Shown here: piece by piece, positions 1-33,430 of the stretch | How positions within the stretch are numbered: position 1 is the first letter of the stretch | How the letters are laid out: the number at the start of each line of letters is the position of its first letter | Source of the DNA: a virus | DNA length: 33,430 bases | Reading direction: 5' to 3' (one strand) | IMG/VR virus record: IMGVR_UViG_3300020154_000011 | Location: 1 to 33,430 of that record | Made by a program: the position numbers and the translations under genes | The notes under the pieces: model-generated | Seen by the model: only the letters and a program-made list of their open reading frames with translations | What the model was told of the DNA's origin: nothing | Databases searched by the model: none

Positions 1-496
1 TGATCTCGTTCCCGGAGAATCGAACATCACTCTGCCATACCAGAGGCAATGCTGATCCCCCATTGATCTGCATAGTTGTCGGACCTGTATTGGTGTTCGC
101 GGCTTGGAACACCACGCGCGTGAATGCCACAGGCGAGCTGATCTGCGGGATGTTCAAAGAGATGTTATTGACCGACCCCGTATCGACAGCGGCATTGTCG
201 AATGCTTGTGGAGCTGCGGTGATGTTATCAACAGTCCAGATCGGCCGAGTCGGCGGATCAGTATCACCCGGAGGCGAGAGGACGAACTTATATGCCTGCT
301 GCGGATCGATCCATAGCCGACACTCGCCACGGAAGTCGAGAACGATCGGATTCGTGTTCTGAGAGAGCCCGCTCGAATCGGTGTACGTTGCAATCTTCGT
401 GTCTGTGCCTGCCGCATAGGTGAACAGCAAGCCACCGGCGAGCGGACGCCCGTTGTTTGCAAAAAACTTCTGAATTGGTAATGGCGAGAGGTTCAT
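1..496 (-). CDS. tail fibre/spike-like protein, N-terminal part (open at left edge)
   Basis: An ATG at 496-494 overlaps the TGA of the upstream gene as ATGA, and the frame stays open to position 1, giving 165 residues of a longer protein. The N-terminal ~95 residues are clearly paralogous to the neighbouring upstream gene: both share FTYAAGTDTK, an LDFRGE motif, and a YKFV-SPP-DTDPPT-PIWT-DN block. Conserved N-termini joined to divergent C-termini are typical of tail fibres or spikes that share a virion-binding domain, so I infer a receptor-binding or virion-attached fibre. The C-terminal, receptor-specific part lies outside the window. Function is inferred from position at the end of the tail module and from the domain pattern. 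Confidence 0.8.
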   Translation of the reverse strand, partial: MNLSPLPIQKFFANNGRPLAGGLLFTYAAGTDTKIATYTDSSGLSQNTNPIVLDFRGECRLWIDPQQAYKFVLSPPGDTDPPTRPIWTVDNITAAPQAFDNAAVDTGSVNNISLNIPQISSPVAFTRVVFQAANTNTGPTTMQINGGSALPLVWQSDVRFSGNEI

Positions 497-1437
497 AGCT
501 TGTAAGTAATCGACCAGCCGCCAGTAACACCCTTGAGACCTGAACTCGTGAAGCTGGCAGGTCCAGGAACAATATTCGAACCGGACACCCTGAATAGTGC
601 GAACGACAATGTCGTAGACGCTGAAAATGAGCAGGCTGCATAGGTCGCAACGCCGTTATCAAAAACGAGAGCCAAGCTGGGAGCGCGAGGCGTTGACAAT
701 GGCTGACATGCCGCGGGGAATCCGGTCATCTGCATTCCGGTGCCATTCGACGTTCCGATGATTTGTGTCGGTGCGGTCAATGTGCAGAAACCACCGCTCA
801 CAACATAGTCGACCGTGCCAGTGGTTGGAGCGGCCATCCCGCTTAGCGTCGCCTGAAATGTTCCTGTTCCATATGAGATGCTCGAGAGCCTGAACTGTCC
901 GTTGTAATAGACCACCACCGTCACTTGGCCGGCGACAATAACACCCGGCAGCAGCACGCTACCATCCTGTGCACGGATTTGAATCGGCCCGAGGCCGTTT
1001 ACGTTGATCGTGCTCGAGCCTGTATTTGTATTGGCTGGAATCCAGTAGATGACGATGCCATCGGTGTACGAGGTGAAATTGGCCGTGAAGTTGAGCACAT
1101 AGGCATTCGCAATGCCCGTGTCGACACCACCCCAGAGCGTCACCAATTGTGAATCAACGACGTTGTCTATCGTCCAGATCGGAGCCGTTGGCGGGTCCGT
1201 GTCATTCGGGGGCGAGTAAACGAACTTGTAAGCTACGTTGGGGGGTACCCAGATGTTCGCTTCGCCTCGGAAGTCCAGAGTGATAGGATTGAGATTCGCC
1301 GCCCCGTTGACGCTCTGATAGGTATCCAGCTTAGTGTCGGTTCCAGCCGCATAGGTGAACACCTTGTAACCGGCTGCAGGCTGGCCGTTGTTCGTCCAGA
1401 ACTTTTGTTTCAGCACTGGCGCAAGAGAGTTAGCCAT
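493..1437 (-). CDS. tail fibre/spike-like structural protein
   Basis: A 314-residue protein with an ATG preceded by GGAG at seven bases. Residues ~10-95 (FTYAAGTDTK, LDFRGE, the SPP-DTDPPT-PIWT-DN block) match the head-binding-like start of the next gene. The remainder is glycine, threonine and serine rich, low in charge and probably beta-structured, ending in a compact domain from about residue 195. No lysozyme or hydrolase motif is visible. Being last in the virion block and paralogous to the next gene, it is best read as a tail fibre, spike or fibre-associated adhesin. It is not a recognised P22 tailspike; no endorhamnosidase-like region can be picked out. Confidence 0.75.
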   Translation of the reverse strand: MANSLAPVLKQKFWTNNGQPAAGYKVFTYAAGTDTKLDTYQSVNGAANLNPITLDFRGEANIWVPPNVAYKFVYSPPNDTDPPTAPIWTIDNVVDSQLVTLWGGVDTGIANAYVLNFTANFTSYTDGIVIYWIPANTNTGSSTINVNGLGPIQIRAQDGSVLLPGVIVAGQVTVVVYYNGQFRLSSISYGTGTFQATLSGMAAPTTGTVDYVVSGGFCTLTAPTQIIGTSNGTGMQMTGFPAACQPLSTPRAPSLALVFDNGVATYAACSFSASTTLSFALFRVSGSNIVPGPASFTSSGLKGVTGGWSITYKL

Positions 1438-1502
1438 TGAAGGACTCCCCAGCCAATCGATTGATGGTGATCATTCTGGTCATGACAATCGTGCGCGAGG
1501 TC

Positions 1503-3656
1503 TTATGGCCTCTCCTCCTCTCGCTGGTCCGCCGCTGTCGTCGCCGCGCCACCGCGCGCCAACAGGTCGCTAAGCCGCCGGACGTTCGTCTGCCTCGGCT
1601 TTGGTAGCGGCTCAGCCGTAACGCCGGGATTGACGGCCTGGCGGACCGCCTGAACTTCCTTCACCTCCTCACCTGCCTTGGTGGCCACTCGACCGAGCCC
1701 GGTAATCCAGTTCGGCAGCATGGAAGTGAGCGCCTGACCCGTTTCGCTGCGGGCAACATCGCGAACGATGTTTGCAACCTCACCAGCGGTATTTGACGTA
1801 TTCACCCGACTGGCCGCTGGCACTGAGATCAGGTTCTCCGCGACGCGACCCACCCGATACAACTGATCCAGGGTCTTTGGGTTGTCGGCGAATAGCTCCC
1901 TGATGCGCGGGGCGCGGACCGGGTCCTGGAGCATGCGGTTATAGGCAGCCTGGGAGAATTTCCCGGCCTCATCACTGGCGCCGCTGAGTGCCTTGCGCTT
2001 GAGCTCGCCCACCAGGGTGTTCTGGAGAACGGCGACGTTCTCTGCGCCGATCAGCTGCTTGAGACCCTTCAGCTGGGCAACATTTGCGCCTTCGACGAAG
2101 GTCTGGAAGAACTTGTCCGGCTCGCCCTGCTTCGTGCCATCCACAATCGCCTTATATGCCGGGTTCGACTCGATCAGGCCGAAGCGCTGGGCAGCCATTT
2201 GCCGCGCAGCCTTGTACGCATCCATCGACTCCTTACCAATGGCATCATCGATCGGTGCCTCATTGAGCGCCGTGCGCAGCTTGTTGATAGCAAGCTTCGT
2301 TGTGTCATCACTCGATCCCCGCGCCACGCCGCCCCATGCTCGGTCCAGGAACTGGATGGTGTCGACCGTGAGCGGCAGCTTGCCGCTCGTGATGTCGTTG
2401 TACTGGCGTGCAATCGTTTCGGGCAGGTAATCCGCCAGGCTCGTAAGACCTGCTAATTCCGGGTTGCCATTGGTCAGCTGGTTTTTCGCAGCTTCGGCAA
2501 ACCCTTCCGTGCTCACACGAGCAGCCCGGCCGGCTGAGTTTCGAACCTTCGAATAGGCGTCGTTGATCCGATTGCGCAGTTGTTCGTCAATGCCCTGGAT
2601 ATGGCTAATGACGCGCTCGGAGGCGGCATAGGGCGAGGATGCGGCCGACGCTCCCAACTCGTTGAGATTCGCGACCAGCGCTCGATTCTGGGTGGCCAGG
2701 AGATCCGACAGCGGCTCGCCAACGCCACGCTGGCCCGACACACGATGTTCCCAAGCCCATTGCATGGGATCGCGCGAAGCCTGCCCGCGTGTAAGCTGGA
2801 TGGGCACCGGTAGCGCAGCGGCGTCGGCCCGGCGCGTGATCACCTCAGCACTGGGATTCACGCCAGCCCTCAGCGCTTCGCCCACTTCCTGACGAATGGC
2901 CGCGTATACATCCGGGTTGACCTGCGCGTTTCCTGTCGCGGTCTTGGTGACATTCTGCGTGATCTGCTCGGCGGCCTGATCAATTGCCTGTTCGCTCGCG
3001 CTCTTGCCCAAGGCGTTGCGCACCACATTGGCAGCGTACTGGACGGCCGGCTCGAGCAGCTTCACCGCTCCACCCAGCGTGCCGCCTGCACCAGCACCGA
3101 TTACAGCCTGTGTCCCCTTGTCCCAAAGGAAGTTGCCTTCGGTCGCAACCGGCTGAAGCAATGCCTGGAATGCACCGATCTTCGCACCGGCTTTGATGCC
3201 TTCGACCAGCGTCGTCGCTTTGCTTGTCGGCGTGAGCCATGCCGCAGGATTCGCCAATGCGCCCGCCGTACGCCACCAATCGAAGCCTTCACGCCCAGCC
3301 TCCTTTCGGTCTGTCTGATAGTTGCCTTCGCGTTCACGCTGCAATTGATTGAACTCGCCGGTAGAGCGCGGCTCTTCGGCAGCTCGAACAAGATCGTCGG
3401 GCGCGAATGCAGCACTGGCGATGCTGGCACCGGCCTTACGGGCTACATTCATGACCGAATCGGGGAGCACGTTCTGCATCAGCTGTGCAGGGCCGTGGAC
3501 CGTATCGCCAAAGCCCATGCCGGCCGCGCGCTTCCACCAAGGACCCTCTTGCTTGGGCGCCTGGGCTGGCGCGGGCGCAGCCTCATCCGCCAGCAAATCA
3601 TCCAAAGATGCTTTCTGGGATGGATCGTCGGCCAGCAGATCGTCGAGCGCGGCCAT
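1503..3656 (-). CDS. large internal virion / DNA ejection-type protein
   Basis: A 717-residue, alanine-rich and mostly helical protein. It starts with a duplicated acidic motif (ALDDLLADD, then SLDDLLADE, residues ~3-27), a pattern common at the N-terminus of podoviral ejection proteins. The ATG at 3656 overlaps the TAA of the preceding gene by one base. It is the third and longest of three consecutive genes occupying the place of P22 genes 7, 20 and 16, whose products enter the cell with the DNA. A glycine/alanine-rich stretch at residues ~165-200 (AVIGAGAGGTLGGAV) could insert into membrane. By position it is gp16-like; I see no transglycosylase motif. The C-terminus is basic and Ala-rich. 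Confidence 0.7.
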   Translation of the reverse strand: MAALDDLLADDPSQKASLDDLLADEAAPAPAQAPKQEGPWWKRAAGMGFGDTVHGPAQLMQNVLPDSVMNVARKAGASIASAAFAPDDLVRAAEEPRSTGEFNQLQREREGNYQTDRKEAGREGFDWWRTAGALANPAAWLTPTSKATTLVEGIKAGAKIGAFQALLQPVATEGNFLWDKGTQAVIGAGAGGTLGGAVKLLEPAVQYAANVVRNALGKSASEQAIDQAAEQITQNVTKTATGNAQVNPDVYAAIRQEVGEALRAGVNPSAEVITRRADAAALPVPIQLTRGQASRDPMQWAWEHRVSGQRGVGEPLSDLLATQNRALVANLNELGASAASSPYAASERVISHIQGIDEQLRNRINDAYSKVRNSAGRAARVSTEGFAEAAKNQLTNGNPELAGLTSLADYLPETIARQYNDITSGKLPLTVDTIQFLDRAWGGVARGSSDDTTKLAINKLRTALNEAPIDDAIGKESMDAYKAARQMAAQRFGLIESNPAYKAIVDGTKQGEPDKFFQTFVEGANVAQLKGLKQLIGAENVAVLQNTLVGELKRKALSGASDEAGKFSQAAYNRMLQDPVRAPRIRELFADNPKTLDQLYRVGRVAENLISVPAASRVNTSNTAGEVANIVRDVARSETGQALTSMLPNWITGLGRVATKAGEEVKEVQAVRQAVNPGVTAEPLPKPRQTNVRRLSDLLARGGAATTAADQREEERP

Positions 3657-5119
3657 TACTTCATGGCCCCCAATTCACGCAGCGCCTTGAGCTTGTCACG
3701 CAGTGTCGCGCGCTGTTCTGGACTCAGTTTCTTGGCAATTTCCTTCTGTTTGCTCTCGGGCATCGCCTCCAGCTGGAACAGCAACGGGTCATAGGCCTGT
3801 CGCCACTTCGTCTCGAACTCGTGCTGGTTCGTAATCTTGCCTTCGTTCTTCAGCCACTTTTCCTGAGCGTTCCCCTTGGCCTCCATGGCCATCGTCTGAG
3901 CCTTGGCATACTCCAGCACGGCCTGCACAGCGTCGCGTGTGTAGCCAGTGGATGCGTTCTGGCGCGCGATCGACTCGCGGGCCGCATCGGTAGAGGCATT
4001 CGCACCCAGCACGCGAGCGCTATCGGCGGCGATGCGCTCCAGGTATTTGTCGAGCATCTGGAGCTTCGTCGCGTCATCGACTGCCGTGTCAAAGCCAGGC
4101 AAGAATGCAGAGATGGCAGACTCAAAGCTCGCGCGCTTGCGGGCAAAGTCACCACCACCGCCCGTGCTGACGCCTTCGCTGATCTTGAGGGCCTTGTTGA
4201 TCTGGTCAAGTTGCTGAGGCGCAAGAGATGCAGCGATGCGGTTGGCCTCCACATTGCGGAAATTCGATTCAGCCTGCTGCTCGAGTGACTGACGCTCGCC
4301 GGGGCCAAAAGCAGCCGGCCCCTCAATCGGGCGCACCGTCGTGATGTTTCCTCGCGGATCGCGCCGCTGCTCGAACGGATTGCCGAGCTGATCTGTCATC
4401 ACTTGCGACTGCTGGCCCGGCGCGATCGTGAGTGGGATCGATCCGGGCGCTTGCGAGGTTTGCGCGTATGGGTTGACGTTGCGCAGTTCGCTACCGGTGC
4501 TCTGGTACTGCGGAGCCTGCCTGCTCGCCTGATCGCTCGCCGAGGTGGCCTGCAATTGGATGTTCTGCAGAACCTGTCCCATTTTCCCAGGGGGCGCCTT
4601 CATCAGAGGCGCGGCATACGCTTTGACGACGTTCTCTACGTCAGGTCCATACATCGTGATGTACTGACCCAGCATCTGCTCCAGCTTCTGCTTGCCTTCG
4701 GGCGTTCCGTTGACGACATCGGGATCAGATCGAAGCGCGCCGGTCATCTCCGCGAATGACTTCCGCTGTGCATCGGTCAGACTCACCAGCGTCTGCTTTG
4801 CGGCCAGTTGCTGTTGCTTGATCGCTGCGGCCTGCTGCATGGCTTGGGGAAACTGATCACCAGCCGCCTCACGCAACCCGCTATCCATGATCTTGTTCAG
4901 ATCGATGGTCCCGTCATCGCCGGTGAGCTTTGACCAATCGAACGATGCAAGCCCTTCACGCTGGCGCTGAGACTGCTCAGCGGATGCAAGCGCGGTCTTA
5001 TCGGCCTGCACGGCAATGGCCTGACGCTGCATATTCAGCAGCTCAGACAGCTTCCCCATACTGTCCGGCTTGCGACCAGACAGCGGGATAGAGGCATCAA
5101 CTTGCCCGGACTGCGCCAT
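3656..5119 (-). CDS. internal virion / DNA ejection-type protein
   Basis: A 487-residue, Gln/Ala-rich helical protein (many QQ pairs, coiled-coil-like stretches at ~20-120 and ~270-450), with Pro/Gln-rich linkers around residues 195-260. It has no signal peptide or catalytic motif. It lies between the small gp7-like and the large gp16-like proteins and is separated from the former by one base, so by order and composition it corresponds to the middle ejection protein (P22 gp20-like role: release into the envelope ahead of the DNA). Homology is inferred from context and composition rather than from a recognised motif. Confidence 0.65.
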   Translation of the reverse strand: MAQSGQVDASIPLSGRKPDSMGKLSELLNMQRQAIAVQADKTALASAEQSQRQREGLASFDWSKLTGDDGTIDLNKIMDSGLREAAGDQFPQAMQQAAAIKQQQLAAKQTLVSLTDAQRKSFAEMTGALRSDPDVVNGTPEGKQKLEQMLGQYITMYGPDVENVVKAYAAPLMKAPPGKMGQVLQNIQLQATSASDQASRQAPQYQSTGSELRNVNPYAQTSQAPGSIPLTIAPGQQSQVMTDQLGNPFEQRRDPRGNITTVRPIEGPAAFGPGERQSLEQQAESNFRNVEANRIAASLAPQQLDQINKALKISEGVSTGGGGDFARKRASFESAISAFLPGFDTAVDDATKLQMLDKYLERIAADSARVLGANASTDAARESIARQNASTGYTRDAVQAVLEYAKAQTMAMEAKGNAQEKWLKNEGKITNQHEFETKWRQAYDPLLFQLEAMPESKQKEIAKKLSPEQRATLRDKLKALRELGAMK

Positions 5120-5120
5120 G

Positions 5121-6131
5121 TCACGGACCCGTGCCAGGGTTGTTGCGATTCATGTAGGCCCACGCTCCGTAGGCGCCAAGATCACTGAGTGCGCCACCCC
5201 AAGCATTGGCCGCACCGATCTGGCCCGCTGCCGCTGCGTTTGCGCCGCCAACGATGTTCGCGCCGATGTTTCCACCGGTAGCCACGGCCTGATTGCCAAC
5301 CCCTGCCGCTGCGTTCTGCCCCATGCCGGCCATGCTCGTCAGGCGCTGGAAGATGTTTCCTTGCTGCGTCTGGAAGCGGTTGAACGCGTTTCCGTATTCC
5401 TGCGAGGCTGCGCCCTGGTTGTATTCCATGAGCGCTTTGAGTGCGGGGCCCGATAGAGACCCCGACCCAGCTGCAGCAGTGTTCATCACGCCCTGTGCGC
5501 CCTGCTGAAGACGCCACTGATAGCCCGGATCCATGCCAGCCTTGAACTGCTCGGGACCGAATAGCTGCGTCAGGAAGCCGGTGGGTAACCCCGTACTGCC
5601 CTCGGTTGGTAGCTCCCCCGCGCCTGTGCCTTGCGTCGCCTCACCACTGGCATTTGTGCGGGTTCCAGCCAGCTGAGCTGGCGTCGGCATCGTCCAGCCT
5701 GTGTCGTTGATGAATCGGCCGTTCGGGCCTCCCGGGCGTAACGTGCCGATACGCTGACCGCCGTGATGGACTTCGTACCAACCGTTACCGACATCGACCG
5801 TAGTTGTTCCAGGTGGCAAATAGGTGTCGCCTACCAATTGGCCGTTGTTCTCATCCCATTTCGTGCGCTCTTCTGTGCCTGGTGCATTTCCGAGCGCAGT
5901 CTGAGGAGCGATGCCCATCAAGCGGGATAGTTCGGCGTTGGCGCCATAACCACTCTGCATGAATGGCAATTGCTGAGCGCGCGAGATGTCGAACATCTCC
6001 CGGTTCACATCAGCCGCATACGCGGCCCCCTCGCGTTGCGTGCCTGCGGCATCCTTGGCCGCATCGGCTTGTATCGCTGCGGCTCCCAGACCTGCGACGG
6101 CTGCGCCGGCCGCTGCCCACCCGATCGGCAT
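5121..6131 (-). CDS. DNA transfer/ejection protein, P22 gp7-like
   Basis: I place the start at the ATG at 6131, which has GGAGGG seven bases upstream; a longer reading frame would run into the preceding gene. The 336-residue product begins MPIGWAAAGAAVAGLGAAA, an Ala/Gly-rich hydrophobic segment. A helical QADAAKDAAGTQREGAAYA region follows, which is the typical opening of podoviral gp7/gp14-like internal proteins. The C-terminus (residues ~220-325) is again Ala/Gly/Asn rich. Such proteins are packaged in the virion and ejected to form a conduit across the envelope. The gene is followed, after one base, by the second ejection-type gene. Confidence 0.72.
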   Translation of the reverse strand: MPIGWAAAGAAVAGLGAAAIQADAAKDAAGTQREGAAYAADVNREMFDISRAQQLPFMQSGYGANAELSRLMGIAPQTALGNAPGTEERTKWDENNGQLVGDTYLPPGTTTVDVGNGWYEVHHGGQRIGTLRPGGPNGRFINDTGWTMPTPAQLAGTRTNASGEATQGTGAGELPTEGSTGLPTGFLTQLFGPEQFKAGMDPGYQWRLQQGAQGVMNTAAAGSGSLSGPALKALMEYNQGAASQEYGNAFNRFQTQQGNIFQRLTSMAGMGQNAAAGVGNQAVATGGNIGANIVGGANAAAAGQIGAANAWGGALSDLGAYGAWAYMNRNNPGTGP

Positions 6132-6133
6132 CT

Positions 6134-6697
6134 CTATACCCTCCGCTCGGTAAACCGAGTCCGAATGCAGCAAATCATGGTCATGCGCGCGTGCTCGGTT
6201 GGATTCAAAACATGATGCGGTCGCGAATTGTCGAACCAGAAACAGTCGCCCGGCTTTGTTTCGAGCGACTTGTCTTCCACGTAAAAAGCCTGTCCCGGCG
6301 CTGATGCGAGCTGCACCGCGAATTTCTCATAGTGACGCGCGTGCCATCCTCGATCGATGTGCGGATAGCATGTGGCACCCGCCGGCTGTCGAGTGATCAA
6401 CACCATTCCAAGCCGCTCACCCTTTGCCGCGGCCATTACCTGCATCGCAAGGTCATAAGCCGAGGGGATTTGCTCGAGCACATCCCACCACACTGAGTCA
6501 TGCGCTTCGTTGAACGCCTGCCGGTCGCCGGTGAAGTTCTCGCGCGCGTTGTAGCGGACGATGATGTCGTCCATCTCTCGATGCGGTGACTGCGGGTGAT
6601 TAGTCCGCAGGTCGAAGTCATTCCATAGCTCTGGATGCCATGCCAGTTCAGTGACCAGCTGGGTTACATCGAACGTGTACGGCATGAGGCGTAGCAT
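6134..6697 (-). CDS. 2-oxoglutarate/Fe(II) oxygenase, aspartyl/asparaginyl hydroxylase-like
   Basis: The ATG at 6697 overlaps the TGA of the upstream sulfotransferase-like gene (ATGA), giving 187 residues. A jelly-roll core carries the expected ligands: H113-x-D115 in CYPHIDRGW, a distal histidine in SRPHHVLN (H161 or H162), and R171 in ARMTMI placed to bind 2-oxoglutarate. The order YEKFAVQL, F, then GDCFWFDNSRPHH follows the aspartyl/asparaginyl beta-hydroxylase family, which hydroxylates side chains. The substrate is unknown. Its partner gene and its place among tail genes suggest modification of a virion or host molecule. A later internal start (MPYTF, 6685) is possible but lacks the overlap. 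Confidence 0.8.
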   Translation of the reverse strand: MLRLMPYTFDVTQLVTELAWHPELWNDFDLRTNHPQSPHREMDDIIVRYNARENFTGDRQAFNEAHDSVWWDVLEQIPSAYDLAMQVMAAAKGERLGMVLITRQPAGATCYPHIDRGWHARHYEKFAVQLASAPGQAFYVEDKSLETKPGDCFWFDNSRPHHVLNPTEHARMTMICCIRTRFTERRV

Positions 6698-7200
6698 CAG
6701 TGCGCCCTCAACTCGGCCATCAGGCGCGCTGTCGCTGCCTGATTGACGGTGATGCTCTCGTAATGCGGCTGCACGTTGGCCTCGCGAAGCAGCGTCCACC
6801 GCTCGGCATCGAAGGGCTGATCCAGCAAGTATTCATAGATGTACTGAGGACGCTCAAAGAGATCACGCCAGTCCAAGTGCACGCCATTGATTCGGTCCAG
6901 CACCCCGTTCCATTGCTCGCTACACGGCGTCATCCCGATGCGAACCAGCGATGCGTCCACCTCTGCTAAATCCCGATGCAGGATGACTTTGCGGGCCGGA
7001 TGTGCATTTACCCATTCCGGAAACAGTGCAAGGCCGGTGCATGCAACACCAATCCGACGCCGGGACTGAATGCTGTCCAACTGCTCCTTCGACCAGCGCC
7101 ACAACGGATCGTGAAAGCAAAGCGTCGTGTCCGTGGTCAGCCAGTTGCTGGCCCAGGTTGTGCCCGATCTCGGCGCGGCGATGAGCATGAAGTCGATCAT
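6697..7200 (-). CDS. sulfotransferase-family P-loop protein
   Basis: A 167-residue protein. The N-terminal LIAAPRSGTTWASNWL (P-loop PRSGTTW, residues 10-16) is the 5'-phosphosulfate-binding loop of PAPS sulfotransferases. VILHRDLAEVDASL (residues ~72-85) matches the 3'-phosphate-binding RDP-x-S region. It is shorter than typical sulfotransferases (about 250-300 residues), so it is a compact or degenerate member; the Ser in DASL is kept. It is expected to move a sulfuryl group from PAPS to an unknown acceptor. It overlaps the oxygenase gene by ATGA and sits between tail and ejection genes, an unusual place for an enzyme. No strong ribosome site precedes the ATG. Confidence 0.75.
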   Translation of the reverse strand: MIDFMLIAAPRSGTTWASNWLTTDTTLCFHDPLWRWSKEQLDSIQSRRRIGVACTGLALFPEWVNAHPARKVILHRDLAEVDASLVRIGMTPCSEQWNGVLDRINGVHLDWRDLFERPQYIYEYLLDQPFDAERWTLLREANVQPHYESITVNQAATARLMAELRAH

Positions 7201-7202
7201 GG

Positions 7203-7559
7203 CTACATCGGAAAATAGTTAATGGTGGGAGCCACTGAATACGTCACTCGCAATTGATCGCCTCGATCCATCTGGACAAAACCTTCAGTCATGCCAGTGT
7301 CGTACCAATTCGTTCCATCCCTACTGAACTCGATCACAGAAACAGTTCCACCTCCGATGTGAGCTTGGCCGCGAATCACCGCGGTGTATGTCATCGGCGA
7401 TGCGGTGAGCGGGATCACCTCTTCTGGTTGCGGACTGCCCTCAGTCACCGCCAGATAGAGGTTGTAGAAAAAGATGTACCAATCCTTTTGAGCAATCGCC
7501 CCCTGCGCCACGATTGGCGTCTGGTTGCGAGTCATGGCAAAACGGGCGCGAAGGCTCAT
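7203..7559 (-). CDS. small beta-rich virion-module protein, function unknown
   Basis: A 118-residue protein whose ATG overlaps the TGA of the gp10-like gene (ATGA). The sequence is rich in beta-forming residues, with a C-terminal EFSRDGTNWYDTG and a DRGDQLRVTY segment resembling small beta-sandwich or carbohydrate-binding-like folds. There are no catalytic motifs, membrane segments or signal peptide. Being translationally coupled to the tail-neck gene, it is probably a tail or decoration component, but this is inference from position only. Confidence 0.7.
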   Translation of the reverse strand: MSLRARFAMTRNQTPIVAQGAIAQKDWYIFFYNLYLAVTEGSPQPEEVIPLTASPMTYTAVIRGQAHIGGGTVSVIEFSRDGTNWYDTGMTEGFVQMDRGDQLRVTYSVAPTINYFPM

Positions 7560-9265
7560 GCGTTACCCGTCTCGCTGGGCAGTTGATACAGCGTCGCGCC
7601 GACGACATCCCGATTCACGGGATCGCTGACACGGACCTCGTAGACGCGATCGAAGTACCGACCGAGACGGCGCCATATCGCACGATTCTTGAACTGGCCT
7701 GCTTTGCCCAGCGTCGCCCAGTGCTCTGTTCCAAAGGTCGTTCCACCGTCATTCGACCAGCGGAGCATCGCCTGCGGATTTGAGCCCTGGCCCGTCTGAC
7801 GGCCGACGCCGGGCGAGAACTCGATTTGCAATGCTGTACTCGCCGAGCGCTTGCGGTCTTCCCGGCTCCAGACGTGTGGGCATCGGCGGATGGAAATCAG
7901 CGGCGCGCCGGCGTCGGTGAAGTACTGCCGGGACATCTGATGGATCTGACCGGACTGGTAATCCCCAACCAGCCGCAGATTCTGGAAGTTCATGAAGCAA
8001 TTCGAGCGATGCCGATGGAACTGACCCGTGGTCTGGTCATACGACAATCGCTCGTGCCAATTGCCGTTCGAATCCCAGCACCACGTTTTATCTGCCGTGG
8101 GGAACGTGAGGACGTAGAAGAGATGCCCCTCTTCCTCGTAGGCATAGGCAAACGCATCTGCGACCAGGGGATAGCTCGAGATCGCATGTTCGACGCCGTG
8201 CTGGCTGACACGCTTCCAGGAATACTGCTGCGTTTGGACGACGATGTTCTCGCCCTGGAGCGTCCGACCGAGCCACATGAGGCTGTCGCCGGCCTGGGTG
8301 ATGGATTGAGGCGCAGATGTTCCAATCGGAGGCGCAGCGCCCGGAATGCGCTGAAACGCAAAGTTTGCGCCGCCTGCGTTGAACCAGATTTCCGAGGCGC
8401 GCTCGCCGACCAACCACAGTTCGCGGTTGAGTTCCTGCAAGCCTTGCAGGTTATCGCTCTGGCTGTCCTTCAACGCAAAGAACAGCGGATCGAAGATCAT
8501 CGTGTAGGGAACAGGTGAGCTCGTCGCAAACGCCTGAGAGCCCACGCGATTGACGATCAACCAACCATCGATGAACGCAATATGAGAAGGCGGCTCGAAG
8601 CCCGGATCGGAGATCACGCCAAACTCGGCGAGCATGATTGTGATCGTCGTGGCACCGGGCGAGCTCGTCGCCGCCTGCGACATCGTCACAGTGTTGGCGC
8701 TGGTGTTGATGGACGTGATCGTCGTGCCAGGCGCAATTCCCGAGCCGCTGATCTCACTGCCACAGACCAGAGCCGTGTTCAGCGATCCAGAGTAAGGAAG
8801 CGTCGTGCTGCCACTCGTCGGCGTGCCTGTGAACTGCGTGGATCCTGGCCCGGCAATGCGGTAATAGTAGCCGTTCAGGCCATCGACCAGCATCGCATAG
8901 CCGCCCTCGCCATTATCACGGATGCGGACCTGCCCGCTGTTGGTGTTGAGCGTGCCAACGAGCTGTGTTGAGAACTGAGCAATGGCATTTTGCGTTGGCG
9001 GGACGGTGACGGTGATGACATGGACCTCATCGCCAGCAACGGCAATTGCCTGCTGATTTCCAGGCAACACCCATGCACCGCGAATGGCTGCGGGATCGAA
9101 CGTGATGACAGGATTCAACCCGGGGCAGCCGAGCAACGTCGTCGGCATCTTGGACTTATTGTCGCCGGACACTTCCACATACCAGTTGATCAGTCGCTGA
9201 GCATCCTGATATGGGTTCGGCGCATCATAGGCTTGGCCGACGAATCCGAAGTCAGAGCCGGGCAC
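7556..9265 (-). CDS. tail hub / packaged-DNA stabilisation protein, P22 gp10-like
   Basis: A 569-residue protein starting with GTG at 9265, which overlaps the TAG of the gp4-like gene by one base. The N-terminal QRLINWYVE, then LLGCPGLNPV, is characteristic of the P22 gp10 stabilisation family. Later DGWLIVNR, FDPLFFA, LQELNRELWLVGERASEIWFN and a long stretch of beta blades agree with the propeller-like body of that family. gp10 closes the portal channel after packaging and receives the needle or spike. Residues ~142-212 are an extra Gly/Thr/Ser-rich beta module (SGIAPGTTI, NTVTMSQAAT) that also occurs in the neighbouring gp4-like protein; it is absent from my recollection of P22 gp10. Confidence 0.85.
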   Translation of the reverse strand: MPGSDFGFVGQAYDAPNPYQDAQRLINWYVEVSGDNKSKMPTTLLGCPGLNPVITFDPAAIRGAWVLPGNQQAIAVAGDEVHVITVTVPPTQNAIAQFSTQLVGTLNTNSGQVRIRDNGEGGYAMLVDGLNGYYYRIAGPGSTQFTGTPTSGSTTLPYSGSLNTALVCGSEISGSGIAPGTTITSINTSANTVTMSQAATSSPGATTITIMLAEFGVISDPGFEPPSHIAFIDGWLIVNRVGSQAFATSSPVPYTMIFDPLFFALKDSQSDNLQGLQELNRELWLVGERASEIWFNAGGANFAFQRIPGAAPPIGTSAPQSITQAGDSLMWLGRTLQGENIVVQTQQYSWKRVSQHGVEHAISSYPLVADAFAYAYEEEGHLFYVLTFPTADKTWCWDSNGNWHERLSYDQTTGQFHRHRSNCFMNFQNLRLVGDYQSGQIHQMSRQYFTDAGAPLISIRRCPHVWSREDRKRSASTALQIEFSPGVGRQTGQGSNPQAMLRWSNDGGTTFGTEHWATLGKAGQFKNRAIWRRLGRYFDRVYEVRVSDPVNRDVVGATLYQLPSETGNA

Positions 9266-10212
9266 TACCTAAATCCCCCGTAGAGGATCCACCCGGCGTC
9301 CGTCGACTTCGGCATGACGATCTGCGCGTCATAGGTGGAGACGGGGACCGGTGCCTTGTTGAGCGCCTTGATGAAGTTGTACGCCTCGTTGTAGAGGGTG
9401 TTCATCGTCGGCGTCCAAATGGCGCCATATTCAGGCGCAAGCTCCCGACCTAGCGCAAACTTGATCGCGCGCGCATAGCCCTGTGGCAAGCTCACCTGCT
9501 CGGTCAGATCAGTGAAGCTCTGCAGGATGTTGTCGGTGAAGAGATGGAGTTCGCCGGCCTGAGACGGATTCTGATAGAACTTCAGCGTGCCGAGCGGGAA
9601 CGTCGGGTTGTACCACATGACGATCGGCCAGGGCGCTGCAATGCCCTTGTAGCCGATGCGGTTGTAAGTGTCCTCATCGACAACGCTGATCGTGTAATCG
9701 AGCCCGCTCGCCTGCGTTGTGATGCGCGTGAAGCTCTGGCGGATACGCAACGGACGAGGAATCTTGAAATCGCCCGGGATCGTGTAGCTGATCTGCTGCG
9801 GGCCAAAGCCCACCGTCGCGTTCTGCGACATGACGACGGTATTGGTAAACGAATTGAAACTGACGATGGTCGTCCCTTCCGGGATGCCAATGCCGGAAAG
9901 ATCGCCGCCAATCACCATGTCCGAAGGAACATCTACACCGCTGATGACATCGAGGCCCAGAGTGGTCGTACCGGCAAATTGCCCGGCATCGTAGTTGCCA
10001 ACGGTGTATTCGTACTTCCCAGGCGTGAATTGCAGGATGTTCTCGACGCTCTTGAACACGCTGGCTTCGGTCGTGCTCCACGACTCGAGCAGCAGGTTCA
10101 GCGTCTGTAGGGCATCCTGCGCGTCGGCGTCATCGAGCGATTCGCCAGGGGCGTACGAATTGATGAACTTGAGCGCGCCGAGGATCAGATCATTGGCCGT
10201 GATCGTGATCAT
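9265..10212 (-). CDS. head-completion / tail accessory factor, P22 gp4-like
   Basis: A 315-residue protein. The N-terminal helix pair (LILGALKFIN, then ESLDDADAQDALQTLNLLLESW) is the hallmark of the gp4 family, whose product docks onto the portal and starts neck assembly. The family's RP-ri--sf--I block (IPRPLRIRQSFTRI) and a C-terminal PQGYARAIKFALGRELAPEYG follow. P22 gp4 is about 166 residues, so this is nearly twice as long. Part of the excess is a beta module at residues ~81-144 (GIPEGTTI, NTVVMSQNAT) shared with the gp10-like protein. Its ATG overlaps the TGA of the downstream gene's neighbour (ATGA at 10209-10212). Confidence 0.85.
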   Translation of the reverse strand: MITITANDLILGALKFINSYAPGESLDDADAQDALQTLNLLLESWSTTEASVFKSVENILQFTPGKYEYTVGNYDAGQFAGTTTLGLDVISGVDVPSDMVIGGDLSGIGIPEGTTIVSFNSFTNTVVMSQNATVGFGPQQISYTIPGDFKIPRPLRIRQSFTRITTQASGLDYTISVVDEDTYNRIGYKGIAAPWPIVMWYNPTFPLGTLKFYQNPSQAGELHLFTDNILQSFTDLTEQVSLPQGYARAIKFALGRELAPEYGAIWTPTMNTLYNEAYNFIKALNKAPVPVSTYDAQIVMPKSTDAGWILYGGFR

Positions 10213-10700
10213 CCGAGGAATTCCACCCGCAGATGAACCGCGTACTGCATCGGCGTTGCGCCGGACGATGCGTAGTTCGAGGTCTGAAACTGAATGTTCG
10301 TCCCCTCTCTCACGCTGATCACCTGATCGCCGGGGCTGAATGCACCAAGGGCGTTGGCGGAATTCGTCGGGGTCATGGTGTTCGCTAACAGCGCTACGTT
10401 GGTGTCATTGTCGGTCCACAAGACGCCAATGTTCGGGAGCGTCGATGATGTCGTGGCAGCTTGCGTGACGACGCCATAAGCGGAGACGCGATAAAGACCG
10501 CCACGCCCTGCCGGAACGGCATAAATCGTGGTCGCACTGATGTTGGCAGATTGATTGACTGCATCTGACGATGCGTAGACTGTCTGGCTCGCGGGTATCT
10601 TCCCATCAGTCCCAAGCGTGGCCACGCCATTGGGCGTGCCCTTCTCAGACGATGGAATGCCCCCCAGGCTCCCCAGCGATACACCAATCGACTTGAGCAT
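10209..10700 (-). CDS. small structural protein with a fibre-type motif, function unknown
   Basis: A 163-residue protein. Residues ~24-39 (GVATLGTDGKIPASQ) match the short motif that often joins tail-fibre repeats to C-terminal domains. The rest is a Ser/Thr/Ala-rich beta domain with NIQFQTSNYASSG and a hydrophobic C-terminal strand (HLRVEFLG), suggesting a trimeric or decoration role. The TGA overlaps the ATG of the gp4-like gene, and its own ATG abuts the TAA of the preceding ORF with no gap. It is probably a virion accessory protein exposed on the neck or capsid. Confidence 0.7.
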   Translation of the reverse strand: MLKSIGVSLGSLGGIPSSEKGTPNGVATLGTDGKIPASQTVYASSDAVNQSANISATTIYAVPAGRGGLYRVSAYGVVTQAATTSSTLPNIGVLWTDNDTNVALLANTMTPTNSANALGAFSPGDQVISVREGTNIQFQTSNYASSGATPMQYAVHLRVEFLG

Positions 10701-11066
10701 TTACAGGCCTCCGCCGCGCGTGAAGGCCATGTTTCCAGTAGCAGCCGCTGTTTGCAGAATGACGGACGCGCCCGAAACTTCGGGATCCACACTGACAACA
10801 ACAACGGCCCCGGGCGCGACCGGATAGCCAACCCCAAGCACAGCAGGCGTCACCGCGCCAAAGACACCGAAATTGACCCATGCCCATGAGGTGGACATGT
10901 TGGCGATCTGGATCTGGGTGAAGTTATTCGGATCGCTCCCGGGAAATTTCGGGGAAGCGGCGGCGGCATCCGTGGTGCCCATGAATGCGCTGGCACGTAG
11001 TGTTCCAGTGCTCGTGCCTGGAATCGTCGGCGTATATAGCGGTGCAAATGCACGAGTGTCGTTCAT
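10701..11066 (-). CDS. small virion-module protein, function unknown
   Basis: A 121-residue protein with GAGAGG four bases before the ATG. It is Ala/Gly/Val/Thr rich with few charges (NFGVFGAVTPAVLGVGYPVAPGAVVVV), consistent with a beta-structured virion component. It is not a membrane protein, because hydrophobic stretches alternate with Pro and Gly. It resembles its upstream neighbour in size and style, and both sit between coat and neck genes, where decoration and head-fibre proteins occur. No specific family recognised. Confidence 0.7.
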   Translation of the reverse strand: MNDTRAFAPLYTPTIPGTSTGTLRASAFMGTTDAAAASPKFPGSDPNNFTQIQIANMSTSWAWVNFGVFGAVTPAVLGVGYPVAPGAVVVVSVDPEVSGASVILQTAAATGNMAFTRGGGL

Positions 11067-11084
11067 GGCGCCTCTCAGGTCAGT

Positions 11085-11110
11085 GGGAGGGGCGATTGCT
11101 CACCCCTCCC
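11085..11110 (-). terminator. 8-bp perfect inverted repeat between coat-module genes
   Basis: GGGAGGGG at 11085-11092 and CCCCTCCC at 11103-11110 form a perfect eight-pair GC-rich stem with a ten-base loop, in the 50-bp gap between two small genes downstream of the coat gene. In the leftward transcript no run of U follows, so it is not a classical intrinsic terminator. It could slow polymerase or protect the 3' end of the abundant coat mRNA. The gap is one of the few non-overlapping junctions in this operon. Confidence 0.4.
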
Positions 11111-11116
11111 TCGTCA

Positions 11117-11500
11117 TCACCAGTTCATCGCCGGGCCACTCGTGGGCGCCCTGAAATTGGGCTGCACGCGAAGCACGGTGACTTGGTAGACCTGCGAGGC
11201 AGTCGGCACGATGGGTGCTGCTGTGTTGTTGCTGAAGGTGATCGCCAGCGTATCGGTCGCACTGACTCGCGCCCCCACGATGCCCAAGCCGGCCTGCGCA
11301 GTCGGCTTCTGCACGAAGACAACATCGGTCGTCAGCAATCCAATCGAGGCAGCCGAGAATGTCTGCTCGGCGGTCGTGTTGGCAGCAACCGACGCTGGCG
11401 ACAGCGTCAGATTAAAGATGCCAACCTTCTGGATGTTGCCGATCGATGCTTGCGGTTCCGGGGTCTGAGTGATCGACGGACCGGGATTTGTGTAAGCCAT
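11117..11500 (-). CDS. small protein next to coat gene, possible decoration/head protein
   Basis: A 127-residue protein encoded immediately downstream of the major coat gene (15-bp gap), the usual site of decoration or head-stabilising proteins. It is Thr/Ala/Val rich with predicted beta strands (KVGIFNLTLSPASVAANTTAEQTF and VYQVTVLRVQPNF), has almost no acidic residues in its core and no cysteine. ATLAITF-type strands suggest an immunoglobulin-like or trimeric capsid-binding fold. The function is inferred from place and composition only. Confidence 0.7.
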   Translation of the reverse strand: MAYTNPGPSITQTPEPQASIGNIQKVGIFNLTLSPASVAANTTAEQTFSAASIGLLTTDVVFVQKPTAQAGLGIVGARVSATDTLAITFSNNTAAPIVPTASQVYQVTVLRVQPNFRAPTSGPAMNW

Positions 11501-11515
11501 GTTCGTGATCTCCTC

Positions 11516-12862
11516 TTAGCCCAGGACTCGGACGGCCATGTTTCGATACAAGCCCGCCCAGCCGTACAAGATGTCGCAGCGAGTCGGGAGTGCGTCGTTG
11601 TTGATGGTGTATTGCGTGACCATGCGCATCGACATGCCGATGTCCGCATCGCTTGCGCGAGCGGCATCCTGCACACCGCGAGGCAGCGGCAGATCGGCGA
11701 ACGCGGCTGCAAAGGCCGTCTTGTGATACGCGATCGACTGCGGGCCAACCGTACCTGCAGATGCACCCATGTTGACGGTGATCGCAGCGGTCGAGCTCGA
11801 CGGTGCCGTGCAGTTCTGGAACTGCCCACCCGTGATCGCAACTTCGCCGATCATGATCGACAGCGCGCCACCGGCGGTGGAGCTGTATTCGCCCGTCGTC
11901 GGGTTGAACGTGCCGCTCGTGAGCGTGGCCGCCGCGAACTGCAGGCCAGGCGTCGCGGTACCGACAGGGTTCTGCGTGTATCCACCGGGCGGCAACACCA
12001 CGAACTGCTTCAGCGTGCTGCCGTAGCGAGTGCGACTCTGCGGGTTCACCGGATACACGCCGGCGATCTGCAGGATGTCACCGACCTTCACGCGAGGTGC
12101 GGCAGCGGCAGTCCAACCAGTGGTTTCGATAAAGCCGGACTGTGCCCAGCCACTTGAGATGATGCCGGTATGCGTGGTGTTCGCCAGCGTCGGCGAACCG
12201 CCACCCGCACCCGTCTGGAATGACACGACGTTCTGGTCCGTGTACCAGTCCAGACCCGCAGTTTCTCGGTTGATCATGCCCTTACGATAGGCATCGCTGA
12301 TCTGGATCTGCGGATTGAACAAGCCCTTCACGCCATCGGTCGCATATGCCTGCGTGATCGGATCCAGGCAGACGCGCTTCGGACCGGCCGGCACGGCTTC
12401 GTTCGTCAGCTGTGCGTTTGCAAGCGCATAGGTGAGATACGAAGAGGCTGGCGTGCCCATCGTGCCCACCGCCTGAGCGGTGTTCTGGTAGGCGAAGTAC
12501 AGGCCATCGGAGTCCACGCGGTTCGCAACCGTGGCCATCATCGGCTTCAGGACGCGAGTGCGGAACAGATCCATCGACAGCAGCATGTCCGCCGTCGTGA
12601 ACTGCACATCCACGTGGAACTGATAGTTCAGCGGGACCGGGATGTAGGTTTCGTTGGTGTCTTCGACGTTCAGCGCCGGACCGAAGGTACCGATGTACCG
12701 GGGCGGGCGGCGGACGTTACACACGGCACCAATCTTGGCGCCGTTGACGCCGAATTCAGCGGCGTATTGCTTGTCGACGCCATCAGTAAAGACGAGTTCG
12801 TTTTCGAGGACGACCAGCCCTTCGTTGGTGATATAGCTGATCGTTAAAAGTTCGTTGCTCAC
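11516..12862 (-). CDS. major capsid (coat) protein, P22 gp5-like
   Basis: A 448-residue protein, close to P22 coat (430). It starts with GTG at 12862, with GGAG seven bases upstream. NEGLVVLENELVFTDGVDKQY opens the protein, followed by FHVDVQFTTADMLLSMD and an N-to-C order of helices and strands matching the P22-type HK97-fold coat. A middle region around residues 225-340, rich in Gly, Thr and Pro, is where P22 coat carries its inserted I-domain. KTAFAAAFADLPLPRGVQDA and DIGMSMRMVTQY near the C-terminus are typical of this coat family. It is followed by small head genes and preceded by scaffold, as expected. Confidence 0.88.
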   Translation of the reverse strand: MSNELLTISYITNEGLVVLENELVFTDGVDKQYAAEFGVNGAKIGAVCNVRRPPRYIGTFGPALNVEDTNETYIPVPLNYQFHVDVQFTTADMLLSMDLFRTRVLKPMMATVANRVDSDGLYFAYQNTAQAVGTMGTPASSYLTYALANAQLTNEAVPAGPKRVCLDPITQAYATDGVKGLFNPQIQISDAYRKGMINRETAGLDWYTDQNVVSFQTGAGGGSPTLANTTHTGIISSGWAQSGFIETTGWTAAAAPRVKVGDILQIAGVYPVNPQSRTRYGSTLKQFVVLPPGGYTQNPVGTATPGLQFAAATLTSGTFNPTTGEYSSTAGGALSIMIGEVAITGGQFQNCTAPSSSTAAITVNMGASAGTVGPQSIAYHKTAFAAAFADLPLPRGVQDAARASDADIGMSMRMVTQYTINNDALPTRCDILYGWAGLYRNMAVRVLG

Positions 12863-12912
12863 AGCAGCACTCCAGAAAGAGGTTCACGACCAAACCCCTT
12901 TCCAGTGGCTGC

Positions 12913-13923
12913 TTATCTACCGGCGGCGCGTTTCTCACGCTCCTGTTGGCGACGGTACTCGCGGAGTTCCTGGACGCTCATGTCCTCGGGCTTCTTCGCG
13001 ACCGGCGCAATTCCCGCGGTATCCAGCGGCGCAATTGGCGCAGGGGCCTTTGAGACTGGTCGCGTGGTGGTGGCAACTTCGCTGAGCGTCGGTGTTGGAT
13101 CCTTCGCAGGAGGCTGCTCCCACTTCGCTTCCAGCTTGCCGAGTTCGGCGATAAACCGACGCGGCGACAGTTTGCGAAGTCGGTCGAGAACGTCCGGATT
13201 TTTGGCGAGGTGGTAGAGGAGTTCAGGGCCCTGCTCCGACTCGGTGATGTACTCGGTCACATCCTGATGGACGCGCTCGAGTTCAGTGCCCTTGATCGAT
13301 GTCAGGACTTCTTCGAAGTCGTCATGCTTGGCTTTGGCATCGGTGAGACGCTTGCCAAATTCACGCTGACGAGCTTCTTGCTCTCGCTCTGCCGCCTCAC
13401 GTTCGCGCTTGGCTTGCTCCTCACGCAGACGTTGATCCACGCGATAACTAACTAGCGCATCCGTATATTCGGCGACCGTTGCGAAGTCGTCCGGCTTGGG
13501 CTCTTTGGGAGCCTCAGATTTCGCCGGTGCGGGCCCTGACTTCTGAACTGCCTCCAGCTGCTTCTGGAGTTCCTCTGCCCGCCGCTCTGCCGCTAACGCT
13601 CGCAAGGCTTCTGACCTTGCAAACTCCTCGGCCTCTTTCATCTGCCTGTGCTTTTTGTCGATCTTCTGGCGCACCACCTCAGAAAGATCCTCGTCAGCCA
13701 CTTCCTTCTTAGTCGAAGGAGGCGCTGCAGTTTCGCTTTTAGCAGGCTCTTTTTGAGAAGTAAACTTTCCGGCCGCATCACGTTGCAAATCTGCGGGCGC
13801 AGATGTTTCTTTCGCCTCAGACTTGGCCGGTTCAGCTGGCTTCGCTTCGGGCGGCTTGAACTCAGCCACCTTGCCCGTCTGCGTGAACTCGACCAGATTC
13901 TGTGCGTTGACAACTTGCGGCAT
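12913..13923 (-). CDS. scaffolding protein
   Basis: A 336-residue, extremely charged protein between portal and coat genes. Residues 15-90 are Pro/Ala/Lys/Glu rich and probably disordered. Residues ~95-200 form long charged helices (EEFARSEALRALAAERRAEELQKQL and REEQAKREREAAEREQEARQRE) likely to be coiled coil. The C-terminus is basic (REYRRQQEREKRAAGR), like the short basic helix-turn-helix with which P22 scaffold binds coat. It directs procapsid assembly and then leaves the shell. The N-terminal line MPQVVNAQNLVEFTQTGKVAEF is a compact leader also seen in related phages. Confidence 0.85.
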   Translation of the reverse strand: MPQVVNAQNLVEFTQTGKVAEFKPPEAKPAEPAKSEAKETSAPADLQRDAAGKFTSQKEPAKSETAAPPSTKKEVADEDLSEVVRQKIDKKHRQMKEAEEFARSEALRALAAERRAEELQKQLEAVQKSGPAPAKSEAPKEPKPDDFATVAEYTDALVSYRVDQRLREEQAKREREAAEREQEARQREFGKRLTDAKAKHDDFEEVLTSIKGTELERVHQDVTEYITESEQGPELLYHLAKNPDVLDRLRKLSPRRFIAELGKLEAKWEQPPAKDPTPTLSEVATTTRPVSKAPAPIAPLDTAGIAPVAKKPEDMSVQELREYRRQQEREKRAAGR

Positions 13924-13926
13924 AAG

Positions 13927-14040
13927 TTACTGACCTGAGTTGCAGAACATTACGATCAAACTGATGGTGCTACAGACAAAGCCGACACTGCCTAAGACCA
14001 TAGAGGCTATGGCAAGTGCTCGAATACGATCTGGATTCAT
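13927..14040 (-). CDS. 37-residue single-pass membrane protein
   Basis: A short gene filling the gap between portal and scaffold. Its ATG (14040-14038) overlaps the portal TGA as ATGA, and its TAA lies three bases before the scaffold ATG. The product begins MNPDRIRALAIASMVLG, continues through SVGFVC and STISLIVMFC, and ends NSGQ, so it has a basic start and one ~25-residue hydrophobic helix. Perfect fit into both junctions supports it being real. The role is unknown; small membrane proteins in this place are not part of the P22 core set. Confidence 0.72.
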   Translation of the reverse strand: MNPDRIRALAIASMVLGSVGFVCSTISLIVMFCNSGQ

Positions 14041-16226
14041 GTCCGGTCCTCTGTGCCCTTCTCGATCATTTTGTCGGCCATCTTCTCTTCGTGCTTTGAC
14101 TCCTGCTGCGAGTTGAGCAGCTGAGCTGCCGCATGGATCTCAGCCACATCGCGCTTGGTGACCGAGTCCACCTCGATCTTGTGACGGTCAGTGCGGTCCT
14201 TGAGCTCGGCCTTGTTGTTGTCGCTCTCGATCTTCGCCGCCGTGCGCTTGCTCTCTTCGACCTGACGCAGCTGCTCTTTGGACATGCCGTATTTGATCTC
14301 CAGCGCCTGCTGCTGAGTGAGTTGCTGGAGCTGCTGAACCTGCATCTGCAGTGCGCCGACGATGGCCTTGGCCTGCTTCGGCAGCCCTTCGACAGCGTTC
14401 TGCATGCCCTCGGGCGTCGATGGCGCCAGGCGATCGGCGACATCATCGGCGCCATAGAAGTCCATACCGCGCACGACGAGATCCGACGCAAGATCACTGA
14501 CCTTCTGGCCCAATGGTGTGCCCAGCAAGCCAATGAGCGCTTCAGTGCTCTCCTCGCGCTTGGTCTGATATCCGGGCCCCGTATCCATCACCACGTCATA
14601 GCGGCCGATTTCCAGGTTGGTCTTGACGCGATAGATGGCCGCCGCTGTGGGGTCTTCCTCTGCGCCACCGGATCCTGATCCCGGCGGCACGTTGATCTCC
14701 ACCATCTTCGGCACGCCATCTTCGCCAATGATTCGCTGCATGCGGCGCGTGTCGTAATAGTGCGGGATCAGGTCGAGCAACATGATGCCCGTCCACATGA
14801 TCGAATACGTCTGATTGTCGTAGAACTGGAAATGCGTCAGGTCCTGCATGCCCTGGCGGCGCTGCAGATACTTGTTGCCGCCGATGACCTTTGACTGCAG
14901 CTCGGGATTTTCCGGCTGCATGCCGGCCACTTCCATCAGATCCAGTGCTGCGGATTGTGCGGCTTGGGCAAAACCGGCTTCGATCGGCGTTGCGGGCTGT
15001 CGAATCGGGGGCGGGAGTGCATTGCCGTTATTGTCGTACACCACCTTGTAGACGAGGCGCGAGTACGAACGTGTATTCGCATCATCCCACTCGGGATGAC
15101 CATCATCCTGGCCCTCAGCCATCACCCAGGGAGCTTTCGGGCTCAATGCATAGCGCTCAGTTTCGCTCGAGCGCCAATAGTTGAACATCCGGGCCGGGTC
15201 CATCAGATCCTCAACCATGCCCTTACGATAGACATTCCCGTTGAGAACAGTTTTGTTGCCTTCGCAGCGAATGATCGGGATGTATTTGCCAGGCAGATCA
15301 CGCTGGTCGACGACTTTGCGGCCGTTGATCCGGAACCATTGCACTTGCTTGCGCGTGGTCGGGCGAGTGATCCACTTGGGCTCGGTCTCTTGATTCAACT
15401 GGTACTGCACAGCTGGCCTGAATCCAGCGGCCAGCATCGTTTCCTCGGAGGGCAACTGCGATTGGTACCAGCCGCGACCGTCCGTCATCATCACCAGCGT
15501 GTCAGCCACCTCATGGAGGCGGTAATACTCGGCGAGGCGAATCTTGAACTTGGTTTCCCACCGTGTGCTCGCCTGATCTCCTGCGGCGGCTGGGCTCCAT
15601 TCGGCGTTTTCAGCCCTCGGATAGCGGCGCTTGTACTCGGCTCGGCTCATCTCCTCCGAGATCAGGAACCAGTGCCGATCTTCACCCGCCGGCATGATCG
15701 ACATCGGATCGTCATAGCAGGTGAACGTGTTCTGAATCGGCTTGATCAGCAATTCCTGGTCGAAGCTGTCCGGGGCGATGTAGTCCGCCACGATGCGCCA
15801 ATAGCCCCAACCGATATCAATGGCTGATTCGACGCCCATGTCATAGGCGACACTGGCATTGCTCAGGGTCTCGATGTGCCGGATCAGACCGGTGACGACC
15901 TCGGCATCCTCAATCCGCGATCCACCGCTGACCGGATGGCACTTGATGCGCGGGCGCTGCTGTCGAAGCTGGTTCTTCAGCCGCACGCACCATGTATTGG
16001 TCTTGTTGATCGTGAGTGTCGGGCGCTTCTCGACGTTGGCGCGCTGGTTGTACACGTCGTCGGGCCACTGCTGGCCATTGCGGAAGGCAATCGCCTCCAA
16101 GCCGCGTGTGCGATTGTTGCCCTCGTTCTCCTCGGCCAGCTTCTGGCGCTGACAGGCCTCGAGGAAGATGTCCTCCTGCGTCGTCGCATCCCTCTCGAGC
16201 AACGTATCTTTGGGCAAAGCGGGCAT
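14037..16226 (-). CDS. portal protein, P22 gp1-like
   Basis: A 729-residue protein, close to P22 portal (725). I choose the ATG at 16226, which overlaps the TGA of the previous gene as TGATG; a GTG one codon earlier is possible. The N-terminal GLEAIAFRNGQQWP, then RPTLTINKTNTWCVRLKNQLRQ, and later GWGYWRIVADY, DPARMFNYWRSSETERYALSPKAP and PHYYDTRRMQRIIGEDG follow the P22 portal family. The C-terminus (residues ~640-729) is a long Gln/Lys/Glu-rich helical tail (QMQVQQLQQLTQQQ), matching the P22 portal barrel. Twelve copies form the DNA entry channel and dock terminase and gp4. Confidence 0.88.
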   Translation of the reverse strand: MPALPKDTLLERDATTQEDIFLEACQRQKLAEENEGNNRTRGLEAIAFRNGQQWPDDVYNQRANVEKRPTLTINKTNTWCVRLKNQLRQQRPRIKCHPVSGGSRIEDAEVVTGLIRHIETLSNASVAYDMGVESAIDIGWGYWRIVADYIAPDSFDQELLIKPIQNTFTCYDDPMSIMPAGEDRHWFLISEEMSRAEYKRRYPRAENAEWSPAAAGDQASTRWETKFKIRLAEYYRLHEVADTLVMMTDGRGWYQSQLPSEETMLAAGFRPAVQYQLNQETEPKWITRPTTRKQVQWFRINGRKVVDQRDLPGKYIPIIRCEGNKTVLNGNVYRKGMVEDLMDPARMFNYWRSSETERYALSPKAPWVMAEGQDDGHPEWDDANTRSYSRLVYKVVYDNNGNALPPPIRQPATPIEAGFAQAAQSAALDLMEVAGMQPENPELQSKVIGGNKYLQRRQGMQDLTHFQFYDNQTYSIMWTGIMLLDLIPHYYDTRRMQRIIGEDGVPKMVEINVPPGSGSGGAEEDPTAAAIYRVKTNLEIGRYDVVMDTGPGYQTKREESTEALIGLLGTPLGQKVSDLASDLVVRGMDFYGADDVADRLAPSTPEGMQNAVEGLPKQAKAIVGALQMQVQQLQQLTQQQALEIKYGMSKEQLRQVEESKRTAAKIESDNNKAELKDRTDRHKIEVDSVTKRDVAEIHAAAQLLNSQQESKHEEKMADKMIEKGTEDRT

Positions 16227-16447
16227 CACTGCACCCCACGAAGGCGCTGAGCTACAGTTGCCAGCGTCGCCTGAATCAGTTTCTGCACCTCGGCGCGGCG
16301 TGAGTCGCTGTCGAGCAGGCCACAGCGCAGGGTGGCAGCTTCCTCAAGCTCGGTAGCGCATGAAGTGCACAGCTCTTTCAGCTCATCGACCTGCTTGAGC
16401 GCCTGTGCCAGCGGGCCGCGGGGTTTTGTTTCGTTGGTCTCGTCCAT
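16226..16447 (-). CDS. small helical protein between terminase and portal
   Basis: A 73-residue protein starting directly after the terminase stop (no gap) and ending in a TGATG overlap with the portal. It is mostly helical, with Leu/Glu/Ala heptad-like spacing (QALKQVDELKELCTSCATELEEAATL) and a CTSC pair at ~27-30. Short helical ORFs at this spot occur in several podoviruses, but I know of no assigned role; it may help portal or terminase assembly. Gene status is strong because of coupling on both sides. Confidence 0.68.
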   Translation of the reverse strand: MDETNETKPRGPLAQALKQVDELKELCTSCATELEEAATLRCGLLDSDSRRAEVQKLIQATLATVAQRLRGVQ

Positions 16448-17911
16448 TTATCCCATCCAAGCTTGACCATTGCGCCCAGGCATCGCGACCTTGGGCGGTT
16501 GAGGTTTCCTGATCTGCGGCGTGATCGCGAATTCAAGGCCGCGACCGATCAAGCTGCACACGTCCACGCCATCGTCATATCGCCCAGCGGGAAAACGCAT
16601 AAGCTGGCTCTTCAACTCTGGCAGCCATGGCGCACGCTTTGGCAGATAGACCTTTTCCATTGCTGCACGCGCCTGGAACGGCCGTGCTCTCACAACCTTG
16701 TCGGCGATGCTGGGAAGCCATTCAAGGCGGCATGGAGTGCGCCGCTCGTTCATACGCCGCTTCAAGAATGGCTCGATGGCCTTTCGGATCGGTCCTGATT
16801 CGCCAAACCATATAAGCGGTGACCATGTCGCAATCAGATCGCACTGACGCTCGATCCAGACATCAGAGCTGACCTGATCCCGCCACCAATCGAGAACGAA
16901 GATGTCGCCATTGAAGTCCAGTCCAAATATCCCGTGCTCGGTGTAGTCGCCGCCCCCTTCGGTCACTGCATAGTCGGATGCGCCATAGATATGCAGCCCT
17001 TCGGGAGGCGTGGTGTACTCCATGAAGAACTCAGCCTTGAAGTAATCACCATCCTCGGGGGCTGGATCTTGCTGATATAGGGCGTTCCAAGCCCGCGCAT
17101 CCATCTTGGCCGTGGCAATCATCGAGTCCGTAAACCATTCCGGCCACAATCGCTCTCCGGGCTTGCGTCCCAATGGATCGCTGGCCCCGGCAATCATGGG
17201 GATCTTGATCACATGCCACTGGCTGGCCTCGCGTTCCAAGATTCGGCCGCCTAAGTCGTCTTCATGCCATCGTGTTTGAATAACAATCTGCCGCGCACCT
17301 GGCTTCAAGCGCGTCGAGAAGTCATTGACGTACCAATCCCATTGCTTCTGGCGCACGCGCTCGCTATCTGCTTCCTCGCGGGTCTTGATCGGATCATCAA
17401 TTAGGCCAAGATCCGCGCGTCGACCGGCAATCGCAGAGCCCACACCAGCCGCAAAGAACTCGCCGGCCTTCTCAGTCTCCCAATTACCAGCCGACTTGGT
17501 GTTCTCAGCCACGCCATAGCCAAACACATTCCTAAATCGGCTCAAGCTCACAAGATTGCGAGCGCGACGGCTGAATCGCTCGGCTAAGTCTGTCGTGTTG
17601 GATACACCAAGCACCGATGCGCCCGGATTGCGCCCCATGAACCAAGGCGGAAACAGAACTGAGGCGTATGTGCTCTTGGCTGAGCCCGGAGGCATTAGGA
17701 CCATGAGTCTGTCGATGTCCCGACGCTCTACAGCCTCCAATGCATCAATCAAAAGCAAATGATGCGCGGCCGGGGTGAAACCTACATCCAAATACTCAAT
17801 GAACTTCGCCAGGCTCTTCTGGGCATTGCGCCGGGCCAACAGCTCCGTTGCCGCGTCCACTCGCGATATCGGCGAGTTCAGCGTCGGTGAGTTCTTCAGG
17901 ACGGCGGACAT
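16448..17911 (-). CDS. terL: terminase large subunit (packaging ATPase/nuclease)
   Basis: A 487-residue motor protein. Walker A is MPPGSAKST (residues 73-81), Walker B is DLGLIDD (167-173), and the coupling motif follows in IQTRWHEDDL. The C-terminal RNase H-like nuclease is marked by acidic residues in ASDYAVTEGG (D313), GLDFNGDIFVLDWW and the late RYDDGVD. It pumps DNA into the procapsid through the portal and cuts concatemers. The first 39 codons lie inside the 3' end of the small-subunit gene in another frame, and I see no good ribosome site before the ATG, so it probably depends on coupled translation. The next gene begins right after its TAA. Confidence 0.92.
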   Translation of the reverse strand: MSAVLKNSPTLNSPISRVDAATELLARRNAQKSLAKFIEYLDVGFTPAAHHLLLIDALEAVERRDIDRLMVLMPPGSAKSTYASVLFPPWFMGRNPGASVLGVSNTTDLAERFSRRARNLVSLSRFRNVFGYGVAENTKSAGNWETEKAGEFFAAGVGSAIAGRRADLGLIDDPIKTREEADSERVRQKQWDWYVNDFSTRLKPGARQIVIQTRWHEDDLGGRILEREASQWHVIKIPMIAGASDPLGRKPGERLWPEWFTDSMIATAKMDARAWNALYQQDPAPEDGDYFKAEFFMEYTTPPEGLHIYGASDYAVTEGGGDYTEHGIFGLDFNGDIFVLDWWRDQVSSDVWIERQCDLIATWSPLIWFGESGPIRKAIEPFLKRRMNERRTPCRLEWLPSIADKVVRARPFQARAAMEKVYLPKRAPWLPELKSQLMRFPAGRYDDGVDVCSLIGRGLEFAITPQIRKPQPPKVAMPGRNGQAWMG

Positions 17912-18101
17912 CTAGATGGCCACTGTGCTCAATGGCGCTGAGATCCGGGAGCGACTTGCGCAAGAGAATCTGAATGGCCGTCACCTGGGACTTGCTCAGG
18001 TCCAGCTTGCCAAGTGCATGATCCGTCAAGCGCCGCACGAGCATACTGGTCTGAATGCGCTGACGCACTTTGTCGGGGGTCCACGCCCCTCGTTGAGCCA
18101 T
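17796..18101 (-). CDS. terS: probable terminase small subunit
   Basis: The ATG at 18101 has GGAG seven bases upstream, giving 101 residues. AWTPDKVRQRIQTSMLVRRLTDHALGKLDLSKSQVTAIQILLRKSLPDL is a helical region with a helix-turn-helix-like pattern. The C-terminus is rich in Gly, Pro and Glu. Size, position and overlap with terL all fit a small terminase subunit, which binds the packaging site. The 116-bp out-of-frame overlap with terL is longer than usual. It also begins inside the HNH gene's reading frame, so this short region is read in three frames. Confidence 0.75.
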   Translation of the reverse strand: MAQRGAWTPDKVRQRIQTSMLVRRLTDHALGKLDLSKSQVTAIQILLRKSLPDLSAIEHSGHLDVRRPEELTDAELADIASGRGNGAVGPAQCPEEPGEVH

Positions 18102-18582
18102 GATCAATCTCCAATATCCAATGGGCGAATTGCTTGAGCTGGCCTGCTGTCGCATTGCTCTTCATGCGATTGGCCAGATAGCTGATCACACGGACATTGC
18201 CCTTGACGTAACCGAGTGAGCTATCGATGCGATCCACGCTTGCGCTTTGATCGCGGCCAATCTTGCCTTTGCTGGGGCGCAGTTCAAAACCAAATACGGG
18301 GCAATGCGTGGGGACTTGAATGTCCTGGGGCTCTAGGTTGAACTCAAGGCCGTTACGCTTAGCGCGAGTCCGGCATTCCAGGAATAGATACCAAGCAACA
18401 TTCTGTTTGCGCTTCGCCGATCGATATTGATTGTAGTAATCAGCCCTGGCAGCCACATGGACTTTGTTGTAGGCACGAACGCAGGATTTGCATTCAGCAG
18501 CACGTCCGCTGCTCTTAGAGCGGTTTCTGGCGAATGCCTCAATAGGCTGCTCTACTTTGCACTTCCAGCATACCTTCGTCAC
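17929..18582 (-). CDS. HNH-type endonuclease with N-terminal zinc finger
   Basis: GTG at 18582 overlaps the previous TGA (GTGA). Residues 5-34 hold a four-cysteine finger (C5-x2-C8 and C31-x2-C34). Residues ~93-143 are HNH-like: HCPVFGFEL, then SVDRIDSSLGYVKGNV and SYLANRMKSN, a block common in phage HNH nucleases. The recognisable domain ends near residue 160, exactly where the terS gene starts. The last ~57 residues are read out of frame through terS, look like random translation, and may be a read-through tail without function. HNH proteins beside terminases can help cut concatemers; it could equally be a freestanding homing nuclease. Confidence 0.75.
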   Translation of the reverse strand: MTKVCWKCKVEQPIEAFARNRSKSSGRAAECKSCVRAYNKVHVAARADYYNQYRSAKRKQNVAWYLFLECRTRAKRNGLEFNLEPQDIQVPTHCPVFGFELRPSKGKIGRDQSASVDRIDSSLGYVKGNVRVISYLANRMKSNATAGQLKQFAHWILEIDHGSTRGVDPRQSASAHSDQYARAALDGSCTWQAGPEQVPGDGHSDSLAQVAPGSQRH

Positions 18583-18791
18583 AGCGCCACCACCTCCGGC
18601 CCATACACCAGCGCCATATACCCGTGAGCCTGGAGCCGGCCATCGCTCATGGGCTCGAATCGCACAGCCTTGCAGCCGTTGTTACGCAGGACACGCTGAA
18701 TGTCAGTGCGCTCGGCTTCGGTGTCGGAGCCACGCAGGATGACGTATTCGCCGGTGCGCAGTTGGGGCGGTGGCGTGGGAAGGAGGTTCAT
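18579..18791 (-). CDS. small protein between two HNH genes, function unknown
   Basis: A 70-residue protein whose ATG (18791) overlaps the upstream TGA and whose TGA overlaps the next GTG, so it is locked into the operon at both ends. The start MNLLPTPPPQLRTGEYVILRGSD is followed by an alternating helix/strand pattern with TDIQRVLRNNGCKAVRF and LQAHGYMALVYG. The layout suggests a small alpha/beta domain. No family recognised. It is sandwiched between two endonuclease genes and may have belonged next to the GroES-like gene before the HNH gene arrived. Confidence 0.65.
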   Translation of the reverse strand: MNLLPTPPPQLRTGEYVILRGSDTEAERTDIQRVLRNNGCKAVRFEPMSDGRLQAHGYMALVYGPEVVAL

Positions 18792-19297
18792 GCGGCCTTC
18801 CATGTTTGTCCAAGAACGATGCGACTCACGGTGCCCTGTTTCACGCCGTAAGCCATCCCAATGCTCCTTTGGGTTTCACCCTTCGCATATCGTTCACGAA
18901 TTTCTGAAACGATCGCTCGGGTAAGCTTTGCAGTTGGGACCAACTCGCCAGTGCGCAAAGTCCCATGCACACGTTTGTCATTATGGTTATCTACAAGGGT
19001 AGTCCACCGGAGATTTGTGAAGTGATTGTTGAACTTTCGCCCATCGTTATGGGCCACGCACTCCATGCCTTCCGGACAATCACCGTGAAATGCGATAGCA
19101 ACAAGCCGATGCACCAAGCACGCTTTCCTTTTGCCACGCGGCCCAAGCCATACGAGCAGATAGCCTGAACTCCCAGGACGGGGCTTTATGATTTGCCCAG
19201 CACGGGTTCCATGCCCTACAGACTCAACCCTTCGGACATCACCGAATTCGGAAATCTCATAAGCTGGAAAGCCAGGACAACTACGCCACTGCATCAT
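18788..19297 (-). CDS. HNH homing endonuclease with NUMOD4 domain
   Basis: I take the ATG at 19297, giving 169 residues; an alternative ATG at 19312 adds five. Residues ~3-30 (MQWRSCPGFPAYEISEFGDVRRV) are a NUMOD4 DNA-binding module. Residues ~55-110 form an HNH_3 domain: VHRLVAIAFHG, VAHNDGRKFNN, NLRWTTLVDN, with the central H-N-N arrangement. The C-terminal ~50 residues (LTRAIVSEIRERYAKG and QRSIGMAYGVKQGTVSRIV) are a helix-turn-helix. This three-part layout is classical for freestanding homing endonucleases in phages. It overlaps the 3' end of the GroES-like gene by 17 bp, as expected for an element inserted at a gene end. Confidence 0.85.
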   Translation of the reverse strand: MMQWRSCPGFPAYEISEFGDVRRVESVGHGTRAGQIIKPRPGSSGYLLVWLGPRGKRKACLVHRLVAIAFHGDCPEGMECVAHNDGRKFNNHFTNLRWTTLVDNHNDKRVHGTLRTGELVPTAKLTRAIVSEIRERYAKGETQRSIGMAYGVKQGTVSRIVLGQTWKAA

Positions 19298-19682
19298 AGG
19301 TAAAACAAACATCCTGCTCTTGAACTATCAAAAAAGTCTCAGTCCCAATTGTCACTTGGGGAAATGAATATCCAGCCCCCTCGTACACATTGAGCCCACC
19401 CAGTTCGACGATGTCGCCCACCTTCACCTGCGTTGGGATGAAATGGCTCGTTTCGACGTAGTCGCGCTTGCCGCCTGCTTTGTTTCGATATCGGCGATAC
19501 AAGCGACCAGGCCCCACGGATACAACTTCACCGCGCAAGGGCCGGCCACTCCGAACGACTGTGAGTATTGTCGAGGGCTCCCAGTCGAGGGGGCGAAGGA
19601 GCAGGCGGTCTCGAAGCATTCGAAGCCTCGTTCCACCAGGGAGGATATCGGCAGATGCGGCAAAGCTGACTCCCGCGCTCAT
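19281..19682 (-). CDS. GroES-like co-chaperonin
   Basis: ATG at 19682 overlaps the previous TGA (TGATG); 133 residues. The core follows GroES order: RMLRDRLLLRPLDW (residues ~21-34), a mobile-loop-like STILTVVRSG, RGEVVSVGPG (50-59), VKVGDIVELGG (86-96), and a terminal TFLIVQEQDVCF. It is longer than host GroES (97 residues), with an insert at ~60-85 (YRRYRNKAGGKRDYVETSH). By analogy with T4 gp31 it may cap host GroEL to fold a phage protein, perhaps the coat, since P22-type coats depend on GroEL. The mobile loop that contacts GroEL is not conserved at the IVL level, so GroEL binding is inferred. Confidence 0.75.
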   Translation of the reverse strand: MSAGVSFAASADILPGGTRLRMLRDRLLLRPLDWEPSTILTVVRSGRPLRGEVVSVGPGRLYRRYRNKAGGKRDYVETSHFIPTQVKVGDIVELGGLNVYEGAGYSFPQVTIGTETFLIVQEQDVCFTYDAVA

Positions 19683-20083
19683 CAAGTCACCGTGATCGTC
19701 ACAGGCTCAGTGGCTGGGAATTCGAACGTCTTGCAGCCCTCGTTCGAGAGCTCGGACTCTTTGCCATTGGCAACCGCGCTCACTTGCCAGCACATCTCGC
19801 CCGGCTGCAACCCTGAATTGACCTGCGTCGCCGTGCCTGTGAATTCAGTCACCTGAGTCTTCTGCTCGCCTCGAGCACCTTGGTAGAGGCGATAGGTCAC
19901 AACAGCATTGGGCGCGATATCGGTGCCGTCGATGTACTTGGTCGGCTTGGCGAATGTGATGGTTGCCGTTCGTGCGGTTTGCGCGTTGGCGATCGTGAAG
20001 ACACACGACACCATCAGAATCGCGAGCATGGCGATCAGGTAAATCACCAGCCATCGGCCATTCCCAACAGGAGCATCGCTCAT
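19682..20083 (-). CDS. exported protein with FN3-like beta domain
   Basis: A 133-residue protein. Residues ~10-33 (RWLVIYLIAMLAILMVSCVFTIANA) are a signal anchor or cleavable signal peptide with a plausible ANA cleavage site; an L-M-V-S-C lipobox is weakly possible. The remainder is an FN3-like beta sandwich (ITFAKPTKYIDGTDI, VTYRLYQGA, EMCWQVSAVANGKESELS) with two Cys (in EMCWQV and NEGCK) that could form a disulfide in the periplasm. The ATG overlaps the preceding gene's end and its TGA overlaps the GroES-like start. It may act in host envelope alteration or exclusion; no function is known to me. Confidence 0.7.
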   Translation of the reverse strand: MSDAPVGNGRWLVIYLIAMLAILMVSCVFTIANAQTARTATITFAKPTKYIDGTDIAPNAVVTYRLYQGARGEQKTQVTEFTGTATQVNSGLQPGEMCWQVSAVANGKESELSNEGCKTFEFPATEPVTITVT

Positions 20084-20277
20084 TGAAACCCTCTCACCGA
20101 GACCGGTAATCGAATCGGACGCATCACGTTGCCGTTTCGGATGTCATCGATACGCGTCTGAAGCTCTGCAATCTCCGCGCTCGTCAACTGTCGAGTTCCG
20201 ATGCCCGAATACTCAACGTGCGGGTGACGAGAGTATTTCTTACGGACCAGGTTTCTGTTACTTCTCAAACGTTTCAT
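20080..20277 (-). CDS. small basic protein, function unknown
   Basis: A 65-residue protein with AAAGG six bases before the ATG, ending in an ATGA overlap with the exported FN3-like gene. The N-terminus is strongly basic (MKRLRSNRNLVRKKYSRH), and a helix follows (SAEIAELQTRIDDIRNG). The charge suggests nucleic-acid contact, but no motif is recognisable. Confidence 0.6.
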   Translation of the reverse strand: MKRLRSNRNLVRKKYSRHPHVEYSGIGTRQLTSAEIAELQTRIDDIRNGNVMRPIRLPVSVRGFQ

Positions 20278-20298
20278 GTGAAACCTTTTCGACCGAGT

Positions 20299-20574
20299 TC
20301 ACACTTTGATCGCGCCGATGGCGCGCAATGCTTCGTCAGGCGTCTGTACCATAGGAATTTGCATGCGCCGAAAGGTTTCTAGTTGTTTTTGTTTCCGCTT
20401 TCGATACTTCGACTCAGGATTGTCGACCTCGATCAGATAATGCCGCTCTCGGAATGTCACGGCTAAATCACACGGCTGCCTGATCTGCTCGACTTGGGCG
20501 CCAACTTGCTTGAGCGCCTTGATGATGTCGGGCTCGTTGTCATCACGCCGAGCATCAATGCGGTATAGGCTCAC
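20299..20574 (-). CDS. small VRR-NUC/resolvase-like nuclease
   Basis: I set the start at GTG 20574, which overlaps the previous TGA (GTGA), giving 91 residues; the longer frame would run far into the upstream gene. A PD-(D/E)xK-type layout is visible: E14 in RDDNEPDII, then QPCDLAVTF (D36), then YLIEVDNP (E49) and a basic helix with QLETFRR. This fits small phage VRR-NUC or resolvase-like nucleases. The usual lysine of E-x-K is D51 here, so activity is uncertain unless a nearby lysine substitutes. It may process replication or recombination intermediates. Confidence 0.65.
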   Translation of the reverse strand: MSLYRIDARRDDNEPDIIKALKQVGAQVEQIRQPCDLAVTFRERHYLIEVDNPESKYRKRKQKQLETFRRMQIPMVQTPDEALRAIGAIKV

Positions 20575-21119
20575 TGCCCTTTTCCTCCGAGCTGCGATGC
20601 CCTGTTCAACAGATCGCAGATTCGCTCGGCTGTCTCCTTCCCGCTGTCCCCTTGCCATGACATACCGATCTTTTCGGTGATGCATTGGTCGTCATAGACG
20701 ACGGTCCACAACTTACAGGCGTGGCACTGACATTCGCTGGGTGCGCGGGGCACTTCAGCTACGCGATAGAACTGCACTTCTCCCGGAGGTTGGGCGGGTC
20801 GCGTCATCTCGCAGTGGCCACAGCTGGTACGCGAGCCAAAGTTCATCCAGGCGCAGAAGCCGCACTGCCAGTCATTCTTGGGGTGGTCCGGCTCCATCAA
20901 CTCGCGCTCGACGCGATTAAGACGCTCGTCCACGGCGGCGTTGATCTGCGCCACGGATCGCTCCCGGAAGTTCTGGAGCGCATAGTGAGCCTTGACCATG
21001 TCTAAGATCGCGCCAGACGCCCAGCCGTTGTTGAAGACCTCGTCCACCCGGCGTTGAGCGCGGGCAAAGTCATTCTCAAGCTTGCGTTCCAACTCCTTCG
21101 ACGGGACTGGGTCGGTCAC
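20571..21119 (-). CDS. protein with RanBP2-type zinc finger
   Basis: GTG at 21119 overlaps the previous TGA (GTGA); 182 residues. Residues 1-75 are helical (KELERKLENDFARAQRRVDEVFNNG). Residues 84-103 fit the RanBP2 zinc-finger pattern W-x-C-x2-C-x3-N-x6-C-x2-C exactly (W84, C86, C89, N93, C100, C103). A further C-x-C-x2-C group lies at 130-135 (CQCHAC), and C146 follows in DDQCIT. The last part (KETAERICDLLNRA) resembles small phage protein tails. RanBP2 fingers bind ssRNA or ubiquitin in eukaryotes; the ligand here is unknown. It lies in the accessory segment between helicase and terminase genes. Confidence 0.75.
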   Translation of the reverse strand: MTDPVPSKELERKLENDFARAQRRVDEVFNNGWASGAILDMVKAHYALQNFRERSVAQINAAVDERLNRVERELMEPDHPKNDWQCGFCAWMNFGSRTSCGHCEMTRPAQPPGEVQFYRVAEVPRAPSECQCHACKLWTVVYDDQCITEKIGMSWQGDSGKETAERICDLLNRASQLGGKGQ

Positions 21120-21376
21120 TTGATGTCCCCCTTCAAGCGCTTGTGAGTCAGCCATTCCTCGAACGGCTTCCAGGCCCGATGATTCGGGCGCATCGGCTGG
21201 TTCTTCAGGATGTTCCCTTTCTTGTCCGTGAACGTCGGCCCGAGATAGCTGTGAAACTCCCAGTGCCACATCTTCCCGAGGCGATCACGGCCGCTGCCGA
21301 TGTGCTGAGCGTTCGACGTGAGGCAGATAATCACCGGCTCCCTACTCCGATCCTTTGTCGTGCCCTGCTCGCTCAT
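21116..21376 (-). CDS. small protein, function unknown
   Basis: An 86-residue protein. The ATG at 21376 has GAGG five bases upstream and overlaps the previous TGA (ATGA); its own TGA overlaps the next GTG. It contains an aromatic block WHWEFHSYLGPTF and a C-terminal PMRPNHRAWKPFEEWL with basic end. No transmembrane helix or catalytic motif. Strict coupling on both sides supports it. Unknown family. Confidence 0.65.
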   Translation of the reverse strand: MSEQGTTKDRSREPVIICLTSNAQHIGSGRDRLGKMWHWEFHSYLGPTFTDKKGNILKNQPMRPNHRAWKPFEEWLTHKRLKGDIK

Positions 21377-21495
21377 GACTTCCTCGCTCTGATCGACCAA
21401 CGACCCCACCGCTTTTCGATCCAACCATCGGCGCTACGCCACCACCAGTTGCATCGCCAGTCCCAGCGCCAGCGGGGTTTAGTACTCGTGCTCAT
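21373..21495 (-). CDS. tryptophan-rich 40-residue protein
   Basis: ATG at 21495 lies within the last codons of the helicase gene (17-bp overlap) and the TGA overlaps the next ATG. I read 40 residues with nine Trp (W9, 11, 13, 17, 18, 19, 25, 30, 33) and eleven Arg/Lys (KPRWRWDWRCNWWWRSADG). That makes 22 percent Trp, amphipathic and cationic. Such content resembles Trp/Arg antimicrobial or membrane-interface peptides, but the function is unknown. A longer upstream frame exists, but the internal start gives the sensible product. Confidence 0.55.
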   Translation of the reverse strand: MSTSTKPRWRWDWRCNWWWRSADGWIEKRWGRWSIRARKS

Positions 21496-22438
21496 ATGCA
21501 GCCTTCGGCAAGTACTGCGTCGGCACCTGATCGAACTGCTCCAGCTTGAACTGGCGTATCTGCCGGTTGAACCAGCCATCAATGTCGCCGTGGTAGGCCG
21601 GGCTGTAACGCTGTTTGCGAATTGCGATCTTCATCGGGGAAAGATGGCTTGCCAGCGCCCCGGCACCGCGCCGAAGGAATGCGACGTTATGGGCAAGGCG
21701 TCCATAGTCGGCACCACCGGCCACATCGTTGATGTCCGGCTCCTGCTCGACACTCACAGCCTTACGCGGGTGAGCAACGAGGTGCAGATGGATGTCCGAC
21801 TCGATCGTCACGGCGGCGACAAGATTCGCGAAGCGGCGCTGTGCCTCAAAGTCCTGACTGTTGATGTCCAGGCACATCAGCGAATCGATGAATGCCTGGG
21901 TGCATTGACCCTTTGATGCCAGGCCTTGAATCGTTCCCAGTAGCTCCTTGTGGCTTGCGATGCCCGTCACGCCCCAGATCTTCAGACGCTCGGCGTAGTA
22001 GTCGATGAACCATTGCAGCTGATGCGCCGTCGGCATCTCGCGGCCGAAGCACACACCGGCGAGCTGTACGATCACGTCGACCGGATGCTCCTCCATCGAT
22101 GCGACAAACACGTGCTCCCGCGTAAACAGCAGATGGTTGATCAGTTGTCGAAGTGCAGTTGTCTTGCCAGCGCCTGGATAGCCAGACCAGATCGTGTAGC
22201 CCTTCCGGTAGAACTTCAGTTTGTTGCCATAGGGATCGAACGGCGAAGTCGCATAGCGCTCGCGGGACTTCGTGAATATCTCCAGCAGCGATTTGGCGTC
22301 GGCCTTCGCAAGATCGAACAGCACCTGCCGCGGCTCGTGGAAATCGCCGATATCCGTGACGAGCATGGAGCCCAGCCGACGAGCTCGGGATGCGTCCAGC
22401 TTGGCGATCGATGCGTCGGTGGCGTTATGCGTTTGCAT
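21479..22438 (-). CDS. replicative helicase, T7 gp4/DnaB-like
   Basis: The ATG at 22438 overlaps the zinc-finger primase gene by 14 bp; 319 residues. It is a RecA-type ring helicase core: Walker A GYPGAGKTT (residues 86-94), SMEEHP with the catalytic glutamate (E116/E117), Walker B FIDSL (183-187), the sensor region HLVAHPRK (219-226), and DVAGGADYGRLAHNVAFLRR with its final arginine as likely finger. The order matches T7 gp4 and Twinkle-type helicases more than DnaB proper. It has no primase domain of its own; the zinc finger is encoded separately just upstream. Confidence 0.85.
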   Translation of the reverse strand: MQTHNATDASIAKLDASRARRLGSMLVTDIGDFHEPRQVLFDLAKADAKSLLEIFTKSRERYATSPFDPYGNKLKFYRKGYTIWSGYPGAGKTTALRQLINHLLFTREHVFVASMEEHPVDVIVQLAGVCFGREMPTAHQLQWFIDYYAERLKIWGVTGIASHKELLGTIQGLASKGQCTQAFIDSLMCLDINSQDFEAQRRFANLVAAVTIESDIHLHLVAHPRKAVSVEQEPDINDVAGGADYGRLAHNVAFLRRGAGALASHLSPMKIAIRKQRYSPAYHGDIDGWFNRQIRQFKLEQFDQVPTQYLPKAAYEHEY

Positions 22439-22838
22439 GGATGTACTCGCAGGCGTCGGCGATACGCTCGCTGGCCAGGAACAGGCGCTCGCGGTCGACT
22501 GGCTTACCCTCGGCGAGATCCGCGGAGCTGAGCGCACACACAGCAGCCTCGCGACGCAGAGCACGCAATGCATCGGCAGCACTGAACGGCTGACGTACTG
22601 CTGGCAAGTGATCCGCCAGCGGCTCGGGGAACAGGTCTGCCGTCTCAAGCCCGAGAGACGCCATCACGTCAGCAGCACCGCAGCCGGCGAAGCAATGGAT
22701 CAGAATCCGGCCGTCGTCGAGTCCGCGAACCGTGAGGCTCGGCGTCCGGTCCTTGTGCGCCGGGCAGCACGTGAGCCACGAATCACGCGAAGTGCGCTTG
22801 GCCTTCTCCAGACGGGCGATGAGGTCGTTCACATCCAC
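22425..22838 (-). CDS. CHC2 zinc-finger primase fragment
   Basis: A 137-residue protein with GGGGA six bases before the GTG at 22838; a GTG at 22832 overlapping the previous stop is a second option. Residues ~20-64 are a primase zinc-binding domain: C25-P-A-H28-K-D, then HCFAGCG (C49, C53). No TOPRIM or catalytic primase domain follows, and the remaining residues are helical. It may recognise primer sites for the helicase encoded next, while synthesis is done by another enzyme. It looks like the amino half of a T7 gp4-like primase-helicase split into two genes, or a reduced form. Confidence 0.75.
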   Translation of the reverse strand: MDVNDLIARLEKAKRTSRDSWLTCCPAHKDRTPSLTVRGLDDGRILIHCFAGCGAADVMASLGLETADLFPEPLADHLPAVRQPFSAADALRALRREAAVCALSSADLAEGKPVDRERLFLASERIADACEYIHANA

Positions 22839-23752
22839 TGAATTTCCCCTGCCGGCTTGGCCTTTTTACCCTTTGGCGCAAATAGGCCTTGCCATCCGGC
22901 TTGCATCGATGTCTCGATGATTTCGCGCTGTGTGTCGGTGTCGAATTTCGCGAGGAGTTTGAGCTGCGGTTTAAGCGCCCTGGGGCTCATCGGCATCCGA
23001 CGTTCTCGACGATGTGCAATCCATTCTTCCCACGCATCGCGTGGCAACGAATCGTGGAGCGTCAGCTCCTCTGGTGGTTCCTTGATGGTTCCTGACGGAT
23101 CCGTGTCCCGTTTTTGGGACTGTTTCGAGGGAAAAACGGTACTGTTAGGTGTCAAAACCGGTACTGTTTGAATGGTCCCGTTTTTGGGACGGGTACCGGT
23201 TTTGGGACTATTCATACAAAGCGGATTCTGGAGTCCTTCGTCGATCAAATGACGCTCATCAAGTTGAGCTTCTTTCCAGCTCGCATACTCACGAATGATT
23301 TCTTTCTGGAGAGTTATGCCTGAGTTGGCACACATGGTCGGCCAGCGACCGCTGCCCATGTAACTATCGTCCTTGGCCTCACCGACGAAGGTTCGAATCC
23401 CGACGTAGAACTGACCGGTCTGCTGATTGGTGAGGCGGTAGCTGTAATAGCAGGCCTTCCCATGATGAGGGTCAACAATCCCGTTTTCGGCACTGTTTAT
23501 CTGGTAAACAATAATCTGCCCGGTGGCGCCGACACGCTTTCCTGTGTCGCGAATGACACCAGCAGTCGACAGTGATTTCAGGTTAGCGATCACTGTCTTT
23601 CGATCCTGCGCTGTGTCGGCCGCCAGCGCCGCGATACTGGGATAGCAGTAGCCGCGCTCGTCGGCGTAATTGCATAGAACGACCAGCACGAACTTCTCGC
23701 TCGACTTGGCGATAGGCTGTTTCAGCGCCCATGAAATCGCCTGGATGCTCAC
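22829..23752 (-). CDS. replication initiator (lambda O-like) with in-frame GIY-YIG-like insert
   Basis: A 307-residue protein starting with GTG at 23752 (GTGA overlap). Residues ~1-85 form a winged helix-turn-helix (FVLVVLCNYADERGYCYPSI, RKTVIANLKSLSTAGVI) as in phage replisome organisers. Residues ~230-295 (LPRDAWEEWIAHRRERR, QREIIETSMQAGWQGLF) are the C-terminal helicase-loading-type domain. In between, ~98-180 resemble a GIY-YIG-type nuclease: YYSYRLTN, TGQFYVGIR, DDSYMGSG, QKEIIREYASW, ERHLIDEG. The linker 181-220 is Thr/Lys/Asn/Pro rich because its DNA consists of iteron-like repeats. As in lambda O, the gene probably contains its own replication origin. Confidence 0.78.
   Translation of the reverse strand: MSIQAISWALKQPIAKSSEKFVLVVLCNYADERGYCYPSIAALAADTAQDRKTVIANLKSLSTAGVIRDTGKRVGATGQIIVYQINSAENGIVDPHHGKACYYSYRLTNQQTGQFYVGIRTFVGEAKDDSYMGSGRWPTMCANSGITLQKEIIREYASWKEAQLDERHLIDEGLQNPLCMNSPKTGTRPKNGTIQTVPVLTPNSTVFPSKQSQKRDTDPSGTIKEPPEELTLHDSLPRDAWEEWIAHRRERRMPMSPRALKPQLKLLAKFDTDTQREIIETSMQAGWQGLFAPKGKKAKPAGEIQWM
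23105..23212. repeat. iteron-like repeats, candidate replication origin
   Basis: Five related elements lie inside the initiator gene. GTCCCGTTTTTGGGAC occurs identically at 23105-23120 and 23175-23190. AAAACGGTACTGTT (23133-23146), AAAACCGGTACTGTT (23154-23168) and GTACCGGTTTTGGGACTATT (23193-23212) share the GG-N-AC core, often followed by TGTT. The cores start at 23116, 23138, 23160, 23186 and 23204, so spacing is 22, 22, 26 and 18 bp, about two helical turns. This mirrors the iterons inside lambda O and suggests the initiator binds here. Confidence 0.6.
23207..23467 (-). mobile_element. GIY-YIG-like homing endonuclease domain inserted in initiator gene
   Basis: Approximate limits of the coding insert (residues ~96-182 of the initiator). 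The segments YYSYRLTN, TGQFYVGIR and DDSYMGSG follow the pattern seen in freestanding phage GIY-YIG-like endonucleases. It is in frame with the host gene, has no own ribosome site or start, and interrupts both the linker and the iteron row. Exact junctions cannot be placed without an uninterrupted homologue. Confidence 0.6.
23478..23498. repeat. isolated sixth iteron-like repeat
   Basis: ATCCCGTTTTCGGCACTGTTT resembles GTCCCGTTTTTGGGACTGTTT at 23105-23125 and lies on the other side of the GIY-YIG-like insert. Its core starts at 23489, 285 bp (95 codons) from the last core of the main array (23204). Removing an insert of roughly 88 codons would restore the ~22-bp phasing. At protein level it encodes NSAENGI, matching NSPKTGT at the insert's other end. 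Confidence 0.55.
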
Positions 23753-23934
23753 CGAATACCACGCTCCCTCTCCATTTCTTCGACACGTTCCGGTGTCCGC
23801 TGGGCATGCAGCCGTTTCAGCTCTTCCCAGGCTGATCGACGTTCATCGGGTGTAGCGGCGGTATGGAGTAGCAGCGCTTGATAGTCGATGCGCTGTTCGA
23901 GGTCATCAGCCATGACGTTTGATTGAGCGTTCAT
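23749..23934 (-). CDS. small acidic/helical protein upstream of initiator
   Basis: A 61-residue protein whose TGA overlaps the GTG of the initiator. The start at 23934 follows a TAA by three bases, suggesting coupling; a second Met at residue 8 (MADDLEQ) is an alternative. It is almost entirely helical and highly charged (ATPDERRSAWEELKRLHAQRTPERVEEMERERG). Small charged proteins ahead of initiators may help loading or regulate it, but no family is recognised. Confidence 0.6.
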   Translation of the reverse strand: MNAQSNVMADDLEQRIDYQALLLHTAATPDERRSAWEELKRLHAQRTPERVEEMERERGIR

Positions 23935-23937
23935 GGC

Positions 23938-24051
23938 TTAACCATCTATACCAAACGAACCAGGGCTGTCGATATCATCAAAACGCCGCCGACCGTGAGC
24001 ACCGGCGGCAGAGCCCACAGCGGGGACACTGGGGCAAGTCGGCGAAATCAC
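23938..24051 (-). CDS. possible 37-residue ORF filling the CII-initiator gap
   Basis: GTG at 24051 overlaps the TGA of the CII-like gene (GTGA) and the TAA at 23940-23938 lies three bases before the next ATG. The product starts MISPTCPSVPAVGSAAGAHG and ends in an acidic, Gly-rich tail (RRRFDDIDSPGSFGIDG). The junction geometry is that of the rest of the operon, but composition is not strongly protein-like, so this is tentative. Confidence 0.35.
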   Translation of the reverse strand: MISPTCPSVPAVGSAAGAHGRRRFDDIDSPGSFGIDG

Positions 24052-24446
24052 TTGGCGACCCTCAGCCTTGTCTGGGACCGCAGCTGCTCGGCGCGCTCCA
24101 TCCGTTTGGCGATCGACTTCAGCAGCTCGTTGTTCTCGCGCTCGATGCGCTCGAGCTCGTCCTCTGGCTCAACCCAGGTGCAGACGTAGCCGAGTTGCTG
24201 AGCTTCGTATTGAACGGTGGCGGATGAGCCGGCCTCTTGTGCCAGGCGTTTGATCTGGAGAACTTCGTCGGGACACAGCTTGTGTGGCTGGTCCGGATTA
24301 ATGGCGTTGCGGAGTTTCGCTGCGCCTGTTGACGCGTTCTCGGCAGGCCAGAGCTTGCCGGCGACGACCTTGAAACCACCAGCCGCGGCGATGTCAGCGC
24401 CGATTGCGTCGTAGATCGTGTCGTGAAAAAGAGCGTTCTGATTCAC
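24048..24446 (-). CDS. CII/CP76-like transcriptional regulator
   Basis: A 132-residue protein starting with GTG at 24446, which overlaps the stop of a small ORF (GTGA). The opening IYDAIGADIAAAGGFKVVAGKLWP, then NAINPDQPHKLCPDEVLQIKRLAQEAGS, matches the phage CP76/CII regulator family, with a helix-turn-helix near residues 24-45. The C-terminal third (EPEDELERIERENNELLKSIAKRMERAEQL) is a predicted coiled coil for oligomerisation. It likely controls the lysis-lysogeny choice and lies in the expected place between Cro and the replication genes. Confidence 0.8.
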   Translation of the reverse strand: MNQNALFHDTIYDAIGADIAAAGGFKVVAGKLWPAENASTGAAKLRNAINPDQPHKLCPDEVLQIKRLAQEAGSSATVQYEAQQLGYVCTWVEPEDELERIERENNELLKSIAKRMERAEQLRSQTRLRVAK

Positions 24447-24604
24447 GGTTGTACGTCCTTGTACGATTCAAACAGGAACATACAAACGGGATCGGGCGTA
24501 ATAGCGACATGTTTAAATCCGGCACAAACATGAACGCGTTCAGGCGCCCATTCATTTCGCGCGGCGCGAGTCAATCTCATTTGTTGCTGGCTGAGCGCTT
24601 TCAT
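24443..24604 (-). CDS. probable 53-residue protein upstream of CII-like gene
   Basis: ATG at 24604 gives 53 residues ending in TGA that overlaps the GTG of the CII-like gene. MKALSQQQMRLTRAARNEW is basic and helical, and WAPERVHVCAGFKHVAITPD plus VCMFLFESYKDVQP form a strand-rich C-terminus. No clear ribosome site precedes it. It would otherwise be an unexplained coding-looking gap. Unknown function. Confidence 0.5.
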   Translation of the reverse strand: MKALSQQQMRLTRAARNEWAPERVHVCAGFKHVAITPDPVCMFLFESYKDVQP

Positions 24605-24685
24605 GAAATGTCTGTCAGTTTCCAGAGTGCCGTGAGGGTGAACGTGCCTACGTGTCGCTTAGTACGTCTAGGAATTCAGGTCAGC

Positions 24686-24862
24686 TCAGAGCGAATTGGA
24701 TTTAACAGTCCGCTGGGAAAATTCAGGGACCGCCTCACGGATCACATTTGGTGTTGCCAAGCACCGACGGTAGTGCGACGTTGTGAACACAACGATTACT
24801 ACGGGGCTAAGAAACATGATGGGCACGAGCACGGCCGCTCTTTTGGGATCGAAGAAAGTCAT
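24686..24862 (-). CDS. possible small membrane protein after cro-like gene
   Basis: ATG at 24862, with AGG six bases upstream, opens a 58-residue frame that overlaps the end of the Cro-like gene by 56 bp in another frame. It contains one hydrophobic helix (AAVLVPIMFLSPVVIVVFTT) and a basic/polar C-terminus. The overlap is longer than normal here, so it may be chance; hydrophobicity and ribosome site are the only support. The interval 24605-24685 below it shows no gene I can support. Confidence 0.3.
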   Translation of the reverse strand: MTFFDPKRAAVLVPIMFLSPVVIVVFTTSHYRRCLATPNVIREAVPEFSQRTVKSNSL

Positions 24863-25025
24863 AAACAGCCTGAACCTTTCCGACACCAGGCTCGCCGATC
24901 TCTCGGCGGCTGAACTTGATCAGCCAGTTCCTATCGACACCGGCACCGACCGCGATCTCGCGATACTTCAATGCACTTTCATCAAGAAGCTGGTAGGTCT
25001 GATCGAGCAGATTCTGTCTGGCCAT
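24807..25025 (-). CDS. Cro-like helix-turn-helix regulator
   Basis: ATG at 25025 gives 72 residues. Residues ~20-42 (KYREIAVGAGVDRNWLIKFSR) are a helix-turn-helix, and VGKVQAVYDFLRS follows as the closing helix. It is the first leftward gene and is divergent from the repressor at 25100, the usual place of a Cro-type repressor that turns off the repressor promoter. The C-terminus is short and basic/His rich (SGRARAHHVS). A GGGGC lies just before the ATG. Confidence 0.68.
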   Translation of the reverse strand: MARQNLLDQTYQLLDESALKYREIAVGAGVDRNWLIKFSRREIGEPGVGKVQAVYDFLRSQKSGRARAHHVS

Positions 25026-25037
25026 GCCCCGATCGTA

Positions 25038-25079
25038 GTAACTTGTTACAAAAAAAACAAGCAACCCATTACAATGGGT
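25038..25079. promoter_or_regulatory. divergent operator/promoter region of the switch
   Basis: Two inverted repeats lie between cro-like and repressor starts: GTAAC-TT-GTTAC (25038-25049) and ACCCATT-AC-AATGGGT (25064-25079). TACAAT (25070-25075) is a near-consensus -10 for the rightward repressor promoter, with TTACAA (25046-25051) 18 bp upstream as a poor -35. The palindromes would place the operators over this promoter. A run of eight A at 25050-25057 may bend the DNA. Operator assignment is inference. Confidence 0.5.
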
Positions 25080-25099
25080 GTCCGGGGAGAATTCCTCCC

Positions 25100-25495
25100 A
25101 TGGCGAAACTCATTGATCCACGGATACATACCGCGCATGAAGCGCTTAGCGCCAACGTCCTCGCGATCCTGAAGGTGCGGGAGATGAAGCGCGTAAAGCT
25201 CGCTAGAGCCGTTGAAGCAGACGGCGGCCCGGTCTTAAAGACCACTTACAACATCCTGGCAAAGAGGCATCCACCCAACCTCGAGAACTGGGCGTTTATC
25301 GCGAAAGCCCTAGACGTGCCCCTCTGGGTGCTCCTGATCCCCGGTCTCGACCAACACGAAGACATCCTCAAGGCGGACGGCCTAAAGCGCCTGGTGAAGC
25401 TCGTAGACAACTACATGGCCTGTGACGACGCCAAACGCACGGAAGCAGAGATCGTCGCCCAGGCCGGCTCAATCGTCCGCCGAACCTCAAAATAG
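25100..25495 (+). CDS. cI-like repressor, short form
   Basis: ATG at 25100, with GGGGAG ten bases upstream, gives 131 residues. Residues ~18-82 form an XRE-type DNA-binding domain (LAILKVREMKRVKLARAVEA, LKTTYNILAKRHPP, LENWAFIAKALDVPLWVLL). A helical C-terminus follows (LKRLVKLVDNYMACDDAKR). There is no S24 peptidase domain, so it should not be cleaved with RecA like lambda CI; induction would need another trigger such as an antirepressor. It is the only rightward gene before the palindrome and probably maintains lysogeny. Confidence 0.75.
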   Translation: MAKLIDPRIHTAHEALSANVLAILKVREMKRVKLARAVEADGGPVLKTTYNILAKRHPPNLENWAFIAKALDVPLWVLLIPGLDQHEDILKADGLKRLVKLVDNYMACDDAKRTEAEIVAQAGSIVRRTSK

Positions 25496-25533
25496 GATTC
25501 CCTTCCCCACCACGGATTGGGGTCGAATAAAAT

Positions 25534-25581
25534 TGTAATAGGTTACTTGACTCGTCCGTAGACGAGTTGTAACGTATTACA
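25534..25581. promoter_or_regulatory. 48-bp near-perfect palindrome upstream of rightward operon
   Basis: Left arm TGTAATAGGTTACTTGACTC plus GTC (25534-25556) and right arm GACGAGTTGTAAC plus GTATTACA (25561-25581) pair with few mismatches around CGTA. The arms contain GTTAC/GTAAC half-sites like those in the switch operator, so the same repressor may bind. TTGACT (25547-25552) could be a -35 with a weak TAACGT -10 at 25570-25575. Transcription would then start next to the ATG at 25583, giving a nearly leaderless message; no ribosome site precedes that ATG. Confidence 0.5.
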
Positions 25582-25582
25582 C

Positions 25583-25759
25583 ATGGACAGCAAGCAACCC
25601 ACCACCGCCGACACCGACTTTCGCGACCGCGCGATTCTCCTTTTCGCCGGGGAGTGCCTGAAGCAACTGGGCGTCAAGAGCGCCCCGGGCTGCGAGAGCC
25701 TCGCGGTGGATTTCGCCGACCGCCTGCTGGCTAAGCGCAACGAGGTAAAGCAGCCATGA
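25583..25759 (+). CDS. small helical protein, first gene of rightward operon
   Basis: ATG at 25583 directly follows the palindrome and opens 58 residues ending in an ATGA overlap with the lipoprotein gene. The sequence MDSKQPTTADTDFRDRAILL is followed by LFAGECLKQLGVKSAPGCES and a basic tail (RLLAKRNEVKQP). It is amphipathic and helical with two cysteines. No ribosome site is visible. Unknown family, but coupling to the next gene supports expression. Confidence 0.6.
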   Translation: MDSKQPTTADTDFRDRAILLFAGECLKQLGVKSAPGCESLAVDFADRLLAKRNEVKQP

Positions 25760-26052
25760 AAGGACTCATCGCCATCGCCGCCCTAGCTCTGACCGGCTGC
25801 GTCTCCATGCCGGATCGTATCAATGCCGAGCTGGAGCACGTCAGCCATCCCCTCGCCGGCTGGCCGATCAACGCCAGCAGCAATGAGGACGGTCTCACGC
25901 AAGCCAACCTCATCGCGCGCTGGCAGACCGGACGTTTCTATGTCGAGCACGGCCTCGGCTGGAACGTCCAGGGTCAGAACGGCGGTGGCTTCTACGGTCC
26001 CGAGCTCACCTATACCGGCCGCGTCGGTGTGACCTTGTGGAGCAAGCAATGA
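25756..26052 (+). CDS. phage lipoprotein
   Basis: A 98-residue protein overlapping its upstream neighbour by ATGA. Residues 1-15 are a lipoprotein signal (MKGLIAIAALALTGC) with lipobox L12-T-G-C15, so the mature 84-residue protein should be lipid-anchored, probably in the outer membrane. The mature part has a GRFYVEHGLGWN segment and a terminal beta-rich GPELTYTGRVGVTLW, resembling a beta strand pair. Lipoproteins in an early phage operon often alter superinfection, but no specific family is recognised. Confidence 0.75.
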   Translation: MKGLIAIAALALTGCVSMPDRINAELEHVSHPLAGWPINASSNEDGLTQANLIARWQTGRFYVEHGLGWNVQGQNGGGFYGPELTYTGRVGVTLWSKQ

Positions 26053-26264
26053 TCACGCACACCATCCTTGATTCGGCCACTCCCGAATGGCTCACAGCCA
26101 TGCGTGAGATGGAATCAGAGGGCGAGCGCAGCCCCATCCAGATCCGCGCTGACTTCGCCCGCCGTGGCTTCGCGCTCTTCGTCAACGGTGAGGCCGTGGG
26201 CGCCGTGAGCACCTACAAGCGCACGTGGCTGAATCGCGAGCTGGCGATCCGGGAGCGCGCATGA
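26049..26264 (+). CDS. small protein, function unknown
   Basis: The ATG at 26049 overlaps the lipoprotein stop, giving 71 residues; its stop overlaps the next ATG. Two parts can be seen: an acidic helix (EWLTAMREMESEGERSP) and a strand-rich stretch (RRGFALFVNGEAVGAVSTYKRTW). No motif recognised. Confidence 0.65.
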   Translation: MITHTILDSATPEWLTAMREMESEGERSPIQIRADFARRGFALFVNGEAVGAVSTYKRTWLNRELAIRERA

Positions 26265-26677
26265 ACGCCGTCACCAAGTTCCAGTCCCTTCGCCAGTCCG
26301 TGCTCGACGATGTCCGCTACGGCGCGCCCGAGGCTCACATTGAGGCGCACGAAGTCCCGCAGTGGATCGACGAGGCCGGCGACCAAGACATCGCAGCCGA
26401 GCTCGGCGACGCGATCAGTGATCTGGAAGACAAGCCGCGCGAGAAGTTCTGCGCCCTGCTCGTCTCTCTGTGCCAGCACGGCGAGCGGCTGTCGATGCAG
26501 CAGGGAATGGAATTGCTTGCAGGGATGAGAGCAGCGCTGACCGATCGTTGCGTCCGCCAAGCGCAAGCATACGTCGACCGCGAGATGGGCGACTACGACG
26601 GCGCGCCGTACTGCAGCTGGTGTAACGCGCGCACATCTGCCGGCTGCGATTGCGGGCCGATCGCGAGTAACGAGTGA
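26261..26677 (+). CDS. protein with C-terminal Cys-rich finger, function unknown
   Basis: ATG at 26261 (ATGA overlap) gives 138 residues. Residues 1-105 are helical and acidic (AELGDAISDLEDKPREKFC, CQHGERLSMQQGMELLAGM). The C-terminus has CSWCNARTSAGCDCG, a C-x2-C plus C-x-C group able to bind zinc. Helical body plus terminal finger suggests a nucleic-acid or protein adaptor. No recognised family. Confidence 0.65.
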   Translation: MNAVTKFQSLRQSVLDDVRYGAPEAHIEAHEVPQWIDEAGDQDIAAELGDAISDLEDKPREKFCALLVSLCQHGERLSMQQGMELLAGMRAALTDRCVRQAQAYVDREMGDYDGAPYCSWCNARTSAGCDCGPIASNE

Positions 26678-26856
26678 TGAACACGCGCCAGAAACAAGCG
26701 CTGGCTCGCCAGCTGCGTGAGATACGCGACGAGTTCCAGTCGATCCTGGCCGCCAGTGAAACCGAGGAGGCCTGGAAGCAGCTACGTCGTTATGACGCGG
26801 CTGCGATCAAGGCGATCGCAATGCTGGAGTCAGCGCTCCTCACGCTGAGCACATGA
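26677..26856 (+). CDS. small helical protein, function unknown
   Basis: ATG at 26677 overlaps the TGA of the previous gene (TGATG), giving 59 residues; a GTG one codon earlier is possible. It is one long amphipathic helical pair (KQALARQLREIRDEFQSIL and AWKQLRRYDAAAIKAIAML). Coupling on its left side supports a real gene. No motif. Confidence 0.6.
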   Translation: MNTRQKQALARQLREIRDEFQSILAASETEEAWKQLRRYDAAAIKAIAMLESALLTLST

Positions 26857-26875
26857 AACTGATCGGGAGATGAGC

Positions 26876-27064
26876 ATGGAAAAGAACACTCTGCAGATTT
26901 ATCCGAACGGTGATTGGTGTGTCTTCCGGCCATATGCGACCGGCTGCGACACCGGCCCGGCTCACTACGGCGAGAAGCCATACGGGCGCGATGCCGATTC
27001 GATGATCCCGTTTTATCGCACGGCCGGCTTCGTGATCGACGACCAGCGCGTGGCGAAGAGCTGA
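26876..27064 (+). CDS. small protein, function unknown
   Basis: I choose the ATG at 26876, which has GGGAG six bases upstream; an ATG at 26870 lies directly on the ribosome site. The 62 residues begin MEKNTLQIYPNGDWCVFRPY, then GCDTGPAHYGEKPYGRDAD, and end with a hydrophobic strand. The many Tyr, Gly and Asp suggest a compact beta domain. It reads like the phage-wide small ORFs in early operons; no function. Confidence 0.6.
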   Translation: MEKNTLQIYPNGDWCVFRPYATGCDTGPAHYGEKPYGRDADSMIPFYRTAGFVIDDQRVAKS

Positions 27065-27095
27065 GATCAAATCACACCCTGAGTAGGAAACAAGC

Positions 27096-27287
27096 ATGAA
27101 GAGCGGAATTGGTTACGAATGGCTCGGGATGCTCTACCTGATCGTTGGTCTTGCCGGCGTAGTCGGCTGGGTCATGAACATTGTGGACATCGTCAACAGC
27201 GATTTCAGCAGCATCACCGGAATGCTCGTGGTGCGCATCATCGGCGTGTTCGTACCGCCCTTGGGCGCGGTGCTGGGCTACTTCTGA
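27096..27287 (+). CDS. small two-helix membrane protein
   Basis: A 63-residue protein with AGGAAACAAGC before its ATG. Two hydrophobic segments are separated by a short polar loop: WLGMLYLIVGLAGVVGWVM (residues ~9-27) and MLVVRIIGVFVPPLGAVLGYF (~43-63). It is probably an inner-membrane protein. A similar short leader (GAGTAGGAAACA) precedes the gene at 27783, so expression signals are reused. Length and topology are compatible with exclusion or lysis-control proteins but nothing specific supports either. Confidence 0.65.
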   Translation: MKSGIGYEWLGMLYLIVGLAGVVGWVMNIVDIVNSDFSSITGMLVVRIIGVFVPPLGAVLGYF

Positions 27288-27315
27288 TACTCAGCGTGTA
27301 GAGCGAGACCGGGCC

Positions 27316-27534
27316 ATGAAGCTGACATTCAATGAGGCGACCGAATGCGTGGCGCGCAAGAGTGTGACCGAGGAGGGTCAAGCCATTGTCGACGCCATGG
27401 ACCGGGCGGCAGCAAATCTCCGTCGTATTCAGGAGCACGCTGAAGAGCTTCTGAAGTACGGCACGTACTGCAACGGCAGCGATCGGTTGTTAGTCGAATT
27501 CATCCGAGACGCAGCCAACGCTGCGCTTGGCTGA
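27316..27534 (+). CDS. small helical protein, function unknown
   Basis: The ATG at 27316 gives 72 residues; a longer frame upstream overlaps the membrane-protein gene and is not needed. MKLTFNEATECVARKSVTEE leads into long helices (QAIVDAMDRAAANLRRIQEH) and ends in FIRDAANAALG. Two Cys. The ribosome site is poor (GAGCGAGACCGGGCC). No family recognised. Confidence 0.55.
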   Translation: MKLTFNEATECVARKSVTEEGQAIVDAMDRAAANLRRIQEHAEELLKYGTYCNGSDRLLVEFIRDAANAALG

Positions 27535-27565
27535 CCTCATCGCACCCTCAGTTTCCGGAGTAGTC

Positions 27566-27751
27566 ATGAAGATCGGAACATTTCTGGAGCGCGTCAAGCG
27601 CAACACCGAGAAGGCTCGCGCTGCTGGTCGCGTCGAAATCGAATGGGAAGATGCGCGCGCACTGATAGCCGCTGCTGAAGCGCTTCGAAAGCACGAGCCG
27701 CGCAACCGAGCACTGCAATGGCTCGATTCCACCGGCGCGATCATCGAATAG
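27566..27751 (+). CDS. small helical protein, function unknown
   Basis: ATG at 27566 with GGAG five bases upstream gives 61 residues. The sequence KIGTFLERVKRNTEKARAAG and EDARALIAAAEALRKHEPRN suggests two basic helices. It stands alone, unlike many neighbours, and ends just before a leader with AGGAAAC for the next gene. No motif found. Confidence 0.55.
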   Translation: MKIGTFLERVKRNTEKARAAGRVEIEWEDARALIAAAEALRKHEPRNRALQWLDSTGAIIE

Positions 27752-27782
27752 CCTCGCACACGAACCTCCTTGAGTAGGAAAC

Positions 27783-28331
27783 ATGAGCAACACAATACAA
27801 ATTCCATTCGCTCTGGGCGTGCAGATCTGGTGGACCGGCAATAACCACCGCGAGACGTGGGTCGAGTGCCCTGAGTGCGCCGGAACCAAGGTCATCGAGA
27901 TGATCAAGGGCAATGGCGAGCGCGTCAGCCTGGGTTGCGAGTTGTGCGGCCCTGGTTATAACGAGCCGCGTGGGGTGATTCGCAAGACCGTCTACGAGTA
28001 TCGCCCGACACCATTCACGCCGCTTCGCGTGCGCATTGATGGCGACCAATTCTCGTACTCGGAATCGCCCCCCGACGCCTCTTGTTACGGCTCTGTCTAC
28101 AGCACTCACCTCTTTGCAACCAAAGAGGAATGCCAGGCCAAGTGCGACGAGATGAACGCCGAGCATGCGAAGGCCGACGAGGAAAGGCTGATCCATCAGA
28201 TCAAGTCGAATCGGAAGCGCCTCGCGTTCTCGGCCAGCTATTGGCGCGGTCAAATCCGTGAGTTTGAGAAAAACATCGAGCGAGCAAAAGCGATGCTCAG
28301 TCGGTGCAAGCCCGAGAAGACTGCTGCCTAG
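27783..28331 (+). CDS. zinc-motif protein with coiled-coil tail, function unknown
   Basis: A 182-residue protein with AGGAAAC just before its ATG. Residues ~29-55 contain C-P-E-C and C-E-L-C-G pairs 20 residues apart, a probable four-Cys zinc site. A beta-rich middle follows (YEYRPTPFTPLRVRIDGDQFSYSE), then an ATKEECQAKCDEMNAEHAKAD stretch and a basic helical tail (WRGQIREFEKNIERAKAML). This layout resembles zinc-finger adaptors of phage early regions. No known family is recognised. Confidence 0.68.
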   Translation: MSNTIQIPFALGVQIWWTGNNHRETWVECPECAGTKVIEMIKGNGERVSLGCELCGPGYNEPRGVIRKTVYEYRPTPFTPLRVRIDGDQFSYSESPPDASCYGSVYSTHLFATKEECQAKCDEMNAEHAKADEERLIHQIKSNRKRLAFSASYWRGQIREFEKNIERAKAMLSRCKPEKTAA

Positions 28332-28350
28332 TCAACGCAGGAGAAATTCG

Positions 28351-28464
28351 GTGAGCACCATCGACGACCGTTTGTTTCTAGCGCTGATGATCCTCGGATC
28401 ATTCTTGGCGGGCGCTGCCGGTGCGGCGCTCGCGATTTTCTGGGCACCGTCATGCGCCTTGTAG
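28351..28464 (+). CDS. 37-residue single-pass membrane protein
   Basis: GTG at 28351 has AGGAG seven bases upstream. The product starts MSTIDDRLFLALMILGSFLA, continues GAAGAALAIFW and ends APSCAL, so it is a single transmembrane helix with a short acidic start. It is only readable as a short ORF and overlaps the next gene by 13 bp. Strong ribosome site supports it. Confidence 0.55.
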   Translation: MSTIDDRLFLALMILGSFLAGAAGAALAIFWAPSCAL

Positions 28465-28577
28465 AGAACACGACCAGCGTGCTGCCGATCTCGGCGACGT
28501 ACGCCTGGCAGAGCAAGCCGCGGCGTCGCTTCAAGCGGTGGCTGTTCCGGCTGCTTGGCCGCCCGGTGCTGCCATGA
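28452..28577 (+). CDS. 41-residue basic protein
   Basis: ATG at 28452 lies inside the end of the membrane ORF; the stop overlaps the next ATG (ATGA). The C-terminal half is strongly basic (QSKPRRRFKRWLFRLLGRP), amphipathic and Trp/Arg rich, the kind of sequence that binds membrane or nucleic acid. Unknown function; coupling on the right supports it. Confidence 0.5.
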   Translation: MRLVENTTSVLPISATYAWQSKPRRRFKRWLFRLLGRPVLP

Positions 28578-28756
28578 AGGCGCTGAACGTGGTGCAGCTC
28601 CCGGCAGCTCCATTCCTGCTGGAGATCCACACCGAGAAGCTCGTGGATCTGATGCTGGCGCTGCAGGACGCGGGATTCAAGGTGACTTACGTGCGCGGAT
28701 CGATGAACCGATACCGCGTGGATGATCGAGACAATGAGGTGCGCAATGAGTGCTGA
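28574..28756 (+). CDS. small protein upstream of recombination genes
   Basis: ATG at 28574 (ATGA overlap) gives 60 residues: a short helix-strand domain with LLEIHTEKLVDLMLALQDAG followed by FKVTYVRGSMNRYRVDD. This helix-then-strand pattern resembles tiny ferredoxin-like domains. It overlaps the Erf-like gene by 11 bp. No function assigned. Confidence 0.55.
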   Translation: MKALNVVQLPAAPFLLEIHTEKLVDLMLALQDAGFKVTYVRGSMNRYRVDDRDNEVRNEC

Positions 28757-29534
28757 AGCAATGAAGATTACCGACCGTCGCGCGATGACGGTCCTGGCCG
28801 GCGATCAGAACTTGCCGGCTGCGCAACCAGTGATGAGCCCGATGCAGATGTTGGCCCAGGCGTTCCAGCAGGGGATGCCGCTTGAGACCATCAAGGAACT
28901 TCGGCAGATCCAGAAGGAATGGGAAGCAGACGAGGCTCTCAGCAAGTTCAACGAGGCGTTCGCCGCCTTCAAGGCCGAAGCTATCGTGATCGTGAAAAGC
29001 ACGACGATCAAGGACGGCCCATTGAAGGGGAAGAAGCACGCAACCCTGTTCGATGTTGTGGGCGTGGTCACTCCCAGGCTGTCAGCCTACGGCCTGTCGA
29101 TCTCGTGGAAACTCACGAAGGACGATCCGACCTGGATGGAAGTGACTTGCACGCTGCGTCATGCGGCCGGTCATTGCGAGAGCGTGTCGATGGGTGGTGG
29201 CCCAGATACCGGCCCCGGCCGCAACGCCATCCAGGCCCGCGGTAGCACGAAGGCTTATCTGGAACGGTACACGGCCACCGCGATTCTCGGACTCGCTGCG
29301 CAGGACGCCGACGATGATGGCAACGGCGCAGGCAAGAAGCAGCCGGAAGCGGCGAAGGCGCCAGAAGGCTATGACAGCTGGAATGCAGACATGACCGCCC
29401 TTGCCGAAGAGGGAACGGAGCGACTGCAGGAGGCTTGGTCGAAGTCACCGGATGAATTCAAGCGCTACGTCGTGAAGCAGGACGATCAATGGTGGGCGAG
29501 CACCAAGCGCAAGGCCGCAAAGGTGCAGGCATGA
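28746..29534 (+). CDS. erf: Erf-family single-strand annealing protein
   Basis: ATG at 28746 gives 262 residues. The ERF family pattern is present: MLAQAFQQGMPLETIKELRQ, ADEALSKFNEAFAAFKAE, then GPLKGKKHATLFDVVGVVTPRLSAYGLSISW and GSTKAYLERYTATAILGLAAQDADDDGN, which is the conserved Erf core ending in the acidic turn. Erf binds ssDNA and anneals complementary strands, replacing RecA in phage recombination. The C-terminal ~50 residues are variable and helical. It is followed by the exonuclease and SSB, forming a lambda Red-like module. Confidence 0.85.
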   Translation: MSAEAMKITDRRAMTVLAGDQNLPAAQPVMSPMQMLAQAFQQGMPLETIKELRQIQKEWEADEALSKFNEAFAAFKAEAIVIVKSTTIKDGPLKGKKHATLFDVVGVVTPRLSAYGLSISWKLTKDDPTWMEVTCTLRHAAGHCESVSMGGGPDTGPGRNAIQARGSTKAYLERYTATAILGLAAQDADDDGNGAGKKQPEAAKAPEGYDSWNADMTALAEEGTERLQEAWSKSPDEFKRYVVKQDDQWWASTKRKAAKVQA

Positions 29535-30172
29535 ACGCGCTTCAGATTTTCGACTGTGAGCAGGGCTCGGATGAATGGCACGAGTGCCGCCGCGGCGTCG
29601 TGACCGCATCCGAATTTAGCAAGGTTCTCGCCAAGGGCGAAGGCAAGACCCGCCGCAGCTACATGTACACGCTTGCTGGCGAGCGGATTGCCGGCCGCGT
29701 TGAGCCTGGCTATTCGAACCAGTACATGAGCCGCGGTAAAGAGGACGAAGCGGAGGCCGTGCTCGAGTACGAGGCGCTTACTGGCGCGATCGTTACGCCT
29801 TGCGGGTTCATGCGTCGTGGTGACGTTGGCTGCAGCCCTGACGGCTTGGTAGGCAAGGACGGGCTAATCGAGGCCAAGACGAAGAACTATGACCTGCACA
29901 TCGCCTGCATCGATAAGGGCGATATCCCGTCGACCCATGTCGCGCAGGTCCAGGGCGCCCTCTGGGTGTCACAGCGTCAGTGGCTGGACTTCATATCCTA
30001 CTCCAAGGGCCTGCCGATCTTCGTCAAGCGCGTGTTCCCGGATCTGGCGTACCACGCTCGCCTCAAGGCCGAGATCGACGATTTCCTTGCTGAAATGAAC
30101 AAAACGATTGCGCGCATCGGTGACTATCAACTCCACACGGCGCTGCGCTATTCCCTGCGAGGTGCCGCATGA
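29531..30172 (+). CDS. YqaJ/lambda-type 5'-3' exonuclease
   Basis: ATG at 29531 (ATGA overlap with erf) gives 213 residues. The motifs follow the lambda exonuclease/YqaJ fold: [21 protein letters not shown] near residues 13-33, the acidic [13 protein letters not shown] helix, CSPDGLV (D104), then GLIEAKTKN with E114-x-K116, and [11 protein letters not shown] with Q141. It degrades dsDNA 5' to 3' and hands ssDNA to the annealing protein. The order erf-exo-ssb is a typical recombination cassette. Confidence 0.87.
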
Positions 30173-30597
30173 GCCGCGGTATCAACAAGGTCATCCTGGT
30201 TGGAAACCTGGGAGCCGACCCGGACACGCGCTACATGCCCAACGGCAAAGCGGTTACCAACATCCGGATTGCTACTTCGGAGTCATGGAAGGACAAGCAG
30301 ACCGGCGACATGAAGGAGCGCACCGAGTGGCACACCGTTGTGGCCTACGAGAAGCTGGCCGAGATCATCGCCGAGTACACCCGCAAAGGCTCCCAGCTCT
30401 ACATCGAAGGCTCCCTGCGGACTCGCAAGTGGCAAGACAAGGAAGGTAAGGACCGTTACACCACCGAGATCATCGCTCAGCAGATGCAGATGCTCGGCGG
30501 CAAGCCGCAGGGCGAACGGCCAGCGAAGCCGCAGGAACGATCAGCGCCGCCTCCGGCCGATGACGGCGGCGGGTTCGATGACGATATTCCTTTTTAG
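30169..30597 (+). CDS. ssb: single-stranded DNA-binding protein
   Basis: A 142-residue protein, ATGA overlap with the exonuclease gene. N-terminal [20 protein letters not shown] and [13 protein letters not shown], then [17 protein letters not shown] and [13 protein letters not shown], form the SSB OB fold (~1-105). A Gln/Pro-rich linker leads to the acidic tail DDDIPF, the peptide that recruits replication and repair partners. It closely resembles bacterial SSB and probably protects phage ssDNA and helps annealing. Confidence 0.93.
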
Positions 30598-30606
30598 GAC
30601 TGTCCC

Positions 30607-31086
30607 GTGAAAGGCTACATCCGCAAAACGTTGACCGGCTGGGTTCCTCACGACGAGCAGGCCCAGGCGACGCATAGGCGCCAGAAGCTCAACCAGGTGT
30701 CTCGGGCCGACATCGCCATCCCGCGCAACTACAAGACTCACTGCCTGTTCATGGTGCTGCTGAACGAAGTGACGTTTCCGAATCAGGAACGCTTCGTCGA
30801 TGCGCAGCAGTTCCGTCGCGCTGTGGCGCTCGCGGCCGGGCACTGCGAAGAGATGATGACGCTCGACGGTGAGATTCTGAAGGTCCCGCTGCCCTACGAC
30901 TATGACCACTGCCCGGACGAAGGCGAGTTCATCAAGAAATTCGGTGCGGCCATGACGATCTGCGCGGCGATTCTTCGCCACACCGCGCCGGAGCTTGAGG
31001 AAGAAGTGGCACGGCACGCCAACGAGCAGTACGGCATTGAGTGCCCGCGCATCTTCCGTGAGGAGCGCCAAGCCCGTGCGGCATAG
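30607..31086 (+). CDS. DUF1367-like protein
   Basis: GTG at 30607 with AGGA seven bases upstream gives 159 residues. The order I-R-K-T-L-T-G-W-V-P, then ADIAIPRNYKTHCLFMVLLNEV, and a later helical region (FIKKFGAAMTICAAILRHTAPEL) resembles the phage DUF1367 family usually found with recombination genes. The conserved R-N-x2-x-H pattern is present. Biochemical role is not established; context suggests DNA metabolism. The assignment is from pattern memory and is less certain than for its neighbours. Confidence 0.6.
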   Translation: MKGYIRKTLTGWVPHDEQAQATHRRQKLNQVSRADIAIPRNYKTHCLFMVLLNEVTFPNQERFVDAQQFRRAVALAAGHCEEMMTLDGEILKVPLPYDYDHCPDEGEFIKKFGAAMTICAAILRHTAPELEEEVARHANEQYGIECPRIFREERQARAA

Positions 31087-31462
31087 TACGACCACACCGA
31101 CGAAGGCCGAGCAGGCCCGCCTAGACGCGATTCATGCGATGCCGTGCATCGCTTGTGAGATCGAGGCCGATATCTCCCGTCAGCGCGGCGAGATCGTGCA
31201 AGCGCAGCCGTCGCGCACCGAAGCTCACCACATTGTCGATAAGGGCACGCGGGAGCATTCGGGCGGCCACATGGCCACACTGCCATTATGTGGCTGGCAT
31301 CACCGAGGCGAGCCCGTCTATCCGCTGGGCAAGCGCGAGATGTGCCAGTTGCACGGGCCGTCGTTTGCGGAGAGTAAGAAATCCTTCCGCGCGAACTACG
31401 GCAGCGAGCGTGATCTGCTCGCGGTCATCGACCAGCGCCTTGCAGCTAGGAGCGCAGCATGA
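31076..31462 (+). CDS. P1 Ref-like HNH nuclease
   Basis: GTG at 31076, preceded by GAGGAG, gives 128 residues and overlaps the previous gene by 11 bp. C24-x2-C27 (PCIACE), EAHHIVDKG with H51-H52, GGHMATLPLCGWHHRG, and GPSFAESKKSFRANYGSERDLL follow the order of phage P1 Ref (recombination enhancement function), an HNH-fold nuclease that cuts within RecA-made D-loops. This is shorter than P1 Ref, lacking its long N-terminal basic region. It completes the recombination module. Confidence 0.75.
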   Translation: MRHSTTTPTKAEQARLDAIHAMPCIACEIEADISRQRGEIVQAQPSRTEAHHIVDKGTREHSGGHMATLPLCGWHHRGEPVYPLGKREMCQLHGPSFAESKKSFRANYGSERDLLAVIDQRLAARSAA

Positions 31463-31647
31463 GCCGCCCGCGCAAACACAAGTTCTACGACCTGCCCGTC
31501 GGTGAGGAGTACGTGGCAAACGAAATGAAACGTTGGCTGAAGTCCGCCATCTACAACCACGGCACGGCCACGGGCAAGGCGTTCTCGATTCGGCAGATGT
31601 TCCCGAGGGTGAAGGGTACGGCGTATGTAATCCGGAGGACGGCATGA
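31459..31647 (+). CDS. small basic protein, function unknown
   Basis: A 62-residue protein linked by ATGA overlaps on both sides. It begins MSRPRKHKFYDLPVGEEYV and ends with a basic helix-strand (WLKSAIYNHGTATGKAFSIR, RVKGTAYVIRRTA). The pattern suggests a small DNA-contacting domain. No motif or family recognised. Confidence 0.6.
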   Translation: MSRPRKHKFYDLPVGEEYVANEMKRWLKSAIYNHGTATGKAFSIRQMFPRVKGTAYVIRRTA

Positions 31648-32000
31648 CTACTCCAGTCTCACCCGACGAGTCGAGCACCGACGCAGAGAATGAATTGATC
31701 TGCGAGAAGCTGCTCGGCTGGCGGAAGTGTTCAACTTTCGGTGCGCAGTGCGCAGGGTGGACGCGACCTGACTCCGCTGCTCACAGCGATAACACACCAG
31801 ACTTCACCACATGGGCCGAGGCTGGGCTGATTCTGGATGCGCTGAGTTCCCGTAGCGTCGATCCTACGCTGGAGTACTCAGACGGCAAATGGGATTGCTA
31901 TGGCGGCGACCCTTTCGAGTCTTTCATTCATGCCTACAGAGACACCGGCCCGCTCGCCATTCGCGCCGCCGCGCTCGAATACATCCGGAGGCTGCCATGA
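31644..32000 (+). CDS. protein of unknown function
   Basis: ATG at 31644 (ATGA overlap) gives 118 residues. ENELICEKLLGWRKCSTFG and FTTWAEAGLILDALSSRSVD, then DCYGGDPFESFIHAYRDTGP and AIRAAALEYIRRLP, are typical of small phage proteins with a W-F-x-D pattern that are widespread but unassigned. Likely globular and mixed helix/strand. It ends in an ATGA overlap with the next gene. Confidence 0.65.
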   Translation: MTTPVSPDESSTDAENELICEKLLGWRKCSTFGAQCAGWTRPDSAAHSDNTPDFTTWAEAGLILDALSSRSVDPTLEYSDGKWDCYGGDPFESFIHAYRDTGPLAIRAAALEYIRRLP

Positions 32001-32269
32001 CAGAGCAAGTCCCTTCTGAGGACCGAGACATTGTTGAACGTCTGCGATCACGCGGATGGGAAGATCGCCAGCATCGGAAACTGCGCGAGGAAGCCGCCGG
32101 CCAAATTGAGCAGCTGAGGCGCAGGGTCGCGAAACTGGAGGCTGGTCTCCGCTATGTGAAAGAGACCGATGACCAGGCGCGCGAAACGCTCAAGACGCAT
32201 TTCGACATGGACCCCAGTCCTGACGCACTGGAGTTCAACCGTAAGATTAGCGAGGCATTGGCGCCATGA
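31997..32269 (+). CDS. helical coiled-coil protein, function unknown
   Basis: ATG at 31997 gives 90 residues. RSRGWEDRQHRKLREEAAG and QIEQLRRRVAKLEAGLRYVKE form a coiled coil with Leu at heptad positions. The start EDRDIVERLRSRG and the Leu-zipper form are common among phage accessory ORFs in this place. Coupled at both ends. No function. Confidence 0.6.
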   Translation: MTEQVPSEDRDIVERLRSRGWEDRQHRKLREEAAGQIEQLRRRVAKLEAGLRYVKETDDQARETLKTHFDMDPSPDALEFNRKISEALAP

Positions 32270-32514
32270 CCGGAGACCAACTTCCCTCGGACGCCCTGAG
32301 CATTCGCACCAGATCCTGCGAGAAGTGCAGCAACGACCTGCAGCACGTTGACTGCTGGAACTGCGGTGGCGAGGGCTTCAGCGACCATGACTGTGGTGAG
32401 GACTGCTGTGCCTGTCTGTACCCGGAGGACAACGTCGAGTGCGACATATGCGACGGCACAGGCGGATGGTGGGCCTGCATCAACTGCAATCCGGGAGCGT
32501 TCGATGACAACTGA
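32266..32514 (+). CDS. DnaJ-type zinc-motif protein
   Basis: An 82-residue protein with 12 Cys. Three C-x-x-C-containing groups (CEKC; CWNCGGEGF; CDICDGTGGWW) are DnaJ-type zinc-ribbon repeats, with a CGEDCCACLYP between them. It is acidic throughout. Such small proteins are common in phages; they probably bind zinc, and no activity is known. The next gene's ribosome site lies in its last codons. Confidence 0.65.
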   Translation: MTGDQLPSDALSIRTRSCEKCSNDLQHVDCWNCGGEGFSDHDCGEDCCACLYPEDNVECDICDGTGGWWACINCNPGAFDDN

Positions 32515-32698
32515 TACTCAGAGTTCCAAAGAAGAGCTAGACGCCACGCGCCGCATGCTCGGCGCAGCACAGGTGCGCGTGAAACATTACGAACAGGCGC
32601 TGCAACTGATTGCCGGCTGTTCATCCGAAAGCTATGCCAAGCGCATAGCTACGGAAGCGTTGTCAGCGGACACCCCGGTCAAGGAGCCCCGCGTATGA
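32504..32698 (+). CDS. small helical protein, function unknown
   Basis: ATG at 32504 has GGGAG six bases upstream, inside the previous gene's end. The 64 residues begin MTTDTQSSKEELDATRRMLG and form a helix with AAQVRVKHYEQALQLIAG. The D-T-Q-x-S-K-E start resembles that of the gene at 32888 (MSDTQAPSKEL), suggesting duplication of a small module in this cassette. Its stop overlaps the next ATG. Confidence 0.58.
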   Translation: MTTDTQSSKEELDATRRMLGAAQVRVKHYEQALQLIAGCSSESYAKRIATEALSADTPVKEPRV

Positions 32699-32895
32699 CA
32701 AATGAAAGAGTCCCGACGTGCGAGAAAGACGGCGACGACGGCTGGATCATCACCGTCGAGCGTGGCAACCCCGTGCGCGTGAGTGATCGGGCTTTGGCCA
32801 ACCAGATATGGCAGCTCGCAACCTGGGCCTACCACAACGGCCGCGACGATCGTATGGCCATAATTCGCGAAGCCCTGGGAGTAAACAATGTCTGA
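32695..32895 (+). CDS. small protein, function unknown
   Basis: A 66-residue protein in ATGA overlap with the previous gene. VPTCEKDGDDGWIITVERGN forms strands and RALANQIWQLATWAYHNGR a helix, so it looks like a small beta-beta-alpha domain. Its end overlaps the next ATG by 8 bp. No family recognised. Confidence 0.6.
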   Translation: MTNERVPTCEKDGDDGWIITVERGNPVRVSDRALANQIWQLATWAYHNGRDDRMAIIREALGVNNV

Positions 32896-33430
32896 TACTC
32901 AAGCGCCATCGAAGGAGTTGGCCGAACGGCTGCGCGCCCTGGACTTCGGCGTCCGCATGCCGCCGTCTGTGATCGAGGAAGCCGCGGAGTTCCTTGAATC
33001 GTTGAGCACTGCTCACGAACCGCCGGCTGACCATATCTGCGGGCCTTGGGCTCAGTGTGATGCTGCTTGTGCCGAGCGAGCGTATTCACAGCCAGAGGCG
33101 AACGGCGTCAAGTGCGTCCACTGCAACGGCAGCGGTGAAGAGACACAAGTCTACGATGAGCAGAATGGATGGTCAGAAGAGAAGCCGTGCGCTACATGCA
33201 ATGGCACCGGCCGCATCACGACCGTAGATCAGTACCTGAAGACGCTGCCGGCCAACTGGCATGAGAACAGCAGCCTTGAGACTTGGTTCCCATGCACAGC
33301 CGCCGAGCTGGAGCGCCTGAGAGCATCGCAACCGCCAGCGGCTGGGCAGTCCGCGCACGACAACCCACCGCCGTGGCACGGGAAGCGCGTTTACATCGTT
33401 CCTGTAGAGCTACAGAACGGCGGCGAGGCG
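32888..33430 (+). CDS. DnaJ-type zinc-motif protein, open at right edge
   Basis: ATG at 32888 opens a frame that is unbroken to the window end (181 residues seen). It begins MSDTQAPSKELAERLRALD with a helical start. Two DnaJ-type C-x-x-C-x-G-x-G elements follow at ~79-86 (CVHCNGSG) and ~105-112 (CATCNGTG), so a zinc ribbon is likely. A Pro-rich stretch and the start of a basic strand region close the visible part. Similar N-terminal sequence appears at 32504. The rest is outside the window. Confidence 0.72.
   Translation, partial: MSDTQAPSKELAERLRALDFGVRMPPSVIEEAAEFLESLSTAHEPPADHICGPWAQCDAACAERAYSQPEANGVKCVHCNGSGEETQVYDEQNGWSEEKPCATCNGTGRITTVDQYLKTLPANWHENSSLETWFPCTAAELERLRASQPPAAGQSAHDNPPPWHGKRVYIVPVELQNGGEA

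Follow-up and report, generated by a model that had tools for sequence, protein, structure and literature searches.

Contents of a variable enzyme slot upstream of a phage gp7-like ejection gene covary with the first residues of the ejection protein

The position before the first ejection gene

Phages P22 and T7 each carry a gene directly before their gp7/gp14-type ejection gene, at an equivalent position. P22 gene 14 is annotated as head morphogenesis and as DUF2824 'unknown function', and T7 gene 13 (PF11090) as a 'probable scaffold protein'. An acetyltransferase occupies this slot in Lessievirus JC1 (PMC9144972). One publication lists phage sulfotransferases and 2-oxoglutarate (2OG) oxygenases among auxiliary metabolic genes whose function is unclear (PMC10580990), and no description of the cassette analyzed here was found in the open-access literature. 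The ejection proteins themselves begin in various ways: P22 gp7 starts with MLYAF and, according to its annotation, has 20 N-terminal residues cleaved off by the host protease OpdA, and T7 gp14, which starts with MCWAAA, adds further variety.

The window studied here is the whole of IMG/VR record IMGVR_UViG_3300020154_000011, 33,430 bases. Its late operon runs on the minus strand through terminase, portal, scaffold, coat, head-completion genes, gp10, a 118-aa protein, a sulfotransferase-like gene (SULT) and an oxygenase gene (2OG), and continues downstream into a gp7-like ejection gene, genes at the gp20 and gp16 positions, and a tail gene (Table 1). Both enzyme ORFs were confirmed on the minus strand at the positions given in the initial annotation, as were their neighbors, a gp10/Hc3 protein (phrog_578) and a DNA ejection protein (phrog_598). 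For 2OG, the ATG at 6697 is preferred over the longest-ORF start at 6799, which makes the SULT stop and the 2OG start overlap by one base (TGATG). The gp7 start at 6131 lies two bases past the 2OG stop, and two bases separate the small gene from SULT. With this one-base overlap and these two-base gaps, translation is probably coupled along the entire stretch as a single unit. Elsewhere in the window, ORFs at 17929-18582 and 18788-19312, beside the terminase genes, resemble HNH/NUMOD homing endonucleases.

Table 1. Features of the cassette and its flanking genes in the window
Feature	Coordinates	Strand	Basis
P-loop sulfotransferase-like enzyme (SULT), 167 aa, phrog_10855	6697..7200	-	motifs, fold, relatives
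Fe(II)/2OG oxygenase (2OG), PF05118, 187 aa; closest in fold to solved proline hydroxylases and AspH	6134..6697	-	
gp7-like DNA ejection protein, begins M-P-I-G-W; proposed substrate	5121..6131	-	phrog_598, E 3.7e-21
Pro2 codon of the gp7-like gene (CCG); residue covarying with slot enzymes	6126..6128	-	
Small 118-aa protein, gp10 on one side and the cassette on the other	7203..7559	-	
gp10-like head closure protein Hc3; bounds the slot upstream	7556..9265	-	phrog_578, E 5.5e-92
gp20-position ejection protein	3656..5119	-	gene order
gp16-position ejection protein	1503..3656	-	gene order

P22 gene 14 and T7 gene 13 are flanked in the same way as the cassette, by the tail/head-completion genes on one side and the first ejection gene on the other, but they belong to families other than the slot enzymes and, as far as compared, have position alone in common with them. 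Single-sequence hhalign of P22 gp14 and T7 gp13 against GNAT proteins of the slot gave probabilities of 0.3 and 0.1 percent, with no relation detected. Pseudomonas phage PfAn1 and Lessievirus DC1/JC1 come closer in having a GNAT enzyme in the same slot, together with a 2OG in PfAn1; they differ in being without a sulfotransferase and in their gp7-position proteins, which start with MVAAA (PfAn1) and MLENA (DC1). The earlier statement that P22-type clusters carry no such enzymes here therefore does not stand, since this very position is that of P22 gene 14 and T7 gene 13, and both the DC1 acetyltransferase and the PfAn1 pair are enzymes within it.

Identity of the two enzymes

The window SULT carries the motifs PRSGTTW and HRD...S. 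Across 59 relatives, P10, R11, W16 and H30 are kept in all. In the P-loop (P-R/K-S-G-T-T-W), which binds the 5'-phosphosulfate, P, R and W are found in 59/59, S in 57/59 and G in 53/59, and in the 3'-phosphate-binding loop R76 is present in 57/59 and S84 in 55/59. Against the Pfam sulfotransferase profile the window protein scores 15.9 bits, where the curated cut-off is 27; 28 of the 59 relatives match PF13469 (Sulfotransfer_3) at E <= 0.01, the best at 4e-6. The phrog_10855 family that contains it is annotated 'hydrolase'. The AlphaFold model (pLDDT 95.9) is most similar to tyrosylprotein sulfotransferases with PAP (TPST2-PAP; Z 10.1, 3.2 A, 144 residues aligned), and the first ten rows of the fold comparison are all sulfotransferases, followed by P-loop kinases at Z 9.3. 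Because small P-loop kinases trail by no more than about one Z unit, the assignment is carried by the motifs and not by fold alone. From motifs and model we infer a PAPS-dependent sulfotransferase, which bears out the initial annotation. It shares with TPST1/2 and bacterial sulfotransferases the 5' P-loop PRSGTTW, the Arg and Ser of the 3'-phosphate loop and the overall fold, but is shorter (167 aa), about 12 % identical, and below the Pfam cut-offs in the window member.

Named phages with SULT relatives are mostly Pseudomonas siphophages, and in the two inspected, PaMx28 and PaMx25, the relative sits outside any ejection module. At one locus (L022:6406-7008), a complete SULT gene is immediately preceded by an ORF that starts as SULT, up to and including the P-loop (MVEFMLLAAPRSGTTW), and continues as an HNH-type homing endonuclease; the endonuclease element is seemingly placed at the P-loop codons. 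Burkholderia phage DC1 has a gene for PAPS reductase (L418:7442-8164) right after a virion gene of gp7 size, in the same module that holds the PAPS-type sulfotransferase in other phages.

The assignment of the second gene to the iron/2OG oxygenases, made earlier on its full HxD...H...R set, was likewise upheld. The window protein carries HID...H...R and scores 30.9 bits against PF05118 (cut-off 22.6), a profile matched at E <= 0.01 by 53/53 relatives; the metal triad H113, D115 and H161 is present in 53/53 of these and the distal R171 in 52/53. With such conservation in the relatives of both proteins, a chance origin of the motifs is dismissed. In a profile search of the PDB, proline hydroxylases ranked best (1e5r, E 3e-6; 4p7w, 2e-5), with AspH lower (0.003). 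The AlphaFold model (pLDDT 96.4) has the double-stranded beta-helix fold, with Z 14-15 to known members, and its top Foldseek match is L-proline cis-4-hydroxylase 4p7w with bound L-proline (E 3e-9, TMq 0.68). Z does not separate proline 3-hydroxylase from a nucleoside hydroxylase and AspH, and the modelled fold would also fit Asp/Asn- or nucleoside-hydroxylating enzymes. Together with the Pro2 covariation described below, sequence and model point indirectly to a likely N-terminal prolyl hydroxylase. With 4p7w, 1e5r and AspH (5jqy), its best sequence and fold matches, it shares the PF05118-type Fe/2OG beta-helix and HxD..H..R; it differs in size (~187 aa), identity (11-18 %), its phage origin within an ejection operon, and the proposed substrate, a protein N-terminus in place of free proline or EGF domains.

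Slot contents and residue 2 of the ejection protein

Surveying IMG/VR allowed us to compare the content of this slot across viruses. Each scan retained its best 80 matches and much of the sampling was seeded with the enzymes, with a gp7-only scan serving as the unselected baseline for slot content. The SULT and 2OG pair, whose co-occurrence elsewhere had been proposed as a check, was found in approximately 25 virus clusters with the gene order running both ways; IMG/VR loci share the order of the window (gp10, small gene, SULT, 2OG, gp7). 2OG was present in 13 of 20 SULT-sampled clusters versus 7 of 62 gp7-sampled clusters (p 7e-6). Among 202 clusters, in counts that mirror how loci were sampled, the slot held GNAT+2OG (77), cupin (33), cupin+2OG (28), SULT+2OG (25), 2OG (8, three with GNAT on inspection; L361, L376 and L397 were reassigned as GNAT-carrying), SULT (7), GNAT (3), GNAT+SULT (1) or none of these (20). 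SULT and cupin were never seen in one slot in these 202 clusters. In many short-tailed phages, then, the slot is a variable position upstream of the gp7-like gene, filled by small exchangeable enzymes, 2OG plus SULT, cupin or GNAT.

Few named phages have the 2OG: in MW202665 it immediately precedes the gp7-like gene, in PfAn1 the order is 2OG, GNAT, gp7, and in DC33 2OG and GNAT lie between terminase and portal. A cultured host is available for the prophage locus of Lysobacter gilvus HX-5-24 (L176), which has 2OG, SULT and gp7. At another locus (L111:859-1944), a group-1 glycosyltransferase is located inside the slot, immediately upstream of SULT and 2OG. One phage contig (L013:4782-8080) holds two acetyltransferase-like and several 2OG-oxygenase-like genes in tandem, adjoined by a radical-SAM-like gene.

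Aligning the ejection proteins revealed that their second residue follows the content of the slot. Start codons of gp7 were picked by ribosome-binding-site score, blind to the residue, and doubtful starts were read by hand; automatic calls were wrong for L046, L097, L153, L156, L179 and L323, and L121 was excluded as it has no ATG at its PWAAA terminus. Proline is the second residue in 57/57 readable clusters with 2OG and without GNAT, compared with 12/144 of the other clusters (without 2OG, or with GNAT). In the former group gp7 begins M-P, then W, F or x-G-W/Y. With GNAT it mostly has Val2 (MVAAA) or a leader and then VAAA, Pro2 being almost absent. Where cupin is the only slot enzyme, residue 2 is S, P, A or T, and loci without any slot enzyme mostly have G. 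Slot class shares more excess mutual information with residue 2 than with any other of the 214 well-filled columns of gp7 (0.90 bits, z 21.6), residue 3 following at 0.55 bits and the remainder at 0.40 or less.

As the rule had been suggested by the first loci, it was tested on two new scans, in which Pro2 was present in 17/17 clusters with 2OG and without GNAT and in 0/66 with GNAT. On a gp7 tree that omits the first residues, a weak tree from a short low-complexity alignment, 24 of 27 edge-disjoint pairs agree with the rule and none oppose it; leaving out three pairs involving loci later found to carry GNAT, 23 of 24 are concordant and again none opposed. Residue 2 of the next gene, taken as a control, showed no enrichment with 2OG (Pro in 7/48 with, 12/54 without). 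Among 2OG loci, those with SULT did not differ from those without it at the gp7 N-terminus, and only scattered weak columns came out elsewhere; gp7 in some SULT-only loci lacks Pro2 (MFGAI, MAWMA). In 2OG+GNAT phages the 2OG is kept and Pro2 is absent, so Pro2 cannot be the sole target of the 2OG family.

Possible explanations for the covariation

Our main reading, to which we give a probability of roughly 0.5, is that the late, translationally coupled cassette acts on the gp7-like ejection protein before packaging, with 2OG hydroxylating Pro2. Methionine aminopeptidase removes Met before small residues, proline included. The host enzyme should cleave Met1 of gp7 and free an N-terminal Pro2, which 2OG would then hydroxylate ahead of packaging; we propose N-terminal prolyl hydroxylation because a free N-terminal proline resembles the substrate of the nearest-fold enzymes. 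The predicted PAPS-dependent SULT may act on gp7 or on a nearby virion protein. It could sulfate the new hydroxyl, which we regard only as a possibility given that SULT leaves no mark on gp7 and that SULT-only loci occur without Pro2. A full two-step pathway at the gp7 N-terminus, in which 2OG makes hydroxyproline, SULT sulfates it, and cupin or acetyltransferase partners serve the same step in related phages, is doubtful; if true, it would make the P22 gene 14/T7 gene 13 position a general station for N-terminal processing of ejection proteins. In GNAT phages, the Val2 or leader-VAAA terminus may be acetylated at the N-terminal Val, and in other phages a cupin protein would replace SULT as the partner of 2OG. 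What the phage gains may concern how the ejection pore is loaded, inserted into the membrane or stabilized. We infer catalysis, substrate, reaction order and infection benefit alike.

A less probable but serious explanation is that the enzymes modify another virion protein, a glycan or a small molecule, and that the gp7 N-terminus merely tracks them through block exchange. Synteny is tight, slot and gp7 pass down together as one block, SULT relatives occur in other genomic contexts, and loci such as L111 have a glycosyltransferase in the slot. Against it stand the excess of residue 2 over all other gp7 columns, the concordant tree pairs and a next gene without such a link. It is unlikely that the pair modifies LPS, lipid A or capsule in the host envelope at a late stage of infection and so alters re-adsorption or superinfection. 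The lipid A hydroxylase LpxO belongs to PF05118 and sulfotransferases can act on glycans, but nothing ties the pair to envelope genes; it is embedded in a late virion operon, and the enzyme set tracks the gp7 terminus. Of the modifications first suggested for the pair, that of a virion protein is favored, with the Pro2 covariation pointing to the gp7 N-terminus, and an effect on adsorption or superinfection has no direct support.

A non-catalytic role is equally improbable. In this view, enzyme folds have been co-opted in the slot to help the ejection proteins assemble, a task that P22 gp14 and T7 gp13 might also have. The slot proteins share their position with the annotated head morphogenesis and 'probable scaffold' genes, but a pure scaffold would not need the almost invariant metal-, 2OG- and PAPS-binding residues. 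Hypermodification of DNA bases by oxygenase and sulfotransferase, in line with a mention of sulfotransferase-based nucleotide modification in phages (PMC10829341), is very improbable and was rejected, as there are no supporting neighbors, the oxygenase matches PF05118 and groups with proline/aspartyl hydroxylases, and both genes lie within the virion operon.

The slot enzyme set predicts how the neighboring ejection protein begins, an association suggesting that the phage may chemically finish its own injection machinery. With enzymes that look catalytically intact and that go with particular opening residues of the downstream protein, the role of this position becomes directly testable through the mass of one peptide, and some phage sulfotransferases and 2OG oxygenases would gain a concrete candidate substrate in the virion.

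Two further features were observed in gp7-like proteins. In three loci with GNAT (L162, L164 and L212), a charged leader (e.g. MFEWKRKLLPLSGPQ) precedes VAAA and is reminiscent of the OpdA-cleaved leader of P22 gp7. In two others (L024 and L107), the C-terminal end resembles a tail-spike intramolecular chaperone (S74-like).

Follow-up and report, generated by a model that had tools for sequence, protein, structure and literature searches.

Can a phage replication initiator carry a nuclease within its own reading frame, and if so how did the nuclease come to be there and to what would it be directed? The question is raised by one gene in a virus record of 33,430 bases (the window, meaning the whole stretch of DNA that was analysed), for which an earlier note, made from the sequence alone, had proposed a GIY-YIG-like domain set in frame into a lambda O-like initiator. 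Homing nucleases and iteron-directed nucleases are already known. The open-access literature yielded no description of a nuclease that is housed within the initiator of the phage itself, located at that phage's origin, and mobile between initiators, and no GIY-YIG domain within an initiator was found there apart from the papers on Odn. The architecture described below is real and recurrent; its most likely explanation is a cassette of homing origin for which the initiator provides the targeting.

The fused gene and its surroundings

The fused initiator/nuclease gene, identified by Pfam and PHROG matches, lies at 22829..23752. These limits agree with those proposed previously; the strand, which had been left out, was found to be the minus strand. 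The reading frame starts with GTG at 23752, is unbroken and comprises 307 codons (307 amino acids). Both halves of the proposed assignment were recovered by profile searches: PHROG 678 ('replication initiation O-like') spans residues 1–299 (E = 2.4e-30), Pfam HTH_36 matches residues 17–65 (E = 7.4e-12, above the curated cut-off) and PHROG 314 ('homing endonuclease') spans residues 102–185 (E = 6.8e-7).

The winged-helix (HTH_36) domain, presumed to bind iterons, comprises residues 1–86 (23495..23752, minus strand) and was delimited by Pfam, the PHROG initiator profiles and a domain of the AlphaFold model. The C-terminal helical domain of the O-like initiator comprises residues 232–299 (22856..23059, minus strand; PHROGs 678, 18589 and 6451), with helices at 238–285; residues 230–299 matched PHROGs 18589 and 6451 as well as the O-like profile, and the helicase-loader-type end that had been suggested was thus borne out. 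The two features of the lambda O-like family, an N-terminal winged helix and a C-terminal domain, are both present (PHROG 678). The linker of residues 182–222 (23087..23209, minus strand), which precedes the C-terminal domain, was predicted with low confidence (low pLDDT at 187–207) and encodes the origin iterons. In the full-length AlphaFold model residues 1–86, 100–180 and 238–285 were folded, with low confidence at 91–97 and 187–207. Binding of iterons and the start of replication by this protein are inferred by analogy from lambda O, which binds iterons located in its own gene (PMC7466680). The protein had no match in PADLOC as a known defence protein and none in NCBIfam.

The gene is the only one in the window with an HTH-profile match (E < 1e-3), and encodes the only initiator-type winged helix found there. 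It is held in a replication module. Upstream is a CII-like regulator (24048..24446, minus strand; Pfam Phage_CP76, E = 3.1e-6); on the other side are a DnaG-type zinc-ribbon primase fragment as the next gene (22425..22838, minus strand; Pfam Zn_ribbon_DnaG, E = 1.6e-7) and then a DnaB/KaiC-like helicase (21479..22648, minus strand; PHROGs 5482 and 239, primase/helicase). The zinc ribbon and the helicase are two overlapping ORFs (21479–22838, minus strand) between which no primase catalytic domain was matched in Pfam or PHROG; the pair is labelled here a split or reduced primase–helicase.

The terminase of the window phage is nearest to those of cyanobacterial phages (49% identity), which is too little to name a host. 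Near the terminase gene there is an ORF for a NUMOD4 + HNH_3 homing endonuclease with a weak sigma-70 region 4-like end (18788–19312, minus strand), a second mobile nuclease in this phage. Adjoining the terminase is a 217-residue ORF (17929–18582, minus strand) with a Cys-rich start (CWKCKVEQPIEAF...CKSC) and no confident Pfam match.

The nuclease core

Relative to uninterrupted homologues, the initiator contains 88 additional in-frame codons, the number that had been claimed, at residues ∼94–181 (23210..23473, minus strand; alignments with L101, L107, L104, EBPR podovirus 1, Bcep176 and others). The GIY-YIG core itself was assigned to residues 102–181 (23210..23449, minus strand) from the PHROG 314 match, the invariant columns, a profile match to I-TevI and the fold, with Y105, Y116, R120, E166 and N181 at motif positions. 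Taken alone, the window copy scored weakly against Pfam SegE_GIY-YIG (E = 0.047 in the whole protein and 0.0042 for the segment alone), below the gathering threshold. Among 68 related domains, 65 matched SegE_GIY-YIG and 57 matched GIY-YIG in Pfam, and a profile built from these relatives matched the solved structure of I-TevI (1ln0; E = 5e-4).

The AlphaFold model of the segment had a pLDDT of 96.4. Its best structural matches were I-TevI (Z = 8.5 over 80 residues) and PD-T4-3 (Z = 7.2), followed by a UvrC domain (Z about 5; 5.5) and Slx1 (Z = 4.4), so that the fold anticipated for the segment was the one predicted. As judged from sequence and model, residues 102–181 form a complete GIY-YIG nuclease core.

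Two motif Tyr residues, a Gly, a third Tyr, a second Gly and a Glu were invariant in all 68 relatives and an Asn was present in 67 of them; the window copy retains every one of these positions (Y105, Y116, G118, Y131, G133, E166 and N181). E166, which is equivalent to I-TevI E75, occupies the invariant Glu column and N181 the Asn column. The first motif reads YSY rather than GIY, as in many of the relatives. In the profile alignment the helix carrying Arg27 of I-TevI stands opposite a gap, and the equivalent residue could not be assigned. The residue two past the Gly of YIG is His in 52 of the 68 relatives and Arg in 16; in the window it is R120, which is no more than a candidate for the role of R27.

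No in-frame ATG, GTG or TTG was found between codons 60 and 132 of the window ORF, in keeping with the view that the insert has no start of its own. The nuclease core can therefore not be made alone and is always joined to the initiator; the mark of a free-standing gene, its own start codon and reading frame, is missing from the cassette. A group I intron around the nuclease was rejected for lack of any Rfam match in 22000–25000, and an intein for lack of a splicing (Hint) family among the Pfam matches.

Iterons within the gene

The earlier note had missed that the origin iterons lie in the gene and that the insert separates the first of them from the others. Repeats of the GTCCCAAAAACGGGAC type occur four times with at most three mismatches, all inside the fused gene, where chance would give 0.19 across the entire window. 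Repeat 1 (GTGCCGAAAACGGGAT; 23478..23493, minus strand) is iteron-like and upstream of the insert, and differs from its counterpart, the first iteron of the uninterrupted L101, by one change in 24 bases. The three others follow the core: iteron 2 (GTCCCAAAACCGGTAC; 23193..23208) abuts its last codon, and is followed by iteron 3 (GTCCCAAAAACGGGAC; 23175..23190) and the last iteron (GTCCCAAAAACGGGAC within AACAGTCCCAAAAACGGGACACGG; 23105..23120), all on the minus strand. The repeat search also gave a weaker, inverted iteron-like repeat with four mismatches (23149..23164, plus strand). With one repeat before the insert and three after the core, the cassette lies within the iteron array; in the other fusions described below it lies just before the array. 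The gene thus has the lambda O-like property of iterons within the initiator gene, and the position of the cassette at the origin iterons suggests how the nuclease could be targeted.

The last iteron is identical in the three other fusions and in several uninterrupted initiators, and its 24 bases are common, without a change, to fused and many uninterrupted phages.

Uninterrupted alleles and further fusions

Uninterrupted homologues, which the earlier note had named as the support to be looked for, proved plentiful. With the segment left out, the flanks of the window protein matched 126 phage records besides EBPR podovirus 1, to which the match extended over 92% (E = 4e-22). In alignments with the window protein, L101, L107 and L104 lack the segment but share the winged helix, and their iteron-coded linker occupies the matching position. 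The linkers closest to that of the window are those of L101 and L107 (NSTVFPS...KQSQKRDTEPSG), and L101 and L104 have a similar C-terminal domain. The closest uninterrupted relatives thus share the winged helix and the iterons of the window.

Two more fused initiators, L021 and L022, were found by a scan with the nuclease alignment, and the segment was present in only three of the 137 distinct initiators of one collection. A further scan, for exact copies of the 24-base last iteron and made without regard to the nuclease, yielded 71 distinct initiators with the window added. Besides the window, L021 and L022, the four fused initiators among these included one, L261, that had not been found before. 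In each of them the core begins ∼15 residues past the winged helix and ends at Cys-x-Asn just before the iterons, all reading frames are open and the catalytic positions are kept, although the copies are divergent. One mark of homing, the existence of uninterrupted alleles together with insertion at one site, is accordingly present.

Every fusion comes from metagenomic contigs. An assembly chimera is unlikely, as one fusion occurs in two metagenomes: L022 recurs as L229 with one difference in 5137 bases. A final scan with the four cores gave no further fusion. No fused copy was present among the matches listed from ∼123,000 annotated phage and plasmid records, each match being to the initiator or to the nuclease, and none was found by limited pattern scans of genomes, in which exact short patterns were used and distant copies would be missed. 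The nuclease alignment, used in another scan of genomes, gave no close relative, and single-sequence scans of viral and genome contigs for close relatives gave only winged-helix matches or none.

Two observations concern other parts of these loci. The initiators of L021 (2201–3613) and the uninterrupted L189 (2501–3655) end in a DnaA_N-like domain, a C-terminal partner unlike that of the window. In L261 the ORF upstream of the fused initiator (5911–6222, minus strand) resembles by eye the C-terminal part of DnaA.

History of the cassette

The four nuclease domains formed one clade against 77 others (support 99/89), whereas monophyly of the fused initiators was rejected (p-AU = 0.00055 with three fusions included, 1.7e-42 with all four). 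The alignments were short (82–89 columns) and the exact p-values should not be pressed; the scores of the flanks agree with them. The best flank match of each fusion was a different uninterrupted initiator (window with L101, 182 bits; L022 with L115, 167 bits; L021 with L196, 330 bits; L261 with L299, 218 bits). Scores between fusion and fusion reached only 72–129 bits, compared with 167–330 bits against uninterrupted initiators. The winged helix of L021 is 87% identical to that of L189 (group support 100/98) and both flanks of L021 match the L189 lineage, which indicates that the cassette moved there and not the winged helix.

A second mark of homing, a history unlike that of the host gene, is thus also present: since the nucleases form one clade and the initiators do not, the cassette has passed from initiator to initiator in the manner of a mobile element. 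On this phylogenetic evidence, at least four different phage initiators have acquired it. The idea of an insertion therefore stands, but not that of a single, one-off event, as four initiator lineages carry the cassette at one position. Identity among the four nuclease domains is just 42–49%, so the transfers are old or passed through unsampled intermediates.

Comparison with known systems

The same core is found in free-standing SegE/F-LimXI-like GIY-YIG homing endonucleases (PHROG 314; Pfam SegE_GIY-YIG), which share with the cassette the motifs Y-x-Y, Y-[VI]-G-x-[HR] and GSG, the Glu and the C-terminal Asn. These enzymes are separate genes and the nearest of them (L027, L030 and L048) carry NUMOD3 motifs after the core, whereas the cassette has no start and no tail, stops at the core and lies inside another protein. 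Among named phages, one of the GIY-YIG cores that most resemble the cassette is N-terminal in a protein of 530 residues (L007, 1489–3087; L010, 1489–3084); the remainder of the protein in L007 is a 5-hmdU DNA kinase (HMUD2, E = 1.4e-157), and the L010 copy is annotated as homing endonuclease F-LimXI.

I-TevI has the same fold, with catalysis and DNA binding in separate domains joined by a flexible linker. It is encoded in a group I intron and has its own DNA-binding domain; the window cassette has neither. Lambda O-like initiators (PHROGs 678 and 1032; the EBPR podovirus 1 gp48 region and Bcep176 gp11) have the winged helix, in-gene iterons and C-terminal domain of the window protein but lack the 88-codon segment. 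Type IV restriction enzymes that join a winged helix and a GIY-YIG domain in one protein, as here, read N6-methyladenine in restriction (PMC11037411); the winged helix of the window is instead a phage initiator domain.

The closest known parallel is Odn of ICP1 (Gp88) with its coliphage homologues, in which an initiator-type DNA-binding domain is joined to a GIY-YIG-superfamily nuclease of homing origin (PMC8263062, PMC10448857). Odn cuts at iteron origins and is sensitive to the arrangement of the iterons (PMC8263062), and chimeras of this type arose repeatedly (PMC10448857). Iterons are the target of Odn and the presumed target of the window protein. Odn is, however, a separate nuclease of RepA_N and T5orf172 domains aimed at the origin of a satellite. 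In Pfam the window protein has HTH_36 and a weak SegE_GIY-YIG match with no T5orf172 or RepA_N; its SegE-like core lies within a complete lambda O-like initiator, and no other initiator was found in the contig.

Proposed mechanism

The explanation favoured here, to which we would give an even chance, is that a working-type lambda O-like initiator carries in frame a bare SegE/I-TevI-like core that homes through iteron binding by the initiator. What the sequence shows is that the domain is present with its catalytic positions intact, that uninterrupted alleles exist, and that the cassette has one and the same position in four initiator lineages that are not sisters; the rest is inferred. The bare core would have come to lie after the winged helix and ahead of the main iteron array, where the winged helix is inferred to stand in for the NUMOD3 DNA-binding tail and to bring the nuclease to iterons that share their gene with the site of insertion. 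Since the DNA bound by an O-like initiator lies in the very gene that encodes it, the borrowed specificity would lead the nuclease to the homologous gene of relatives. If a co-infecting phage carries the uninterrupted allele, the nuclease may then cut that allele close by, and repair could copy the cassette, perhaps with the replication module, into the cut allele. By shifting an upstream cleavage site ∼264 bp from most iterons the insert might spare its own gene, which is a guess, and the initiator would keep its function with the insert in a flexible linker.

Against this, neither cleavage nor homing has been observed; no equivalent of Arg27 can be assigned, Arg120 being merely a candidate; the iterons of the host gene are intact and self-cutting must be avoided by some mechanism; and the four domains are as divergent as stated, without a fusion among the listed matches from the annotated records.

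Alternative explanations

A domesticated origin-directed nuclease, which would replicate its own phage and cut the iteron origins of competing phages, plasmids or satellites that have the iterons in common with it, with no further need for homing, is unlikely but deserves to be kept in mind. Odn provides the precedent of a replicon-type DNA-binding domain with a GIY-YIG-superfamily nuclease that cuts iteron origins (PMC8263062, PMC10448857), the exact sharing of the last iteron with many uninterrupted phages means that targets exist, and catalytic positions are retained in all four divergent copies. Its own origin, however, has the same iterons, making self-protection harder to explain than for Odn, and the recurrence of one nuclease clade at one position is more suggestive of mobility than of four independent fusions.

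A decaying remnant, an inactive leftover tolerated in the linker without present function, seems distinctly improbable. The unassignable catalytic Arg and the sub-threshold Pfam score of the window copy would fit it, but a neutral insert would be expected to break or vanish; instead, all positions invariant in the 68 relatives are kept in four copies of such low identity, with open frames, and the model has a pLDDT of 96.

Slightly harder still to accept is one old fusion, later lost precisely by many initiator lineages, for which no transfer is required. The nuclease clade is old and the cassette has the same position in all four; the close similarity of the L021 and L189 winged helices would nevertheless demand many recent clean in-frame losses, and the AU test rejects a single clade of fused initiators.

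Nicking of the phage's own origin by the nuclease, as an aid to the start of replication or a switch of mode, is possible from the place of the domain in an initiator adjoining iterons but has no evidence of its own and is the least credible, as the great majority of related initiators do without the domain, the closest of them with the same winged helix and iterons, and GIY-YIG domains are to our knowledge not known as replication nickases.

Implications

On the boldest reading, a homing element would have shed its own DNA-binding domain and would live in an initiator, relying on the iteron-binding domain of that protein to be led to the gene it must invade; besides starting replication, the initiator would then act as a nuclease by which the origins of cassette-free relatives are converted or destroyed. 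As a whole we hold this with a little less assurance than an even chance. Such targeting would serve homing and equally the destruction of competing origins, and the choice between homing and exclusion of competitors remains undecided. If true, the finding would show how a selfish nuclease can gain target specificity from the protein that hosts it, and in what way the replication origin may become a point of competition between phages.
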